Source: Lichenibacterium ramalinae
Lineage (GTDB): Bacteria; Pseudomonadota; Alphaproteobacteria; Rhizobiales; Beijerinckiaceae
Direction: 5' to 3'
NCBI RefSeq assembly: GCF_004137085.1
Contig: NZ_QYBC01000025.1
Span: 1-64,000 of the forward strand
Length of the DNA: 64,000 nucleotides
Shown here: positions 1-64,000 of the stretch, in pieces
How the letters are laid out: the number at the start of each line of letters is the position of its first letter
Numbering within the stretch: the stretch's first letter is position 1
Made by a program: the position numbers and the translations under genes
The notes under the pieces: generated by a model
Databases searched by the model: none
Seen by the model: the letters and a program-made list of their open reading frames with translations, nothing else
Told to the model about the DNA's origin: nothing

Positions 1-99
1 ATCGCCTTCGCCTGCGGCTTCAGCAGCCAGAGCCACCTGACGCGCGCCTTCAAGGCCGCCACGGGCGTGACGCCGGGGGCCTATCGGGGGCTGCTGTGA
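1..99 (+). CDS. AraC-family transcriptional regulator, C-terminal fragment (cut by window edge)
   Basis: Only the last 32 residues are inside the window. They match the second helix-turn-helix of AraC/XylS regulators: the GFSSQSHLTRAFK stretch followed by GVTPGAYR and a stop. This part of the family binds DNA. The ligand-binding N-terminal half lies upstream of the window, so the inducer and targets cannot be judged. The next gene starts about 160 bp downstream on the same strand and is not obviously linked to it. Confidence 0.85.
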   Translation: MAFACGFSSQSHLTRAFKAATGVTPGAYRGLL

Positions 100-256
100 G
101 AGGGCGGGACGGGCCGGTGGAGACGGCCGCGACGGGTCTTGAACCGATGAGAACTGGCCTGCCCGCATTCCGTTGATCGTGGAGCGCGGCCGGCCTGCGC
201 CGGTTGCCTTCCGGCCGCTTCGACCCCAATCCTGCGGGAAGCGGGGGCGGATAGCG

Positions 257-1357
257 ATGCGGGAGATCGGCGGTATTCAGGTGCTGCGAGGCGTCGCGGC
301 GCTCGGCGTGGTGGCGTTCCATGCCCAGCAGGAACTGACGTGGCGCCACCTCCCCTTGTGGCTGCCGGATCTGCTCATCGGGGCGGCCGGGGTCGACGTT
401 TTTTTCGTCGTGTCGGGCTTCATCATCCTCTACGCATCGGCCCCCCTGTTCGGTCGCGCGGCGTCGGTCATCCTCTTTGCCCGGCGGCGCGTGGCGCGGA
501 TCGTCCCTCTGTATTGGCTGACCCTGGCGGTTTACGCGCTCTACGCCGCCGCGTACCACCTGCCCCCCTACGACCTCCACGCCATCGAGCGCGGGCTGGT
601 GCTGTCGATGCTGTTCGTTCCAGCCCACGACAACGCGCCACTGCTGACGACCGGGTGGACGTTGAACTTCGAGATGTTCTTTTACACGCTCTTCGCACTC
701 GCGTTGCCGTTCGAGCGCCGCCGCGCGGTGGCGGCTTTGTCGGCGGGGCTCGTCGCCTACGGGGTTGCGGGAGTGCTCGGCTGGCTGCCCGGATGGGGCT
801 CGGCCTTGGCAAGCTCACTCCTCTTCGAATTCGTGGCGGGCTTGTGGATTGCCGAGGTCTGCCTATCGGGGGTGCGGCTGTCACGCGTGGGTTCGGTCGC
901 ACTGGTCGGGGGCGGTGTTTTCGCCTTTGCCGTGATCGCGGCCTTCGACTTCGCATCCTATCAGCTGTGGCGCGGGGTCGTGTGGGGTCTGCCCGCCACG
1001 GCGCTCGTGGCAGGATGTGCCTTGGCCACGGGGAGGCAGGCCGGGCGGGTGCGCCGCATCTTCGAGCGGCTCGGGGACGTGTCCTATGCGCTCTACATCG
1101 TGCACTACGTCCTGTTTGGCTTCCTCTCACGCGTGGCGCTGCCGTGGTTCCCAACCGGGCGGCTCGGGGTGATGGCCTACTTCGCCCTGCTGATGGTGGC
1201 GGCGCTCGGCGCAGGGTGGCTCATCCACATCGCCCTTGAGCGGCCGATGTACCGTTGGATGACAGGCCGCCGGCTCCGCCCCACTGGGCCGAAACTGCCC
1301 GAAAGGGGCGCTCTCACCGACCTCGCGCTACCCCGAGTTGGTTTAGAGCGTATTTGA
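257..1357 (+). CDS. acyltransferase 3 family membrane protein (OafA/YrhL type)
   Basis: This is a 366-residue integral membrane protein of the acyltransferase-3 family, which transfers acyl groups to surface polysaccharides or lipids. Family hallmarks are visible: the N-terminal GIQVLRGVAALGVVAFH segment with its conserved His, GVDVFFVVSGFII in the second helix, and YALYIVHYVLFG near the end, with about ten hydrophobic helices between. ATG 257 is chosen over the TTG at 173 because homology begins right after it. The last residues and the TGA stop (1355-1357) lie inside the left end of the IS5-type element that starts near 1346, so the native C-terminus has probably been replaced. The acyl donor and acceptor are unknown. 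Confidence 0.85.
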   Translation: MREIGGIQVLRGVAALGVVAFHAQQELTWRHLPLWLPDLLIGAAGVDVFFVVSGFIILYASAPLFGRAASVILFARRRVARIVPLYWLTLAVYALYAAAYHLPPYDLHAIERGLVLSMLFVPAHDNAPLLTTGWTLNFEMFFYTLFALALPFERRRAVAALSAGLVAYGVAGVLGWLPGWGSALASSLLFEFVAGLWIAEVCLSGVRLSRVGSVALVGGGVFAFAVIAAFDFASYQLWRGVVWGLPATALVAGCALATGRQAGRVRRIFERLGDVSYALYIVHYVLFGFLSRVALPWFPTGRLGVMAYFALLMVAALGAGWLIHIALERPMYRWMTGRRLRPTGPKLPERGALTDLALPRVGLERI

Positions 1358-2248
1358 GAAGGGTTCCCTTGGGGGCTCGGGCGTGATTCGTGAGGGGTCG
1401 GATCGACCCTGTGAGCCGCTGATGATGCCAAGGATGAAGCTGCCGAGAAGGCGGGTCTACGACACCGATCTGAGTGACGGCCAGTGGGCGCTGATCGAGC
1501 CGATGATCCCACTGGCCGCACCTGGCGGTCGTCCGCGCAAAGCCGCGACGCGGGATCTCGTCGACGCCATTCTCTATGTCCTGCGTGCCGGCGGTAGCTG
1601 GCGCCTGCTGCCACACGATCTCCCACCATGGCAGACGGTCTACCACTACCTCCGCCGTTGGCAGCGGGAAGGCGTGTGGAACCGGGTCCACCATGCGCTG
1701 GTGATGGCGGATCGCGAACGGGTCGGCCGCGAGCCCTCGCCAAGCGCGGCCATCCTCGACAGCCAGTCGGTTCGCACCGCCGATCAAAGGGGAGGTCGAA
1801 AGGCTATGACGCCGGCAAGAAAATCAGCGGACGCAAGCGCCACATCCTGACCGACACCGACGGCCACCTGCTCGCCGTACATGTCCATGGCGCCGACATC
1901 CAGGACCGGGACGGCAGCAAAGGCGCGCTGAAGCGCTCGCGAGCGCGTTTCCCTTCGTGCAGCGTGTCTATGCCGATGGCGGCTATGCGGGGCGCCTCGT
2001 CGGATGGGCAAAGGACAAGACCTTCATCGTCCTGGAGATCATTCGCCGGAAGGCGATGGTCAAGAGCTTCGAGGTTCTGCCGCGCCGCTGGGTCGTCGAA
2101 CGGACCTTCGCCTGGATCATGAAGAACCGCCGCTTCGCGCGCGACTGCGAGCGACCCACCAGCGTTGCTGAAACGCTCATCGTCATCGCGGCCTGCGCCA
2201 CGCTCGTCAGGCGTTGGACGTGACAAGAAGCGGCCTTCTCAAACGCTC
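1346..2248 (+). mobile_element. IS5-family insertion sequence (IS427/IS1031-like), about 0.9 kb
   Basis: The element is bounded by imperfect inverted repeats: GAGCGTATTTGAGAAGG at 1346-1362 and, on the other strand, GAGCGTTTGAGAAGG ending at 2248. It carries one transposase region that is split over three frames. The size of about 900 bp and the GAGCGT...GAGAAGG ends fit the IS5 family. The flanking triplets are TTA on the left and TCA on the right; both fit the TNA target of the IS1031 group but they differ, so no clean target duplication remains. The insertion lies in the 3' end of the acyltransferase gene. Confidence 0.85.
1422..2223 (+). pseudogene. IS5-family transposase, interrupted by two frame changes
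   Basis: The first segment (from ATG 1422 or the upstream GTG 1383) encodes the DUF4096-type N-terminal region (YDTDLSDGQWALIEPMIP and [16 protein letters not shown]). The frame then steps back by one base near 1796-1802, in a CGAAAGG context, and continues with [20 protein letters not shown] second step near 1945-1955 leads to [18 protein letters not shown] and ends with [18 protein letters not shown]. The DDE residues are therefore spread over three frames. IS5-group elements can use one programmed frameshift; two changes and only a short A-run suggest an inactive copy, though the first site could be programmed. Confidence 0.8.
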
Positions 2249-2363
2249 TCAGGTGGACGCTCCATGGGCCAGGGTCTCCACGGAAGCGCCACGACGACAG
2301 AGGCAGTCCCTCGCGCGATCCAATGACGTCAAAAGAGCGTGAGGGCCTTGGCCTGTCCGGCGG

Positions 2364-3095
2364 TCAGAAGCGGTAGCCGATGCCGCCGGTCACCAGTACG
2401 ATGTCGCTGTGCAGACGCGTCTTGAGCGGCAGGACCGCTGGACCGCCCGGGACAGGTGCGGCGAGCCCCGACATGCGCTGTGCGACCCAGGCGTCCTTGA
2501 TGTCGACGAACAGGCTCCATCGATCGTCGAGGTCGACGTCGACACCCCCGACCACGGCGCCCCCGACGCCGTCACGCAGGACGGGTTGGGCGATGGCGCC
2601 CGGGGCGTTGTGGAACACGACCGCGTAGGCCAAGCCGCCGCCGAGGTAGGGGTGGAGCCGGCCGTAGTCGAAGTGATAATGAGCCGTCGTCGTGATCGCG
2701 CCGACCCGCTCCCGCGCCAGGGTTCCGAAAGGAGCCAGCACGCCGGTGCCTTTCTCGGCGAGTTTCGGGGGCCAGCCACCCGAGATCGAGACCGCGATCT
2801 GCCGCGTGAAGAAATAGCCCGCTTCGGCGGCTGCGGTCACGACCGGACCCGTCTTCAGGCCACCGCCGATCACGGGCTGGCCAGCGATGCTGGCTCCGCC
2901 CAGGCCCTGGTCGAAGAAGGCGCCGGTCGCGCCGAGACGCACGAACACCGGACGGAACGGAGCCGGCGCGTCGGAGGCGATCGCCATCTGTGCCGGAACG
3001 TCGGCGGCCTGCGCGGGGCGGTCGAAACTGGCCGAGCCCATCAGCAACAAGACAGCCAGCCGCGAATGGGCTTTGGGACGTCGGACCATGAACAA
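2364..3095 (-). CDS. OmpW-like outer membrane beta-barrel protein
   Basis: The product is 243 residues with an N-terminal signal peptide (basic MVRRPK, hydrophobic core, then AQA-AD). The mature part looks like a small eight-stranded barrel: alternating hydrophobic and polar strands, HYHFDYGRLHPYLGGGLAY in the middle and a C-terminal GGIGYRF ending in Phe, the usual signal for outer membrane assembly. HPYLGGGLAY and VDIKDAW resemble the OmpW family. It probably forms a narrow hydrophobic channel, but the substrate is unknown. It is transcribed alone, away from its neighbours. It could also be a distant member of another small-barrel family. Confidence 0.75.
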   Translation of the reverse strand: MFMVRRPKAHSRLAVLLLMGSASFDRPAQAADVPAQMAIASDAPAPFRPVFVRLGATGAFFDQGLGGASIAGQPVIGGGLKTGPVVTAAAEAGYFFTRQIAVSISGGWPPKLAEKGTGVLAPFGTLARERVGAITTTAHYHFDYGRLHPYLGGGLAYAVVFHNAPGAIAQPVLRDGVGGAVVGGVDVDLDDRWSLFVDIKDAWVAQRMSGLAAPVPGGPAVLPLKTRLHSDIVLVTGGIGYRF

Positions 3096-3386
3096 GCCTG
3101 AAGTTGTCTGCGGTTCGCGCGACCCGACGCACCGGGCCCACGCGCCAGATGTGAAGAACCAGAAGTCTTAAGATGCAGCGTAGGTCGCCGAACCTGTCCC
3201 AGGCCTTTGCCGGACCTCGACAGGCCAGAGCCTTCGCGTCGGTCACGGCTGCGGTCGACACCCCTGCGACCGAGCGACGGGCGGTTGTCCGTCGCCCATC
3301 CCGGCCTTGCATTCGCAACGGCTGGACGGGGCGCATGCGGCCTTGGCCCGCGCCGTCTCCGGACAGCGTCTTCACGCCGCAGACCA
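3096..3386. other. non-coding stretch upstream of the OmpW-like gene
   Basis: Nothing convincing was seen here. Short open frames exist on both strands but show neither family similarity nor a good ribosome-binding site. The left part should hold the promoter of the leftward OmpW-like gene. The stretch is followed by an inverted copy of the 107-bp repeat and then by the DUF2147 gene. Confidence 0.4.
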
Positions 3387-3491
3387 AGAGCAGATCGCGA
3401 TCAGGTCGCGTCACCTGATCGCGTGAAGGTGATCGCAAAACATGCCACTAGAGCTGAAGTCGCGAGCCAAGGCGAGCGGCGACGGCTCTAG
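3387..3491 (-). repeat. 107-bp palindromic intergenic repeat, family A, copy 1 (reverse orientation)
   Basis: Read on the minus strand this matches four other copies in the window (18167, 18271, 25758, 38793). Each copy has two hairpins. The first is bounded by CTAGAGC and GCTCTAG about 43 bp apart, with GTCGC/GCGAC inside the stem. The second contains GATCAGGT and ACCTGATC around a short loop. The inverted-repeat ends beginning at CTAG and the lack of coding capacity suggest a MITE- or REP-like element. This copy keeps CTAG only at its right end and has small changes in the middle. Confidence 0.8.
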
Positions 3492-3592
3492 CCCGCTCCG
3501 GGCGTCGCCGTCACCGCGACGGTGCGAGTTCTTTACGCTTGCCGCGTAAGGTCCTGGCGACCCACCGACGCCTCCTCGCACCTGTTCATCTC

Positions 3593-3976
3593 ATGCCTTG
3601 TCCAAGAAGCTTGATCAGCGGTCTCGTGCTGTCCACGGTCTGGTTCGGCAGTTGCGCGGCCGGCACAGCGGGTGCGGAAGGCGTCTGGACGCGCGAGGAC
3701 GGCGCGGGCAGCGTGCGGATCGCCCGCTGCGGGGACGCGCTCTGCGGGCACATCGTCTGGCTCAGGGATGCCGCCGGGCCGGGCCGCATGGGCGATCGGG
3801 TCTTCTACGACATGAAGGCGTCGGCAGCCGATCGGTGGTCGGGCTCGGCCCACAACCCGGAGGATGGACGCGACTACGCCGGGACCATGGTCCTGGCGGG
3901 CGATCGGCTCGTGACGGAAGGCTGTGCTCTCGGCGGCCTCGTCTGCAAGACCGTGCGCTTCCTCCGCCGGCCCTGA
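3593..3976 (+). CDS. DUF2147 family exported protein
   Basis: This is a 127-residue protein with a short signal peptide (MPCPRSLISGLVLSTVWFG, cleavage near AGA-EG). The mature part carries the DUF2147 pattern: GVWTREDGAGSVRIARCG, then LCGHIVWL, an NPEDGRDYAG-type loop, and the paired LCGHI and GGLVCKTVRF cysteine contexts. DUF2147 proteins are small periplasmic or outer-membrane-associated beta proteins of unknown biochemical role. ATG 3593 gives the signal peptide directly. The P450 gene follows 69 bp downstream on the same strand, so co-transcription is possible but not shown. Confidence 0.8.
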   Translation: MPCPRSLISGLVLSTVWFGSCAAGTAGAEGVWTREDGAGSVRIARCGDALCGHIVWLRDAAGPGRMGDRVFYDMKASAADRWSGSAHNPEDGRDYAGTMVLAGDRLVTEGCALGGLVCKTVRFLRRP

Positions 3977-4045
3977 ACCCGACGACGAGGGCGAAGCCTC
4001 GATCGGTCCCTGGCCCGCGCGACGCAGGCCGCTGAAAGGTCCACC

Positions 4046-5449
4046 ATGTTGCTTTCCGCCGGCAAGCTTCAGGTTTGCTCGACACGTTCCACGACGCCGC
4101 TGGCGCAGGTCGGCGCGATCGCTCGGCTGCCCATGCAGATCGCCACGATGGTGCGAAGCCTCATCGACGTGTGGCCGGACGCGGTCTACTCGAAGGCGCT
4201 GGTCGAGACGCGACTGCTGGGGCGCACCACCGTCTTCGTCACGGACCCTCGGCTGATCCGGACCTTGCTGGTCGACCACGCGGATGCGCTGGCACGGGAG
4301 GAGGTCGCCCAGCGGGCCCTGGTGCCGGCGCTGGGGAATGGCATCCTCACCAGCGATGGGGCCGCTTGGCGCCTGCAGAGACGCACCGTCGCTTCGGCCT
4401 TCAGGCCGGACTGCATCCGCGCGCTGGTGCCTCGCATGCATGAGGCCGCCCGAAGGACCAGCGAGCGCTGGTCGCGCCGCAGCCCGCACGAACCGTTCGA
4501 CCTGCTCAAGGACATGATGCGGACAGCGCTCGACATCGTCCTGGCGGCCCTCGTGTCGGGCGACAGCGCGCTCGACGTCGATGCCTTCGAGCAGGCGCTG
4601 GAGACCTACATCGGCACCACCAACTGGAAGATGGCCTATGCCATGGTGGGCGTGCCATCCTGGGTCCCGCATCCCCGCCAGGGGACGGGGGCCGAGGCGG
4701 CGGCGGCCTCCCGGGCCGCGATGGCCGCCATCGTGGCACGTCGGAGGACCTCGGGCGTGCAGGGCACGGACCTGCTCGGGATGCTGCTCGGGGCCCGCGA
4801 CCCGGAGACCGGCACGCCGATGGACGACGCCGCCATCGTCGACAATCTCCTGACGTTCATCGCCGCCGGCCACGAAACGACGGCCCTCGCGCTCACCTGG
4901 ACCTTGCGGCTGCTGCACGACCATCCGGAGGTCGAGCGGCGGGTCCTGGACGAGATCGAGGTGATCCGCCCCGATTTCACCGGCGATCCCGCCTGCGTCG
5001 ATCGCCTCGTCTACACCCGGCAGGTGCTGATGGAGAGCATGCGGCTGTTTCCTCCCGCGCCGTTGATCGTTCGCCGGACGACCCGCCCGGTGCCGCTGGA
5101 CGGGACGACCGTGCAGGCCGGCAGCTCGGTCCACATCCCGATCTACGCCCTCCACCGCCAGGAACGCCTGTGGCCCCGTGCCCAGACCTTCGACCCCGAT
5201 CGTTTCGCGCCCGGTCCTGCGGCCGAACGGGAGCGCTTCGCCTACATGCCCTTCGGCGCGGGGCCGCGGGTGTGCATCGGCGCCGGGCTGGCGATGACGG
5301 AAGCCCTGGTCGTGCTGGCCAGCCTCCTCCCGAGCTACCGGCTGCGCCCCCGGCAGGCTACGCCGCCCCGCCCAGAGATGCGCATCACGTTGCGCCCCGC
5401 GGGTGGCATGTCGGTCACGATCGCGCGTCGCGGGTCCAGCCATGGGTAA
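4046..5449 (+). CDS. cytochrome P450
   Basis: The 467-residue soluble P450 has all core motifs. The I-helix oxygen-binding AAGHETTALALTW is near residue 272, the K-helix ESMRL supplies ExxR, and the haem loop FGAGPRVCIG has its Cys ligand at about residue 410. There is no N-terminal anchor, as expected for a bacterial class I enzyme that needs separate ferredoxin partners; none is encoded nearby. The overall look (long, AGHETT, fatty-acid-type K-helix) resembles CYP102/CYP4-like bacterial P450s, so a lipid or terpenoid substrate is possible but not established. Its stop codon overlaps the start of the GGDEF/EAL gene, a sign of translational coupling. Confidence 0.9.
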   Translation: MLLSAGKLQVCSTRSTTPLAQVGAIARLPMQIATMVRSLIDVWPDAVYSKALVETRLLGRTTVFVTDPRLIRTLLVDHADALAREEVAQRALVPALGNGILTSDGAAWRLQRRTVASAFRPDCIRALVPRMHEAARRTSERWSRRSPHEPFDLLKDMMRTALDIVLAALVSGDSALDVDAFEQALETYIGTTNWKMAYAMVGVPSWVPHPRQGTGAEAAAASRAAMAAIVARRRTSGVQGTDLLGMLLGARDPETGTPMDDAAIVDNLLTFIAAGHETTALALTWTLRLLHDHPEVERRVLDEIEVIRPDFTGDPACVDRLVYTRQVLMESMRLFPPAPLIVRRTTRPVPLDGTTVQAGSSVHIPIYALHRQERLWPRAQTFDPDRFAPGPAAERERFAYMPFGAGPRVCIGAGLAMTEALVVLASLLPSYRLRPRQATPPRPEMRITLRPAGGMSVTIARRGSSHG

Positions 5450-7784
5450 GCCGGACCGACACGAGACGCCGATCCTGGCGGCGCTCGTCCACGAGACCGT
5501 GGTGGTGGCGAACTATTCCTCGATCGCCCACGTCGCCATCGCCCTGTCGATGAGCGTCTTCTTCTGGCAGAGCGCGCCCAAGCCCTATCTGATCTTCCTG
5601 GCGGCGGCCATGAGCGTCACCAATGCCGTCACGATCGCGCTCGCGATCAAGTTCAAGGACGCCATCCCCCAATCCAGTCCCTCGACGATCGAGCGCGGAC
5701 GCCGCTTCGCGATCGGCCTCGCCTTCACGGTGGGGGCGATCTGGTCGACGATGCCCTACGCGCTGTTCAAGGATGCCGACGGTGGGCACCAACAGATCGT
5801 GATCGCCACCGCGGCGGGTCTCGTGTCCGACGCCTTCGTCGTCGGCCCCCTGCTGGCCGTCTCCATGGCCCTGGTGATCCCCATCGTGGCCGGCTCGGCC
5901 ATAACTCTGTGCGTGCTGCAGCCGCCCTATTTCGAATACATCTCCGTCCTGCTGGCCATCTACGCGATCTTCGTCTTCGCCAGCCAGCGTCGCCTCGCGC
6001 GCTACGCCCGGGAGCGGATCCACGATCGCCTGCTGGTCGCCGAACAGGGCCAGACCATCGCGTTGCTCCTCAACGACTTCGAGGAAGGCGCGAGCGACTG
6101 GCTGTGGGAAACCGACGTCGAAGGCCGCCTGAGACACGCGCCCGCCCGCATGGCGGCCGCGCTGGGGTGCCGGATCGAGGACATCCAGGGCCAGGTCCTC
6201 GTCGCGGTCCTTGCGCGGCACACCCGCGGTGGTGACCCCGATGGCACGGTCGCGGCCGTCGCCCGGGCCATGGCCGGCCGCGACGCCCTCCAGGCCGCGA
6301 CGCTGGCGTTGCGGATCGAGGGGATCGATCGCTGGTGGACCTTGAACGGCAAGCCGTACTTCTCCCTCGGCGGGGAATTCCGGGGCTATCGCGGCGTGGG
6401 ATCCGACGTGACCCGCGATCGCGAGGCGGAGCTCCGCATCGGCTATATCGCGACCCATGACGTGCTGACCGGCCTGTCCAATCGCGCGGCCTTCCAGGAC
6501 GCGCTCGCCACGGCCTGCGAGAGCGCCGATACCTGCGCGGCCGCGCTGCTCTGCATCGACCTCGACGGGTTCAAGGCCGTGAACGACCGGTACGGGCACG
6601 GCACCGGGGACATGCTGCTGGTTTCGGTCGCGAAGCTGCTGCAGGAACTCGCCCCGCGGGACGCCATGGTGAGCAGGCTCGGCGGCGATGAGTTCGCCAT
6701 CCTGCTGACGGGCCAGGGACGGGGCGAGGCCGAAGCGCTCGCCACGGCCCTGGTGGCCCGCGTCGGCATGCCGTTTCGCATCGAGACCGAGCTTCTGGCC
6801 ATCGGGGCGAGCGTCGGCGTCGCGGTCGCGCCCGAGGACGCGACCGATGCCGCGAAGCTCCTGGCGCGCGCCGATCTCGCCCTCTACAGCGCGAAGCAGG
6901 CGGGGAAGGGCCGGGCGGAGCACTACGACGTCATGCTCGATGAGCGCCTCGCGCGGCGCCGGCGCCTGGACCGGGACATGCGCCAAGCTTTGACCGACGG
7001 CGGCTTCGAGCTCCACTACCAGCCGCAGATCCGCCTGTCGGACGAGAGCGTCAAGGGCTTCGAGGCGCTGCTGCGCTGGCACCACGACGCCGAAGGCTGG
7101 ATCTCCCCGGCCGAGATCATCCCGATCGCCGAGGCGACTGGCTTCATCGTCGAGATCGGGCGCTGGGCGCTGCATAAGGCCTGCGTGGATGCCCTGGCGT
7201 GGCAGGGTCGGCGCGTCGCCGTCAACATATCGTCCAATCACTTCAAGCTCCCCGACTTCGTCGAGAACGTCTTCGAGGTGCTCGACGTCACCGGATTGTC
7301 CCCACAACTGCTCGAGATCGAAATCACCGAGTCCATTCTGTTGGATCGCAGCTACGACGTCCTGGGTAACCTGGCACGCTTGCGGGTCCGCGGGGTGCGG
7401 ATCGCGCTCGACGATTTCGGAACGGGATATTCGTCGCTGAGCTACCTCACGAGCTTCTCGTTCGACACGATCAAGATCGATCAGTCGTTCATCCGCAACC
7501 TTCGCGACCGTCCGGAAAGCGCCGCCGTGGTGGAAGCCGTCACGCTGATGGCTCGGGCCCTCTCCATGGAGGTCACGGCCGAAGGGGTCGAAGACGTCGA
7601 GCAGTTGAACCTGCTCCTGTCCAAGCGGTGCGACAACGTCCAAGGGTACCTCTACGGACGCGCCCAGCCCCTGTGCGCGCTGCCCCAAACCCTGCTGCAG
7701 ATCCCGCAATATAGACAGGACGCCCGCTGGGTCGAGATGCCCGCCGTCGATGACCTGAATGCGCGGGTCGTTCGAAGCGCCTAG
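5442..7784 (+). CDS. membrane-anchored GGDEF-EAL cyclic-di-GMP turnover protein
   Basis: From ATG 5442 the protein has 780 residues; this ATG overlaps the P450 stop by eight bases and is preferred to the GTG at 5403. Residues 25-185 form about five hydrophobic segments, residues 205-335 a PAS-like sensor region, then a GGDEF domain with intact RLGGDEFAILL, then an EAL domain with EALLRW, EITES, DDFGTGYSSL and KIDQSFI. Both the cyclase and phosphodiesterase catalytic signatures are present, so it could make or degrade cyclic-di-GMP; which activity dominates cannot be read. No clear RxxD inhibitory site was seen before GGDEF. The TAG stop lies in the first bases of a palindromic repeat that may end transcription. 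Confidence 0.92.
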   Translation: MGKPDRHETPILAALVHETVVVANYSSIAHVAIALSMSVFFWQSAPKPYLIFLAAAMSVTNAVTIALAIKFKDAIPQSSPSTIERGRRFAIGLAFTVGAIWSTMPYALFKDADGGHQQIVIATAAGLVSDAFVVGPLLAVSMALVIPIVAGSAITLCVLQPPYFEYISVLLAIYAIFVFASQRRLARYARERIHDRLLVAEQGQTIALLLNDFEEGASDWLWETDVEGRLRHAPARMAAALGCRIEDIQGQVLVAVLARHTRGGDPDGTVAAVARAMAGRDALQAATLALRIEGIDRWWTLNGKPYFSLGGEFRGYRGVGSDVTRDREAELRIGYIATHDVLTGLSNRAAFQDALATACESADTCAAALLCIDLDGFKAVNDRYGHGTGDMLLVSVAKLLQELAPRDAMVSRLGGDEFAILLTGQGRGEAEALATALVARVGMPFRIETELLAIGASVGVAVAPEDATDAAKLLARADLALYSAKQAGKGRAEHYDVMLDERLARRRRLDRDMRQALTDGGFELHYQPQIRLSDESVKGFEALLRWHHDAEGWISPAEIIPIAEATGFIVEIGRWALHKACVDALAWQGRRVAVNISSNHFKLPDFVENVFEVLDVTGLSPQLLEIEITESILLDRSYDVLGNLARLRVRGVRIALDDFGTGYSSLSYLTSFSFDTIKIDQSFIRNLRDRPESAAVVEAVTLMARALSMEVTAEGVEDVEQLNLLLSKRCDNVQGYLYGRAQPLCALPQTLLQIPQYRQDARWVEMPAVDDLNARVVRSA

Positions 7785-7880
7785 AGCAGTGTCGGCTTGC
7801 TCCGAGTCGCCGTGGCGACTCCGAGCCGACGACACTGCTCTCGATTCGAGAGCTGGAGCGAAAGCGCTCCAGGCGTCGAC
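7783..7880 (+). repeat. palindromic intergenic repeat, family B, copy 1
   Basis: A long imperfect palindrome runs from AGAGCAGTGTCGGCT to GACACTGCTCT (7783-7841) around a CGAGTCGCC/GGCGACTC core. It is followed by a shorter hairpin, CTGGAGCG...CGCTCCAG. The same arrangement occurs at 43500-43608. It begins inside the stop codon of the GGDEF/EAL gene and could act as a transcription terminator or mRNA 3'-end stabiliser. The ends resemble family A repeats (TAGAGC), which suggests a related origin. Confidence 0.75.
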
Positions 7881-8297
7881 CGTGAACCGGCGACCACTGT
7901 GGATATCGTGTCGGAGCCGGCAGGCCCCAAGTCGCGCGGCGCAGCATGACACGAGCGCATCTCGTGACGGCCGGACCAGCCACGGAGCGGACCCACCGAG
8001 CGCGGTCCCTCTGAACCGTTCCGACCGGGAAGGCGCGCCGGTCGTGATGGTCCTCGGCAACGGCGTCATGACCGGCGAGACCTTGCCCATGGGTCGCGGC
8101 GCACGCTGGGTTCGACCTGCCCGATCCGCGACCACGCTCCACGGCGCTGACCGGCCAAGGCCCGCTTCCGGGAACGCCGCGAGTGGGCGTGTCCGACGAC
8201 GTCGGGTCGATCGCCGAATGCGACGACGGGACGGCGTCACCGTCCCACAGTCGTCCCATGCGGCGGCCCTGGCCGGGCTTATGAGGCGGCCTGACGA
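7881..8297. other. 417-bp stretch without a recognisable gene
   Basis: This lies between the convergent GGDEF/EAL and xthA genes. Open frames cross it on both strands, but they are high-GC shadows without family similarity. No clear hairpin beyond the adjoining family B repeat was found. Confidence 0.4.
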
Positions 8298-9113
8298 TCA
8301 GGCCGACGCTTTGGGTTTCCGAGCGCCCCGGCGACGAGTTTCGGGCCCGAGCACCAGCCACGCAGGCGCGTGATCGCTCGCGCCGGCTTTCCCTCTCACG
8401 TCGCGACTGACGTCGGCCTCGGTCAGGCGAAACGCCAGGTTGGGGCTGAGGAGCAGGTGGTCGAGTCGCATGCCCTTGTCGTTCGGCCAGCGCTGGTGGA
8501 GGTAGGCCCAGAAGGTCCAGAGCCGCCCCTCGGGGTGTCGTTGCCGCAAGGCGTCCGTCCAACCCTGGTCCACGAGCCGTGCGAATGCCGACCGGCTCTG
8601 CCCTGCCAGCAGGGCATTCTCCTTCTCGCGGTGCCCGGGATAGATGTCGGCCTCGGTCGGCACCACGTTGTAGTCGCCGGCGAGCACGACCGGCACGCCG
8701 GCAGCCATCAGCTCCGCCGCATGGGCGATGAGGCGCTCGAACCAGGCGAGCTTGTCGTCGAACTTGGGTCCGGGCCGGGGATTGCCGTTCGGCAGATACA
8801 GCGAGGCGACGAGGACGCCGTCCACCGCGGCCTCGATGTAGCGGGCCTGCGCGTCGTCGGGATCGCCGGGCAGCCTGCGGCGGGTGAGGACGGGGGTGGC
8901 GCCGCGGGCGAGGATGGCGACGCCGTTCCAGCTCCGCTGGCCCTGCCACACGGCGCCGTAGCCGGCAGCCTCGAGGGCCGCGAGCGGGAAGGCGTGCTGG
9001 TCGGCCTTCAACTCCTGCAGGCAGACGACGTCGGGTCGCTCGGCCTCGAGCCACTGCAGCAGGTTCGGCAGCCGCGTGTTGATGCCGTTGACGTTGAACG
9101 TCGCGATCCTCAT
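8298..9113 (-). CDS. xthA: exodeoxyribonuclease III (AP endonuclease)
   Basis: This 271-residue enzyme of the ExoIII/APE1 family cleaves abasic sites and removes damaged 3' ends. Visible motifs, in order: MRIATFNVNGINTRLP (metal-binding Asn), CLQELK (metal-binding Glu), LAGDYNVVPTEADIYP (Asp and Asn of the active site), GMRLDHLLLSP, and the C-terminal GASDHAPAWLVL with the catalytic His. ATG 9113 begins the conserved N-terminus and overlaps the ligD stop by four bases (ATGA), so translation is probably coupled to LigD. Making the end-cleaning nuclease together with the end-joining ligase is functionally sensible. Confidence 0.93.
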   Translation of the reverse strand: MRIATFNVNGINTRLPNLLQWLEAERPDVVCLQELKADQHAFPLAALEAAGYGAVWQGQRSWNGVAILARGATPVLTRRRLPGDPDDAQARYIEAAVDGVLVASLYLPNGNPRPGPKFDDKLAWFERLIAHAAELMAAGVPVVLAGDYNVVPTEADIYPGHREKENALLAGQSRSAFARLVDQGWTDALRQRHPEGRLWTFWAYLHQRWPNDKGMRLDHLLLSPNLAFRLTEADVSRDVRGKAGASDHAPAWLVLGPETRRRGARKPKASA

Positions 9114-11764
9114 CGCAGGCGGCCCCTGACCGGACCGAGCCTCTCGACGGCCTCGGCCAGGGATCGTTCGCCGTCGTCGTAGTCCGCCCACGCCTTGAGC
9201 TTGCGCACCAGAGCCGGGACGGTCCTGATCGTGTAGCGGGCCGGATCGAGCCCCTTCTTCACCTCCCTCCAGGTGATCGGCATGGAGACCGGCGCGCCCG
9301 GGCGCCCGCGTGGCGAGAAGGGCGCGACGGCGGTCGCCGTGCGGTCGTTGCGGAGGTAGTCGAGGAAGATGCGACCCGTCCGCTCCTTCTTGGCCATGGT
9401 GGTCAGGAAGCGCGTCGGGGCGTCCGCCGCCATGATTCTGCACACGTCCCGCGCGAAGGCCTTGGCGGCCGGCCAGTCGATACCCTCGGCCGACACCGGG
9501 GTGACGACGTGCAGTCCCTTGCCGCCCGTGGTCTTGCAGAAGCTGACGAGGCCGAGGAGGTCGAGGAGGTCGCGCAACTCCTTGGCGGCGGCGATCACCT
9601 CGGCGAAGTCCACGTCCGGCGCGGGGTCGAGGTCGAACACCAGCCGCCCCGGCTGCTCGGGGCGGGAGGCTTCGCAGTTCCAGGGGTGCAGTTCGACGGC
9701 TCCGGCCTGGGCCGCCGCGATGAGCGCCTCGACGCTGTCGAGTTCGATATAGGCCTCGCGTTCTCCCGGGATGGTCACCTCGGTGATCAGGGGAGACTGG
9801 TTCTGGCCGGTGTGGCGCTGGAAGAACTTCTGGTGCCCGTCGATGCCGTCCGGCATGCGGACGATGGAGCAGGGTCGGCCCTGGATATGGCGCAGGAGCC
9901 GGCCGCCGACCGCCTCGTAGTAGCGGGCGAGGTCGAGCTTGGTGACGGGTTTGCCGTCGCCGTCGTCGGGCCAGAGCGGCTTGTCGGCATGGGAAACGGT
10001 GACGCCCATCACGGGCACGGAACCGCGCGGCACGACGGTCCTGGCCTGGACCGTGCCCGCCACCGGCACGCGAGGCGCGGTGGCGGCCTCCGGCACCGGT
10101 GCTTCAGCCTCGACCTCCTCTGCGGGCTTGTCCTCGCGCAGGCCCTTGAAGGAGGCCTGGCGGGTCATGCCGTCCGCGGTGAAGCCGGCATGGTGGATCT
10201 CCGCCACCAGCTCCGGCCGAACCCAGTGGGCGCCGGCCGCCTTCTTCGGCGCGCCTCGGCCCGCGAAGGGGCTGTGCTCGGCCTCGACCGCCTTCAGTCG
10301 TGGCAGGATCACGTCGACGACGTCGCGCCCGAATCCGGTGCCGATCCGGCCCACGTAGACCAGGTCGCCGTCGCGGTAGACCCCGGCGAGCAGAGAACGG
10401 AAGTCCTGGCCCGTGGTGGTCCAGCCGCCGATCACCACCTCCTGGCCCTCCCGGGTCTTCGCCTTGCCCCAGCTCTCGCTCCGCCCGGACTGGTAGGGCG
10501 CGTCGAGGCGCTTCGAGATGATGCCCTCGAGACCCATGCGGCTGACCGACTCGAGCATCTCCTCGCCGGCCGTGACGAAATGCTCGACGTAGCGGACGTT
10601 GGGCGGCGCGCCCTCGACCAAGGCCTGCAGCCGGGTCTTGCGCTCCGACAGCGGCAGGGACCGCAGGTCGGCCTTGCCGGCGAAGAGCAGGTCGAAGACG
10701 AAGTAGGTCAGGCCGGCCGTCCTGCCGTCCGAGATGGCCGCCTGCAGGGCCGAGAAGCTCGGGGCACCCGCGTGGTCCAGCGCCACGACCTCGCCGTCGA
10801 CGATGCCGTCCGGCAGGCTGGCGCCGGAAGCCACGATCTCCGGGAACCTGGCCGACCAGTCCAGCCCCTTCCGGGTCAGGAGGACGGCCTTGCCGCGCTC
10901 CACGCGCAACTGCATGCGGTAGCCGTCGAACTTGATCTCGTGGGCCCAGTTCGGGCCCGACGGCGGCTTCGACAGCGACTGGGCCAGCTGCGGCGCGACG
11001 AAGTCCGGCAGGCGGGACACGGTCGCGGCCTTCGCCGCCGCGGCCTTGGCCGGCGCCTTCCCGGCCCGCGTCGTGGCGCCGGCCCCGGTGTTCCTCTCTC
11101 CGCGATCGCCCTGCCATTCGGCCCCGGCATCGGCGCCCCCGGCGGTCATGAACGGCTTCGCGGCGTTTCCCGTGCCGGCGGTGATCTCGGGCATGGTTCG
11201 GCCGGACGCGACCGACCGGTCGGCGTCCGTCGGACCGGTGGCGTCGCCCTCGACCGCGGCCTCGTCGCGGTGCTTGATGAGGAGCCAGGCTTTCCCGGGC
11301 TTGTCGCTGCCCTTGCCCTTCATGCGCACCAGCACCCAGGAGCCGTGCATCCGCTCGCCCTCCATGACGAACTTCAGCTCGCCCTTCCGGAGCGCGGCCC
11401 CGACGTCCTCGAAGCCCGGCTCCGGCGCCCAGAAGCCGCGGTCCCACAGCATGACGGTGCCGCCACCGTACTGGCCCTTGGGGATGGTGCCCTCGAAGTC
11501 GCCGTAGTCGAGCGGGTGGTCCTCGACCTCCATCGCCATGCGGCGGTCCTTGGGGTCGAGCGACGGCGCCTTGGGGACGGCCCAGGAGCGGAACGTGCCC
11601 TCGGACTCCAGCCGCAGGTCGAAGTGGAGGTGGCTGGCGGCGTGCTTCTGGATCACGAAGCGCAGCGCCTTCGACGGCACCACCCGCGCGTCCTTTCCCG
11701 ACGGCTCGCTCGTCCGGGAGAAGTCCCGCATGCTCTGGTAGGACTGAAGCTTCGTCGCCGTCAT
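9110..11764 (-). CDS. ligD: multifunctional DNA ligase D of non-homologous end joining
   Basis: The 884-residue protein has three LigD modules. An N-terminal 3'-phosphoesterase (about residues 35-185) shows HLHFDLRLE and DYGDFEGTIPKGQYGGG. A central ATP-dependent ligase (about 255-560) has the nucleotidyl-Lys motif HEIKFDGYR near residue 278. A C-terminal primase-like polymerase (about 600-870) has the catalytic FDLDP pair. The PE-Lig-Pol order is the one common in alphaproteobacteria and Pseudomonas, whereas mycobacteria use Pol-PE-Lig. A low-complexity Ala/Lys linker separates PE from ligase. The partner ku lies 450 bp away on the other strand. LigD repairs double-strand breaks, mainly in stationary or desiccated cells. 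Confidence 0.95.
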   Translation of the reverse strand: MTATKLQSYQSMRDFSRTSEPSGKDARVVPSKALRFVIQKHAASHLHFDLRLESEGTFRSWAVPKAPSLDPKDRRMAMEVEDHPLDYGDFEGTIPKGQYGGGTVMLWDRGFWAPEPGFEDVGAALRKGELKFVMEGERMHGSWVLVRMKGKGSDKPGKAWLLIKHRDEAAVEGDATGPTDADRSVASGRTMPEITAGTGNAAKPFMTAGGADAGAEWQGDRGERNTGAGATTRAGKAPAKAAAAKAATVSRLPDFVAPQLAQSLSKPPSGPNWAHEIKFDGYRMQLRVERGKAVLLTRKGLDWSARFPEIVASGASLPDGIVDGEVVALDHAGAPSFSALQAAISDGRTAGLTYFVFDLLFAGKADLRSLPLSERKTRLQALVEGAPPNVRYVEHFVTAGEEMLESVSRMGLEGIISKRLDAPYQSGRSESWGKAKTREGQEVVIGGWTTTGQDFRSLLAGVYRDGDLVYVGRIGTGFGRDVVDVILPRLKAVEAEHSPFAGRGAPKKAAGAHWVRPELVAEIHHAGFTADGMTRQASFKGLREDKPAEEVEAEAPVPEAATAPRVPVAGTVQARTVVPRGSVPVMGVTVSHADKPLWPDDGDGKPVTKLDLARYYEAVGGRLLRHIQGRPCSIVRMPDGIDGHQKFFQRHTGQNQSPLITEVTIPGEREAYIELDSVEALIAAAQAGAVELHPWNCEASRPEQPGRLVFDLDPAPDVDFAEVIAAAKELRDLLDLLGLVSFCKTTGGKGLHVVTPVSAEGIDWPAAKAFARDVCRIMAADAPTRFLTTMAKKERTGRIFLDYLRNDRTATAVAPFSPRGRPGAPVSMPITWREVKKGLDPARYTIRTVPALVRKLKAWADYDDGERSLAEAVERLGPVRGRLR

Positions 11765-11793
11765 GGTCGCTCCGACCCGGGGTCAGTACCCCT

Positions 11794-11819
11794 AACGGAC
11801 GTGCGGGCCGGCGTGATCC
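11794..11819 (-). promoter_or_regulatory. weak EcfG-like promoter candidate upstream of ligD
   Basis: On the minus strand there is GGATC, 17 bases, then CGTT, ending about 30 bp before the ligD start. The general-stress sigma factor EcfG of alphaproteobacteria uses GGAAC-N16/17-CGTT, so one position deviates. Stress control of ligD would be biologically reasonable, but the match is imperfect. Confidence 0.3.
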
Positions 11820-11889
11820 GGGCCGACCCAGGGCTTGGTGAATCCTTTCTCGGCGCGAGCGCGTTGACGAAAGGCAGGGAGACGCCAGC

Positions 11890-12132
11890 ATGACAGAGGC
11901 AACCGAACAGACCCGCCGCTTCAGCGTGCAGGCCCGCCACGTCGACGCCCACCACGCCAGGGTGCTCGAGGAGACGTCCTTCGAGGCTGCCGCGGTCGCC
12001 TACGCCGAGGAGTTCGGCCTTCCCTTCGCGGACGAGCACGAGATGAGCGTCGTCGTGCGCGACCTCGACAACGGTCACCAGCACTCGTTCCGGATCGACC
12101 TCGACACGGGCGACACGACCGCCACCGGCTGA
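11890..12132 (+). CDS. small conserved protein (possibly DUF5961-like)
   Basis: An 80-residue acidic protein without signal peptide or membrane segment. It starts with MTEATEQTRRFSVQARHVDAHHA, continues with SFEAAAVAYAEEF, and ends with strand-like VVVRDLDNGHQHSFRIDLDTG. The order beta, helix, beta and the many His/Asp residues recall small alphaproteobacterial stress-associated proteins sometimes grouped as DUF5961; this is a recollection, not a test. It sits between ligD and ku, divergent from ligD and 88 bp before ku on the same strand. A good Shine-Dalgarno (AGGGAGA) precedes the ATG. No function is assigned. Confidence 0.7.
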   Translation: MTEATEQTRRFSVQARHVDAHHARVLEETSFEAAAVAYAEEFGLPFADEHEMSVVVRDLDNGHQHSFRIDLDTGDTTATG

Positions 12133-12150
12133 CCGGAGCCACGTCGCTCG

Positions 12151-12173
12151 AACGATCCTTCCTCGGGATCGTT
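12151..12173 (+). promoter_or_regulatory. inverted repeat upstream of ku
   Basis: AACGATCC and GGATCGTT form a perfect 8-bp inverted repeat with a 7-base spacer, 48 bp before the ku start and 19 bp after the preceding stop. It could be an operator or a short attenuator/terminator. No T-run follows, so an intrinsic terminator is less likely. Confidence 0.4.
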
Positions 12174-12220
12174 GTGACCCCGAGGAAGCGCATGATCCGC
12201 TTCGCCCGAGGGACATCGAC

Positions 12221-13099
12221 ATGGCGTATCGCCCGAGCTGGCAAGGTCATCTCAAGCTGTCGCTCGTGACCTGTCCCGTCGCGCTCTACACGGCGACCAG
12301 CGCCGGCGGAGACGTGCACTTCCACCTGATCAACCCGGACACCAACAACCGCATCAAGATGATCACGACCGATCCCGAGACCGGGCCGATCGAGCGGTCG
12401 AAGCTGGTGAAGGGCTACGAGGTTTCGAAGGGCGAGTATGTCCTGCTGACCCCCGAGGACATCGCCTCGGTCAAGCTCGAGAGCACGCGGACGATCGAGA
12501 TCGAGCGGTTCGTGTCCGAATCGGAGATCGATCGCCTCTATTGGGACAACCCCTACTTCATCGCGCCGGACGGCACGCTCGCCCAGGAGGCCTTCGGGGT
12601 CATCCGCACCGCGATGGAGAAGACGGGACAGATCGCCCTCGGCCGCATCGTCCTGGCGACGCGCGAGCGCATCGTCGCGCTGGAGCCGCGCGGCAAGGGC
12701 ATCCTCGCCTACACGATCCGCTCGGACGCCGAGGTGCGCAAGTCCGACGACATCTTCAAGGACATCGACGACGGCCACCCCGACCCGGCGATGATCGCCA
12801 TCGCCGAGAAGATCATCGAGCAGAAGGAAGGGCCATTCGACCCGAGCCAGTTCGTCGACCGATACGAGGAGGCCCTCAAGGCGCTGATCGAGGACAAGAG
12901 GAAGGGCCATGCCTCGGCCAAGGTCGAGGAGCCCGAAGCCTCGAACGTGATCGACCTGATGGCGGCCCTGCGGGCGAGCCTCGCAGGCAAGCAGGAAACC
13001 GCGGCGAAGAAGCCGGCGCCCAAGGCCAAGCCCGCCGCCAAGGCGAAACCCGAGAAGGCCAAGGCGGCCGCCAAGCCGAAGGCCCGCAAGGCGGGCTGA
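12221..13099 (+). CDS. ku: Ku homodimeric end-binding protein of NHEJ
   Basis: The 292-residue bacterial Ku starts with MAYRPSWQGHLKLSLVTCPVALYTAT and contains FHLINPDTNNRI, the ring-forming core up to about residue 230, and RYEEALKALIEDK. A Lys/Ala-rich tail of about 45 residues (KPAAKAKPEKAKAAAKPKARKAG) follows, like the basic tails that help Ku move along DNA and bind LigD. Bacterial Ku encircles double-strand ends and recruits LigD, which is encoded next door on the other strand. The stop codon lies in the first unit of a 20-bp tandem repeat, so the 3' end may have been changed by repeat expansion. Confidence 0.95.
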   Translation: MAYRPSWQGHLKLSLVTCPVALYTATSAGGDVHFHLINPDTNNRIKMITTDPETGPIERSKLVKGYEVSKGEYVLLTPEDIASVKLESTRTIEIERFVSESEIDRLYWDNPYFIAPDGTLAQEAFGVIRTAMEKTGQIALGRIVLATRERIVALEPRGKGILAYTIRSDAEVRKSDDIFKDIDDGHPDPAMIAIAEKIIEQKEGPFDPSQFVDRYEEALKALIEDKRKGHASAKVEEPEASNVIDLMAALRASLAGKQETAAKKPAPKAKPAAKAKPEKAKAAAKPKARKAG

Positions 13100-13157
13100 A
13101 GGCCCGCAAGGCGGGCTGAAGGCCCGCAAGGCGGGCTGAAGGCCCGCAAGGCGGGCC
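13081..13157 (+). repeat. four tandem 20-bp repeats overlapping the ku stop codon
   Basis: Three full units and one partial unit of GGCCCGCAAGGCGGGCTGAA run from 13081. Each unit holds a 6-bp stem (GCCCGC/GCGGGC) with a 3-base loop, and the last forms a 7-bp stem. Every full unit also contains a TGA; the first is the ku stop. The array therefore gives a row of small hairpins between convergent genes, ending 9 bp before the next gene's stop. Confidence 0.85.
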
Positions 13158-13165
13158 GGACCGGC

Positions 13166-13702
13166 TCAGGCCCTTCCGGCCTTTCCATAGGCCGTGCGGG
13201 CGTCGAGGAGCGCCTGGGCGGCGGCCTTGTGACGCTCGACGTAGGAGGCCTGGGCGGCCCTGCGCTCGGCATCGAGTTCGTCCTGACGCCGCCGGAAGTC
13301 GGTCTCCTCCGACTTCCGCTCATCGTCGAGGTTGCGCAGGGCCGCCTCCGCCGCGTCGAGCGCCGACCGGTCCGGGGGCGGTTTCGGCGGCGGCGAGGGC
13401 TTGCCGCTCGGCTTGGCCCCGGTCCTCCTCGGTGCGTCCGGCACCTTGGGCAGGCTGACGGATTCGCGCGCGAAGGGATCGCCCGATCCCACGGCGCGCT
13501 TGAGCGGGACTTCCGGATGGGCCAGTGCCGCCTCGACAGCCTGCGGGTCGTCGGTGACGCGCGCCTGCCCGTCGGCGAACAGGTTCTGATGCGTCCCCCA
13601 GGCGCGCAGGGCCGCGGCCTGGCTCGGCGCGGCCACGACGGTGTCGAAGAACCCGAGGTGGGTTTGGAACACCTTCAGTCGGCGTCCCGTGGCCTGGGTC
13701 AT
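13166..13702 (-). CDS. uncharacterised protein with C-terminal coiled coil (TolA-like in appearance)
   Basis: A 178-residue soluble protein. The N-terminal 75 residues look folded (LKVFQTHLGFFDTVVAAPSQAAALRAWG) and resemble a short alphaproteobacterial domain often annotated as cell-envelope TolA-like. A Pro/Lys linker (about 95-115) is followed by a long charged helix rich in Ala, Glu, Asp and Arg up to the end. There is no signal peptide. ATG 13702 is chosen because GGGAGG lies just upstream. The gene converges on ku across the tandem repeat. A role beside the repair genes is possible but unsupported. Confidence 0.75.
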   Translation of the reverse strand: MTQATGRRLKVFQTHLGFFDTVVAAPSQAAALRAWGTHQNLFADGQARVTDDPQAVEAALAHPEVPLKRAVGSGDPFARESVSLPKVPDAPRRTGAKPSGKPSPPPKPPPDRSALDAAEAALRNLDDERKSEETDFRRRQDELDAERRAAQASYVERHKAAAQALLDARTAYGKAGRA

Positions 13703-13824
13703 GGGAACCTCCCGTGTCGTCCGAGCGTCGCGGGACGCCGCGGCACAACAGCGATCCGCGTCATCTCTCAGACCCCAGCGCCCGTCAACGCGGATCGGTC
13801 GACGCCGACAGCCTGGACGTCGTT

Positions 13825-14069
13825 GTCGGACATCAAGCCGATACAAGGTCTGCTGCGGAAGCGTGTGATCCTCGATCAGCCGGTCGCCGCAGCCCCGCTC
13901 GCCGTCGATCCGGGCCCCGGCTGCCGCAGGCTTGTCGATGTTTCGGTACAGCGAGCGAACGGAGACGCCAGCCTCCTGCGCGAGCCGTGCGGCCATCACG
14001 GGTGTGGGCAGCGTGCTCATCGCCTGGAGGAGGCAAAAGAGGCGGTCGCCCCGCGCCGTCAGCCTACTG
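13825..14069 (-). pseudogene. remnant of a YafY-type (HTH-WYL) transcriptional regulator
   Basis: The minus strand encodes LTARGDRLFCLLQAMSTLP, VMAARLAQEAGVSVRSLYRNID and GARIDGERGCG, followed by LIEDHTLPQQTLYRLDVRQ. This follows the N-terminal helix-turn-helix and linker of YafY regulators. After that the similarity stops and the whole WYL effector domain is missing. Conserved positions are also changed: the family has LYRDI and GYGY where this has LYRNI and GCGD. The reading frame runs on without a stop into the gene at 13702. Treated as a truncated remnant, probably once paired with the phnB-like remnant next to it. Confidence 0.6.
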
Positions 14070-14145
14070 CCGGTTTCTGTCAGGTCGGCGTTGGTCCATC
14101 CCGGTGACGGGGCACGACGACATGCCCCGCCTATCGGAGACTGCC

Positions 14146-14558
14146 GTGACCGTTCAGACGACGACCCACCTCGACTTCCGCGGGCAGGCCCGCGCGGCTC
14201 TCGACTGCTACTGCTCCGTCCTTGGGGGCGAGCGGACGATCGTCACCTATGGAGACCTTGGGGCGACGCAGGGCGTCGGGCAGGCCGAGCACATGATCTG
14301 AGGCCAGGCGGCTTCCGTTGAGGGGTTCCGGATCATGGCCTATGACATGCAGCCGGAGAAGCCTTTGAATTCCGGCGAGAACGCGTCCTACGTGTCGGTC
14401 CGCGGCGACCCGTCCGAGGAGATCGCGGCGCACTGGGAGAAGCTCCGCATGGACGCGTCGGTTCTGCAGCCGCTCGGCCCCTCGGCCTGGTCCCGCTCGA
14501 CGGGATGGTGGACGATCGGTTCGGGGTGACCTGGGTCATCGATTCGATGATCGCCTGA
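14146..14558 (+). pseudogene. broken PhnB-like VOC-family gene
   Basis: Starting at GTG 14146 (or ATG 14122), the sequence reads like PhnB/3-demethylubiquinone methyltransferase-like VOC proteins: HLDFRGQARAALDCYCSVLGGE, then RIMAYDMQPEKPL, YVSVRGDPSEEIAAHWEKL and VLQPLGP. It is broken twice. A TGA at 14299-14301 replaces the Trp codon expected before GQA, and a frameshift near 14490 moves the C-terminal LDGMVDDRFGVTWVIDS into another frame. PhnB-like genes are commonly divergent from YafY regulators, as here; both partners are defective. Confidence 0.75.
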
Positions 14559-14921
14559 GCTGACATGCCGATTGGCGGACAATCAAACGTCCAGCCGCTT
14601 TCCGGCATCAAAGCCGGAATCGTGGGCGACCGGGTCGGGTCGGCAGGAGCCGTCGGGCCTGAGCGTCGGTGGATCGGCTCGATCGCCTCGCGACCCGGCG
14701 CCGGGCACCCTGCGGAGGGCGCCTGGCGATCCTCGATTTCACCGGGCCTGTGTCGGCGCGCCGAGAGTCCATGTCGGGGTGACGCCCACGCTGTTCACGG
14801 TGGCCTTCAGCGCCCGCCGTTGCCTCCGGAAGGGCCGTCGAGCATGTGAGGCGATGGCCACCACGAAATCGTAAAAGCCTTGTAGGATGAAGCGCCGAGA
14901 GCTCGAGTGCCTGAAGGATCC
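14559..14921. other. 363-bp stretch without a recognisable gene
   Basis: Two overlapping rightward open frames of about 95-100 codons exist, but they show no family similarity or compositional signature of a real gene. The stretch probably combines decayed DNA with the promoter of the creatininase-like gene. Confidence 0.4.
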
Positions 14922-15737
14922 ATGTCGTATCGCCTGTTCCCGATCATCGTCGCCCTGGCACTCACGTCGAGCCCCGGGGTCGCCCAGACCCCTGATACCG
15001 TCTGGCTCGAGGGATTGACCTGGACCGAGCTGCGCGACCGCATCCAGAGCGGCACCACCACAGCCATGATCCCCATCGGAGGTGTCGAGCAGAGCGGGCC
15101 GGACATCGCGCTCGGCAAGCACGACGCGCGCGCCAAGGTGCTGGCGGAGCGGATCGCACGCGAACTCGGGCACACACTGGTCGCACCCGTCGTGGCCTAC
15201 GTGCCCGAAGGCGGCATCGAGCCGCCGACCTCGCACATGCGCTTCCCTGGCACCCTCACGGTGCCGTCCAGCGTCTTCCGCGCCACCATCGAATCCATTG
15301 GCGCCAGCCTCAAGCTGCACGGGTTCAAGACCGTGGTGTTGATCGGCGAGCACGGCAGCTACCAGGGCGACCTCGCCTTCGTGGCGGCCGATCTCAACCG
15401 AAAATGGGCTGCGACCTCCGCGAGGGCCTATTTCGTGCCGGAATATTACCGGGCCGCGACAGTCGGGTTCAAATCCGTGCTGCGGAGCCATGGGTTTTCA
15501 GACGCCGAGATCGGCACCCATGCGGGCGTGGCCGACACCTCGCTGACGATGAGCTTGGCCCCGGACGACGTCCGTCAGGAGGGCCTCAAGTCCGGGGTCG
15601 ATCTCGATGCCGCTCATGGTGTCTACGGCGAGCCGCGACGGTCCAATGCCGAGGTCGGCAAGCTCGGGGCAGACGACATCGTGCAGAAGACGGTCGCGGC
15701 CATCAGGGCCGACCTTTCGCGTGGAGCACGCCCATGA
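14922..15737 (+). CDS. exported creatininase-family protein with altered metal site
   Basis: A 271-residue protein with a signal peptide (LFPIIVALALTSSPGVAQ-T). The mature part follows the creatininase/MftE fold: LTWTELRDRIQSGTTTAMIPIGG, SHMRFPGTLTVPSSVF, VVLIGEHGSYQGD and IGTHAGVADTSLTM. In active creatininases a GSxEQHGPHLP-type loop provides a Glu and a His ligand; here it reads GGVEQSGPDIALGKHD, so the His is Ser, and the later ETS element is DTS. Catalysis may be altered or lost. Creatininase relatives are usually cytoplasmic, so export is unusual. Its stop overlaps the next start (ATGA), which implies joint expression with the beta-propeller protein. Confidence 0.85.
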   Translation: MSYRLFPIIVALALTSSPGVAQTPDTVWLEGLTWTELRDRIQSGTTTAMIPIGGVEQSGPDIALGKHDARAKVLAERIARELGHTLVAPVVAYVPEGGIEPPTSHMRFPGTLTVPSSVFRATIESIGASLKLHGFKTVVLIGEHGSYQGDLAFVAADLNRKWAATSARAYFVPEYYRAATVGFKSVLRSHGFSDAEIGTHAGVADTSLTMSLAPDDVRQEGLKSGVDLDAAHGVYGEPRRSNAEVGKLGADDIVQKTVAAIRADLSRGARP

Positions 15738-16978
15738 CGATCACGCGACATCCCCTGCAGTCGCGCCGCGGCCGGCCGCTCGGCGTCCGCCCGCCGAGAC
15801 GCCCTCTTCGGATCGGTCTGTGTGCCGTTGCGCTGGCGCTGTCGGGCTTGAGCACGGCGACTGCCGCCAGGGCCGGAGAGGCCGACAGGCCGGCGGATTT
15901 GCCGGAATGGCGGCTGATGCGCGAGGCCGCGATGGCTCCCGTCAACGTCTATGCGCTCACGACGGCCGGTCACCTCGCCGACGCGGTCGCCGGCATGCCC
16001 GAGCGCGTCTACGTGCCGAACATCAAGTCGCGGGACGTTTACGTGATCGATCCCGCGAACCTGAAGGTGGTCGATCACTACGGCGTCGGCCGGGCTCCCC
16101 AACACATCGTACCCTCCTGGGATCTGAAGACGCTTTGGGTGACGGGCAGTGCCGAGAGCGCCACGCTCTGGGGGAGCCTCGCCGCGATCGATCCCCGGAC
16201 CGGCAAGCTGGCCGAGACGCTCCCGATCGAGGATGCCTACAACATGTATTTCACGCCGGACGGCGCGTCCGCCATCGTCGTGGCCGAGTCGCGCCGACGC
16301 CTGGAGTACCGCGACCCACACGCCATGACGTTGCAGGGCTCGCTGACGATCCCGGAGTGCGTCGGGCTCAACCACGCCGATTTCTCGGCCGACGGCCGCA
16401 CGGCCGTCTTCACCTGCGAGTTCTCCGGCTCGCTCGCCCGCGTCGATGTCGCCAACCGCAAGCTGCTCGGGCTTCTCAAGCTGAAAAAGGGCGGCATGCC
16501 CCAGGACATCCGCATCTCGCCCGACGGTCGGCTGTTCTATGTCGCCAACATGATGACCGACGGCGTGCACCTGATCGATGCCGACACCTTCGAGGAAGTC
16601 GGCTTCATCCCGACCGGGATCGGCACGCATGGCCTTTATCCGAGCCGTGACGGCACCAAGCTCTATGTGGCGAACCGCGGCACCCACGTGGCCGGCGGTC
16701 CGCCTCATGGCCCGGGCAGCGTGTCGGTGATCGACTTCGCGACCCGCGCCGTGGTGGCGACATGGCCCATCCCCGGCGGAGGCAGCCCCGACATGGGCAA
16801 CGTCAGCGCGGATGGTGCCCACCTGTGGCTGTCGGGTCGCTTCGATGGGGTCGCCTACCGCTTCGACACCGCGACAGGCGAGGTCGCCAAGATAAAAGTG
16901 GGCACCCAGCCGCACGGGCTGACGATCTGGCCTCAACCGGGGCGCTACTCGCTGGGGCATACCGGGGTCATGCGGTGA
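15734..16978 (+). CDS. exported YVTN-type beta-propeller protein
   Basis: The 414-residue product has a long basic leader and signal sequence (LCAVALALSGLSTATAARA-GE). Repeating blades follow, recognised by RVYVPNIKSRDVYVIDP, LKTLWVTG, ADGRTAVFTCEF, PDGRLFYVANMMTDGVHLID, DGTKLYVANRG and ADGAHLWLSGR. This is the YVTN/cytochrome D1-like seven-bladed fold, found in periplasmic proteins that bind ligands, metals or partners; no haem-binding motif or catalytic residues are evident. It overlaps the creatininase-like gene by four bases, so the two exported proteins probably act together. The substrate is unknown. Confidence 0.88.
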   Translation: MTITRHPLQSRRGRPLGVRPPRRPLRIGLCAVALALSGLSTATAARAGEADRPADLPEWRLMREAAMAPVNVYALTTAGHLADAVAGMPERVYVPNIKSRDVYVIDPANLKVVDHYGVGRAPQHIVPSWDLKTLWVTGSAESATLWGSLAAIDPRTGKLAETLPIEDAYNMYFTPDGASAIVVAESRRRLEYRDPHAMTLQGSLTIPECVGLNHADFSADGRTAVFTCEFSGSLARVDVANRKLLGLLKLKKGGMPQDIRISPDGRLFYVANMMTDGVHLIDADTFEEVGFIPTGIGTHGLYPSRDGTKLYVANRGTHVAGGPPHGPGSVSVIDFATRAVVATWPIPGGGSPDMGNVSADGAHLWLSGRFDGVAYRFDTATGEVAKIKVGTQPHGLTIWPQPGRYSLGHTGVMR

Positions 16979-17159
16979 TCGCCCAGACGAGACGCGCTCA
17001 CCGTCGGTGCGGGATCGACCCCAGGCGTGGCGATCGTCACGCTCTCGCCCGGTGTGTCTTGTTCTTCAGAACGGTAGCGATGCCGGTCCGATGTCCCGTT
17101 CCGGCAGGATCATCCTCCGGAGTGCGTTGCATTCAGACGAATTCCTTCCAGGGTGCTCC

Positions 17160-17549
17160 ATGAACAAGATGCCATATTTGCTACTGGTTCTCGTCGTCAT
17201 GGCGAACGCGGCTCAGGCTGGCGAGATCGTGAGGACGGTCCCTTCCGGGAAAAACCAGCGCATCGACTTCCTGGCAAGCGTGAACCCGGACTGTTCGTCG
17301 ATGGGCACACCGACTGTCCGCCTCGTCGAGGGACCGAACAACGGGGTCGTGACGACCGACAAGGCCAAGGATTTCCTACCCTTTCCCAAGGGGAATGTCC
17401 GCTCCAGGTGCAACGGCAGGCGCGTGTCGGGGTTGAAGATCTTCTACCAGTCGACGGTCGAGTTCTTCGGTGTCGACCGCGTGCGATTGCTGGTGATTTC
17501 AGCGTCAGGTGGGGAGCGTGAGGCCACCTACGTCATCCAGGTGAAGTGA
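17160..17549 (+). CDS. small exported protein of unknown function
   Basis: A 129-residue protein with a clear signal peptide (MPYLLLVLVVMANAAQA-GE). The mature part is about 109 residues, beta-rich and basic, with two cysteines (PDCSSMG and RSRCNG) that could form a disulfide. It contains GTPTVRLVEGPNNGVV and ends FGVDRVRLLVISASGGEREATYVIQVK, which looks like a small immunoglobulin- or cadherin-like strand pattern. ATG 17160 is used because it starts the signal peptide. It is less GC-rich than its neighbours. No family was recognised. Confidence 0.75.
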   Translation: MNKMPYLLLVLVVMANAAQAGEIVRTVPSGKNQRIDFLASVNPDCSSMGTPTVRLVEGPNNGVVTTDKAKDFLPFPKGNVRSRCNGRRVSGLKIFYQSTVEFFGVDRVRLLVISASGGEREATYVIQVK

Positions 17550-17725
17550 CGTCGTAACCTCATCCAAAACCCCTCGAGGCCACCGCCGGAAGGGTGGAGA
17601 GCGGAACGGCTGCTTTCAAGCGAAAGACCAACCAAGGCGGACCCTCGCGCTCCGGCAAGTCCTGGCCGAAAGTGAAGGATATGGTGTTGCCTTGGCTTCC
17701 CGCATCGGGTCGATGGCTAGGTCGC

Positions 17726-17941
17726 TCACGCTCCCGATCGGCATGAATCTACCGCCAGGTAGCTAAGGGCGAGACTCTTCGCGTCATCCTCGACAGTTGG
17801 GATCATGATCTTAGGCGGAACGCTCAGCCCGTCGCGTGCGGCGCGGATCGCCGGCGCGGCCTCGGCGTAGATGTTCGCGAAAGCCTCCAGATAGCCTTCG
17901 GGATGGCCGCCCGGCACGCGAGAAAAGCTGTGTTTCGTGCG
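17726..17941 (-). pseudogene. C-terminal fragment of a Gfo/Idh/MocA-family sugar oxidoreductase
   Basis: The minus strand encodes HSFSRVPGGHPEGYLEAFANIYAEAAPAIR, IMIPTVEDDAKSL and a terminal segment like SSRAG. These are the last roughly 70 residues of Gfo/Idh/MocA oxidoreductases. An in-frame TGA at 17942-17944 and frame loss upstream remove the rest, including the NAD-binding domain. It lies just upstream of the polyol ABC operon, on the other strand, and may be what is left of an enzyme from that pathway. Confidence 0.65.
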
Positions 17942-18166
17942 TCAGCACCGGCGCTATTCTTTGTCGTTGCCCCCGCTGCGCCTTGCGTTGCATCGATCGG
18001 TACTGACCGAGCATCCGGCAAACGCAACGCCCGGACATGTTAAGCACGTCACGGACCTGCTCGAGGCCAACGCGTCGGCGCGCGCGGGGCTCATCAGTTT
18101 CCCCGGGATGCCTCTTGCAGGATCAGCATGACGAGCGTGAGATCAGCAGCCGTCCCAAGAAGCTGG

Positions 18167-18274
18167 CTAGAGCCGTCGCCGCTCGCCTTGACTCGCGACT
18201 TCAGCTCTAGTGCCATGTTTTTGCGAGCATCTTCACGCGATCAGGCGACTCGACCTGATCGCGATCTGCTCTAG
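18167..18274 (+). repeat. family A 107-bp palindromic repeat, copy 2
   Basis: Flanked by CTAG on both sides, with the family A hairpins (CTAGAGC...GCTCTAG, then GATCAGGC...ACCTGATC). It is directly joined to the next copy and shares its right-hand CTAG, the pattern expected if the unit inserts at, or duplicates, CTAG. Confidence 0.85.
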
Positions 18275-18378
18275 AACCGTCGCCGCTCGCCTTGGCTCGC
18301 GACTTCAGCTCTAGTGCCATACTTTTGAGATCATCTTCACGCGATCAGATGACTCGACCTGATCGCGATCTGCTCTAG
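18271..18378 (+). repeat. family A 107-bp palindromic repeat, copy 3 (tandem with copy 2)
   Basis: This is a more diverged copy (CTAGAACC at the left end, changes around the central TTTTGAGATCATC). Its right CTAG at 18375 abuts an IS3 transposase fragment, so the repeat may have inserted into or recombined with that fragment. Confidence 0.85.
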
Positions 18379-18529
18379 TCTCGATCTTGAGGTCCTTCAG
18401 CCGCGTGACCTGGTCCGACGTCAGCCGGCCGATCTTCTGCCGCCAACGATAGTACGTGACGTCCGGTGCCCCGTCCAGGATCGGCATAGCCAGCTGCGGC
18501 ATGGCAGGGCGCGTCGACCGTTCGGACAA
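18379..18529 (-). pseudogene. IS3-family transposase OrfA fragment
   Basis: The minus strand encodes PDVTYYRWRQKIGRLTSDQV followed by TRLKDLKIE, which matches the helix-turn-helix end and the start of the leucine-zipper region of IS3/IS407-type OrfA. The frame is cut by the family A repeat at 18375, and nothing of OrfB or the inverted repeats is present. Only this scrap of the element remains. Confidence 0.65.
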
Positions 18530-18554
18530 CCCGAACGACGAGGCACCGAGCGGC

Positions 18555-18584
18555 TTGACGTGTCACATTCGGATGATACGAATG
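18555..18584 (+). promoter_or_regulatory. promoter with overlapping inverted repeat before the polyol operon
   Basis: TTGACG (18555-18560) and TACGAA (18577-18582) are spaced 16 bp and could form a sigma-70 promoter. CATTCG (18566-18571) and CGAATG (18579-18584) form an inverted repeat with a 7-base spacer that overlaps this promoter. An overlap with the -10 region is a typical repressor operator position; the DeoR-type protein encoded in the operon is the natural candidate. The operon start is about 80 bp downstream. Confidence 0.45.
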
Positions 18585-18664
18585 GCGCACTGAACGTGAT
18601 TTCAAAACGCGTCAGTACCCAAGCATCACACAGGATGATGGTGGGCCGGGGAGGAAGTCGCGGA

Positions 18665-20227
18665 ATGCCGGTGCAGACCGACGAATCGAACAGTTCTGAG
18701 GCGGGCCTGCGACCCGATGGGCCCAAGCCCGCGCTCGCGTTCAACCGGCTCTGCAAGAGCTTCGACGGTATCCCGGTGCTGCGCGAGATCACGGCGCGCT
18801 TCATGCCCGGGACCGTCAACGTGCTGGCCGGCGAGAACGGCGCAGGCAAGTCGACGCTGTTCAAGATCATCTCGGGCCAACTCGCGCCCGACAGCGGCAT
18901 CCTCGTCGTCAAGGGCGCGCCGGTCCTGACCTTCGATCCGCGCCACGCCCGTGGGCTCGGCGTCTCGATCATCCCCCAGGAGCTGCTGCCGATCCCGGAC
19001 ATGAAGGTTTGGCAGAACCTTCTCGTCGGGCGCGAGCGCGTCTCGGCACTCGGCTTTCTGAAACGACGCGAGATGATGGCCGAGGCCCGGCGGCTGCTCG
19101 AAGAGTTTCACCTCGACATCGATCCGGAGGCGCCGATGCGCCGCCTCGGCGTGGCCGCCACTCAGATGATCGAGATCATCAAGGCGACGTCGCGCGACAG
19201 CGACGTCGTGCTGATGGACGAACCGAGCTCGTCGCTGAGTTCGCGCGAGACAGAGGAACTGTTTCGCGCCATCCGGCTCCTGCGGGCGCGAGGCGCCTGC
19301 ATCCTCTACACGAGCCATCGCATGGAGGAGATCGAGCAGATCTCCGACACCGTCGCGATCATGCGGGACGGTGCCTTCATCCGCCAGGCGCCGACATCGA
19401 CCCTCACGGAACGTCAGATCATCACCGACATGGTCGGCCGCGACATCGAGGATCTGTTCCCCAACCGGGTGATCGGCGCGAACCGGACGCCCGTCCTGGA
19501 GGTCCGGGACTTCAAGGTCGCGGGTTACCCGGCCAGCACATCCTTCACGGTCCACGCCGGCGAGATCCTGGGGCTCGGCGGCCTCGTGGGCGCGGGCCGC
19601 AGCGAATTACTGGAAGCGATCTTCGGCCTGCGCAAGGCGGATGGGGATATCCGGCTCGATGGCGCCCCAGTGGCGGGTTCCTCGCCGGCGAAATCGATCC
19701 GGCGCGGCATCGCCTTCGTGCCGGAGGATCGCAAGCTCGCCGGCGTACTCACCTCGCTGTCGATCCTCGACAACGTCACGCTGCCGCATCTTGCCGGCTT
19801 CACGGGCGGAGCCGGTTTCGTCGACAATGCCGCCCGCCGCGCCCGGACGCTCGACGTCCTGAGGCGGACGCGGACCAAGTATGCCCGCCTCGGCCAGATC
19901 GTGGCGCATCTCAGCGGCGGCAACCAGCAGAAGATCGCCCTGGCCCGCTGGCTCGTGACCGGCACGCCCCGACTGCTGATCCTCGACGAGCCGACGCGCG
20001 GCATCGATGTCGGGGCCCGCAGCGAGATCTACCAATTGATCCACGATCTCGCGGCCTCGGGCGTCGCGGTGCTGCTCGCCTCCTCCGACATGCCCGAGCT
20101 CATCAACCTCAGCCATCGCATCCTGGTCATGCGGGGCGGCGCCATCGCGGGAGAACTCACGCGGGACGCCGTCAACCAGGAAGGCATCCTGCGGCTCGCC
20201 ATGGGAAAGACCAAAGATGCAGCCTGA
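18665..20227 (+). CDS. sugar/polyol ABC transporter ATP-binding protein (RbsA-like, two ATPase domains)
   Basis: The 520-residue protein has two fused ABC ATPase domains, as in RbsA/XylG/MglA. The first has Walker A GENGAGKST (about 56-64) and a Walker B segment ending VLMDEPSSSLS. The second carries the usual degenerate Walker A (GLVGAGRSELLEAIFG), LSGGNQQKIALARWL and Walker B LLILDEPTRGIDVG. It energises import by the permease and binding protein encoded next. ATG 18665 is chosen over the upstream GTG because GGGAGGAAG lies in front of it. It overlaps the permease gene by 11 bp, so expression is coupled. Confidence 0.93.
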   Translation: MPVQTDESNSSEAGLRPDGPKPALAFNRLCKSFDGIPVLREITARFMPGTVNVLAGENGAGKSTLFKIISGQLAPDSGILVVKGAPVLTFDPRHARGLGVSIIPQELLPIPDMKVWQNLLVGRERVSALGFLKRREMMAEARRLLEEFHLDIDPEAPMRRLGVAATQMIEIIKATSRDSDVVLMDEPSSSLSSRETEELFRAIRLLRARGACILYTSHRMEEIEQISDTVAIMRDGAFIRQAPTSTLTERQIITDMVGRDIEDLFPNRVIGANRTPVLEVRDFKVAGYPASTSFTVHAGEILGLGGLVGAGRSELLEAIFGLRKADGDIRLDGAPVAGSSPAKSIRRGIAFVPEDRKLAGVLTSLSILDNVTLPHLAGFTGGAGFVDNAARRARTLDVLRRTRTKYARLGQIVAHLSGGNQQKIALARWLVTGTPRLLILDEPTRGIDVGARSEIYQLIHDLAASGVAVLLASSDMPELINLSHRILVMRGGAIAGELTRDAVNQEGILRLAMGKTKDAA

Positions 20228-21221
20228 TCGCGCCACCATCCCGTCCGGGGATCTCGCCGCGCCGACGCCCGTGAGGACACGGGTGGACGTCCGGGCGCTG
20301 CTCTTGCGCTACGCCCTGGTCATCGTCCTCTTCGTCTTCGTCGGCGTGCTCGGGGTGTCGAACGCCAGCTTCTTCACGCTGTCGAACTTCAACGTCGTCC
20401 TGCTCCAGGTCTCGACCAACGCGCTGCTGGCCACGGGGGCCACCTATGTGATCCTGACCGGCGGCATCGATCTTTCGGTGGGCAGCGTCGTCGGCATGTC
20501 GGGCGTCGTGGCCGCCATGGTGGCGCAGCGTGACGGCCTCCCCTGGTCGACGGCGGCGGTCGCGGCCGGCGTCGCGGCGGGCGGCGCGGTCGGGCTGCTC
20601 AACGGTTCCCTGGTCGCGGTGGCCCGCGTGCCCGCCTTCGTGGCGACACTCGGGACCATGACGATCGCACTCGGCATCGCTTACGTGCTGAGCGACGGCC
20701 AGCCGATCTCCGGCCTGTCGGACGCCTTTCTGGCGGTCAGCGACCACTTCTACGGTTTCCCCGTGCCGGTCTTGCTGATGGTGGCGGCCGTGGTGGTGTC
20801 CTGGCTGCTGCTGTCGCGCACGCGGCTCGGGCTGCACATCTATGCGACCGGCGGCAATCCGCAGGCCGCGCGCGTGGCGGGCGTGAACCTCCGCGCGATC
20901 CGCCTCACCGTCTACACCATCAGCGGCCTGCTCGCGGGTCTCGCCGGCGTGGTCCTGGCCTCCCGGGCCACCGCCGGCATCGCCACGACGGGCACCGGCT
21001 ACGAGCTCAACGCCATCGCGGCGGCCGTGATCGGCGGCATCAGCCTGATGGGCGGCCGCGGTTCCATCTTCGGCACCGTGTTCGGCTTCATGATCATCGG
21101 TGTTCTGGATAACGGCCTGAACATCCTCAATGTCTCGCCCTTCTACCAGCTCATCATCAAGGGCGCGATCATCATCGGCGCAGTCTTCATCGACTCGACG
21201 CTGAACCGGAAGGACGACTGA
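20217..21221 (+). CDS. sugar/polyol ABC transporter permease (RbsC-like)
   Basis: A 334-residue membrane protein of the BPD_transp_2 family with about nine or ten helices. Family signatures include TGGIDLSVGSVVGMSG (about 82-97), ATGGNPQAARVAGVN and AAVIGGISLMGGRGSIFGT, all typical of RbsC/XylH/AraH. It forms the channel as a homodimer with the RbsA-like ATPase. It starts within the end of the ATPase gene and is followed 44 bp later by the binding-protein gene. Confidence 0.93.
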   Translation: MQPDRATIPSGDLAAPTPVRTRVDVRALLLRYALVIVLFVFVGVLGVSNASFFTLSNFNVVLLQVSTNALLATGATYVILTGGIDLSVGSVVGMSGVVAAMVAQRDGLPWSTAAVAAGVAAGGAVGLLNGSLVAVARVPAFVATLGTMTIALGIAYVLSDGQPISGLSDAFLAVSDHFYGFPVPVLLMVAAVVVSWLLLSRTRLGLHIYATGGNPQAARVAGVNLRAIRLTVYTISGLLAGLAGVVLASRATAGIATTGTGYELNAIAAAVIGGISLMGGRGSIFGTVFGFMIIGVLDNGLNILNVSPFYQLIIKGAIIIGAVFIDSTLNRKDD

Positions 21222-21265
21222 GCCTCGTCCCATCCGAGACACAAGGCTCACGAGAGGAAACAACC

Positions 21266-22294
21266 ATGAAAGTCTCGAAGCGTTCCGGCCTGCGGACCGT
21301 TCTCGCCGCCACCGCGGCATTGCTCGCCGCCACGCCGGCTTTCGCCGACAAGGCCAAGCCCGTGATCGGTTTCACGGTCTACGACATGTCCTCGTTCATC
21401 GCCTGGGGCAAGCAGGGCGCCGAAGCCATCACCAAGGCCATCAACGGCACGCTGCTCTGGCAGAGCGCCCACAACGACGTCAACGCGCAGATCTCCCAGA
21501 TCCAGCAGTTCATCAACCAGAAGGTCGACGTCATCATCATCGCGGCGGTGAATTCCGCCACGCTCGGCCCGCAGATCGAACAGGCCACCAAGGCGGGCAT
21601 CCCCGTCATCGCCACCAATCTTTCGATCTCGGGGCCGGAAGCCGCGAAGCTCGTCTCCTACGTGGGGCCGAACGATGTCGGGGCGGGCGAGCAGGAAGCT
21701 CAGGCGGTCGTCGACGCGTTGAAGGGCAAGGGCAACGTCGTCATCATGCAGGGCCCCGTGGGTCAGTCGGGCGCCATCGACCGCACCAAGGGCATCCAGA
21801 ACATCCTGGCCAAGAATCCCGGCATCAAGGTGCTCGCCATGCAGCCCGCCAACTGGGAGCGCACCCAAGCCTATAAGCTGATGCAGGACTGGCTGTCGCG
21901 CTACAACGGCCAGATCGACGGCCTCATCTCCGAGAACGACGACATGGCCATCGGCTCCATCCAGGCGCTGAAGGAGAAGGGCCTCGCCGGCAAGATCCCG
22001 GTCTCGGGCGTCGACGCCATCAAAGACGGCCTGCGCGCCATCCGCTCGGGCGACATCATCGAGACCAACCTGCAAAACGGCGCGCTGGAGCTCGGCATGG
22101 CGGTCCAGGTCGCGGTCGACCACCTCCAAGGCAAGCCCGTGCCCAAGGAGGCCATGCTGCAGATGCCCGCCATCACCAAGGCCAATGTCGACAAATTCTA
22201 CGACCAGCTCTTCGATCATTCGGATAAGTTCATCGAAGGCCTGCCCGAACTGATCAAACAGAATATGGCGTCCGGGCAATATGCCAACGAGTGA
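21266..22294 (+). CDS. periplasmic sugar/polyol-binding protein (RbsB-like)
   Basis: This 342-residue protein of the Peripla_BP_4 family has a signal peptide (TVLAATAALLAATPAFA-DK). The mature part shows the RbsB pattern: IGFTVYDMSSFIAWGKQGAE, INQKVDVIIIAAVNSATLGP, AGIPVIATNLS, QGPVGQSGAIDRTKG and ISENDDMAIGSIQALKEKG. It captures the substrate for the RbsA/RbsC pair. The ligand cannot be read from sequence; the downstream SDR and DhaK/DhaL enzymes point to a short polyol or ketose. A strong GAGAGGAAA ribosome site precedes ATG 21266. Confidence 0.93.
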   Translation: MKVSKRSGLRTVLAATAALLAATPAFADKAKPVIGFTVYDMSSFIAWGKQGAEAITKAINGTLLWQSAHNDVNAQISQIQQFINQKVDVIIIAAVNSATLGPQIEQATKAGIPVIATNLSISGPEAAKLVSYVGPNDVGAGEQEAQAVVDALKGKGNVVIMQGPVGQSGAIDRTKGIQNILAKNPGIKVLAMQPANWERTQAYKLMQDWLSRYNGQIDGLISENDDMAIGSIQALKEKGLAGKIPVSGVDAIKDGLRAIRSGDIIETNLQNGALELGMAVQVAVDHLQGKPVPKEAMLQMPAITKANVDKFYDQLFDHSDKFIEGLPELIKQNMASGQYANE

Positions 22295-22322
22295 AGGCGG
22301 CTCCACCGCCGAGTGAGGCTGG

Positions 22323-23132
22323 ATGAGCGACGTCACGCCCCAAGGCACCGACCCGATCCGCAGCGCGCGCGCCATCGAGAACCGGCGCAAGCTCATGCTG
22401 GAGCAGATCATCCGATCCGGGTCGGCGCAGGTCGAGGATCTGGCGTCGCGGTTCGGGGTGAGCCGCATGACGGTCCACCGCGATCTGGACGCCTTGGTGG
22501 AGCGGGGCACCGTTCGCAAGCAGCACGGCGGCGTCACGCTGCACGAGACGGGTTCGGTGGAGAGCAGCTTCAGCTACCGGATTCACCTCGCCGAACGCCA
22601 GAAGGCCGCCATCGCCCGCGCGGCGGCGGCGCTCATCCAGCCCGGCCAGTCCGTCATCCTCGACGAGTCCACCACGACGCTGTGCATGGTTCCCCATCTG
22701 TCGAGCAAGACGCCGCTGACCGTGATCACCAATGGCATCGCAATGGTCGACGCGCTGAAGGAGGCTCACGGCATCCGCCTGGTCGGCCTCGGCGGTACCT
22801 ACAACACGCGGCTCAACGCCTTTTTCGGCCTGATCTGCGAGACGACAGTGGCCTCCTTGAGGGCCGGCCTCCTGTTCATGTCCACCTCCTCGATCATCGA
22901 CGGCTTTGTCCATCATCAGGACGAGGAGGTTCTCAAGACCAAGCGTGCCTTCATGGCCAGCGCGGCCCGCAGCGTCCTCATCGCCGACAGCTCCAAATTC
23001 GGCGCCACGGCGCTGAACCGCATGGCGGGGCTCGATGCCTTCCACGCCGTCATCACCGATTCCGGCTTGGCCGAACCCGTTCGCCAGCAGATGCGAGAGG
23101 CCGGTGCGGCCCTGACCATCGTCGACTGCTGA
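22323..23132 (+). CDS. DeoR/GlpR-family transcriptional regulator
   Basis: The 269-residue protein has an N-terminal winged helix (VEDLASRFGVSRMTVHRDLDALVERG, about residues 38-63) and the DeoR C-terminal sensor fold that binds phosphorylated sugars (ILDESTTTLCMV, TVITNGIAM, LGGTYN, ADSSKFG). DeoR proteins are usually repressors released by a phosphorylated pathway intermediate. It lies in the middle of the operon, 28 bp after the binding-protein gene, so it probably regulates its own operon, perhaps through the inverted repeat at 18566-18584. Confidence 0.9.
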   Translation: MSDVTPQGTDPIRSARAIENRRKLMLEQIIRSGSAQVEDLASRFGVSRMTVHRDLDALVERGTVRKQHGGVTLHETGSVESSFSYRIHLAERQKAAIARAAAALIQPGQSVILDESTTTLCMVPHLSSKTPLTVITNGIAMVDALKEAHGIRLVGLGGTYNTRLNAFFGLICETTVASLRAGLLFMSTSSIIDGFVHHQDEEVLKTKRAFMASAARSVLIADSSKFGATALNRMAGLDAFHAVITDSGLAEPVRQQMREAGAALTIVDC

Positions 23133-23165
23133 CCCCCTCATCAGAAGTCCAAGGAGATGTCTCCC

Positions 23166-23930
23166 GTGCCCGAACTATCCACGACCTCGAAGGGCTTCTC
23201 GCTGGCGGGGCTCACCGCTCTCGTCACCGGAGGGGCGAGCGGCATCGGCCTGTCGATCGCAAGGGCCTTTGCCGACAGCGGCGCCCGCCTGGCCCTGGTC
23301 GACCGCGATCCCGGCGTCGCGGCGGCAGCCAGCGCTCTCGGTCCGGATCATGTCGGACTGGTGGTCGATGTCGCGGCCGACGGGGCTCCGAGCCGGACGG
23401 TCGACGAGGTGATCCGACGTCTCGGGTCGATCGACATCCTGGTCAACAATGCCGGCATCGTCCGGCTCGCCCCGGCCGTCGCGGCGAGCCGTTCCGATTG
23501 GGACGCGACGCTGGCCGTGAACCTGACGGCACCCTTCCTCTTCGCGCAGGCGGCGGGCGCCCACATGGTGGCGCGCGGCCGAGGCCGCATCATCAACATG
23601 GCGTCACAAGCTGCCAGCGTCGCCTTGCAGTCCCATGTCGCCTATTGCAGCAGCAAGGCCGCCATCGTCGGCATGACCAAGGTCCTGGCGCTGGAATGGG
23701 GCCCGCACGGCGTCACCGTCAACGCGATCAGCCCCACCGTCGTCGAGACCGATCTCGGGCGCCAGGCCTGGGCGGGCGAGGTCGGCGAGGCGATGAAGAA
23801 GCTGATCCCGTCGCGCCGTTTCGCCCAGCCGGAGGAGATCGCCCTCGCGGCCGTCTACCTCGCGAGTCCGGCTGCCGCCATGGTGAACGGCGCCGACCTC
23901 GCCATCGACGGCGGCTACACCATCCAATAA
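23166..23930 (+). CDS. SDR-family polyol dehydrogenase (threitol/arabitol dehydrogenase-like)
   Basis: A 254-residue classical short-chain dehydrogenase: TGGASGIGLSIA (NAD-binding), NNAGI, catalytic Ser in the NMASQAAS region, YCSSK (Tyr and Lys), and NAISPTVVETDLGRQAW. The NPTVVETDMG-like C-terminal stretch resembles the GolD/DthD polyol dehydrogenases. AAGGAG directly touches an ATG at 23157, whereas GTG 23166 lies 9 bases from it, so GTG is the likelier start. It probably oxidises a polyol to a ketose that DhaK/DhaL then phosphorylates. Substrate and cofactor are inferred, not seen. Confidence 0.85.
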   Translation: MPELSTTSKGFSLAGLTALVTGGASGIGLSIARAFADSGARLALVDRDPGVAAAASALGPDHVGLVVDVAADGAPSRTVDEVIRRLGSIDILVNNAGIVRLAPAVAASRSDWDATLAVNLTAPFLFAQAAGAHMVARGRGRIINMASQAASVALQSHVAYCSSKAAIVGMTKVLALEWGPHGVTVNAISPTVVETDLGRQAWAGEVGEAMKKLIPSRRFAQPEEIALAAVYLASPAAAMVNGADLAIDGGYTIQ

Positions 23931-23942
23931 GGACGCCCACTC

Positions 23943-24950
23943 ATGAACAGGATCATCAACGATCCCGACGACGTCGTCGAGGACGCGCTCAAGGGTCTCA
24001 CGGCGGCGCATCCCGACCTCCTCGCCGGCACCGCCCATCCCCGCGTCATCCGGGTGGCCGGCGCCGGCGCCGTGGGGCGGGTCGGCGTCGTGACGGGCGG
24101 CGGTTCGGGCCACGAGCCGGCCTTCGTCGGCTATGTCGGGCCGGGCCTGCTCGACGCCGTCGCGATCGGCGAGGTCTTCGCCTCGCCGACGGCCCGCGCC
24201 TTCGAGGCGGCCTTCAAGGCCGCCGATGGCGGGCGCGGTGTCGCCTGCCTCTACGGCAATTACGCTGGCGACAACATGAACGTGAAGATGGCGGTCCGGC
24301 TCGCGGCGCGGGACGGGCTCGCGGTCAGGACGGTCGTGGCCAACGACGATGCCGCCTCGGCGCCCCCCGACGAGCGCGGCAAGCGCCGCGGGGTCGCGGG
24401 CGAGATCCTGATGTGGAAGACCGCGGCGGCGCTGGCGGCCGAAGGCGCCGACCTCGAAACCGTAATCGCGGTGGCGCAGAAGACCATCGACGCCACCCGC
24501 AGCGTCGGCATCGGCCTCTCGGCCTGCACCATCCCGGCCGCCGGCAAGCCGAACTTCAGCATCGCGGACGGCACCATGGAGGTCGGCATCGGCCATCACG
24601 GCGAGCCGGGTATCGCGGTCCGGCCGATCGCGCCGGCCCGGGCCATGGCGGCCACCATGATGGAGACGATCCTCGCCGATCTGCCCTTCGCCCGCGGCGA
24701 CGACGTCGCCGTGCTGGTGTCGGGCCTCGGCGCGACGCCGGTGATGGAACTCTACATCCTTTACGCTCATGTCGCCGAGATCCTGGCCGAGGCCGGGATC
24801 CGCGTGCGGCATCGGTTCGTAGGCAATTACTTCACCTCGCTCGAGATGATGGGCGCCTCGGTGACGCTCACCCGGCTCGACGCAGAACTCGACCGCCTGC
24901 TCGGCGCCAAGGCGCGCTCGATCGGCCTCACCGTGACGGGAGACGCCTGA
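23943..24950 (+). CDS. dhaK: dihydroxyacetone kinase-type DhaK subunit
   Basis: The 335-residue protein is the ketose-binding half of a Dak-type kinase. It has VTGGGSGHEPAFVGYVG (about 57-73), YGNYAGDNMN, and the substrate-binding His in VGIGHHGEPGIAVRP near residue 219, which forms a hemiaminal with the ketose. The nucleotide-binding half is the separate next gene, dhaL. In PTS-dependent systems a dhaM gene is also present; none was seen here, so ATP is the likely phosphoryl donor. Dak kinases can also use erythrulose, which suits an operon with an ABC importer and a polyol dehydrogenase. Confidence 0.9.
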   Translation: MNRIINDPDDVVEDALKGLTAAHPDLLAGTAHPRVIRVAGAGAVGRVGVVTGGGSGHEPAFVGYVGPGLLDAVAIGEVFASPTARAFEAAFKAADGGRGVACLYGNYAGDNMNVKMAVRLAARDGLAVRTVVANDDAASAPPDERGKRRGVAGEILMWKTAAALAAEGADLETVIAVAQKTIDATRSVGIGLSACTIPAAGKPNFSIADGTMEVGIGHHGEPGIAVRPIAPARAMAATMMETILADLPFARGDDVAVLVSGLGATPVMELYILYAHVAEILAEAGIRVRHRFVGNYFTSLEMMGASVTLTRLDAELDRLLGAKARSIGLTVTGDA

Positions 24951-25597
24951 TGTCGGACACGATCGATCTCGCGGCCGCCGGCCCGATCCTCCACGATATG
25001 ATCAAGGTCATCGTGGACAACGCGGCACTGCTCAACGATCTCGACGGCGCCGTCGGCGACGGCGACCATGGGGTCAACATGAGCAAGGGCTTCCGCCGCA
25101 CGGGGCAGAAGCTCGACGCCGCGCCCACCGGCCTCGGTGAAGGCTTCGGCGTCTTGGCCGAGACGCTTCTCGACGAGATCGGCGGCTCGATGGGGCCGCT
25201 CTATGGCAGCTTCTTCCTCGACATGTCGACGTTCCTTCGAGGCCGCACCACGCTCGATCGCGACGGCTTCGCCGCGATGTTGCGCGCCGGCGTCGCGGCG
25301 GTGGTCGACCTCGGCGAGGGTAGGCTCGGCGACAAGAGCCTCGTCGACGTGCTGGTGCCGGCGAGGGACGCCTTCGACGCCGCAGCGGGCCGGGGCGAAG
25401 ACTTCTCCGCCTGCCTCGGCTCGCTCGACGACGCCGCTGAACGGGGCTTCGCATCGACCCGCGACCTCGTGGCGAAGATCGGCAGAGCCAGCCGCCTCGG
25501 CGAGCGTTCGCGCGGCCACCTCGACGCAGGCGCGGCCTCCTGCCGAATGTTGCTTCATGCCCTGGCGGATGGATTGCGGAGACAGTTGGACGACTGA
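24950..25597 (+). CDS. dhaL: dihydroxyacetone kinase-type DhaL subunit
   Basis: A 215-residue Dak2-domain protein. It shows the Mg-nucleotide motif VGDGDHGVNMSKGF (about 36-49), the GGSMGPLYGSFFLDM segment, LGDKSLVDVLVPA and the closing GAASCRMLLHALADG, all typical of DhaL. It supplies the nucleotide site that phosphorylates the ketose held by DhaK. Its ATG overlaps the dhaK stop (TGATG), so the subunits are made together. It is the last gene of the operon; a strong hairpin follows 100 bp downstream. Confidence 0.9.
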   Translation: MSDTIDLAAAGPILHDMIKVIVDNAALLNDLDGAVGDGDHGVNMSKGFRRTGQKLDAAPTGLGEGFGVLAETLLDEIGGSMGPLYGSFFLDMSTFLRGRTTLDRDGFAAMLRAGVAAVVDLGEGRLGDKSLVDVLVPARDAFDAAAGRGEDFSACLGSLDDAAERGFASTRDLVAKIGRASRLGERSRGHLDAGAASCRMLLHALADGLRRQLDD

Positions 25598-25696
25598 GAA
25601 CCCAAGAAGCGATCGAATATCGCGGTTGTCTCTCAGAAGCCTGCCTGCAGCCAGTCGCCGGCTCGTGGCGCCGCCGTCGGTGATCCGTCGCTCCAT

Positions 25697-25732
25697 GGCC
25701 TGGCGCGCCGCGACAGCGTCGCGCGCCAGGCC
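25697..25732 (+). terminator. intrinsic-terminator-like hairpin after dhaL
   Basis: GGCCTGGCGCGC pairs with GCGCGCCAGGCC, with GAC/GTC closing an AGC loop further in, followed by TTTG. The stem is long and GC-rich but the T-run is short. It sits at the end of the polyol operon and before the convergent mce gene, so it could serve both strands. Confidence 0.6.
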
Positions 25733-25757
25733 TTTGTCGACCCGCACGAGAGAACCA

Positions 25758-25864
25758 CTAGAGCCGTCGCCGCTCGCCTTGGCTCGCGACTTCAGCTCTA
25801 GTGCCATGTTTTTGCGAGCATCTTCACGCGATCAGGTGACTCGACCTGATCGCGATCTGCTCTA
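25758..25864 (+). repeat. family A 107-bp palindromic repeat, copy 4
   Basis: Nearly identical to the copies at 18167 and 38793, with CTAG at the left end and CTAA at the right. It lies between the convergent dhaL and mce genes, 9 bp before the mce stop. Confidence 0.85.
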
Positions 25865-25872
25865 AGCGAAGC

Positions 25873-26279
25873 TCAGTCGAACACCTCCTCGAGTTCCACC
25901 AGCGTCCCGTGCAGGTCCTTCGGGTGGAGGAACAGCACCGGGTTGCCGTGGGCGCCGGTCTGCGGCTCGCCGGTGCCCAGCACGCGCAGGCCCTGGGCGA
26001 CGAGCCTGTCGCGCGCGGCGCGAAGGTCGGGGACCTCGAAGCAGACGTGGTGCATCCCGCCGGCCGGGTTGCGGGCGAGGAACCCCGCCACCGGCGAGGC
26101 CGGGCCGAGCGGCGCCATCAGTTCCACCTTGGCGTTGGGCAGCGCCACGAACACCACCGTCACGCCGTGCTCCGGCAGGTCCCGCGGGGGCGAGACGGTT
26201 GCGCCGAGCCCCTCGGCATAGGTCCGCGCCGCGGCGGCGAGGTCCGGCACCACGATGGCGACGTGGTTGAGCCGCCCGA

Positions 26280-26283
<4 letters not shown>
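25873..26283 (-). CDS. mce: methylmalonyl-CoA epimerase
   Basis: The 136-residue VOC-fold enzyme interconverts (S)- and (R)-methylmalonyl-CoA. It has [11 protein letters not shown] with the first metal His, [26 protein letters not shown] with the metal and catalytic His, [19 protein letters not shown] with the last metal Glu, all in the standard order. Its ATG overlaps the stop of mcmA by four bases. It supplies the (R)-isomer for the mutase within the propionyl-CoA to succinyl-CoA route, and it is the last gene of the five-gene operon. Confidence 0.93.
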
Positions 26284-28453
<2,170 letters not shown>

Positions 28454-28457
<4 letters not shown>

Positions 28458-29872
28458 GGCAGGGCTCCCTCGGGGCCGACGAGCTGGTCGTCGCGCAGGC
28501 ACGGCAGGGCGGCGGGCGCGCGGGGCGCGGCGCGCGGCATCGGGCGCAGCACGGCGGGCGGCGGCTCCGCGTCGAGCGGATAGGCGGTGGTGCCGACGAG
28601 GGTGCGGGCGCCGGAGGCGAAGTCGGCGATGCGCCGCCCCTGCGTCACGGCGAGCCGCAGCGCCCAGGAGCCGTCGGCCAGGGCCGCCGGCAGGCCGCCG
28701 GCCCGCTCGGTGGCGGCGAGAACGTCCCAGGCGGCCGCGCAGAGGCCCTCGGTCAAGGCTTCGAAGGCGCCCGCGCCGGCGGCGGGGTCGGCGACGCGGT
28801 CGAGCCCCGCCTCGTCGCGCAGCACGAGGGCGGTGTTGCGGGCGAGCCGGCGCGCGCCGGCCTCCGGCAGGCCCAGCGCCGCCGTGTGGGGCAGCACCGT
28901 GACGCCGTCCGCCCCGCCCAGCATGGCGCCGGCGACGGCGAGGGCGTTGCGCAGCAGGTTGGTGGGCGGGTCGCGCCGCGCCAGCATGCGCCAGGACGTC
29001 TCGGCCTGGAGGCGGATCGGCGCGGGATCGAGCCCGCAATCCGCCTCGACCCGGGCCCAGAGCCGGCGCAGCGCACGGAACTTGGCGATCGTGAGGATCT
29101 TGTCGGCGTCGGCCGGGAGCAGGAAGGACAGGCTGCGCCGGGCCGCGTCGAGCGGCGTGCCGGCGGCCTCCAGCAGGCGCAGGTAGGCGAGGCCGGTGCC
29201 CAGCACGGCGGCGAGCTCCTGCGCCTCGGAGGCGCCGGCCTCGTGGTGGGGCCGGCCATCGGCCAGCAGGAGCGGCCCCGCGAGGCCGCGGCCGCGCACC
29301 GCCGCCACGACCTCGGCGACGAGGCCGGACAGGACCCGCCAGGGCTCCGGGGCCTCGCCGGTGCGCGCCATGGCGCCCAGGGGATCGATGCCGGCGTCGA
29401 GGTCGAGCGCGGCGGCGTCGACGCGGCGGGCATCCGCCAGTTCGAGCAGCGCCCGCACGGCTTCGAGCCCGCCGTAGGGCGCGGGTTCGAGCCGCAGCGG
29501 CAGGTGCGCGATGGCGACGCCCTCCAGCGCCGGCGCCAGCGCGGCGGGCTCGAGCCCGAAGCCCCGGGCCGTGCCGGCCCCGGCGAAGACCAGCACGAGG
29601 GCGTCGGCGCCGTTCTCGACGTCGTCGAGGGGCGAAACCTCGTCGGCGTCGAGCCGCGCCGCCACCGTGCAGGGCGGCCTCGCGCCGGACGGCCCGGGGG
29701 CGGCGGCGGGCGGGTAGAGCGGCGCGACCGGGATGCCGTCGAGGGTCCGGCCGACGAGGCGCTCGGCCGCGTCCTCGCCCTTGAGCACCTTGGCGACGGC
29801 GGCGCGCCACGCGGCCTCGCCTGCAGGGTCGGGAAAGGCGTGGTTGGGAGAAGCGGGGTCGGGCGCGGTCAT
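28454..29872 (-). CDS. mcmB: methylmalonyl-CoA mutase, small non-catalytic subunit
   Basis: A 472-residue protein with the mutase barrel but without active-site and cobalamin residues, as in MutA-type partners that dimerise with McmA. Recognisable segments are [19 protein letters not shown] (N-terminal arm), [46 protein letters not shown] and [15 protein letters not shown]. It is clearly shorter than the roughly 640-residue actinobacterial MutA and lacks the degenerate B12 domain at its C-terminus. The composition is very Ala-rich. It is 10 bp from pccA and overlaps mcmA, so subunit levels are coupled. Confidence 0.88.
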
Positions 29873-29882
29873 GCGGGCTCCC

Positions 29883-31895
29883 TCACGCGAATTCGAGGAT
29901 CACGGCTTCGAAGCCGAGGCTGTCGCCGGGTTTGACGAGGATCTTCGCCACCGTGCCGTCGCGCTCGGCCTTGAGCACGTTCTCCATCTTCATGGCCTCA
30001 ACCACCGCCAGCGACTCGCCCGTCTTGACGGCCTGGCCTTCGCCCACCAGCACCTCGCGCAGGAGGCCCGGCATGGGACACAGCACCTGCTTGCCGGAGC
30101 CGCCCGCCACCTTCTCGGGCATCAGCCGGGCGAGTTCCGCCTCGCGCATCGTGTAGACGCGGGCGTCCGCGAAGGCGCCGGCATGGGACAGGAGGGCGCC
30201 GTTCGGCACCGGCACCACGCCGACCGCGATGCGCTCGCCCGCCACCGTGCCGTGCCACACGGGTTCGCCCGGCCGCCACGCGCCCTCGACCGCCACCGGC
30301 CCGCCGCCCTCGACGTGCAGGGTCCAGCGGTCGCCGCCCCCCTCGCCGCTCTCGATTGTGAAGACGATGTCGCGCCCCCCGATCGCCACGGTGCGGCGGC
30401 GCTCGAAGACCACGGGGCGCGCCACCGGCATCTGGCCCGAGATGCGCCGCTTGCGGTCGTTGAGCTTGGCGTCCACCGCCGCCGCCACGGCGGCGAGCCG
30501 CAGCGCCACGGCGCCGGTGGGGACGGGGTTGACGAACTCGGCCCCGAACTCCTCGGCGATGAAGCCCGTCGACAGCCGGGCCTCCTTCCAGCGCGGATGC
30601 GCCATGAGGGCGGACAGGAAGGGGATGTTGTGGCGGATGCCCTGGATGGCGAAACTGTCGAGCGCGTGGGACTGAGCCGCCACGGCCTCGTCGCGCGTCG
30701 GCGCGTGGGTGACGAGCTTGGCGATCATGGGATCGTAGAAGATCGAGATGGCGCCGCCCTCGCCCACCCCCGTGTCGACCCGCACCGTGGCGCCGTCCCG
30801 GGTGCCGGTGGCGGGCGGCCGGTAGGTGGTGAGGCGGCCCGTCGAGGGCAGGAAGCCGCGCGTCGGGTCCTCGGCGTAGATCCGGGCCTCCACGGCCCAG
30901 CCCCGCATCCGCACGTCCTCCTGGCGGATCGCCAGGGGCTCGCCGGCGGCGATGCGGATCATCTGCTCGACGATGTCGATGCCGGTGACGAGTTCGGTCA
31001 CGGGATGCTCGACCTGCAGCCGCGTGTTCATCTCGAGGAAGAAGAAGCTCTTGTCCTGCCCCGCCACGAACTCGACCGTGCCGGCGGAATCGTAGTCGAC
31101 CGCCCTGGCGAGGGCCACGGCCTGGGCCCCCATCAGCGCCCGGGTCTCGGGGTCGAGCAGGGGCGAGGGCGCCTCCTCCAGGACCTTCTGGTTGCGGCGC
31201 TGGATCGAGCATTCGCGCTCGCCGAGGTGGATGACGTTGCCGTGCCGGTCGCCCAGCACCTGGATCTCGATGTGGCGCGGGTTCTCGATGAACTTCTCGA
31301 TGAAGACCCGGTCGTCGCCGAAGGAGGCGGCGGCTTCCGACGTGGCGCGGGCGAAGCCGTCCGCCACCTCCGACGACGCGTGGGCGATCCGCATGCCCTT
31401 GCCGCCGCCCCCGGCGCTGGCCTTGATCATCACGGGATAGCCGATGGCCTCGGCGATGGCGACGGCGTGGGCGGCGTCGCGGACCACGTCGAGGTTGCCC
31501 GGCACGGTGGAAACGCCGGCGGCGCGGGCGAAGCGCTTCGACGCGATCTTGTCGCCCATGGCGGCGATGGCGTGCGGGTTGGGGCCGATGAACGCGATGC
31601 CGGCGGCGCGCAGCGCTTCGGCGAAGGCTTCGCGCTCGCTGAGGAAGCCGTAGCCCGGGTGGACGGCCTCGGCCCGGGTCGCCCGGCAGGCCTCCACGAT
31701 GGCGTCGATCACGAGGTAGGATTGCGCCGCCGGGCTCGGCCCGATGGCGACGGCCTCGTCGGCCATCTCGACGTGCAGCGCATCCCGGTCCGCCTCCGAA
31801 TGGACCGCCACGGTGGCGATGCCCATCGCCCGCGCCGTGCGGATGATGCGGCAGGCGATCTCGCCCCGGTTGGCGATGAGGATCTTCTTGAACAT
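29883..31895 (-). CDS. pccA: propionyl-CoA carboxylase alpha subunit (biotin carboxylase plus BCCP)
   Basis: The 670-residue protein contains the biotin carboxylase module (FKKILIANRGEIACRII, ATP-grasp loop KASAGGGGKGMRIAH, FIEKFIENPRHIEIQ, FLEMNTRLQVEHPVTE) over residues 1-450. A BT-type linker domain follows, then a C-terminal biotinyl domain with VVEAMKMENVLKAE, whose biotinylated Lys is about residue 636. It carboxylates biotin with ATP and bicarbonate and passes the group to PccB. It is 19 bp after pccB in the operon. Methylcrotonyl-CoA carboxylase is the main alternative, but the flanking mutase and epimerase genes fix the role. Confidence 0.95.
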   Translation of the reverse strand: MFKKILIANRGEIACRIIRTARAMGIATVAVHSEADRDALHVEMADEAVAIGPSPAAQSYLVIDAIVEACRATRAEAVHPGYGFLSEREAFAEALRAAGIAFIGPNPHAIAAMGDKIASKRFARAAGVSTVPGNLDVVRDAAHAVAIAEAIGYPVMIKASAGGGGKGMRIAHASSEVADGFARATSEAAASFGDDRVFIEKFIENPRHIEIQVLGDRHGNVIHLGERECSIQRRNQKVLEEAPSPLLDPETRALMGAQAVALARAVDYDSAGTVEFVAGQDKSFFFLEMNTRLQVEHPVTELVTGIDIVEQMIRIAAGEPLAIRQEDVRMRGWAVEARIYAEDPTRGFLPSTGRLTTYRPPATGTRDGATVRVDTGVGEGGAISIFYDPMIAKLVTHAPTRDEAVAAQSHALDSFAIQGIRHNIPFLSALMAHPRWKEARLSTGFIAEEFGAEFVNPVPTGAVALRLAAVAAAVDAKLNDRKRRISGQMPVARPVVFERRRTVAIGGRDIVFTIESGEGGGDRWTLHVEGGGPVAVEGAWRPGEPVWHGTVAGERIAVGVVPVPNGALLSHAGAFADARVYTMREAELARLMPEKVAGGSGKQVLCPMPGLLREVLVGEGQAVKTGESLAVVEAMKMENVLKAERDGTVAKILVKPGDSLGFEAVILEFA

Positions 31896-31914
31896 GGGCG
31901 CGGATCCGTCGTCG

Positions 31915-33447
31915 TCACAGGGGGATGTTGTCGTGCTTGCGCCAGGGCTTCTCGGCCGCCTTCGATCGCAGCATGGCGAAGGCCCGGGCGACGCGCCGGC
32001 GCGTCGAGCGCGGGCGGATCACCTCGTCGATGTAGCCGCGCTCGGCCGCCACGAAGGGCGACAGGAACCGCTCCTCGTAGTCCCGCGTGCGCCCGGCGAT
32101 CTTGCCCGGATCGCCGATGTCCTGGCGGAAGATGATCTCGACCGCGCCCTTGGCGCCCATCACGGCGATCTGGGCGGTGGGCCAGGCGTAGTTCACGTCG
32201 GCGCCGACGTGTTTCGACGCCATCACGTCGTAGGCGCCGCCGAAGGCCTTGCGGGTGATCACCGTCACCATCGGCACCGTCGCCTGCGAATAGGCGAAGA
32301 GCAGCTTCGCCCCGTGCTTGATGAGCCCGCCGTATTCCTGCGCGGTGCCGGGCAGGAAGCCCGGCACGTCGACGATGGTGAGGATGGGGATCTCGAAGCT
32401 GTCGCAGAAGCGCACGAAGCGGGCGGCCTTGCGCGAAGCGTCGCTGTCGAGCACGCCCGCCAGCACCAGGGGCTGGTTCGCCACCACGCCGACCGTGCGG
32501 CCGCCGATGCGGGCGAAGCCCGTCACGATGTTGCGGGCGAAGGCGCCCTGGATCTCGAACAGGTCGCCCTCGTCGACGACCTTCGCCACCAGCTCCTTGA
32601 TGTCGTAGGGCGTGTTGGGGTTCTCGGGCACCAAGGTGTCGAGCGCGTCCTCGCGCCGCTCGACATCGTCGAAGGAGGGCCATTCGGGGACGCCCGCCCG
32701 GTTGTTGGCGGGCAGGAAGTCGACGAGCCGCCGCACCTGCAGCAGCGCCTCGACGTCGTCGTCGAAGGCCATGTCGGCGATGGAGCTCCGGGTGGTGTGC
32801 ACCCGGGCGCCGCCGAGGTCCTCGGCCGAGACGCTCTCGTTGGTGACGGTCTTCACGACGTCCGGGCCGGTCACGAACATGTAGCTGGTGTCCCGCACCA
32901 TGACGATGAAGTCCGTCATGGCGGGGGAATACACGTCGCCGCCCGCGCAGGGGCCCATGATGACGGAGATCTGCGGGATGACGCCGGACGCCTCGGCGTT
33001 GCGGCGGAACACCTCGCCGTAGCCGCCCAGCGCCGCCACCCCCTCCTGGATGCGGGCGCCGCCGGCATCGAACAGGCCGATGATGGGGGCCCGGATCTTC
33101 ATGGCGAGATCCTGCACCTTGGTGATCTTGCCGGCATGCGTCTCGCTGAGCGAGCCGCCGAAGACCGTGAAGTCCTTCGAGAAGACCACGACGGCGCGGC
33201 CGTTGACGGTGCCCCAGCCCGTCACGACCCCGTCGCCCGGGATCCTGGTCTTCTCCATGCCGAAGTCGACCGACCGGTGCTCGACGAAGGTGTCGTATTC
33301 CTCGAAGGAGCCGGGGTCGAGCAGCAGTTCGATGCGCTCGCGCGCCGTCAGCTTGCCCTTGGCGTGCTGCGCCGCCACGCGCCGCTCGCCCCCGCCCGCC
33401 GCCGCCTCGGCGCGCCGCCGATCCAGGTCGACCAGAACATGTCGCAT
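31915..33447 (-). CDS. pccB: propionyl-CoA carboxylase beta subunit (carboxyltransferase)
   Basis: The 510-residue carboxyltransferase makes methylmalonyl-CoA from propionyl-CoA. It begins [20 protein letters not shown] and [23 protein letters not shown], and has [44 protein letters not shown] and [14 protein letters not shown]. These form the two crotonase-like halves with the oxyanion glycines. ATG 33447 is chosen over further upstream starts because conserved sequence begins there. It is the first gene of the operon, divergent from pccR, with the TTGCAAA pair in the 128-bp gap. Confidence 0.95.
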
Positions 33448-33521
33448 GCGAGACTCTCGGTGGAGGGGCGCGCCGGCCGGGCGCGTCCCGTTGTGCGTCC
33501 AATGGGACCGACCGGCGTGGC

Positions 33522-33551
33522 GTTGCAAAGGCTTTCGCGCTAACTTGCAAA
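33522..33551. promoter_or_regulatory. candidate PccR operator: two direct TTGCAAA boxes
   Basis: GTTGCAAA (33522-33529) and CTTGCAAA (33544-33551) are direct repeats separated by 14 bases, in the gap between divergent pccB and pccR. PccR of Rhodobacter sphaeroides is known to use TTTGCAAA-N4-TTTGCAAA. Here the spacing is about one helical turn longer, which keeps both boxes on the same DNA face. The second box ends 25 bp before the pccR start, where binding could also cause autoregulation. Confidence 0.6.
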
Positions 33552-33575
33552 TCTGTTAACGACGCGGATCCACAA

Positions 33576-35006
33576 ATGAAGCGTAAGATCTTCGTCGGGA
33601 GCCTCATCCGCGAACGCCGCGAGGCCGCCGGCATCAGCCAGGCCGACCTGGCGCGGCGCCTCGGCATCTCGCCGAGCTACCTGAACCAGATCGAGGGCAA
33701 CCAGCGCGCCCTGACGGCGGTGCTGCTCGTGGACGTGGCGCGGGCGCTGCGCATCGAGGTCGCCGAACTCTCGGACGACGGGGCCGAACGGCTGGCGGCG
33801 CACCTGCGCGAGATGCTGGCCGATCCCCTGTTCTCCGGGCTGGCGGTGGGGCCGCGCGAACTGCGAACCCTCGCCGTGTCGGCCCCCAAGCTCGGCCGCG
33901 CCATCCTCGACCTCCACGCCGTCTACCGCAGGACGGAGGAGAAGCTGCGCGACCTCGACGCCGTGATCGACGGCGGGCGCTCCGACGGGTCGGCGCACCT
34001 CCCCTTCCCGTTCGACGAGGTCCGGGACTATTTCCACGACGTCGGCAACTACATCGACGCGCTCGACCGCAGCGCCGAGGCGCTGGCCGCCTCGCTCTGG
34101 GGCGAGGCGGGCGTGTCCTACGACGGCCTCGTCGGCTACCTCGCCACGGACCTGCGCACCCGCGTGTCGACCGTCGGGGTCGCCGACGCGGGGGGTGACC
34201 GCAGCCGCTTCGACCCCGTCGAGCGGCACCTGCGGCTCAGCCGGGGCGAGAGCCTGCCGTCCCGCAAGTTCCTGCTCGCCTGCCACATCGCCGCCGAAAC
34301 GCAGGGCGACATCATCGAGCGCGAGATCGCCTCGGCGCCCTTCCGCACCGAGGCCGCACGGGCCGTCGCCCGCCTGGCGCTCGAGAACTTCTTCGCCGGC
34401 GCGCTGCTGATGCCCTACCGCCGCTTCCGCGAGGAGGCCGCGCGCCAGCGCCACGACGTGGAGGTCCTGTCCGACACGTTCGGCGTCAGCGTCGAGCAGG
34501 TATGCCACCGGCTTTCGACGCTGCAGCGGCCGGCGCACGAGGGCGTGCCGTTCTACTTCCTGCGGATCGACCGGGCCGGCAACATCACCAAGCGCCACAG
34601 CGCGACCCGGCTGCAGTTCGCCCGCACCGGCGGGGCCTGCCCGCTGTGGAACGTGCACGAGGCCTTCGAACGGCCCGGCCACTTCCTGGTGCAGGTCGTC
34701 GAGATGCCGGACGGGGTGCGCTACCTGTCGGTCGCCCACGCCATCACCAAGGCCGGCGGCGCCTTCGGCGCCATGCGGCGGCACTATGCCGTGGGGTTCG
34801 GCTGCGAACTGACCCATGCGGGCGCGCTGGTCTACGCCGACGGCATCGACCAGCGCGCCCCCGCCGAGGTGGCGCTGATCGGCACCAACTGCCGGCTCTG
34901 CGAGCGCGCCGATTGCCACCAGCGCGCGGTGCCGCCCTACGACGGCACCATCGGCGTTCCCTCCGGCCGGCGCGGCGTCCTGCCCTACGGCATGGTGCGG
35001 CGCTGA
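33576..35006 (+). CDS. pccR: short-chain fatty acyl-CoA regulator, ScfR/PccR type
   Basis: This 476-residue protein has an N-terminal XRE helix-turn-helix (ISQADLARRLGISPSYLNQIEGNQRALT, about residues 19-46). A central IrrE-like segment follows (LALENFFAGALLMPYRRFREEA, then DVEVLSDTFGVSVEQVCHRLSTL). The C-terminal DUF2083 acyl-CoA-sensing region contains cysteines in LIGTNCRLCERADCHQRA. This is the ScfR arrangement, whose members sense short acyl-CoA esters; PccR controls propionyl-CoA assimilation. The divergent position opposite pccB and the TTGCAAA boxes support that job here. It is convergent with serA. Confidence 0.88.
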   Translation: MKRKIFVGSLIRERREAAGISQADLARRLGISPSYLNQIEGNQRALTAVLLVDVARALRIEVAELSDDGAERLAAHLREMLADPLFSGLAVGPRELRTLAVSAPKLGRAILDLHAVYRRTEEKLRDLDAVIDGGRSDGSAHLPFPFDEVRDYFHDVGNYIDALDRSAEALAASLWGEAGVSYDGLVGYLATDLRTRVSTVGVADAGGDRSRFDPVERHLRLSRGESLPSRKFLLACHIAAETQGDIIEREIASAPFRTEAARAVARLALENFFAGALLMPYRRFREEAARQRHDVEVLSDTFGVSVEQVCHRLSTLQRPAHEGVPFYFLRIDRAGNITKRHSATRLQFARTGGACPLWNVHEAFERPGHFLVQVVEMPDGVRYLSVAHAITKAGGAFGAMRRHYAVGFGCELTHAGALVYADGIDQRAPAEVALIGTNCRLCERADCHQRAVPPYDGTIGVPSGRRGVLPYGMVRR

Positions 35007-35034
35007 GCCGGGTACGGGCCACCGGCTCCCCGCC

Positions 35035-36273
35035 TCAATAAACCAGGCGCGCCCGCATCGTGCCGTCGATGGCACGCAGCTGCTCCAGCAGGCTTTCCGA
35101 GCGCTCGCCGAGGTCCACGGCCTCGACCACCACGTAGCCGACGTCCCCGTCGGTCTGCAGGAACTGGCCCGTGATGTTGATGTCGCGCGAGGAGAACACC
35201 TCGTTGATCTTGCGCAGCATGCCGGGCAGGTTCTGGTGGACGTGGATGAAGCGCGTGCCGTTGGGCCGGGGCGGCAGCTGCACCTGCGGGAAGTTCACCG
35301 CCCCCACCGTCGAGCCGCCGTCCGAATATTCGACGAGCTTGCGGGCCACCTCGGCACCGATGCGCTCCTGCGCTTCCAGCGTCGAGCCGCCGACATGCGG
35401 CGTCAGGATCACGTTGTCGAGGCTCTGGAGCGGCGAGGTGAAACGCTCGGCGTTGGACCCCGGCTCCACCGGGAACACGTCGACGGCCGCGCCGTGCAGG
35501 TGCCCGTCGCGCAGGGCGCGGGCCAGCGCGTCGATGTCCACCACGGTGCCGCGGCTGTTGTTGATGAGGTAGGCGCCGGGCTTCATGGCCCGCAGTTCGC
35601 TTTCGCCGATCATGTTGTGGGTGGCGGGCGTCTCGGGCACGTGCAGGCTGACGACGTCGCTCTGGGCCAGCAGCTCGCCGAGGCTGTCGACCGGGTCGGT
35701 GTTGCCGTGGCGCAGCTTGTCGGACGTGTCGAAATACACCACCCGCATGCCCATGGCCTCGGCGAGGTTCGACAGCTGCGTGCCGATGTTGCCGTAGCCC
35801 ACGATGCCCAGCACCTTGCCCCGCACCTCGTGGCTGAAGGTGGCGGACTTGTCCCAGCCGCCCTCGTGCGCCGCGACCGAGCGCGGGAACACGCGGCGCA
35901 GCAGCATCACGATCTCGCCGATCACGAGTTCGGCGACCGAGCGCGTGTTGGAGAAGGGCGCGTTGAACACCGGGATGCCGACCTCGCGGGCGGCGTCGAG
36001 GTCGATCTGGTTGGTGCCGACGCTGAAGCAGCCCACCGCCATCAGCCGGTCGGCCGCCGCCGTCATGGCCCGCGTCATCTGGGTGCGGGAGCGGATGCCG
36101 AGGATGTGGGTGCCCTGCAGGGCTTCCACGAGCTTCTCGCCGTCGAGCGCGGTCTTGAGGCGCGTCACGTTCGTGTAGCCGGCCTGGGTGAAGAGGTCGA
36201 CGGCGGTCTGGCTGATGCCCTCCAGAAGGAGGACGCGGACCTTGTCCTTCGACAGGGAGTAGCGCGGAATCAT
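35035..36273 (-). CDS. serA: D-3-phosphoglycerate dehydrogenase
   Basis: The 412-residue enzyme oxidises 3-phosphoglycerate in serine biosynthesis. It has the NAD-binding VLGIVGYGNIGTQLSNLAEAMG (split near residue 150), YLINNSRGTVVD, and the catalytic TPHVGGSTLEAQERIG with the His. A C-terminal ACT domain (about 340-412: HVHQNLPGMLRKINEVF) should bind serine for feedback inhibition. Length and layout match the short E. coli-type SerA rather than the roughly 530-residue type with an extra ASB domain. It is transcribed alone, converging on pccR. Confidence 0.93.
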   Translation of the reverse strand: MIPRYSLSKDKVRVLLLEGISQTAVDLFTQAGYTNVTRLKTALDGEKLVEALQGTHILGIRSRTQMTRAMTAAADRLMAVGCFSVGTNQIDLDAAREVGIPVFNAPFSNTRSVAELVIGEIVMLLRRVFPRSVAAHEGGWDKSATFSHEVRGKVLGIVGYGNIGTQLSNLAEAMGMRVVYFDTSDKLRHGNTDPVDSLGELLAQSDVVSLHVPETPATHNMIGESELRAMKPGAYLINNSRGTVVDIDALARALRDGHLHGAAVDVFPVEPGSNAERFTSPLQSLDNVILTPHVGGSTLEAQERIGAEVARKLVEYSDGGSTVGAVNFPQVQLPPRPNGTRFIHVHQNLPGMLRKINEVFSSRDINITGQFLQTDGDVGYVVVEAVDLGERSESLLEQLRAIDGTMRARLVY

Positions 36274-36396
36274 CGGATCTCTCGTGTGCCTCGGGCGGGC
36301 GCGGGCCGGGCCCGTCCGGCGGCAGGGCTAGCCGAGAGGCGACGCCGCGTCGACCCATTTCGACGTGGGGTCAGCATCGTGGACCGCGCATCGGCG

Positions 36397-36421
36397 GGAA
36401 CGCCGGACACGACGGCGCGTT
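36397..36421 (+). promoter_or_regulatory. EcfG-type general stress promoter before the Pmp3-like gene
   Basis: GGAAC (36397-36401), 16 bases, then CGTT (36418-36421), an exact match to the alphaproteobacterial EcfG consensus GGAAC-N16/17-CGTT. The -10 element is 47 bp before ATG 36469. Stress control suits a Pmp3/YqaE peptide. Confidence 0.65.
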
Positions 36422-36468
36422 GCGCTTGGCACCCCCGACCCGGGCCGCAGCGGAACGGAGCCGCCGCC

Positions 36469-36633
36469 ATGATCATGATCCTCATCTGCTTTCTCGCCCC
36501 CTGGCTGGCCATGTTCCTGCGCGGCCACGCCGTCCAGGGCGTCCTGTGCATCCTGCTCCACCTCAGCCTGATCGGCTGGATCCCGGCGACGATCTGGGCC
36601 CTCATCGTGTGCCGCGACCGGCAGGCCGCCTGA
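36469..36633 (+). CDS. YqaE/Pmp3-type small membrane protein
   Basis: A 54-residue protein with two hydrophobic helices: ILICFLAPWLAMFLRG and LCILLHLSLIGWIPATIWALIV. Pmp3 proteins share the P-P-hydrophobic, G-hairpin, PG-IHA-WV layout; here APWLAMFLRGH and LIGWIPATIWALIVC fit. They are thought to modulate membrane potential under salt, cold or other stress. The gene is monocistronic, preceded by GGAACGGAG as ribosome site and by an EcfG-type promoter. It is divergent from serA. Confidence 0.85.
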   Translation: MIMILICFLAPWLAMFLRGHAVQGVLCILLHLSLIGWIPATIWALIVCRDRQAA

Positions 36634-36726
36634 GACTCCACCGATGTCGGCCTTCCCCCCGACGGCGATCCGGGCCAAGCTCCCGCTTCCGGGCCGAAGG
36701 TGCGCCGGAGGTCGAGGGGAGGATGC

Positions 36727-37500
36727 ATGCCGGGCGACGGCTTGACGGCGGAGCTGCGCGGCCGCGTCGCCCTGGTGACGGGGGCTTCGGGCGGGCTCGG
36801 CGCGCATTTCGCGGGGGTGCTGGCGCGCGCCGGCGCCAGCGTGGCGGTGGCGGCCCGGCGGCACGAGGCCTGCGGGGCGGTGTGCGACGCCATCGCGGCG
36901 GGGGGCGGCGAGGCCGCGCCCTTCGCCCTCGACGTCGCCGACGCGGCCTCGGTGCGGGCCGCCGTCGCGGCCGTGGCGCAGCGCTGGGGCCGGCTCGACA
37001 TCCTGGTCAACAATGCCGGCATCGCCACGACGGCGCCCGCCCTCGACCTCGCCGAGGCCGATTGGGACGCCGTGGTGGACACCAACCTCAAGGGCGCCTT
37101 CCTGGCGGCACAGGCCGCCGCCGGGCTGATGAAGGGCGCGGGCGGGGGCAGCATCGTCAACGTCGCGTCGATCCTGGGCCTGCGCGTCGCCGGCGGCGTC
37201 GCCGCCTATGCGGCGTCCAAGGCCGGCCTCCTGCAGCTCACCCGGGCGCTGGCGCTCGAATGGGCGCGGCACGGCGTGCGGGTCAACGCGCTCTGCCCCG
37301 GCTACATCGAGACCGACATCAACCGCGACTTCTTCCGCTCCGAGGCCGGCGCCGCCATGCTGAAGCGCGTGCCGCAGCGGCGGCTCGGCCAGCCCGGGGA
37401 CCTCGACGGCCCCCTGCTGCTGCTGTGCTCGGGGGCGTCGCGCTACATGACGGGTGCCGAGATCGCGGTCGACGGCGGCCACCTCGTCTCGTCGCTCTGA
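36727..37500 (+). CDS. SDR-family oxidoreductase
   Basis: A 257-residue classical SDR: TGASGGLGAHFAGVLARAG (cofactor), ILVNNAGIATTAPAL, IVNVASILGLR (Ser), YAASKAGLLQLTRALALEW (Tyr and Lys), NALCPGYIETDIN and a terminal VDGGH. It resembles 3-oxoacyl- or 3-hydroxyacyl-CoA reductases and 2-ketoacid reductases. It is 10 bp before the acyl-CoA dehydrogenase gene, so the two are in one transcript. The most likely role is an oxidation-reduction step on the same acyl chain. The exact substrate is unknown. Confidence 0.88.
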   Translation: MPGDGLTAELRGRVALVTGASGGLGAHFAGVLARAGASVAVAARRHEACGAVCDAIAAGGGEAAPFALDVADAASVRAAVAAVAQRWGRLDILVNNAGIATTAPALDLAEADWDAVVDTNLKGAFLAAQAAAGLMKGAGGGSIVNVASILGLRVAGGVAAYAASKAGLLQLTRALALEWARHGVRVNALCPGYIETDINRDFFRSEAGAAMLKRVPQRRLGQPGDLDGPLLLLCSGASRYMTGAEIAVDGGHLVSSL

Positions 37501-37510
37501 GGAGGACACC

Positions 37511-38734
37511 ATGGACTTCACGATCCCGCCCGAGCTCGACCGGCTGCGCGCCCGCATCGCGGATTTCGTGGCGGACCGGCTGCTGCCGCTCGAAGCCGAT
37601 CCCGCCTCCTTCGACGCCCACGAGAACATCGACCTCGCCCTGCTGGCGCGGCTGCGGGCCGAAGCCCGGGCCGAGGGCCTGTGGTGCCTGCAGCTCCGCC
37701 CCGAGACCGGCGGCCTCGGCGTCGGGCGGGTCGGCATGGCGGTCTGCTACGAGGCCATGAACCGCTCGATCTTCGGGCCCGTCGTGTTCAACGCGGCGGC
37801 GCCCGACGACGGCAACATGATGATGCTCGAAGCGATCGGCACGCCGGACCAGAAGGCGCGCTGGCTGGAGCCGCTGGTGCGGGGCGAGGTGCGCTCCGCC
37901 TTCGCCATGACGGAGCCGCACCCGGGCGGGGGCTCCGACCCCTCCATGATCCGCACCCGCGCCGAGCGCCAGCCGGACGGCTCCTACCGGATCACCGGGC
38001 ACAAGTGGTACATCACGGGCGCGGCCGAGGCGACGCACTTCACCCTCATGGCCCGCACGTCGGACGACCCGCGCCGGGGCCTCACCGCCTTCCAGTTCCA
38101 CCGGGACCAGCCCGGCTGGCGCATCCTGCGCCGCATCCCCATCATGGGGCCGGAGGAGCACGGCGGCCATTGCGAGCTCGCCTTCGACGGCCTCGTGGTG
38201 CCGCCCGAGGACGTGCTGCTCGGCGAGGGCGACGGCCTCAAGGTGACGCAGATCCGCCTCGGGCCGGCGCGCCTCACCCATTGCATGCGCTGGCTCGGGC
38301 TCGCCAAGCGCTGCGTCGAGATCGCCGAAGCCTATGCGGCGGAGCGCACCGGCTTCGGGGTGCGGCTCGCCGACCGGGAAAGCGTGCAGCTGATGCTGGG
38401 CGGCCTCGCCATGGAGATCGAGATCGGCCGCCTGCTGGTGATGAAGGCCGCCTGGGAGCTCGACCGCGGCGGCTTCGCCAGGGTGGAGGTGTCGATGGCC
38501 AAGGTGCAATGCGCCGGCGTGCTGCACCGCGCCGCCGACACCGGCATCCAGATCACCGGCGCCAAGGGCTATTCCAAGGACACGGTCCTCGAATGGATCT
38601 ACCGCTATGCCCGGCAGGCCCGCCTCGTCGACGGGGCCGACGAGGTCCACCGCATGGTGCTGAACCGTGCCCTGCAGGCGGAGGGTCGGGATTTCTGGCG
38701 CTGGCCGGTGGCGGGGGCGGCCGGAGGGGCCTGA
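37511..38734 (+). CDS. acyl-CoA dehydrogenase of the ACAD10/11 type
   Basis: This 407-residue FAD enzyme has FAMTEPHPGGGSDPSMIRT (flavin and substrate loop), ITGHKWYITGAAEATHF, RHxxR-like GFGVRLADRESVQ, and TDTGIQITGAKGYSKDTVLEWIYRYAR. The closing RLVDGADEVHRMVLNR resembles the DGPDEVH signature of the ACAD10/ACAD11 group. Those proteins handle 4-hydroxyacyl-CoA together with a phosphotransferase, which is encoded just downstream (39036). An ordinary beta-oxidation dehydrogenase remains possible. The gene is preceded by GAGGACACC and ends 58 bp before a family A repeat. Confidence 0.9.
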   Translation: MDFTIPPELDRLRARIADFVADRLLPLEADPASFDAHENIDLALLARLRAEARAEGLWCLQLRPETGGLGVGRVGMAVCYEAMNRSIFGPVVFNAAAPDDGNMMMLEAIGTPDQKARWLEPLVRGEVRSAFAMTEPHPGGGSDPSMIRTRAERQPDGSYRITGHKWYITGAAEATHFTLMARTSDDPRRGLTAFQFHRDQPGWRILRRIPIMGPEEHGGHCELAFDGLVVPPEDVLLGEGDGLKVTQIRLGPARLTHCMRWLGLAKRCVEIAEAYAAERTGFGVRLADRESVQLMLGGLAMEIEIGRLLVMKAAWELDRGGFARVEVSMAKVQCAGVLHRAADTGIQITGAKGYSKDTVLEWIYRYARQARLVDGADEVHRMVLNRALQAEGRDFWRWPVAGAAGGA

Positions 38735-38792
38735 GCTCTGCGCGGAGCCGGAGGACGGCTTCGAGAAGCTCGTGAGGGGCCTCCCCTATCGT

Positions 38793-38900
38793 CTAGAGCC
38801 GTCGCCGCTCGCCTTGGCTCGCGACTTCAGCTCTAGTGCCATGTTTTTGCGAGCATCTTCACGCGATCAGGTGACGCGACCTGATCGCGATCTGCTCTAG
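38793..38900 (+). repeat. family A 107-bp palindromic repeat, copy 5
   Basis: Intact copy with CTAG at both ends (38793-38796 and 38897-38900), nearly identical to copy 4. It lies between the acyl-CoA dehydrogenase and the phosphotransferase genes, so it may weaken transcription or change mRNA stability between them. The rest of this 301-bp gap shows nothing distinctive. Confidence 0.85.
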
Positions 38901-39035
38901 CCTATGATATCGTGGCGACGCCGAACGGCGACGACGGGCGTATCATCGTCCTTCACGTCATCCACGCCGCCCGGAACCGGCGTCCGGACCATTGGCCACC
39001 GGCGTGAACGCGGCCTCGCCTGCAGGGAACGAGCA

Positions 39036-40070
39036 ATGGTCGCCGAAGATCGCGCCCTGGAATTCGAACCCGCCCGGCTCGACGCCTACCTGCGGGCCCA
39101 CATCCCCGGCCTCGCCGGCCCCCTGCGCCTCGCCCGCATCGCCGGCGGGCAGTCCAACCCCACCTTCTTCGTCACCACCGACACCCACCGCCTCGTACTC
39201 CGCAAGCAGCCGCCCGGGACCCTCCTGCCCTCGGCCCATGCGGTCGACCGCGAATACCGCGTCGTGTCGGGCCTGCGCGGCAGCCCCGTGCCGGTGCCCG
39301 ACGCGCTGCACTTCTGCCACGACCGGAGCGTCGTCGGCACGCCCTTCTACGTCATGGCGCGGCTCGACGGCCGGGTGTTCCACGATTGCGCCCTGCCGGG
39401 CTGCGCCCCGGCGGAGCGCCGCGCCATCTACCGCGCCATGGCGGAGACCTTGGCGGCGCTGCATGCCGTCGACCCCGCCGCCCACGGCCTCGGCGACTAT
39501 GGCCGGCCGGCGGGCTTCTACCCCCGGCAGGTGCGGCGCTGGTCCGAGCAGTGGCGAACGGTGCGGACGCGCGAGGATCCCGCCATCGAACGGCTGATCG
39601 CCTGGCTGCCGGGCAGCATCCCGGAGGATCCCCGCGGCGGCATCGCCCACGGCGACTACCGGCTCGGCAACCTGATGGTCGCGCCCGACGCCCCCCGCGT
39701 CGCCGCCGTGCTCGACTGGGAGCTGTCGACGCTGGGGCCGCCGCTGTCCGACCTCGCCCATTCCTGCATCGCCTGGCATTCGGCGCCGGACCAGTACGGC
39801 GGGTTGCTCGGCCTCGACCTCGTCGCCCTGGGCATCCCGAGCCAGGCCGAATACGAGGCCGACTATTACGCGGCGCTCGGCCGCCACGGGGTCGCGGCGA
39901 GGCCCCGGCTGTCGCGCTTCCACATGGCCTTCGCGCTGTTCCGCTGGTCCATGATCTTCGAGGGGATCGCGGCCCGGGCGAAGAACGGCACCGCATCGGC
40001 GTCCGACGCCGGCAGCGTCGGCGGCCTCGCGGCGAGTTTCGCGGCGCGGGCCGCCGCTTTCATCGCCTGA
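39036..40070 (+). CDS. ACAD10/11-type phosphotransferase (APH family)
   Basis: A 344-residue kinase-fold protein. Motifs: RIAGGQSNPTFFVTTDTHRLVLRKQPPG (nucleotide loop and Lys), IAHGDYRLGNLM (catalytic loop) and VLDWELSTLGPPLSDLAHS (metal-binding DFG-equivalent). The LDWELSTLG-P segment and RKQPPG are characteristic of the domain fused to ACAD10/ACAD11 in animals and of LvaA in levulinate catabolism, which phosphorylate 4-hydroxyacyl-CoA. It is not an antibiotic-resistance phosphotransferase by these signatures. ATG 39036 follows GGGAACGAG. Its closeness to the dehydrogenase suggests a joint pathway, although a repeat separates them. Confidence 0.88.
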   Translation: MVAEDRALEFEPARLDAYLRAHIPGLAGPLRLARIAGGQSNPTFFVTTDTHRLVLRKQPPGTLLPSAHAVDREYRVVSGLRGSPVPVPDALHFCHDRSVVGTPFYVMARLDGRVFHDCALPGCAPAERRAIYRAMAETLAALHAVDPAAHGLGDYGRPAGFYPRQVRRWSEQWRTVRTREDPAIERLIAWLPGSIPEDPRGGIAHGDYRLGNLMVAPDAPRVAAVLDWELSTLGPPLSDLAHSCIAWHSAPDQYGGLLGLDLVALGIPSQAEYEADYYAALGRHGVAARPRLSRFHMAFALFRWSMIFEGIAARAKNGTASASDAGSVGGLAASFAARAAAFIA

Positions 40071-40211
40071 CGCCGGCCCGGGACCTTCTGCGGCGGCCGT
40101 CGACGGCCGAGCCCCCATCCCGGCGCAGCAGCGCACCGCCGGGCTCGAAGCCATCCTCGCCTGGACCCGCAGTCCCGCCGGCTGCTAGACCGGCCGCGTC
40201 CGGAGACCGCC

Positions 40212-41186
40212 ATGAACCCATCGCATCCCGTCACCTACGCCGACGTCGAGCGGGCCGCCGGCCGCATCGCCGGCGCCGCCCACCGCACCCCGGTGATGAC
40301 GTCCCGCACGGCGGACGCGCTCACCGGGGCCGAGCTGTTCTTCAAATGCGAGAACCTGCAGCGCGTCGGCGCCTTCAAGTTCCGCGGCGCCTACAACGCC
40401 ATCGCGGCGCTGGACGCGGGCCAGCGCGCCCGCGGCGCCGTGGCCTTCTCCTCCGGCAACCACGCCCAGGCCATGGCGCTGGCCGGCCGGCTGCAGGGCG
40501 CGCCGGTGGTCATCGTCATGCCCGAGGACGCGCCGGCGGCGAAGATCGCGGCGACGCGCGGCTACGGCGCCGAGGTCGTGCTCTACGACCGCTACACGGC
40601 CGACCGCGAGGTCCTCGGCCGCCGGATCGCCGAGGAGCGCGGGCTCGCCCTGATCCCGCCCTACGACCATCCCGAGGTCATCGCCGGCCAGGGCACGGCC
40701 GCGAAGGAGCTGATCGAGGAGGTCGGGCCGCTCGACCTGCTGCTGGTCTGCCTCGGCGGCGGCGGCCTGCTGGCGGGCTCGGCCCTCGCCGCCGAGACGC
40801 TGGCGCCGGGCTGCCGGGTGATCGGCGTGGAACCCGAGGCCGGGAACGACGGGCAGCGCTCGTTCCGCTCGGGCGCCATCGTCCACATCCCGGTGCCCCG
40901 CACCATCGCGGACGGCGCCCAGACGCAGCACCTCGGGCAGATCACCTTCCCGATCATCCGCCGCCTCGTCGCCGACGTCGTCACGGTGCCGGACCCGGCG
41001 CTGGTCGACGCCATGCGGTTCTTCGCCGAACGCATGCGGATCGTGGTGGAGCCGACGGGCTGCCTGGCGGCCGCGGCGGCCCTGTCGGGCGCCGTCGAGG
41101 TCCGGGGCCGGCGCGTCGGGGTGCTGGTGACGGGCGGCAACGTCGACCTCGCGCGCTTCGCCGCGCTGGTGGGCGGGGCGGGGTGA
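40212..41186 (+). CDS. PLP-dependent threonine/serine dehydratase-like enzyme
   Basis: The 324-residue fold-type II PLP enzyme has the Schiff-base Lys in VGAFKFRGAYNAI (about 57), the SSGNHAQAMA phosphate/substrate loop, the glycine-rich CLGGGGLLAGS cofactor loop, and MRIVVEPTGCLAAAA near the end. It lacks a C-terminal ACT domain, so it is a catabolic type. Candidates are threonine dehydratase, serine racemase/dehydratase or threo-3-hydroxyaspartate ammonia-lyase. It would give 2-oxobutyrate and ammonia from threonine; 2-oxobutyrate leads to propionyl-CoA, which may relate to the nearby operon, but this is only inference. Confidence 0.88.
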   Translation: MNPSHPVTYADVERAAGRIAGAAHRTPVMTSRTADALTGAELFFKCENLQRVGAFKFRGAYNAIAALDAGQRARGAVAFSSGNHAQAMALAGRLQGAPVVIVMPEDAPAAKIAATRGYGAEVVLYDRYTADREVLGRRIAEERGLALIPPYDHPEVIAGQGTAAKELIEEVGPLDLLLVCLGGGGLLAGSALAAETLAPGCRVIGVEPEAGNDGQRSFRSGAIVHIPVPRTIADGAQTQHLGQITFPIIRRLVADVVTVPDPALVDAMRFFAERMRIVVEPTGCLAAAAALSGAVEVRGRRVGVLVTGGNVDLARFAALVGGAG

Positions 41187-41235
41187 GGGCGCCGATCAGC
41201 CGCGACGCGGCCATGGCGGGGCGCGTCGCCTCGCC

Positions 41236-41901
41236 TCAGCCGTGCATCACCCCCTTCAGCACCTCCGTGACGCCGCCGAGCGTGATCTGGGTGCCGATGC
41301 ACAGCAGCAGGAAGGCCGACAGCCGCGACATCACCCGCGCCCCCGCCGGGCCGAGCCAGCCGAGGATGCGGTCGGTCGAGCCATAGGCGATCCACACCAG
41401 GGCGGCCACGGCGAGGGCCGCCGCCGAGGAGCCCAGGATGAAGGGCAGCATGCGGGGCGAGCCGACGGGCAGGTTCGAGCCCAGCGCGATCGCCACCGAC
41501 ATGGTGCCGGGCCCGGTGGTGAACGGCATGGTGAGGGGGAAGAAGGCCACGTCCGGCGCGCCGGAGGCCTGCGCGGCCTGGCCTTCCTTGCGCTCCTCGT
41601 GGTCCTCGGCCGCCGCCAGCATGGTCCAGGCCTGGCCCGCCACGACGGCACCGCCCGCGATGCGCAGGGCCGAGAGCGAGATGCCGAAGAAGTCGAGCAC
41701 GTAGGCGCCGCCCCACAGCGACACCAGCATGACGAGGGCCGAATAGACCCCGACGCGCCGGGCGAGGTCGAGCCGCTCGGCATGGCTCCGCTCCGCCGTC
41801 ACCCGGGCGAAGATCAGCGCGGCCCCGATCGGGTTGACGATGGAGAACAGCGCCGAAAGCGCGAGGAGGAAGTTCTGCAGACCGCTGCCGACCGTCGCCA
41901 T
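41236..41901 (-). CDS. MarC/UPF0056-family membrane protein
   Basis: A 221-residue protein with about six hydrophobic helices. It starts NFLLALSALFSIVNPIGAALIFA, and has FFGISLSALRIAGG and FFPLTMPFTTGPGTMSVAIALG, all typical of MarC proteins. Despite its name the family is not an established drug exporter, and its function is unclear. ATG 41901 is chosen because the family N-terminus starts there; the frame continues upstream without similarity. It is divergent from urtA. Confidence 0.88.
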   Translation of the reverse strand: MATVGSGLQNFLLALSALFSIVNPIGAALIFARVTAERSHAERLDLARRVGVYSALVMLVSLWGGAYVLDFFGISLSALRIAGGAVVAGQAWTMLAAAEDHEERKEGQAAQASGAPDVAFFPLTMPFTTGPGTMSVAIALGSNLPVGSPRMLPFILGSSAAALAVAALVWIAYGSTDRILGWLGPAGARVMSRLSAFLLLCIGTQITLGGVTEVLKGVMHG

Positions 41902-42084
41902 GCCGTCTCCCCCGTCGTGTCGCTGGCCCGGCCGCGCACCCCGCAGCGACATGTCGGCGCGTGTCCCGGACTGTAGGTCGCCGAGCCGTCGAGGTCGTGG
42001 GAAATCCCCGGCGACGCGCGGCCGAGTGCGATCGATCGGCGCCGACAGTGGTGCCGTCCCATCGCGCCCGCCGCCGCACCGCAG

Positions 42085-42104
42085 CATACGTCATTCGACG
42101 TATG
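42085..42104. promoter_or_regulatory. perfect palindrome upstream of urtA
   Basis: CATACGTC and GACGTATG form a perfect 8-bp inverted repeat with an ATTC spacer, 72 bp before the urtA start and about 180 bp before marC. It is an operator-like site of the size used by GntR- or TetR-type dimers. No regulator gene adjoins it, and it does not resemble an NtrC box. Confidence 0.45.
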
Positions 42105-42176
42105 TCCCCCCGCCGAACCCCGCACCAAAGTGCCGCCGGCTCAACGCGGCACCGGCCGCCCGACACGGGGACCACC

Positions 42177-43490
42177 ATGGATCGCTTCTCGATGAACCGC
42201 CGCCAGGCGCTGCTCGGTGGCTCGGCGCTTGCCGCGAGCGCGACGCTCGGCGGCGTGTCGCGCGCCTTCGCGGCGGACGAGACCGTCAAGGTCGGCGTGC
42301 TGCATTCGCTGTCCGGCACCATGGCGATCAGCGAGACGACCCTGAAGGACGTCATGCTGATGCTCATCGAAGAGCAGAACAGACGCGGCGGCGTGCTGGG
42401 CAGGAAGCTCGAGGCCGTCGTGGTCGACCCCGCCTCCAACTGGCCGCTCTTCGCCGAGAAGGCCCGCGAGCTGATCTCCAAGGACAATGTCGCGGCCTGC
42501 TTCGGCTGCTGGACCTCCGTGTCGCGCAAGTCGGTGCTGCCGGTGTTCAAGGAACTCGACAACATCCTGTTCTACCCCGTCCAGTACGAGGGCGAGGAAT
42601 GCGAACGCAACGTGTTCTACACGGGCGCGGCGCCGAACCAGCAGGCCATTCCCGCCGTCGACTACCTGATGAGCGCCGACGGCGGCAACGTGAAGCGCTG
42701 GGTGCTGGCCGGCACCGACTACGTCTATCCGCGCACGACCAACAAGATCCTCGAAGCCTACCTGAAGCTCAAGGGCGTCAAGCCCGAAGACATCATGATC
42801 AACTACACGCCCTTCGGCCAGTCCGATTGGCAGACGATCGTCTCCGACATCAAGAAGTTCGGCTCGGCCGGCAAGAAGACCGCCGTGGTGTCGACCATCA
42901 ACGGCGACGCCAACGTGCCCTTCTACAAGGAACTCGGCAACCAGAACATCAAGGCGACGGACATCCCGGTGGTGGCCTTCTCGGTCGGCGAGGAAGAGCT
43001 GGCCGGCATGGACACGAAGCCGCTGGTCGGCCACCTCACGGCGTGGAACTACTTCGAGTCGATCGACACGCCCGAGAACAAGGCGTTCATCGACAAGTGG
43101 CACGCCTTCACCAAGAACCCGAAGCGCACCACCAACGACCCGATGGAAGCCCACTACATCGGCTTCAATGCCTGGGTGAAGGCGGTCGAGAAGGCCGGCA
43201 CCTTCAAGGCCGACCCCGTGATCGACGCGCTGATCGGCGTCTCGGTGCCGAACCTGTCGGGCGGCTACGCCACCGTGATGCCGAACCACCACATCACCAA
43301 GCCGGTCTACATCGGCGAGATCGGGGCCGACGGCCAGATGAACACCGTGTGGCAGACGCCCGGCCTCGTCGTGGCGCAGGAATGGTCGCCCTATCTCGAA
43401 GGCTCCAAGGACCTGATCGGCGATTGGCGCTCGCCCATGAGCTGCGGCAACTACAACGTCAAGCTCGGCAAGTGCGGCGGCGCGGCCTGA
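42177..43490 (+). CDS. urtA: urea ABC transporter, substrate-binding protein
   Basis: The 437-residue precursor has a twin-arginine-like leader (SMNRRQALLGGSALAASATLGG, cut after AFA). The mature part shows UrtA signatures: VGVLHSLSGTMAISETTLKD, CWTSVSRKSVLPVFKELDN, LFYPVQYEGEECERNVFYTGA and NYFESIDTPENKAF. The YPVQYEG segment distinguishes urea/short-amide binding proteins from branched-chain amino acid ones. It delivers urea to UrtBC. Urease genes are not in the window. The 281-bp gap to urtB holds a family B repeat, so urtA may be expressed more strongly than the rest. Confidence 0.94.
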   Translation: MDRFSMNRRQALLGGSALAASATLGGVSRAFAADETVKVGVLHSLSGTMAISETTLKDVMLMLIEEQNRRGGVLGRKLEAVVVDPASNWPLFAEKARELISKDNVAACFGCWTSVSRKSVLPVFKELDNILFYPVQYEGEECERNVFYTGAAPNQQAIPAVDYLMSADGGNVKRWVLAGTDYVYPRTTNKILEAYLKLKGVKPEDIMINYTPFGQSDWQTIVSDIKKFGSAGKKTAVVSTINGDANVPFYKELGNQNIKATDIPVVAFSVGEEELAGMDTKPLVGHLTAWNYFESIDTPENKAFIDKWHAFTKNPKRTTNDPMEAHYIGFNAWVKAVEKAGTFKADPVIDALIGVSVPNLSGGYATVMPNHHITKPVYIGEIGADGQMNTVWQTPGLVVAQEWSPYLEGSKDLIGDWRSPMSCGNYNVKLGKCGGAA

Positions 43491-43499
43491 CCATGGCTT

Positions 43500-43608
43500 A
43501 GAGCAGTATCGGCTTTCTCCGAGTCGCCTTGGCGACTCCAAGCCGACGACACTGCTCTCGATCGGGAGCCGGAGCGAGTTCGCCGAAGGCGAAAGCGCTC
43601 CAGCGCGT
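43500..43608 (+). repeat. palindromic intergenic repeat, family B, copy 2 (between urtA and urtB)
   Basis: It starts TTAGAGCAGT and ends its long palindrome with GACACTGCTCT at 43557, with CGAGTCGCC and GGCGACTC in the stem, followed by a second hairpin closed by GGAGCG/CGCTCC. It matches the copy at 7783 apart from an extra 15 or so bases in the second hairpin. Palindromic repeats placed after a binding-protein gene in other bacteria protect the upstream mRNA, so it may raise UrtA relative to the membrane subunits. The rest of the gap up to the urtB start shows nothing else. Confidence 0.75.
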
Positions 43609-43771
43609 GTCTCGTCGATCCCGACACACGCCCGATCCCGAACCCGGGCCTGTCCGCAGGCTCGGGTCGATGCTCCGCTTCGACGACGGCCCGGCGGGCT
43701 TCCGAACAGGCCCCGCCTGCCCCGCAGGCCGGCGGGGGAGATCCAAACGCCCCGGCTCGAGGAGCCCGTCC

Positions 43772-45397
43772 ATGCCCCGCAAGCGGATGCCCAGCACCCG
43801 GATCGTCGCGGCCCTGCTCGCCCTGCTGGCCGGGATCGGGGCCGGCCTCGGCGCCGCCCGGGCCGCGCCGGTCGACGACGCCCTGGCGCATTTCGCCGCC
43901 GACAAGTTCCCCGAGACCGACGTCGGCATCGACGCGCTCGTGGCCAGCGGCGCCCCGACGGCCCCGGCCGTGCTCGGCGCCCTGTCGGACGGGCGGCTGT
44001 TCTTCGATCCCGGCAGCCGCAAGGTCTACGTCGTCGACGCCGCCGGCACGCTCGACGATGCCGCAACGGGCGCGAAGGCCGCCGACGTGACGCAGGGCGG
44101 GCTGAAGAAGGTCCGGCTCAACAACGCCATCCGCTCCAAGATCGCCGCCGCGGTCGGGGGCCTCGACCTCGTCTCGCCCGACCGGACGAAGCGGCTCGCC
44201 GCCGCCGACACGGCCTTCGCGGCGCATGACGCCAAGGCCCGGGGCGCCGTCGAGGCCGCCCTCGCCAAGGAGGAGGATCCCGCCATCAAGGCCATGCTGG
44301 TGCAGGCGCGGGCCGCCATCGTGGCGGCCTCCGGCACGGGCCCCGAGGCGGAGCGGCTCGACGCCATCGCGACGCTGAAGGCGCGGGGCGACGGCGACGC
44401 GCTGAACCTCGTCGACCAGGCGGGCGCCGCCCCGGACGCGTCGCCGGCCGTCAAGGCCGCGGCGGCCTCGGCCGCGGCCGCCATCCGCTTCACCCTCGCG
44501 GTGTGGCAGGCGCTGCAGAACGCCTGGTACGGCCTGTCGCTCGGCTCGGTTCTGCTGCTCGCCGCCATCGGCCTCGCCATCACCTTCGGCGTGATGGGCA
44601 TCATCAACATGGCCCACGGCGAGATGGTGATGATCGGCGCCTACACGACCTACGTGGTGCAGCAGGCCCTCGCGTCGTCGGCGCTCGGCGGCGCCTCGCT
44701 CCTCGTCGCCGTGCCGGCCGCCTTCCTGGTCGCGGGCGCCGTCGGCATCGCCATCGAGCGGCTCATCATCCGCCACCTCTACGGCCGGCCGCTCGAAACG
44801 CTGCTCGCCACCTGGGGCGTGTCGCTGATCCTGCAGCAGCTCGTCCGCACGGTCTTCGGGGCCGACAACCGCCCCGTGGCGGCGCCGGCCTTCATGGCGG
44901 GGTCCTTCCACGTCGGCGGGCTCGAGATCACGGCGGGCCGCATGTGGATCGTGGTCTTCACCGTCGGGGTCTTCGCGGCCCTGCAGATCGTGCTGCGCGC
45001 CACGCCCTTCGGGCTGCGCATGCGGGCCGTGACGCAGAACCGCCGCATGGCCTCGGCCATGGGCATCTCCACGGGGCGCATCGACGCGCTCGCCTTCGGC
45101 CTCGGCTCGGGCATCGCCGGCATCGCCGGGGTGGCGCTCTCGCAGATCGACAACGTGTCGCCGAACCTCGGCCAGAGCTACATCATCGACAGCTTCATGG
45201 TGGTGGTGTTCGGCGGCGTCGGCAACCTGTGGGGCACGCTGGTGGCGGCCCTGTCGCTCGGCGTCGCCGACAAGTTCCTGGAGCCCTTCGCCGGCGCCGT
45301 CCTGGCCAAGATCGCCATCCTGGTCTTCATCGTGCTGTTCATCCAGAAGCGCCCGCGCGGGCTCTTCGCCCTCAGGGGCCGGGCGGTGGAGGCCTGA
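43772..45397 (+). CDS. urtB: urea ABC transporter, permease UrtB
   Basis: The 541-residue protein has a signal-like segment (VAALLALLAGIGAGLGAARA), a roughly 220-residue periplasmic domain with alternating helices, which is typical of UrtB and absent from LivH, and then the LivH-type permease. The permease part includes IGLAITFGVMGIINMAHGEMVMIGAY and FGVMGIINMAHGE, GMRMRAVTQNRRMASAMGIS, and FMVVVFGGVGNLWGT. With UrtC it forms the urea channel. ATG 43772 is used because it starts the leader peptide. It is one base from urtC. Confidence 0.93.
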   Translation: MPRKRMPSTRIVAALLALLAGIGAGLGAARAAPVDDALAHFAADKFPETDVGIDALVASGAPTAPAVLGALSDGRLFFDPGSRKVYVVDAAGTLDDAATGAKAADVTQGGLKKVRLNNAIRSKIAAAVGGLDLVSPDRTKRLAAADTAFAAHDAKARGAVEAALAKEEDPAIKAMLVQARAAIVAASGTGPEAERLDAIATLKARGDGDALNLVDQAGAAPDASPAVKAAAASAAAAIRFTLAVWQALQNAWYGLSLGSVLLLAAIGLAITFGVMGIINMAHGEMVMIGAYTTYVVQQALASSALGGASLLVAVPAAFLVAGAVGIAIERLIIRHLYGRPLETLLATWGVSLILQQLVRTVFGADNRPVAAPAFMAGSFHVGGLEITAGRMWIVVFTVGVFAALQIVLRATPFGLRMRAVTQNRRMASAMGISTGRIDALAFGLGSGIAGIAGVALSQIDNVSPNLGQSYIIDSFMVVVFGGVGNLWGTLVAALSLGVADKFLEPFAGAVLAKIAILVFIVLFIQKRPRGLFALRGRAVEA

Positions 45398-45398
45398 C

Positions 45399-46550
45399 AT
45401 GCCGAGCCAACGCATCCTGTCCGGGCGCGGCCTCGTCTTCCTCGCCGTGCTGGTCGCCGCCGCCGTGCTGGTGCCGGTCCTGTCGCTGGCCGTGCCGCCC
45501 GCCTCGCCCTTCCACCTGTCCGCCTATGCGGTGACGCTGGTCGGCAAGTACCTGTGCTACGCGCTTCTGGCGCTCGCGCTCGACCTCGTCTGGGGCTATT
45601 GCGGCATCCTGAGCCTCGGCCACGGCGCCTTCTTCGCCCTCGGCGGCTACGCCATGGGCATGTATCTCATGCGGCAGATCGGCGCCCGCGGCACCTATGC
45701 CAACCCGAACCTTCCGGACTTCATGGTCTTCCTCAACTGGCACGACCTGCCGGTGACCTGGTGGGGCTTCTCGTCCTTCACCTATGCCATGGCCATGGTG
45801 CTGCTGGTGCCGGGGCTGCTCGCCCTGGTGTTCGGTTACTTCGCCTTCCGGTCGCGCGTGACCGGCGTCTACCTGTCGATCATCACCCAGGCGCTGACCT
45901 ACGCGCTGCTGCTCGCCTTCTTCCGCAACGAGATGGGTTTCGGCGGCAACAACGGCCTCACCGACTTCAAGGACATCCTGGGCTTCGACATCCAGTCGGC
46001 CGGCACGCGCGCCGCCCTCTTCTCGGCCTCCTGCGCGGCGCTGGCGCTGGGATACGTCGTGGCGGCCGCCGTCACGGCGTCGAAGTTCGGCCAGGTGCTG
46101 GTGGCGATCCGCGACGCCGAAAGCCGAACGCGCTTCCTCGGCTACCGGGTCGAAACCTACAAGGCGGCGGTCTTCACCCTGTCCGCCATGATGGCGGGCG
46201 TCGCCGGCGCCCTCTACGTGCCGCAGGTCGGCATCATCAACCCGGGAGAGTTCGCCCCCGCCAATTCCATCGAGGCCGTCATCTGGGTCGCGGTCGGCGG
46301 GCGCGGCACGCTGGTGGGGGCGGCGCTCGGCGCCGTGCTGGTCAACTGGGGCAAGACGTTCTTCACCGGCGTCTTCCCGGAATATTGGCTGTTCCTGCTC
46401 GGCGGGCTCTTCGTCGGCGTGACGCTGTTCCTGCCGCAGGGCATCCTGGGCCTCGTCGACCGGCTCACCGCCCCCCGCCGCCCCGAGCCGCCGGCCGAGC
46501 GGCCGGTGGCGCCCGACGAACAGGTCCTGCCGGCGCCGGTGGCGGAGTGA
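45399..46550 (+). CDS. urtC: urea ABC transporter, permease UrtC
   Basis: A 383-residue LivM-type permease with about eight to ten helices. Signatures are YCGILSLGHGAFFALGGYAMG, YLSIITQALTYALLLAFFRNEMGFGGNNGLTDF and FLGYRVETYKAAVFTLSAMMAG. The GFGGNNGLTDFK region is typical of UrtC. It pairs with UrtB. Starts one base after the urtB stop, and urtD follows four bases after its own stop, so the operon is tightly packed. Confidence 0.93.
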   Translation: MPSQRILSGRGLVFLAVLVAAAVLVPVLSLAVPPASPFHLSAYAVTLVGKYLCYALLALALDLVWGYCGILSLGHGAFFALGGYAMGMYLMRQIGARGTYANPNLPDFMVFLNWHDLPVTWWGFSSFTYAMAMVLLVPGLLALVFGYFAFRSRVTGVYLSIITQALTYALLLAFFRNEMGFGGNNGLTDFKDILGFDIQSAGTRAALFSASCAALALGYVVAAAVTASKFGQVLVAIRDAESRTRFLGYRVETYKAAVFTLSAMMAGVAGALYVPQVGIINPGEFAPANSIEAVIWVAVGGRGTLVGAALGAVLVNWGKTFFTGVFPEYWLFLLGGLFVGVTLFLPQGILGLVDRLTAPRRPEPPAERPVAPDEQVLPAPVAE

Positions 46551-46554
46551 CCCC

Positions 46555-47310
<756 letters not shown>

Positions 47311-47377
47311 CCCCCACGCCGTTCTCCGGCCCGCGGGAGACGCCATCCCGCGCCAAAACCTGCGAGGTCCGACCGGC

Positions 47378-48073
47378 ATGTTGAACGTCGATTCCATCGA
47401 CCTTTTCTACGGTGCCGCGCAGGCGCTGCGGAAAGTGTCGCTGACGGCCGAACTCGGCCGCGTCACCTGCGTGCTCGGGCGCAACGGCGTCGGCAAGTCC
47501 TCGCTGCTGCGCGCCATCGTGGGCCAGCAGCCGATCCGCGGCGGCACCGTCAGCCTCGCCGGCGAGGACGTGTCGCGCCTGCCGACCCATGCGCGGGCCA
47601 GGCGCGGCATCGGCTACGTGCCGCAGGGGCGCGAGATCTTTCCGCTGCTCACCGTGAAGGAGAACCTCCACACCGGTTTCGCGCCGGTCGGCCGGGCGCT
47701 GCGCCACGTGCCCGAGGAAGTCTTCGACCTCTTCCCGGTGCTGAAGACCATGATGCACCGGCGCGGCGGCGACCTGTCGGGCGGGCAGCAGCAGCAGCTC
47801 GCCATCGGCCGCGCCCTGGTGACGCGGCCGAAGCTCCTCGTCCTCGACGAACCGACCGAGGGCATCCAACCCTCCGTCATCAAGGACATCGGCCGCGCCA
47901 TCGACTACCTGCGCGGCCGCGGCGACATGGCCATCGTGCTGGTCGAGCAGTATTTCGAGTTCGCCCGCGACCTCGCCGACAGCTTCGCCGTGATGGACCG
48001 CGGCGCCGTGGTCCTGGCGGGCGCCAGGGCCGACATGGTGGAGCACGAGGTCCGGGCCCACCTCAGCGTGTGA
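47378..48073 (+). CDS. urtE: urea ABC transporter, ATP-binding protein UrtE
   Basis: The 231-residue LivF-type ATPase has GRNGVGKSSLLRAIVG (Walker A, about 36-51), YVPQGREIFPLLTVKENL, LSGGQQQQLAIGRALV and LLVLDEPTEGIQPSVI. TEGIQPSVI is common in UrtE. The gap of 67 bp after urtD is the longest among urtB-E. Its 3' end overlaps the convergent MFS gene by 11 bp. Confidence 0.93.
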   Translation: MLNVDSIDLFYGAAQALRKVSLTAELGRVTCVLGRNGVGKSSLLRAIVGQQPIRGGTVSLAGEDVSRLPTHARARRGIGYVPQGREIFPLLTVKENLHTGFAPVGRALRHVPEEVFDLFPVLKTMMHRRGGDLSGGQQQQLAIGRALVTRPKLLVLDEPTEGIQPSVIKDIGRAIDYLRGRGDMAIVLVEQYFEFARDLADSFAVMDRGAVVLAGARADMVEHEVRAHLSV

Positions 48074-49385
48074 GGGGTTGGGCGGCGGCGCGGCGCGGCA
48101 GCATGAGGATCAGCGCCGAGCCGAGCACCGCCGAGACCGCCAGCGCGTAGAGGCTGGCGGACGGCACCCCGAAGGCGGCTTCGGCCCAGACGCGCAGGTT
48201 CGGCGCCAGGAACCCGCCGAGGTTGCCGACCGAGTTGATCAGCGCGATGCCGCCCGCCGCCGCGACCCCGGACAGGTAGTTGGTGGGGAAGGTCCAGAAG
48301 ATCGGCTGCGCCGAGGCGAGGCCCGCCGTCGTGATGCACAGGGCCGCGATGGCGAGGAGCGGGGGCGCCGAGGCCGCGATGACGAGGCCGAACGCGATGG
48401 CGAAGACCGAGATGGCGCCGTAGAGCCGCTCGCGGCCGCTCGTCACCGCCATGTGGGGCCAGACCGCCATGGCGAGCAGCGCCACCGCCCAGGGGATGGC
48501 CGACACGAAGCCCACGAGCGGCCCGACCTTGACGCCGAGCAGCGCCGAGACCTGGGTCGGCAGGTAGAAGGCGACGCCGTAGCTGCCGACCTGCATCAGG
48601 AAGTAGATCACGACGAAATGCAGCATGCGGGGGTCCGCGAAGGCCGCCTTGAGCGAGGCCGGGCCGTGGCTGGCCTTGTCCTCCTCCTCCTGGGCGATCT
48701 GGCGCGCCACGGCGGCGCGCTCGCCGTCGTCGAGCCAGGTCGCCTGTTCGGGCCGGTCGGTCAGGACGAAATAGGCGAGCACGCCGACCGCCGAGGCCGC
48801 CAGGCCCTCGATCAGGTACATCCACTGCCAGCCGTGCAGGCCGAGCGCGCCGTCCAGCACCAGCAGCAGCCCGCTGGCCGGGCTGCCGAACATGAGGGAC
48901 AGGGGATAGCCGAAGTAGAACATCCCCAGGATGCGGCCGCGCTCGCGCCGGGGGAACCAATAGGTCACGAAAAGGATCACGCCCGGGAAGAAGCCTGCCT
49001 CGGCCATGCCGAGCAGCACGCGCAGCACGTAGAAGGACGTGTCGCCGGTCGCCAGCATCATGCCGGCCGCCACGATGCCCCAGGTCACCATGATGCGGCA
49101 CAGCCAGCGCCGGGCGCCGACCCGGTGCATGATGAGGTTCGACGGGATCTCGAGCAGCGCATAGCCCACGAAGAACAGCCCCGCCCCGAAGGCGAAGGCG
49201 GCGTCGCTGACGCCCGTGTCGGCCTGGAACGCCTGTTTGGCGAAGCCGACGTTGGATCGGTCGAGGAAGGCCATGGTGTACATGAGGATCAGGAAGGGCA
49301 CGAGCCGCGCCCGCGCCTTGGCCACCGCCGAGGCGAGATCGCCCCCGGCCCCCAGCCGGGCCGCCTCCCCCGTGAGAGCCGTCAT
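48063..49385 (-). CDS. MFS transporter, anion:cation symporter (ACS) family
   Basis: A 440-residue protein with 12 predicted helices. The N-terminal half carries MYTMAFLDRSNVGFAKQAF, a hallmark of the ACS group (glucarate, phthalate, 4-hydroxyphenylacetate, tartrate transporters), GYALLEIPSNLIMHRVGARRW, and GMAEAGFFPGVILFVTYWFP with RRERGR in the cytoplasmic loop. It should import an organic anion with a proton. The substrate cannot be told. It overlaps urtE tail to tail and is separated by about 100 bp from the orphan binding protein, on the same strand but downstream of it. Confidence 0.9.
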   Translation of the reverse strand: MTALTGEAARLGAGGDLASAVAKARARLVPFLILMYTMAFLDRSNVGFAKQAFQADTGVSDAAFAFGAGLFFVGYALLEIPSNLIMHRVGARRWLCRIMVTWGIVAAGMMLATGDTSFYVLRVLLGMAEAGFFPGVILFVTYWFPRRERGRILGMFYFGYPLSLMFGSPASGLLLVLDGALGLHGWQWMYLIEGLAASAVGVLAYFVLTDRPEQATWLDDGERAAVARQIAQEEEDKASHGPASLKAAFADPRMLHFVVIYFLMQVGSYGVAFYLPTQVSALLGVKVGPLVGFVSAIPWAVALLAMAVWPHMAVTSGRERLYGAISVFAIAFGLVIAASAPPLLAIAALCITTAGLASAQPIFWTFPTNYLSGVAAAGGIALINSVGNLGGFLAPNLRVWAEAAFGVPSASLYALAVSAVLGSALILMLPRRAAAQPLTR

Positions 49386-49481
49386 GTCCTGTCCTCCCCA
49401 GATCTGGCCGCGTCTTCGCGGTCCGGTTTCGGCGAGTATGACGGGCGGAACGCCGGGCGCAAGCGGGGAGCCGCGCCCCCG

Positions 49482-50252
49482 TCAGTGTTTCGCCGGGTCG
49501 AGCCCCATCCTGGCCATCACGGGGGCGGCGGCGGGCGACGCCATGTAGGCGACGAGGGCGCGGCCGGCCGCCGGATGGCGGGCCGCGACGGCGATCCCGG
49601 CCGAGAAGACCGTGTTCTTCTGCACGGCCTCCGGCAGCTTGCCGGCGAAGGCGATGCCGGGCACGGGCAGCAGTTCCGCCACCTGCTGGAAGCCGAGCTC
49701 GGCCTCGCCCCGCGCCACGATCTCCGCCACCGGCGTCGCCGGGATCATGCGGGCCTTGCCCTGCATCTCGGCCTCGATCCCGAGCCGTTTGAACAGTTCG
49801 TCCCGGATGTAGACGCCGCTGGCGCTGTCCGAATAGGCGACGGATCGCGCCGCCAGCAGGGCGGCCCTGAGCTTGTCGACCGTGCCGATGTCGGGCACGG
49901 GTGCGCCCGCCTTGACCGCCATGCCGATGGGCGACAGCGCGAGGTCGACCCTGCTGCCGGGCACGGCCTTGCCGTCGGCCACGAGCGCGTCGAGGGCGCT
50001 GCCCACCATGATGAGCACGTCGTCGGGTTCGCCCCGGGCGAGGCGCTGCGGGATGGCGTCGTGCGTCGTCCCCATGGACGGGCCGGGCAGCGTCGTCACG
50101 TGGTCGCCGCTCGCCGCCTCGAATCCCGGCAGCAGGGCCTGGTAGGTGGATTTGAAGCCGCCGGAGATCATCACGGCGACGTCATCGGCCTTGGCCCCGG
50201 TGCAGGACAGGAGCAGGGCGGCGAGGGCGAGAGGGCGCAGGACAGGGGTCAT
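49482..50252 (-). CDS. orphan ModA-like extracellular substrate-binding protein
   Basis: A 256-residue precursor with signal peptide (LRPLALAALLLSCTGAKA-DD). The mature part resembles ModA-type binding proteins: VAVMISGGFKSTYQALLPGFEAASG, RGEPDDVLIMVG, LALSPIGMAVKAG, VAYSDSASGVYIRDELFKRLG and ELGFQQVAELLPVPGI. The fit to classical molybdate ModA is partial; the group includes proteins that bind other oxyanions or organic acids. No permease or ATPase is adjacent; the MFS gene follows on the same strand. ATG 50252 starts the leader, and a 15-bp tandem repeat lies 59 bp upstream. Confidence 0.85.
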   Translation of the reverse strand: MTPVLRPLALAALLLSCTGAKADDVAVMISGGFKSTYQALLPGFEAASGDHVTTLPGPSMGTTHDAIPQRLARGEPDDVLIMVGSALDALVADGKAVPGSRVDLALSPIGMAVKAGAPVPDIGTVDKLRAALLAARSVAYSDSASGVYIRDELFKRLGIEAEMQGKARMIPATPVAEIVARGEAELGFQQVAELLPVPGIAFAGKLPEAVQKNTVFSAGIAVAARHPAAGRALVAYMASPAAAPVMARMGLDPAKH

Positions 50253-50310
50253 CCGATGGTCTCCGGTGGATGGGAACCGCCATGCCACGTCCGGCACGGC
50301 GCCGGAAGGC

Positions 50311-50370
50311 ACGACGCCACAAGACACGGGGCCACAAGACACGACGCCACAAGACATGGGGCCACAAGAC
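50311..50370. repeat. four tandem 15-bp repeats upstream of the orphan binding protein
   Basis: Four units of ACGACGCCACAAGAC or ACGGGGCCACAAGAC alternate (period 15, superperiod 30), with a decayed fifth unit. They lie 59 bp before the start at 50252 in a 320-bp gap that otherwise shows only the expected promoter space. On the minus strand the units could encode repeated SCG peptides if translation began further upstream, but the signal peptide argues for the start at 50252. Confidence 0.8.
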
Positions 50371-50572
50371 ATGAGGCCGACACCGGATCCGGCGGCGCGG
50401 TCGCGGGTCGACGACCCGAAACCGGCCGGTTGCCGTCCATGACCTCGACCACGCTCCGCCCCCTGTGCCGGCCCATGGGGGGACACGCGCAGCACCATCC
50501 CGCGCACCCGCGCCATGATCGTCCAGTCGCGCCGCGCGTGCGCCGGGCGCAGGCGTGGGGCGGGCCGGAGCG

Positions 50573-51019
50573 TCACCGCCCCGATTTCAGGAACAGCTCG
50601 AAGGCGTCGAGCGTCGCCGCCGAGACGTGGTGCTCGATGCCTTCGGCGTCGATCTCGGCGGCTTCGGGCGGCACGCCCACGGCGACCAGCAGCTTGACCA
50701 CGGTGCGGTGGCGGGCGCGGCAGCGTTCCGCCATGGCCTGGCCGGCCGCCGTCAGGAACACGCCGCGGTAGGGCTTCGAGGTGGCCAGGCCCTCGCGCTT
50801 CAGCCGGGCGATCGCCTTGTTGGCGGTGGGATGGGTGACGCCGAGCGCGCGGGCGATGTCGGTCGTGCGGGCCTCGCCCTGCCCCGCCTGGAGGTCGGCG
50901 ATCAGTTCCGTGTAGTCTTCCAGCACGGCCGAGGAGCGGGCCGAGCGGGCCTTGCCGAAGCGGTCCGCCGCCGCGCCGTCATCCCCCTCGTCCGCGGCCG
51001 GCACCGCTTCGTCCGCCAT
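50573..51019 (-). CDS. mntR: manganese-responsive DtxR-family repressor MntR
   Basis: The 148-residue protein has the DtxR/MntR winged helix (ARTTDIARALGVTHPTANKAIARLKREGL, then YRGVFLTAAGQAMAERCRARH) and the metal-binding dimerisation region with AEIDAEGIEHHVSAATLDAF, where Glu-Gly-Ile-Glu-His-His supplies metal ligands. MntR with Mn(II) represses mntH. Start 51019 follows GGGGATCC; ATG 51043 is an alternative that adds eight residues. It is divergent from mntH, and a perfect inverted repeat lies in the shared promoter region. Confidence 0.9.
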   Translation of the reverse strand: MADEAVPAADEGDDGAAADRFGKARSARSSAVLEDYTELIADLQAGQGEARTTDIARALGVTHPTANKAIARLKREGLATSKPYRGVFLTAAGQAMAERCRARHRTVVKLLVAVGVPPEAAEIDAEGIEHHVSAATLDAFELFLKSGR

Positions 51020-51095
51020 GGATCCCCGTCCCGTCAGCGTCATCTCCCGCCCGGTTTGGGCCGTTTCACCTCCGGCCGTCAATCGATGAAGCCCG

Positions 51096-51123
51096 TTGAC
51101 GATGGTGTAGCCGAGGCTACATC
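51096..51123 (+). promoter_or_regulatory. mntH promoter with MntR-type operator
   Basis: TTGACG (51096-51101) and TACATC (51118-51123), 16 bases apart, look like a sigma-70 promoter. TGTAGCC-GA-GGCTACA (51106-51121) is a perfect 7-bp inverted repeat covering spacer and -10. Its TAGC...GCTA core is like the MntR box of enterobacteria (TAGCAAAGGCTA). Mn-loaded MntR would block transcription of mntH, and the site is also in front of mntR. Confidence 0.65.
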
Positions 51124-51137
51124 TAGACCGTCGCAGG

Positions 51138-52481
51138 ATGGACGGACGATGGGGGCACGGGATGGTGGCGCGGGACGCGACGGCGGTGGCCGGCATGGGT
51201 GAGCGGACCGACGCCGCCATCCGCGAGGTCCTGGCGGGCCGACGGCGCGGCATCGGGTCGACCCTGGTGATGGTGGGGCCGGCGGTCGTGGCGTCGATCG
51301 CCTACATGGACCCCGGCAACTTCGCCACCAACATCCAGGCCGGTGCCCGGTTCGGCTATGCCCTGCTCTGGGTGGTGGTGGCGGCCAACCTCGTCGCCAT
51401 GCTGTTCCAGGCGCTGTCGGCCAAGCTCGGCATCGTCACGGGATCGAACCTCGCCGAACTGTGCCGCCGCCACCTCCCGCCCTGGGCCGTGGTGCCGATG
51501 TGGCTCGCCAGCGAGGTGGCCGCCATGGCGACGGACCTCGCCGAGTTCCTCGGGGGGGCCATCGGCCTGTCGCTTCTGGCCGGCATCCCGTTGCTGGCCG
51601 GCATGGTGGTGACGGGCCTCGCCACCTATGCCCTGCTGATGCTGGAGCGCCGCGGCTACCGCTCGCTCGAGATCGGCATCGCCGTGCTGGTCGGGGTGAT
51701 CGGGCTGTCGTATCTCGCCGAGGTGCTGATCGCGCCGGTCGACTGGGCGGCGGCGGGCCTCGGCGTGGTGGTGCCGCGCATCCCGTCGCCCGAAGCCCTG
51801 ACGGTCGCGGTCGGCATCATCGGCGCCACCGTCATGCCGCACGCGCTCTACCTCCATTCCGGCCTGACCCAGAACCGCGCCCCGGCACGGAACGACGACG
51901 AGCGCGCCGCCCTGGTGCGCTACTCCAACGGCGAGGTGCTGGTGGCGCTGTCGGTCGCCGGCCTCATCAACATGGCCATGGTGGTGATGGCGGCGGCGGC
52001 CTTCCACCTCGGCCACGACGACGTCGCCGAGATCGGCACGGCCTATCACACGCTGACGCCCCTGCTCGGGCCGGCGGCGGCGGGCCTCTTCCTGGTGTCG
52101 CTGCTGGCTTCGGGCCTGTCCTCCTCCGCCGTCGGCACCATGGCGGGGCAGATGATCATGCAGGGCTTCGTGGGCTTCGCCATCCCGCTCTGGGCGCGGC
52201 GGCTCGTCACCATGGTGCCGGCCTTCGTGGTGGTCTGGCTCGGCATCGACAGCACCAAGGCGCTGGTGCTGAGCCAGGTGGTGCTGAGCTTCGTGCTGCC
52301 CCTGCCCATGATCGCGCTGGTGAGCTTCACCCGGCGCCGCGACATCATGGGCCGCTTCGCCACCCCGCCGCTCGTCCATGCCGCGGCCGTGCTGGGCACG
52401 GCCGTGATCGTGGCGCTGAACGTCGTCCTGGTCATGCAGGTGCTCGGCGTGCCGATCCCCTTCCTGCCCGACGCCGGCTGA
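51138..52481 (+). CDS. mntH: Nramp-family proton-coupled manganese importer
   Basis: The 447-residue membrane protein has about 11 helices. The metal site signatures are present: IAYMDPGNFATNIQAG (Asp and Asn of helix 1) and GATVMPHALYLHSGLTQ (Met of helix 6, proton-relay His). It imports Mn(II), and also Fe(II), with protons. ATG 51138 is only about 15 bases from the likely -10 element, so ATG 51162 (preceded by GGGGGCACGG) may be the true start. It is regulated by the divergent mntR. Confidence 0.93.
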   Translation: MDGRWGHGMVARDATAVAGMGERTDAAIREVLAGRRRGIGSTLVMVGPAVVASIAYMDPGNFATNIQAGARFGYALLWVVVAANLVAMLFQALSAKLGIVTGSNLAELCRRHLPPWAVVPMWLASEVAAMATDLAEFLGGAIGLSLLAGIPLLAGMVVTGLATYALLMLERRGYRSLEIGIAVLVGVIGLSYLAEVLIAPVDWAAAGLGVVVPRIPSPEALTVAVGIIGATVMPHALYLHSGLTQNRAPARNDDERAALVRYSNGEVLVALSVAGLINMAMVVMAAAAFHLGHDDVAEIGTAYHTLTPLLGPAAAGLFLVSLLASGLSSSAVGTMAGQMIMQGFVGFAIPLWARRLVTMVPAFVVVWLGIDSTKALVLSQVVLSFVLPLPMIALVSFTRRRDIMGRFATPPLVHAAAVLGTAVIVALNVVLVMQVLGVPIPFLPDAG

Positions 52482-52511
52482 CGGGGCTCGGCCGGCGGGG
52501 TTCGGCGCCGG

Positions 52512-52859
52512 TCACCGCCGCCGCCGCCGCCGCTCCTCCACGCGCCGCCGCAGCGCCAGCGAGGGGTCGGCATCGAAGGCCAGGGCGCTGGCGTCCTGCA
52601 AATCGAGGCGGGTCAGGCCCATGTCGCGCAACTCGTGGTCGCCCAGGCTGCCGAGCTGCAGCATGATCCGCCGGGCCTCGTAGACCCGCAGCGGCCAGGC
52701 CAGGGCACGAAGCAGGGCACGGGCCAGGGCGTGGCCGCATCGCGCCCAGAGCCGGCGCGCCCGGCCGGTTCCTAGACCGGCCCCAAGGCCGACCCCAAGG
52801 CCGACCCCAAGACCGGCCTCGCCCCGCCCTATTCCCGAACTCTCCGTCGAACTCGTCAT
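52512..52859 (-). CDS. DUF1127 domain protein
   Basis: A 115-residue protein whose C-terminal half is a DUF1127 domain: LRVYEARRIMLQLGSLGDHELRDMGLTRLDL. An Arg-rich tail follows. The N-terminal third is a Gly/Val/Leu repeat from 12-bp DNA repeats (52770-52815) and is not part of the domain. Small DUF1127 proteins in alphaproteobacteria bind RNA and affect phosphate and carbon metabolism; this long form is not necessarily equivalent. ATG 52859 is preferred over a further upstream Met. It is divergent from the MocR-type gene. Confidence 0.75.
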   Translation of the reverse strand: MTSSTESSGIGRGEAGLGVGLGVGLGAGLGTGRARRLWARCGHALARALLRALAWPLRVYEARRIMLQLGSLGDHELRDMGLTRLDLQDASALAFDADPSLALRRRVEERRRRRR

Positions 52860-52927
52860 GGCGATCCCTCCCGATGCCACGCAGGATGGGGGGAAACGGC
52901 TGGCCAGGACAGGGACAGTCCCGTACA

Positions 52928-52952
52928 CTTCGGCCGAACTGTCCGGCCGAAG
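52928..52952. promoter_or_regulatory. inverted repeat before the MocR-type regulator
   Basis: CTTCGGCCG and CGGCCGAAG form a perfect 9-bp inverted repeat with a 7-base spacer, 11 bp before the start of the MocR-type gene and 69 bp from the DUF1127 gene start. It is a good candidate for an autoregulatory operator of the divergent pair. Some of its pairing would also form in RNA. Confidence 0.5.
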
Positions 52953-52963
52953 GTCCATCACAG

Positions 52964-54391
52964 ATGCCGCTCCCGGTCCCTCCGATGCCGCTGCGCGCCG
53001 CGGCGACGCGGGTCGACGCCGTCATGGGCGAGATCCGCGCCCGCATCGCGTCGCGGCGGCTGGCGCCCGGGGCACGGCTGCCCTCGGTGCGGGACTTCGC
53101 CGAAAGCGCCGGCGTGTCGAAATCGACCGTGGTGGACGCCTACGAGCGGCTGGTGGCGGAGGGCGCCGTCACGTCGCGCCGCGGCTCCGGCTTCTTCGTC
53201 GCGGGGGCGACCCGGCCCCTGTCGCTGCAGAGCCTGCACCCGGACCTCGACCGCGCCATCGACCCGCTGTGGGTCACGCGCCAAAGCCTCAGCTGCGGCC
53301 CGCAGGTGCTGAAGCCCGGCTGGGGCATCCTGCCCGAAAGCTACTCACCCGACGTTTCGGTGCAGCGGGCGCTGCGGAGCCTTGCCCGCGAGGGCGCGGC
53401 CGGCGACCGCTTGAGCTATGCCAGCCCGCTCGGCCATCCGCCCCTGCGCGCGCTGATCGCGCTGCGGCTCGGCGAACGCGGCGTCGCCCTGGATCCCGGG
53501 CAGATCATGCTCACCGACTCGGCGACCCAGGGCCTCGACCTGCTGCTGCGCCTGCTCATCGAGCCGGGCGACACGGTGCTGGTCGACGACCCCTGCTACT
53601 TCAACTTCCTCGCCATGCTGCTCAGCCACCGGGCGACGGTCGTGGGCGTGCCCTTCGGGCCGGCCGGCGTCGACGTGGACGCGCTGGAGCGTGCCATGGC
53701 GGCCGGCCGTCCGCGCATCTACCTCACCACCGCGGGACCGCAGAACCCCACGGGCGCCGTGACGTCGGCCGCCACCGCCCACCGCGTCCTGACGCTGGCG
53801 GAGCGCCACGACGTGATCGTCATCGAGGACGACACGTTCGCGGATTTCGAGACCGAACCCTCGCCCCGCCTCGCCGGGCTCGACGGGCTCGCCCGCGTGG
53901 TGGGGACGGGCTGCTACTCGAAGACGGTGTCGGCCGCGATACGGTGCGGCTACGTCATCGCCAGGCCGGACTGGATCGAGGCGCTGGTCGACCTCAAGCT
54001 GTCGACCAGCCACGGCAACGGCCACATGGCCTCGGTGCTGCTCCACACGGTTCTCACCGGCGGGACCTACAAGCGCCACGTCGAGGCGCTGAGGACCAAG
54101 CTCGCCCGCGACAGGGGAGAGACGCTCGGCCGGTTGCGGGCCTTCGGGCTCACGCCGCTGATCGAGCCTCGGGCCGGCATGTTCGTCTGGGCGGAACTGC
54201 CGGACGGCCTCGACGCCGCCGCCGTGGCGCGGCGCGCCCTGGCGGAGGATGTGCTCTTCGCCCCCGGAAACGTGTTCAGCGCCTCGCATCGGGTCGCGGG
54301 ATTTCTGCGCTTCAATGTCGCAGGCAGCGCCGACCCGCGCATCTTCGACGTGCTCGACCGCACGATGCGGGCCTGCCGCGCCGGAAAATAG
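52964..54391 (+). CDS. MocR/PdxR-type regulator (GntR helix-turn-helix fused to aminotransferase domain)
   Basis: A 475-residue protein. Residues 10-80 form a GntR winged helix (RIASRRLAPGARLPSVRDFAE, GVSKSTVVDAYERLVAEG). Residues 110-470 form a fold-type I aminotransferase domain with ASPLGHPPLRALIA, TDSATQGLDLLLR, AGPQNPTGAVTS, the Asp in VIEDDTFADFE and the PLP Lys in GCYSKTVSAAIRCGY. Such proteins sense PLP or amino-compound adducts; PdxR controls PLP synthesis, others control amino-acid or GABA use. No obvious target is adjacent except the divergent DUF1127 gene. Confidence 0.9.
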   Translation: MPLPVPPMPLRAAATRVDAVMGEIRARIASRRLAPGARLPSVRDFAESAGVSKSTVVDAYERLVAEGAVTSRRGSGFFVAGATRPLSLQSLHPDLDRAIDPLWVTRQSLSCGPQVLKPGWGILPESYSPDVSVQRALRSLAREGAAGDRLSYASPLGHPPLRALIALRLGERGVALDPGQIMLTDSATQGLDLLLRLLIEPGDTVLVDDPCYFNFLAMLLSHRATVVGVPFGPAGVDVDALERAMAAGRPRIYLTTAGPQNPTGAVTSAATAHRVLTLAERHDVIVIEDDTFADFETEPSPRLAGLDGLARVVGTGCYSKTVSAAIRCGYVIARPDWIEALVDLKLSTSHGNGHMASVLLHTVLTGGTYKRHVEALRTKLARDRGETLGRLRAFGLTPLIEPRAGMFVWAELPDGLDAAAVARRALAEDVLFAPGNVFSASHRVAGFLRFNVAGSADPRIFDVLDRTMRACRAGK

Positions 54392-54497
54392 TCACGCTCA
54401 AGCCGGGTCAACCTATGATCGGAACGGTCCGGCGCTCTACATTGCGAGGGGCTGGTCCCACGATCCTCCGTGGCCCGGCCCACACGAGGAAACACCC

Positions 54498-54800
54498 ATG
54501 AAGACCCTGAGAATCGCCGCCGCCGCGGTCGCCGTCGCGCTCTCGCTCGGCGCTGCCGCGCCGGCCCTGGCCGCCGACATGCCCGGCCCCGGCCCCATGA
54601 TGGCGGCGCCGATGATGCACCACGGCATGATGCACCGTCCGATGATGCGTCACGGCATGATGCACCGGTCCATGATGCACCGGTCCATGATGCGTCACCA
54701 CATGATGCGTCATCACATGATGCGTCACGGCATGATGCACCACGGCATGATGCACCACATGGCCCGCCCGATGCACCACGGCATGACGCGCCCGATGTGA
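54498..54800 (+). CDS. exported Met/His-rich repeat peptide
   Basis: The 100-residue precursor has a signal peptide (LRIAAAAVAVALSLGAAAPALA-AD). The mature part of about 75 residues contains 27 Met and 17 His and no Cys. It is made of HxMM units such as HHGMMHRPMMRHGMMHRSMM; the DNA repeats on a 12- to 15-bp scale (ATGATGCACCACGGC). Met/His-rich peptides of this kind bind Cu(I)/Cu(II) or silver in the periplasm (compare the Met-rich loops of CusF, CopC and PcoE), but copper function here is inference. GAGGAAACACCC precedes the ATG. It is convergent with lysK, without a metal transporter nearby. Confidence 0.8.
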   Translation: MKTLRIAAAAVAVALSLGAAAPALAADMPGPGPMMAAPMMHHGMMHRPMMRHGMMHRSMMHRSMMRHHMMRHHMMRHGMMHHGMMHHMARPMHHGMTRPM

Positions 54801-54848
54801 TGCCGCGCCGGTCCGCCGCCCGGCGGACCGGCACCCCCGTCGGCCCGG

Positions 54849-56552
54849 TCAGGCCGGCGCCGTGCCCCGTCCCGCCAGGAACGCCACGTGATCGGCGATG
54901 AGCCCGCCGTCGAGCGCCCGGCGGATCAGCGCACGGGTTTGCGGGATGCCGTAGAGCACCGCGAAGGACCCGAAGCGCGGCCCCCGCTCCTCGCCCAGCA
55001 GCACCTGGTAGAGGGTGTTGAACCATTCGTTCGACACGCCCGGCCGCTCCGGCGTCGCCGTCTTGGCCTTGAAGTCCTGGTACCGGGGGATGGGACGCGC
55101 CACGTCGTAGAGTGCGGTCTGCACCTCCTCGGCGCTCGCGCCCTCCGGCAGGGCCGCCAGGGCGGCGTCGAGGCCGAGCAGCGCATCGCGCTCGATGTCG
55201 TCGGGCGCACGGTAGCGCTTCGCCGGCCGCACGAAATCGCGGTAGTAGCGCACCGCGTAGCCGACGAGCCCGTCGAGCCGGGGATGGGTGGCGGGCGACA
55301 CGCCCGGCGCGTAGCGGCGCAGGAAGGCCCAGAGCACCGCCGGGTCCTCGCTGTTGGCCACGGCGGCGAGGTTCAGCAGCATGGCGAAGGACAGGGTCGT
55401 GCCCGCCCCGCCCTCGGGCTGCAGCTTCTCGGCCGCCGGCGGCTCGCCCGCATGGACGTGCCACACGGGATTGCCGAGCTTCTCCTTGTCGGCCTGGCGC
55501 GGGAAGGCGTCGAGGAAACCCAGGTAGTCGTCGACGGCGCGCGGGATGACGTCGAAATACAGGCGCTTCGCCGCCGACGGCTTCTGGAACATGAACAGCG
55601 ACAGGCTTTCCGGCGAAGCATAGCGCAGCCAGTCGTCGATGCTGAGGCCGTTACCCTTGGACTTCGAGATCTTCTGGCCGTTCTGGTCGAGGAAGAGCTC
55701 GTAGTTGAAGCCTTCGGGCGGCTCGGAGCCGAGCGCCCGCACGATCTGGCCCGACAGCTTCACCGAATCGATAAGGTCCTTGCCGGCCATCTCGTAATCG
55801 ACGCCGAGCGCGTGCCAGCGCATCGCCCAATCGGGCTTCCACTGCAGCTTGCAGTGCCCGCCCGTGACGGGCGTCTCGAACAGCGCGGCGGTGGCGGGGT
55901 CGCGCCACGAGATGGTGCCGGCGGCGACGTCGTGCGACACGAGCGGCACCTGCATGACGACGCCGCTTTCGGGGTGGATGGGCAGGAAGGGACAATAGGT
56001 GGCGGCCCGCTCCGCCCCGAGGCTCGGCACCATGATGGCCATCACGGCCTCGAGCCGCTCCAGCATCAGCCGCAGCGCCGCGTCGAAGCGCCCGCCCCTG
56101 TAGAGCGCCGTCGAGGACACGAACTCGTAGTCGAAGCCGAAGCGGTCGAGAAAGGCGCGCAGCCGGGCGTTGTTGGCGTGGCCGAAGCTGATGCCGGGCT
56201 CGATGGGGTCCGGCACCTCGGTCAGCGGCCGGCCGAGGTGCCGCCGGAGCAGGTCCTGGTTCGGCACGTTGTCGGGCACCTTGCGCAGCCCGTCCATGTC
56301 GTCCGAGAAGCACACGAGCCGCGTCGGAATGCGGTCGCCGGTCAGCACCCGGAAGGCGTGGCGCACCATGGAGGTGCGGGCCACCTCGCCGAAGGTGCCG
56401 ATGTGGGGCAGGCCGGACGGCCCGTAGCCGGTCTCGAACAGCACGCTCCCCTGGCCGGTGCGCTCGACGCGCTTGACCAGCTTGCGGGCCTCCTCGAAGG
56501 GCCAGGCGGAAGCGGCGCCGATGATGTCGGCCGGCATGTCGAGGGGCGGCAT
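54849..56552 (-). CDS. lysK: class I lysyl-tRNA synthetase
   Basis: A 567-residue class I enzyme that charges tRNA-Lys. The catalytic domain has the HIGH-type motif [14 protein letters not shown] (near residue 48) and the KMSKS-type motif [11 protein letters not shown] (near 295). Further signatures are [30 protein letters not shown], and [23 protein letters not shown]. Most bacteria have class II LysS; alphaproteobacteria and archaea use this class I form, which supports the taxonomic guess. ATG 56552 begins the family-like N-terminus. No upstream companion gene. Confidence 0.95.
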
Positions 56553-56742
56553 GGTGTTCTGACCTCGTTCGATCCCAGGGGGTCCCCGCCGGGGTGGCGG
56601 CCGGACCCGACCGGGCGTCACAAACACGGCCTCGGCGGCAAAGCAATGGCGGATGGTGCCGGGGCGGGCGCCGGTCCCCGCCGGCCCCGGTCCCCCGACA
56701 GGGGGCGCAACCGTCGTGGTGACGCCCGTTACGACGCCTTTC

Positions 56743-56790
56743 TAGCTCAAACCGGCTAGACGGACAGGAATATTGACCTATTTTAGCTCA
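56743..56790 (+). promoter_or_regulatory. paired TAGCTCA boxes upstream of the XRE-cupin regulator
   Basis: TAGCTCA occurs twice as a direct repeat (56743-56749 and 56784-56790), 41 bp apart, in an AT-rich pocket that also has CTAG on both sides and TTGACC at 56773. The second box is 43 bp before the gene start. This may be the promoter with its autoregulatory sites; the spacing equals about four helical turns. Confidence 0.35.
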
Positions 56791-56832
56791 TAACGCAGAA
56801 CGGTCTAGTGGCGCGGGGTTGAGGCCAAGTCG

Positions 56833-57435
56833 ATGCATGCAATGCAGAGCCGGAGCGACAAGGATGTGCTCGACGCCAGCACGGCCGAGCGATTGAGCAC
56901 GCGCCTGCGCCTGGCGCGCCACATGCGCGGCATGACGCTCAAGGTCCTGGCCGATGCGGCGGGCTGCTCCGAAAGCCTGCTGTCCAAGATCGAGAACAGC
57001 AAGGCCTATCCCTCGCTGCCGATGCTCAACCGGCTGGTGCAGGTGCTCGGCATCGGCATGGGCTGGATGTTCGAGGACCGGGACGGGCGCGACCCCGTCA
57101 TCGCCCGGGCCGGGCAGCGCTCCGCCGCAGCCCTGGAGGCGGCGGGCCGCCGCATCACGGTCGAGGTCGTCATCCCGGACAGCGGCGAGCACCTGCTCCA
57201 GTGCAACATCCTCCACGTCGAGGCGGGCGCCTCGAGCCCGGGGGAACAGCAGCATGCGGGCGAGGAGGCGGGCTACCTGCTCGACGGGCGGCTGGAGCTC
57301 ACCATCGCCGGGCGGGCGCATCAGCTGAGCGCCGGCGACGCCTTCGCGTTCCGGTCCGACCAGCCGCACAGCTTCCGCAACACCGGCCCGACGCGGGCCA
57401 GCATCTTCTGGGTCAGCACGCCCCCGCTCACCTGA
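56833..57435 (+). CDS. XRE-family regulator with cupin domain (PuuR-like)
   Basis: A 200-residue protein: helix-turn-helix at about 20-75 (RLRLARHMRGMTLKVLADAA, CSESLLSKIENSKAYPSLPML) and a C-terminal cupin at about 125-195 (EEAGYLLDGRLELTIAGRAH, GDAFAFRSDQPHSFRNTGP). This is the layout of PuuR, which represses putrescine use, and of regulators of amide or sulfonate use. The amidase gene follows 70 bp downstream, so a specific regulator for that enzyme is plausible. Confidence 0.88.
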   Translation: MHAMQSRSDKDVLDASTAERLSTRLRLARHMRGMTLKVLADAAGCSESLLSKIENSKAYPSLPMLNRLVQVLGIGMGWMFEDRDGRDPVIARAGQRSAAALEAAGRRITVEVVIPDSGEHLLQCNILHVEAGASSPGEQQHAGEEAGYLLDGRLELTIAGRAHQLSAGDAFAFRSDQPHSFRNTGPTRASIFWVSTPPLT

Positions 57436-57505
57436 AGCGGCCCCCCGGGCGGCGTCGACGGGCGGCGGCGCGCCTGCCATGGTGCGGCATCACCGGAGCC
57501 GCGCC

Positions 57506-58891
57506 ATGACCGAGCCCGCCGACCTCAGCGCCGTGGACCTGCTGGCGGGCTTCGCCTCCGGGGCGCTGTCCCCGAGCGAATGCTGGGACTCGGTCGAGCG
57601 CCGCATCGCCGCCTGGGAGCCGACGGTCGCGGCGCTCTACGCCTACGACCCCGAGGGCGCGCGCCGCGAGGCCGCCGCCGCGACGGAGCGCTGGGCCCGG
57701 GGCGCGCCGAAGGGACGGCTCGACGGCCTGCCCGTCTCCGTCAAGGAGCTGATCGCCACCCGCGGCGTGCCGGTGCCGCGCGGCTGCGCCGCCACCAAGC
57801 TCGTGCCGGCCGCGGCGGACGCGCCCCCGGCGGCGCGGCTGCGCGAGGACGGCGCCGTGATCTTCGCCAAGACCACATGCCCGGACCACGGCATGCTGAC
57901 CTCGGGCCTGTCCTCCTTCCACCCGCTGACGCGCAACCCGTGGGACCCCGCGCTCAACCCGGGCGGTTCGAGTTCGGGCGCGGGCGCGGCGGCGGCGGCG
58001 GGCTACGGGCCGCTTCATGTCGGCACCGACATCGGCGGCTCGATCCGCCTGCCGGCCGCCCTCACCGGCACGGTCGGGTTCAAGCCCAGCAACGGCCGGA
58101 TCCCGATCGACCCCTACTACCTCGGCCGCTGCGCCGGCCCGATGACGCGCGGCGTCGCCGATGCCGCCCTCGCCATGGCCACGCTGGCGCGCCCCGACGG
58201 GCGCGACCACACCGCCCTGCCGCCGGAAGCCCTGGCCTGGGATGCACTCGACATGGACGTCGGCGGCCTCCGCATCGGCCTCATGCGGGACGCCGGCTGC
58301 GGCCTGGCGGTCGATGCCGAGACCGATGCCGCCGTCGTGGCGGCGGCCCGGGTCTTCGCGGCAGCCGGTGCCCGGATCGAGCCGGTGGGCCCCGTGCTGA
58401 CCCGCGCCATGCTGGACGGGCTCGACGTCTTCTGGCGCGCCCGCGCCTGGGGGGAGATCGGGCCGCTGCCGGCCACCGAGCGCGACAGGATCCTGCCCTA
58501 CATCCTGGCCTGGGCCGAGGGCGGCGCGCGGGTCTCCGGCGTGGAGGCGCTGGCGGGCCTCGACGCCACCTACGCCATGCGCCGGGCCTGCGGCCGGCTG
58601 TTCGACGGGGTGGACGTCGTGCTGTCGCCGACCATCCCGGTCCCGTCCTACCCGGCCGAATGGGCCTCGCCGCTCGACGACCCCGCCCGCCCCTTCGAGC
58701 ATATCGCCTTCACGGTGCCGTGGAACATGTCGGAACAGCCCGCCCTGTCGCTGCCCTGCGGCAGCTCGGCGGCGGGCCTGCCGCTCGGGTTGCAGATCGT
58801 CGGCCCGCGCTTCGCCGACCTCGCGGTGCTCCGCCTCGGGGCCTTCTACGAGGCGGCACGGGGGCCGATGCCGCCCTGGCCGAGCCCGTGA
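57506..58891 (+). CDS. amidase-signature-family hydrolase
   Basis: The 461-residue enzyme carries the full Ser-cisSer-Lys triad: Lys in LPVSVKELIATRG (about 78), the Gly-Ser-rich NPGGSSSGAGAAAAAG (about 150-165) with the cis-Ser, and the nucleophile Ser in VGTDIGGSIRLPA (about 178). It hydrolyses an amide; the substrate may be a small aliphatic or aryl amide, or an amide intermediate. GatA of the tRNA amidotransferase is less likely without gatB/gatC. ATG 57506 is used; ATG 57479 would add nine residues. It follows the XRE-cupin regulator. Confidence 0.88.
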   Translation: MTEPADLSAVDLLAGFASGALSPSECWDSVERRIAAWEPTVAALYAYDPEGARREAAAATERWARGAPKGRLDGLPVSVKELIATRGVPVPRGCAATKLVPAAADAPPAARLREDGAVIFAKTTCPDHGMLTSGLSSFHPLTRNPWDPALNPGGSSSGAGAAAAAGYGPLHVGTDIGGSIRLPAALTGTVGFKPSNGRIPIDPYYLGRCAGPMTRGVADAALAMATLARPDGRDHTALPPEALAWDALDMDVGGLRIGLMRDAGCGLAVDAETDAAVVAAARVFAAAGARIEPVGPVLTRAMLDGLDVFWRARAWGEIGPLPATERDRILPYILAWAEGGARVSGVEALAGLDATYAMRRACGRLFDGVDVVLSPTIPVPSYPAEWASPLDDPARPFEHIAFTVPWNMSEQPALSLPCGSSAAGLPLGLQIVGPRFADLAVLRLGAFYEAARGPMPPWPSP

Positions 58892-59102
58892 CGCGCCATG
58901 CGAGCGCCCGAACCGCGGCACGACCGCGTCCGATCCCTGTCGAAGCCGTTCATGTGCCGTTGGGGTGCGGCGCACCATGAAGGCCGCGAGCTGCCCGTGG
59001 GCCGTCGCATCGGCGTGCGACCTCCGGGTGGCATCCGACCGGCCCTCGCGCGTCCCCGGGCGCAGCGACGGGCCGGCCGGACGTCTCCCGCCGGAGAGTG
59101 AC

Positions 59103-59474
59103 ATGAGCCGCAGCACCGTCGTGATCGTGGAGGACGAGCCGCTCGTCCGCCTCACCGCCTCCTCGCTCTTCGCCGAAGCCGGCATCACCGTGGTGGAGTT
59201 CGCCGACGGGGATGCCGCCATCGACTACATCCGCGACCACCAGGGCGACGTCGCCGCCATCTTCACCGACGTCTACCTGCCGGGCGAGACCACGGGGCTC
59301 GAACTGGCCGGCATCGTCTCGCAGGTCTGCCCCGACATCGCCGTGCTGGTCACATCCGGCACCCATCTCGGCACGCCGCGGGACCTCGGGCCGCGCGTGC
59401 GCTACGTGCCCAAGCCCTGGCACCCCACCGACGTGCTGAGGACGGTGAGGGACGCAGTGCTGGCCGCCGCCTGA
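59103..59474 (+). CDS. single-domain response regulator
   Basis: A 123-residue CheY-like receiver: VVIVEDEPLVRL (acidic pocket), AIFTDVYLPGETTGLEL with the phospho-Asp near residue 56, VTSG (Thr/Ser switch) and RYVPKPWHPTDVL with the conserved Lys. No output domain. Such stand-alone receivers in alphaproteobacteria pass signals between histidine kinases. GGAGAGTGAC precedes the ATG. The cyclase follows 220 bp downstream on the same strand; a link is possible but not shown. Confidence 0.88.
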   Translation: MSRSTVVIVEDEPLVRLTASSLFAEAGITVVEFADGDAAIDYIRDHQGDVAAIFTDVYLPGETTGLELAGIVSQVCPDIAVLVTSGTHLGTPRDLGPRVRYVPKPWHPTDVLRTVRDAVLAAA

Positions 59475-59695
59475 GGGTCGGTGGCCGCGGGCCGGTTCGC
59501 CCGATGGTTTCGGAAGGCGGTCGGGCCCGCGATCGGCCCCTCCGCCGGCACTGAGCGCCGGCTCCCCCGGGACCGAGGTTTACCGGCCGGCCGGATCGGT
59601 GCAGGAAGGCGCCATGGCTGGGGCCGGGGCGCGGCGCGTGTTCCGCCCCCGGCGTCGCGCGCGGCCTCGCGCCCCGTCCCGCCGGAAGGCTGCCC

Positions 59696-61642
59696 GTGCT
59701 CGATCGGTTCAACGCCCGCCTCACCACGCTGCCGCTCCGCACCGCCATCGCCCTCGCCTTCACGCTGATCCTGCTGTTGTCCGGCGGCAGCCTGATCTGG
59801 CTCGACCAGCGGGCGACGCTGCACCTGCTGCAGCAGCAGGTCGACGGGCAGTTCGACGGGCTGGTGTCGGGGGTGACGTCGCGCATCTCCCTGCAGTTCG
59901 CCAGCGCCGACGCGGTGCTGGACACGCTGGCCATGGCGCCGCCCGCGACGGAGGATGCACAGGCGGCCGGGCTGGTGCTGGCGCGCGTCCTCGCCAACCT
60001 CGGCGAGACCGCCCCTGCCGTGCGCTCGATCGTCACCGCCCGAGGCGACGGGCATTACATCATGGCGCAGCGCGACATCCAGCGCGCCAACGGCCGCCGT
60101 TCCAACGCCGCCTATACGGTGCGGATCGGGGAGGAGGCCGGGGGCACCGCCACCGAAACCGTGCTGCGGATCGACGCCGGCTTCGCCGTCCTGTCCCGCG
60201 GCGGGCCGCAGGCCGTCGCCTACGACGCGCGCCTGCGGCCCTGGTACACGATGGCGGCCGCCGTGCCGCGCGCCGTGACGACGCCCCTGTATCCCTTCCG
60301 CAGCGGCCGCCACTACGGCTTCACGCTCAGCCGCCGGGCCCAGACCGACGCCGCCCGCGTGTTCGGCATCGACATCCGGCTCGACAGCCTGTCGGCGAGC
60401 CTCGAAAGCGCGCTGGCGGTGCCGGGCGAGCATGTGGCGATCTTCTCGCCCGACGGCGCCCTGCTGGGCGATTCCGACAGGCTGCAGATCGACCGGCCCC
60501 TCGACGCCGCCGAGCCGCCCGAGGGCACGCAGCTGACGGCCTGGCACATCGACACCGCCATCTTCGCCGCCTACCGGCGGGACCCGGCATCGCGCGACGT
60601 CGCCATCGTGGTGGAAGGGCAGCCGCTCTACGCCAACATCGCCCGCATCACCGTCAACGGGGCCGATATGGTGGTGGCCAGCACGGTGCCGGCGGCGCGG
60701 TTCGAGGCCCCCGCGACGCGGCTCCTGCTCTGGTCGCTGCTGGTGCAGGCCGCCGTGGTGGCGCTGGCCTTCCTGCTCGTGTCGCTGGCGTCGCGGTCCA
60801 TCGCCCGCCCCATCGTGGCACTGGCGACCGACGTCGAGCACATCGTGCAGTTCCGCTTTCCCGAGCGAGGGCCGCCCGAAAGCCGCATCCGGGAAATCCG
60901 CCGCCTCGCCGGGGCCGTCGACATGCTGGCCCTCACCCTGCGGACCTTCTCGACCTACCTGCCGCAGGGCTTCGTCCGCACCATCGTGGCGGGCGGCCGG
61001 GCCCCGGGGCTGGGAGGCCGGCGGCAGCCCATCGCCGTGATGTTCACCGACATCGACGGCTTCACGGGCCTGTCGGAGGCCCTGGCGCCCGACGAACTCC
61101 TGTCGCAGCTGTCGCGCTATTTCGCCGAGATCAGCGACGAGATCCTGGCGTCGGGCGGCACGCTCGACAAGTTCATCGGGGACAGCGTCATGGCCTTCTG
61201 GCCGCTGCCGCCGGAGGGGCCGGGGCGGGCCGGCGCGGTGTGCCGGTCGGTCGTGGCGGCGGCCCGGCGCGTCGAGGCGCTGAACGCCGCCTTCGCCGCC
61301 GAAGGCCGCCCGGTGCTGTCCACCCGCTTCGGCCTCCACCTCGGCGAGGCGCTGGTGGGCAGCGTCGGCACGCCGGACCGCATGAACTACACGGTGCTGG
61401 GCCACACCGTGAACGTCGCGTCCCGGATCGAACAGCTGAACAAGGACTACGGCACCCGCATCCTGGTCAGCGGCGCATTGCGCGACGCCGCCGGCCCGGC
61501 CTTCGCGTTCCGCCACGTCGCCGCGAGACCGGTGCGCGGCACGCAGGACAGCATCGACCTCTACGAACTCCTCGACGCGGTGCCCCCGGCCGAAGCGCCT
61601 CGGGACGAAGAGCCTCGGGCCGAAGCGGCACCCGAGAGCTGA
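59696..61642 (+). CDS. membrane-bound class III adenylate/guanylate cyclase with extracellular sensor
   Basis: The 648-residue protein starts at GTG 59696 (GGAAGG in front). A first helix (about 15-36) and a second (about 343-363) enclose a periplasmic dCache-like sensor. A HAMP-type segment (SRSIARPIVALATDVEHIV) leads to the cyclase domain (about 430-600). This has the metal Asp in VMFTDIDGFTGLSE, LDKFIGDSVMAFWPL with the second Asp and a Lys at the adenine-selecting position, and LGHTVNVASRIEQLN. The Lys supports ATP rather than GTP. It would make cAMP in response to a small external ligand. It has no fused effector. Confidence 0.9.
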   Translation: MLDRFNARLTTLPLRTAIALAFTLILLLSGGSLIWLDQRATLHLLQQQVDGQFDGLVSGVTSRISLQFASADAVLDTLAMAPPATEDAQAAGLVLARVLANLGETAPAVRSIVTARGDGHYIMAQRDIQRANGRRSNAAYTVRIGEEAGGTATETVLRIDAGFAVLSRGGPQAVAYDARLRPWYTMAAAVPRAVTTPLYPFRSGRHYGFTLSRRAQTDAARVFGIDIRLDSLSASLESALAVPGEHVAIFSPDGALLGDSDRLQIDRPLDAAEPPEGTQLTAWHIDTAIFAAYRRDPASRDVAIVVEGQPLYANIARITVNGADMVVASTVPAARFEAPATRLLLWSLLVQAAVVALAFLLVSLASRSIARPIVALATDVEHIVQFRFPERGPPESRIREIRRLAGAVDMLALTLRTFSTYLPQGFVRTIVAGGRAPGLGGRRQPIAVMFTDIDGFTGLSEALAPDELLSQLSRYFAEISDEILASGGTLDKFIGDSVMAFWPLPPEGPGRAGAVCRSVVAAARRVEALNAAFAAEGRPVLSTRFGLHLGEALVGSVGTPDRMNYTVLGHTVNVASRIEQLNKDYGTRILVSGALRDAAGPAFAFRHVAARPVRGTQDSIDLYELLDAVPPAEAPRDEEPRAEAAPES

Positions 61643-61678
61643 CGCGCCCTTCGGCCGGAACCCGCGCCGCCGCGCGTC

Positions 61679-62437
61679 TCAGCGCGGGGTGTCGTCGCCG
61701 AGGTAGGAGCGAACGCGCGTGCGGCCGTGGCTGAGGTCCCGGGTGACGATCGAGACGCCGGGGGTCGAACCGGTGGGTTCCGGTTGGCGGCTGCCCGGCA
61801 TGGCGGTGGACTCGTCCGCCTGCGCGGCGAGGCCCGGCGCCGCGGCGGCATAAGCGGTGTCGGGGGCACCGGCGGCGCCACGGGGCGCGTCGTCCCGCCC
61901 TTCGGGCACCACCGAGCCGGGCTCGATGGCGGCCGTGTCCATCGGGCCGTCGAACAGGGGCTGATCGGCCCGGCTGGCGGCGAAGCCGCCGGTGCCGCTG
62001 CCCGCCGGCGCATAGGCCATCTCGCGCTCGCCGCGGCTTTCGCCGCCGCCGAAGGCGCTCCAGCCCTCGTCGCGCCACCCGGCGGCCCGCTCCTCCATGT
62101 CGACCGCCCCGTCGCGGTCGAGGATGTCGAGCACCGATTGGTAGGCGGCGCTGTCGGTCTGCACCGAGACCGCGATGCCGCCGCGGCGCAGGCCCTCGGC
62201 ATACATGTGGCGGTCCTCGTCGGGCATGAAGAACTCCCGCAGCGAATCCCAGAAGCCGTGCGGGTGGGCCGGCTCGGCCACGGCGGTCTCGCCCCCGGCG
62301 ACGCGCACGTCGCCGCTCGGCACGCCCGCCCGCACGAGGTCCTGCCGGGCCTGGTCGGCCGCGTCCGGCGTGTCGAAGAAGGCCGTGACGGACCGCGGCG
62401 AGGCCGCCCGCCCGGTGTCGAGGTCGTCGTAGGCCAT
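61679..62437 (-). CDS. general stress protein (GSP17M/YflT-like N-terminus)
   Basis: A 252-residue protein. The N-terminal roughly 110 residues look like the heat-induced stress YflT/GSP17M domain: SVTAFFDTPDAADQARQDLVRAGV, FFMPDEDRHMYAEGLRRGG, VSVQTDSA. The middle is a low-complexity Ala/Gly/Pro stretch. The tail reads VTRDLSHGRTRVRSYLGDDTPR, close to the start of the YsnF/AvaK domain (RVRSYVVE), but it ends there; the rest of that domain is absent. This suggests a 3' truncation or a natural short form. An EcfG-type promoter lies just upstream. Function is unknown beyond stress response. Confidence 0.8.
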   Translation of the reverse strand: MAYDDLDTGRAASPRSVTAFFDTPDAADQARQDLVRAGVPSGDVRVAGGETAVAEPAHPHGFWDSLREFFMPDEDRHMYAEGLRRGGIAVSVQTDSAAYQSVLDILDRDGAVDMEERAAGWRDEGWSAFGGGESRGEREMAYAPAGSGTGGFAASRADQPLFDGPMDTAAIEPGSVVPEGRDDAPRGAAGAPDTAYAAAAPGLAAQADESTAMPGSRQPEPTGSTPGVSIVTRDLSHGRTRVRSYLGDDTPR

Positions 62438-62493
62438 GGCGCCGCTCCCTGCCGGGCCGAGGCCCGCCGCGGACCCGTCGCCCGCGGCGGGAA

Positions 62494-62518
62494 AACGGGC
62501 GGTCGGGCCCGGGGTTCC
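62494..62518 (-). promoter_or_regulatory. EcfG-type general stress promoter before the GSP17M-like gene
   Basis: On the minus strand GGAAC (62518-62514), 16 bases, CGTTTT (from 62497), an exact match to the alphaproteobacterial EcfG consensus. The -10 element is about 57 bp before the start at 62437. This supports stress-induced expression of the gene. Confidence 0.65.
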
Positions 62519-62591
62519 ACGGCCGAGAGCGCCGGCGCCATCGGCGGCGAAGGCTGCGCCGGCGAAGGCCGCGCCGGCACGCCGCCGAGGA

Positions 62592-63812
62592 TCAGTCCGG
62601 CCCCGTCCCCCCGCCCGGGCGGGCCGTGCCGGCGCGGGCCGGCGCGGGCTCGTCCGGCGCCCGCAGCCGGTAGCCGACGCCCGTCTCGGTGAGGATGTAG
62701 CGGGGCCGCTCCGGCACGGGCTCGATCTTCTGGCGCAGCTGGCGGACGTAGACCCGCAGGTACTGGGCGTCGGTGGAGCCGCCCCACACGTCGCGCAGGA
62801 TGTGGGCGTGGGTCAGCACCTTGCCGGCATGCAGCACCATGAGGCGGAGCACCTCGTATTCCTTCGGCGACAGCCTGATGTCCTGCTCGCCCATCCTGAC
62901 GAGCCGGCGCACGAGGTCGACCGACAGGTTCTCCACGCGGAAGACCGGCCGCTCGCCCTGCACGGCGAGCTGGTGGCGCAGCGCGGCGCGCAGCCGCGCC
63001 AGCAGCTCGTTCATGCCGAAGGGCTTGGTGACGTCGTCGTCCGCGCCGAGGTCGAAGGCCTCGACCTTGCCGGTCTCGTCGCCCCGGTCGGGACGAGGGG
63101 CCGGCACGGAGAAGGCGAGGGTGAAGGCCGCCCCGGCCCGGTCGGTGCGGTTCGAGGCCGTGAGGGTGCCGCCCATGGCTTCCACGAAGCCGCGCGCGAT
63201 GGCGAGGCCCAGCCCCGTGCCGGCCCGCACGCGGTCGCCCTTCCGGGCGCGGTAGAACTTGTCGAAGATGCGCTCGACGTCGCCGGCCGGGATGCCGTCG
63301 CCCTCGTCGAGCACCTGCAGCACCAGGCGGCGGCCGTCCTGCCAGCTCCGCAGCCGGATCGCCGTGCCCTCGGGCGCGTATTTGGCGGCATTGTCGAGCA
63401 GGTCGAACAGGGCCTGTTCGAACAGCACGGCGTCGAGCGCGAGGGGTGGCAGGTCGGGCGCGGTCTCGACCTCGACGCGGTGGGCCGTGAGGATCTTGGC
63501 GGCACGGCGCAGGGCGGCTTCGACGATCTCGCCGACGTCGGTCTCGGCGCGGTTCGGCGCCACCGCGCCCGCTTCGAGCCGCGTCATGTCGAGCAGGTCG
63601 GCGATGAAGCGGTTCAGGCGCTCCGCCTCGTCGATCACGGTGCCGAGGAGATCGAGCTTGGCCTCGGGATCCAGCGCGCCGTCGAGGTCGCGCGCGAAGC
63701 CGCGGATCAGCGCGACCGCCAGGGCGATGCCGGCGACCCGGTAGAGCCCCCGCTCGAACGGCCACAGCACCGGGGACAGGATCGTCCGCTCCCCGGTGAA
63801 CACACGGGTCAT
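62592..63812 (-). CDS. in-frame chimera of kdpA, kdpD and kdpE remnants
   Basis: One 406-codon frame joins three Kdp pieces. Residues 1-29, and about 12 codons before the ATG, match the KdpA N-terminus ([32 protein letters not shown]). Residues about 45-240 match the KdpD kinase after its H-box: [59 protein letters not shown]. Residues 242-395 match KdpE from the end of its receiver ([21 protein letters not shown]) through a complete winged helix ([38 protein letters not shown]). The KdpD H-box and the phospho-Asp of KdpE are gone, as are kdpB and kdpC. The ATPase fold and DNA-binding domain remain. Probably the residue of deletions in a kdpABCDE locus; a new regulator cannot be excluded. Confidence 0.8.
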
Positions 63813-63898
63813 GTAGAGCCCGAGCGGTTTGGCGAGGGCGACCTTGCCGGCGCCGACCCAGGCGCCCGGCGGGCCGCCGGCTCAGCCGATCGTCCGGC

Positions 63899-64000
63899 TC
63901 AGCCGGTGCCGGGATCCACCTCGCCGTCTTCGGCGCCGTCGGGCAGCGCGCCCGTGCCGGGGGTCGATCCGTCCGACGTCAGCGTCGCCGTCGCATGCGG
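63899..64000 (-). CDS. possible C-terminal end of a gene entering from the right edge
   Basis: A minus-strand frame is open from the window edge to a TGA at 63899-63901, giving 33 residues that are rich in Gly, Asp, Pro and Thr (GALPDGAEDGEVDPGTG). It shows no recognisable family and no Kdp similarity. It could be the acidic tail of a real gene or chance. The 85 bases between it and the Kdp chimera contain the short KdpA-like extension. Confidence 0.25.
   Translation of the reverse strand, partial: PHATATLTSDGSTPGTGALPDGAEDGEVDPGTG

Follow-up and report, generated by a model that had tools for sequence, protein, structure and literature searches.

The window, by which we mean the whole stretch of 64,000 nucleotides analyzed, is the first 64 kb of a 73,148-base contig of Lichenibacterium ramalinae. 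On its minus strand, at 62592–63812, lies a single open frame of 406 codons in which KdpA-, KdpD-, and KdpE-derived sequences follow one another in operon order without a stop. A stop-free minus-strand frame of this composition had been reported in a first-pass annotation, and it was recovered in the ORF list with its translation and in blastn and tblastn comparisons. That annotation let the frame run from 63893, which is excluded by a TGA at 63882–63884, the fourth codon from that position. Since the first ATG, GTG, or TTG past this stop is at 63812, the frame starts there at the earliest and the ORF is 62592–63812. Inspection by eye found no Shine-Dalgarno-like stretch directly ahead of 63812. 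A promoter and terminator scan of the relic region (L013 2300–5000) found none of either; because only 0.0 and 0.3 were expected in shuffled sequences, the empty scan is uninformative in such DNA. On the left, the relic is preceded by genes for a response-regulator receiver protein (58965–59474, plus strand) and, immediately after it, an adenylate/guanylate cyclase-domain protein (59696–61642, plus strand), and then by that for a 252-aa protein without a Pfam or NCBIfam match (61679–62437, minus strand). The last belongs to a multicopy family with 30 matches spread over all six genomes of the genus, six of them in this genome.

The pieces were placed against the intact kdp unit of a congener genome (G001) by blastn and tblastn. 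Two minus-strand pieces derive from KdpA: residues 17–55 of G001 KdpA at 63726–63842 (74% identical over 39 aa by tblastn, with E 1.5e-11, and 77% over 101 nt by blastn) and residues 148–161 at 63690–63731 (all 14 aa identical by tblastn, and 89% over 53 nt by blastn), so that the KdpA remainder amounts to 53 residues and its homology begins at about 63842, ahead of the start codon at 63812. The adjoining KdpD piece (63098–63693, minus strand; blastn, 85% over 596 nt, ungapped) corresponds to the last ~198 residues of G001 KdpD and, by Pfam, holds the end of HisKA without the phospho-His together with HATPase_c. The KdpE piece (62649–63087, minus strand; blastn, 87% over 439 nt, ungapped) comprises the winged helix (Pfam Trans_reg_C) and, from residue 84 onward, the latter half of the receiver; the KdpE structures 4kny and 4kfc match it from residue 82. 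A C-terminal tail of about 19 codons (62592–62648, minus strand) had no counterpart in G001 kdpE in the tblastn comparison. These alignments point to a homology of the pieces that is certainly beyond chance.

Relative to G001, 282 nt are missing inside kdpA, 6282 nt before the KdpD piece, and 296 nt before the KdpE piece. The frame is kept at all three internal junctions, at the last of them because kdpD and kdpE occupy different frames in G001. A fourth break, on the left, replaced the KdpA start codon, leader, and first 16 codons with unrelated DNA. A short, imperfect repeat, GGCATCG/GGGATCG in G001, marks the junction of the 282-nt deletion; at the 6282-nt and 296-nt junctions, little is discernible at this divergence. 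Comparison with G001 by blastn revealed no frameshift or stop accumulated in the ~1 kb of relic. The earlier reckoning of two junctions that keep the frame by chance about once in nine has to be revised: as the KdpA part consists of two pieces separated by a frame-keeping deletion, there are three internal junctions and the chance is 1 in 27.

Two domains were recognized well above their Pfam cut-offs, HATPase_c at residues 127–234 (81.7 bits; cut-off 26.4) and Trans_reg_C at residues 310–383 (77.0 bits; cut-off 26.2; profile positions 2–77 of 77). HisKA was only partial (residues 35–82, from profile position 19) and scored 23.6 bits, below its cut-off of 26.9. Neither full-length NCBIfam model reached its curated threshold: the KdpE model NF007820 gave 137.6 bits versus 325, and the KdpD model fell far short, with 116.8 bits versus 1123. 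The histidine that we take to be the phospho-acceptor of KdpD precedes the first retained KdpD residue by 17 positions in G001, and the presumed phospho-Asp of KdpE is residue 54 in G001, while the relic's KdpE begins at residue 84. Both residues thus lie outside the retained alignment, as the first-pass annotation had stated, and the dimerisation/phosphotransfer domain and the receiver have each lost one half. In the structure model, built on a five-row alignment with one KdpE row, the mean pLDDT was 51.8; the CA domain was predicted with mostly good confidence (about residues 90–180 and 201–240), and the low confidence in the KdpE part says nothing about the protein. A larger alignment, which had paired KdpD rows with KdpE, was left aside.

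We compared the relic with 82 other KdpD and 79 KdpE rows (81 and 78 distinct, L015 and L028 being one contig). A genome-contig scan with short peptides covered 460 relatives, of which the best 80 were kept. Position 137, which we assume to belong to the N box, is Asp in the relic alone and Asn in all 82 KdpD rows. The earlier view that the ATP-binding N and G boxes and the winged helix look intact fails for the N box; the HATPase_c match is good and Trans_reg_C is complete. Further deviations are N72D (Asn in 81 of 82 KdpD rows, in a column slightly biased against deviation, one retrieval peptide including the relic's N72D) and Y260D, presumably in the receiver half (Tyr in 76 and Phe in 3 of 79 KdpE rows). 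At position 313, the relic has Arg where 76 of 79 KdpE rows have Lys; its F253 is common to G001 and a second congener, G003. At columns conserved to at least 98%, the relic deviates at 2 of 50 in KdpD, where the other rows average 0.34 with a maximum of 3, and at 0 of 36 in KdpE; its surplus of changes at conserved positions is slight.

The assembly is a draft of 76 contigs, 99.4% complete, and six genomes of the genus were compared, its own (G000) included. KdpA, KdpB, and the KdpD sensor domain exceeded their cut-offs in all five other genomes, two of which (G001 and G003) carry close full-length kdp units with KdpD and KdpE matches of 79–82% identity. In G000, profile searches gave no match to KdpA (TIGR00680) or to the KdpD sensor domain (PF02702) and none over the cut-off to KdpB; a lone KdpB match of 179 bits versus 527.9 was taken for another P-type ATPase. 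kdpC was not found in the 13-kb flank of the relic. Nothing else of kdp was found in G000, though draft genomes can miss a locus, and no second complete kdp operon, about which the first-pass annotation had asked, was found in the 99.4%-complete assembly. Four Kup-type (K_trans) genes exceeded the cut-off. An assembler might have collapsed an intact operon in such a 76-contig draft. We regard this as extremely unlikely: the relic lies inside its contig with long flanks, ~9 kb of contig continuing beyond it, kdpB is nowhere in the assembly and kdpC is not in the 13-kb flank, and substitutions found only in the relic, together with new sequence at both ends, are unlike a misjoin.

Elsewhere in the genus, the second kdp locus of G004 (L119:3800–5037) retains kdpB only as profile positions 5–371 and 577–674, and the two parts are separated by a pair of frames on the minus strand that encode transposase domains (rve, rve_3, and HTH_21 in one; HTH_Tnp_1 in the other). 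This operon has been broken by an insertion element, a further case of kdp decay in the same genus.

The surroundings of the kdp unit differ between species. In G001, the unit adjoins ligA; in G000, ligA is on another contig, where the match to G001 stops short of kdp. G003 and G001 have the kdp unit in common but not the long flanks. The gene to the left of the relic (61679–62437) has its best G001 and G003 relatives away from kdp, and the catalase-like gene to the right has no relative in these two genomes at E 1e-30. On these flank and ligA comparisons, the kdp unit lies at three different places in the three species. A PTS IIA (PtsN-type)-like gene was recognized by eye after kdpE in G001 (L014:11466–11966), within the stretch shared with G003; none was seen beside the relic. 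The differing positions could mean that the operon was already broken when transfer or rearrangement brought it here, a variant of decay in place that we consider unlikely, as two of the three species place intact units differently too, and position is silent on the state at arrival.

How much the open frame itself is worth depends on base composition. The window has 70.7% G+C and the relic 73.4%. Openness is weak evidence, since three frames out of six run through the whole relic without a stop; if the junctions were phased in any of the 26 other ways, 7 of these would also give more than 300 open codons. Only the frame match (1 in 27) needs explaining, and the case was chosen for being in frame.

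Selection was assessed with a branch model (custom script) applied to the KdpD and KdpE parts, 340 codons in all, and eight relatives; nine had been chosen, and L030, which has no usable KdpE, was dropped. Two placings of G000 differed by 0.56 lnL, and the better one was used. On the G000 branch, which represents a single strain, no other strain of the species having been found, dN/dS was 0.093 versus 0.050 elsewhere, a difference that was not significant (p 0.076), with an interpolated interval of about 0.05–0.19; a value of 1.0 was rejected (p 1.6e-6). Branches with an intact kdp gave 0.100 (G001) and 0.023 (G003). Of the comparison over three parts suggested in the first-pass annotation, two could be made by dN/dS: 0.131 versus 0.046 for KdpD alone (2ΔlnL 3.97) and 0.060 versus 0.051 for KdpE alone. 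The KdpA pieces (39 codons) are too short and allow codon-position differences only, which are 7/5/19 between G000 and G001 and 7/6/15 between G001 and G003. There is no clear relaxation, which agrees equally with a recent collapse and with a chimera that is still under selection. If the branch combined constrained with neutral evolution, its neutral share could be about a tenth to a seventh. Among our results, the branch dN/dS is the principal one not in favor of decay.

Other cases of the chimera were sought in 90 loci, 79 of which have both KdpD and KdpE matches. In each of the 79 (among loci L014, L015, and L028–L107), KdpD and KdpE are read in different frames, so none is a fusion. The proportion is far above two thirds and perhaps reflects a retained frame relation from an old start-stop overlap. 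A family search, with six candidates scored per genome, matched 3 of 298 genomes at E 1e-90, namely G000, G001, and G003, the latter two with intact units rather than chimeras. Among plasmids, 364 records match and none covers at least 80% of the query; the 20 of these 364 matches that were listed have separate kdpD and kdpE genes. The literature search returned no description of this locus and nothing on bacterial pseudogene fusions.

These results bear on the possibility that the frame is a selected chimera, in which an ATP-binding, kinase-like domain is joined to a KdpE/OmpR-type DNA-binding domain without phosphorelay; it might, for example, bind old KdpE sites constitutively or in response to ATP. 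If true, a new regulator would have been born in one step from operon collapse. Both domains still score well, the CA domain is mostly well modeled in the prediction, the three junctions share one frame, and dN/dS resembles that of an intact gene (0.093 versus 0.100 in G001). Set against this are the loss of the KdpA start and leader with no Shine-Dalgarno-like stretch seen by eye ahead of 63812, the replacement of an Asn of the N box (N137D) and of a Tyr of the receiver half (Y260D), the loss of the usual target kdpFABC, and the lack of a second case in the 79 loci or the three family-search genomes of 298. We consider a selected chimera very unlikely.

The locus is instead very probably the decaying remnant of a recently collapsed chromosomal kdpFABCDE-type operon and not a new type of regulator. 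Compared with intact units of the same genus, the order of what remains is unchanged despite the missing stretches, which comprise the kdpA leader and start, an internal segment of kdpA, the whole span between kdpA and a point midway through the KdpD phosphotransfer domain, and the end of kdpD with the first half of kdpE; profile searches, blastn, and tblastn agree that the relic lacks essential parts which intact orthologues have. This arrangement would have arisen by separate deletions between short repeats, probably recently compared with the time since the species split. The shared frame of the three junctions would be luck (1 in 27) in G+C-rich DNA in which half of the frames are open. 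The remnant would have no regulatory function, and potassium uptake may proceed through the Kup-type transporters instead. The first-pass annotation had read the locus as a collapsed kdp operon preserved as one in-frame chimera that, if expressed, would be an unusual regulator. The collapse, the operon order, and the lost signaling residues stand; preservation as a regulator is not supported, because the KdpA start and leader, half-domains, and the target operon are lost, N72D, N137D, and Y260D have arisen, and openness is weak evidence. Decay of this kind illustrates, on a small scale but neatly, that long frames resembling designed fusions can be left behind when G+C-rich DNA suffers deletions, and such frames will be annotated as fusion proteins.

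Measured against its intact counterparts, the relic retains 83% amino acid identity to G001 KdpD over 198 residues, but it is without the sensor domain, the membrane part, and the phospho-His, and its N-box Asn is replaced. To G001 KdpE, it retains 87% identity over 146 residues with a complete winged helix, whereas residues 1–83, including the phospho-Asp, are gone and a conserved Tyr of the receiver half is replaced. Unlike KdpA, it has no full K+-channel subunit (TIGR00680). A published parallel is Mycobacterium tuberculosis B0/W148, in which a 2-nt deletion is reported to fuse KdpD to KdpE (PMC12210973). In both cases, a deletion puts KdpD and KdpE in one frame, and regulation of KdpFABC is lost. 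In B0/W148, the deletion lies near the end of kdpD, and the phospho-His and kdpFABC are retained; in the relic, large deletions removed the phospho-His and kdpFABC, and KdpA pieces head the frame. Expression of kdpFABC in B0/W148 is reported to match that of a kdpDE deletion mutant and to be hardly responsive to potassium loss, with no significant difference in growth (PMC12210973). That this fusion behaved toward kdpFABC as a kdpDE deletion mutant also speaks against a selected chimera in the relic. A deletion-made KdpD-KdpE fusion is already known, and in M. tuberculosis it broke the system (PMC12210973).
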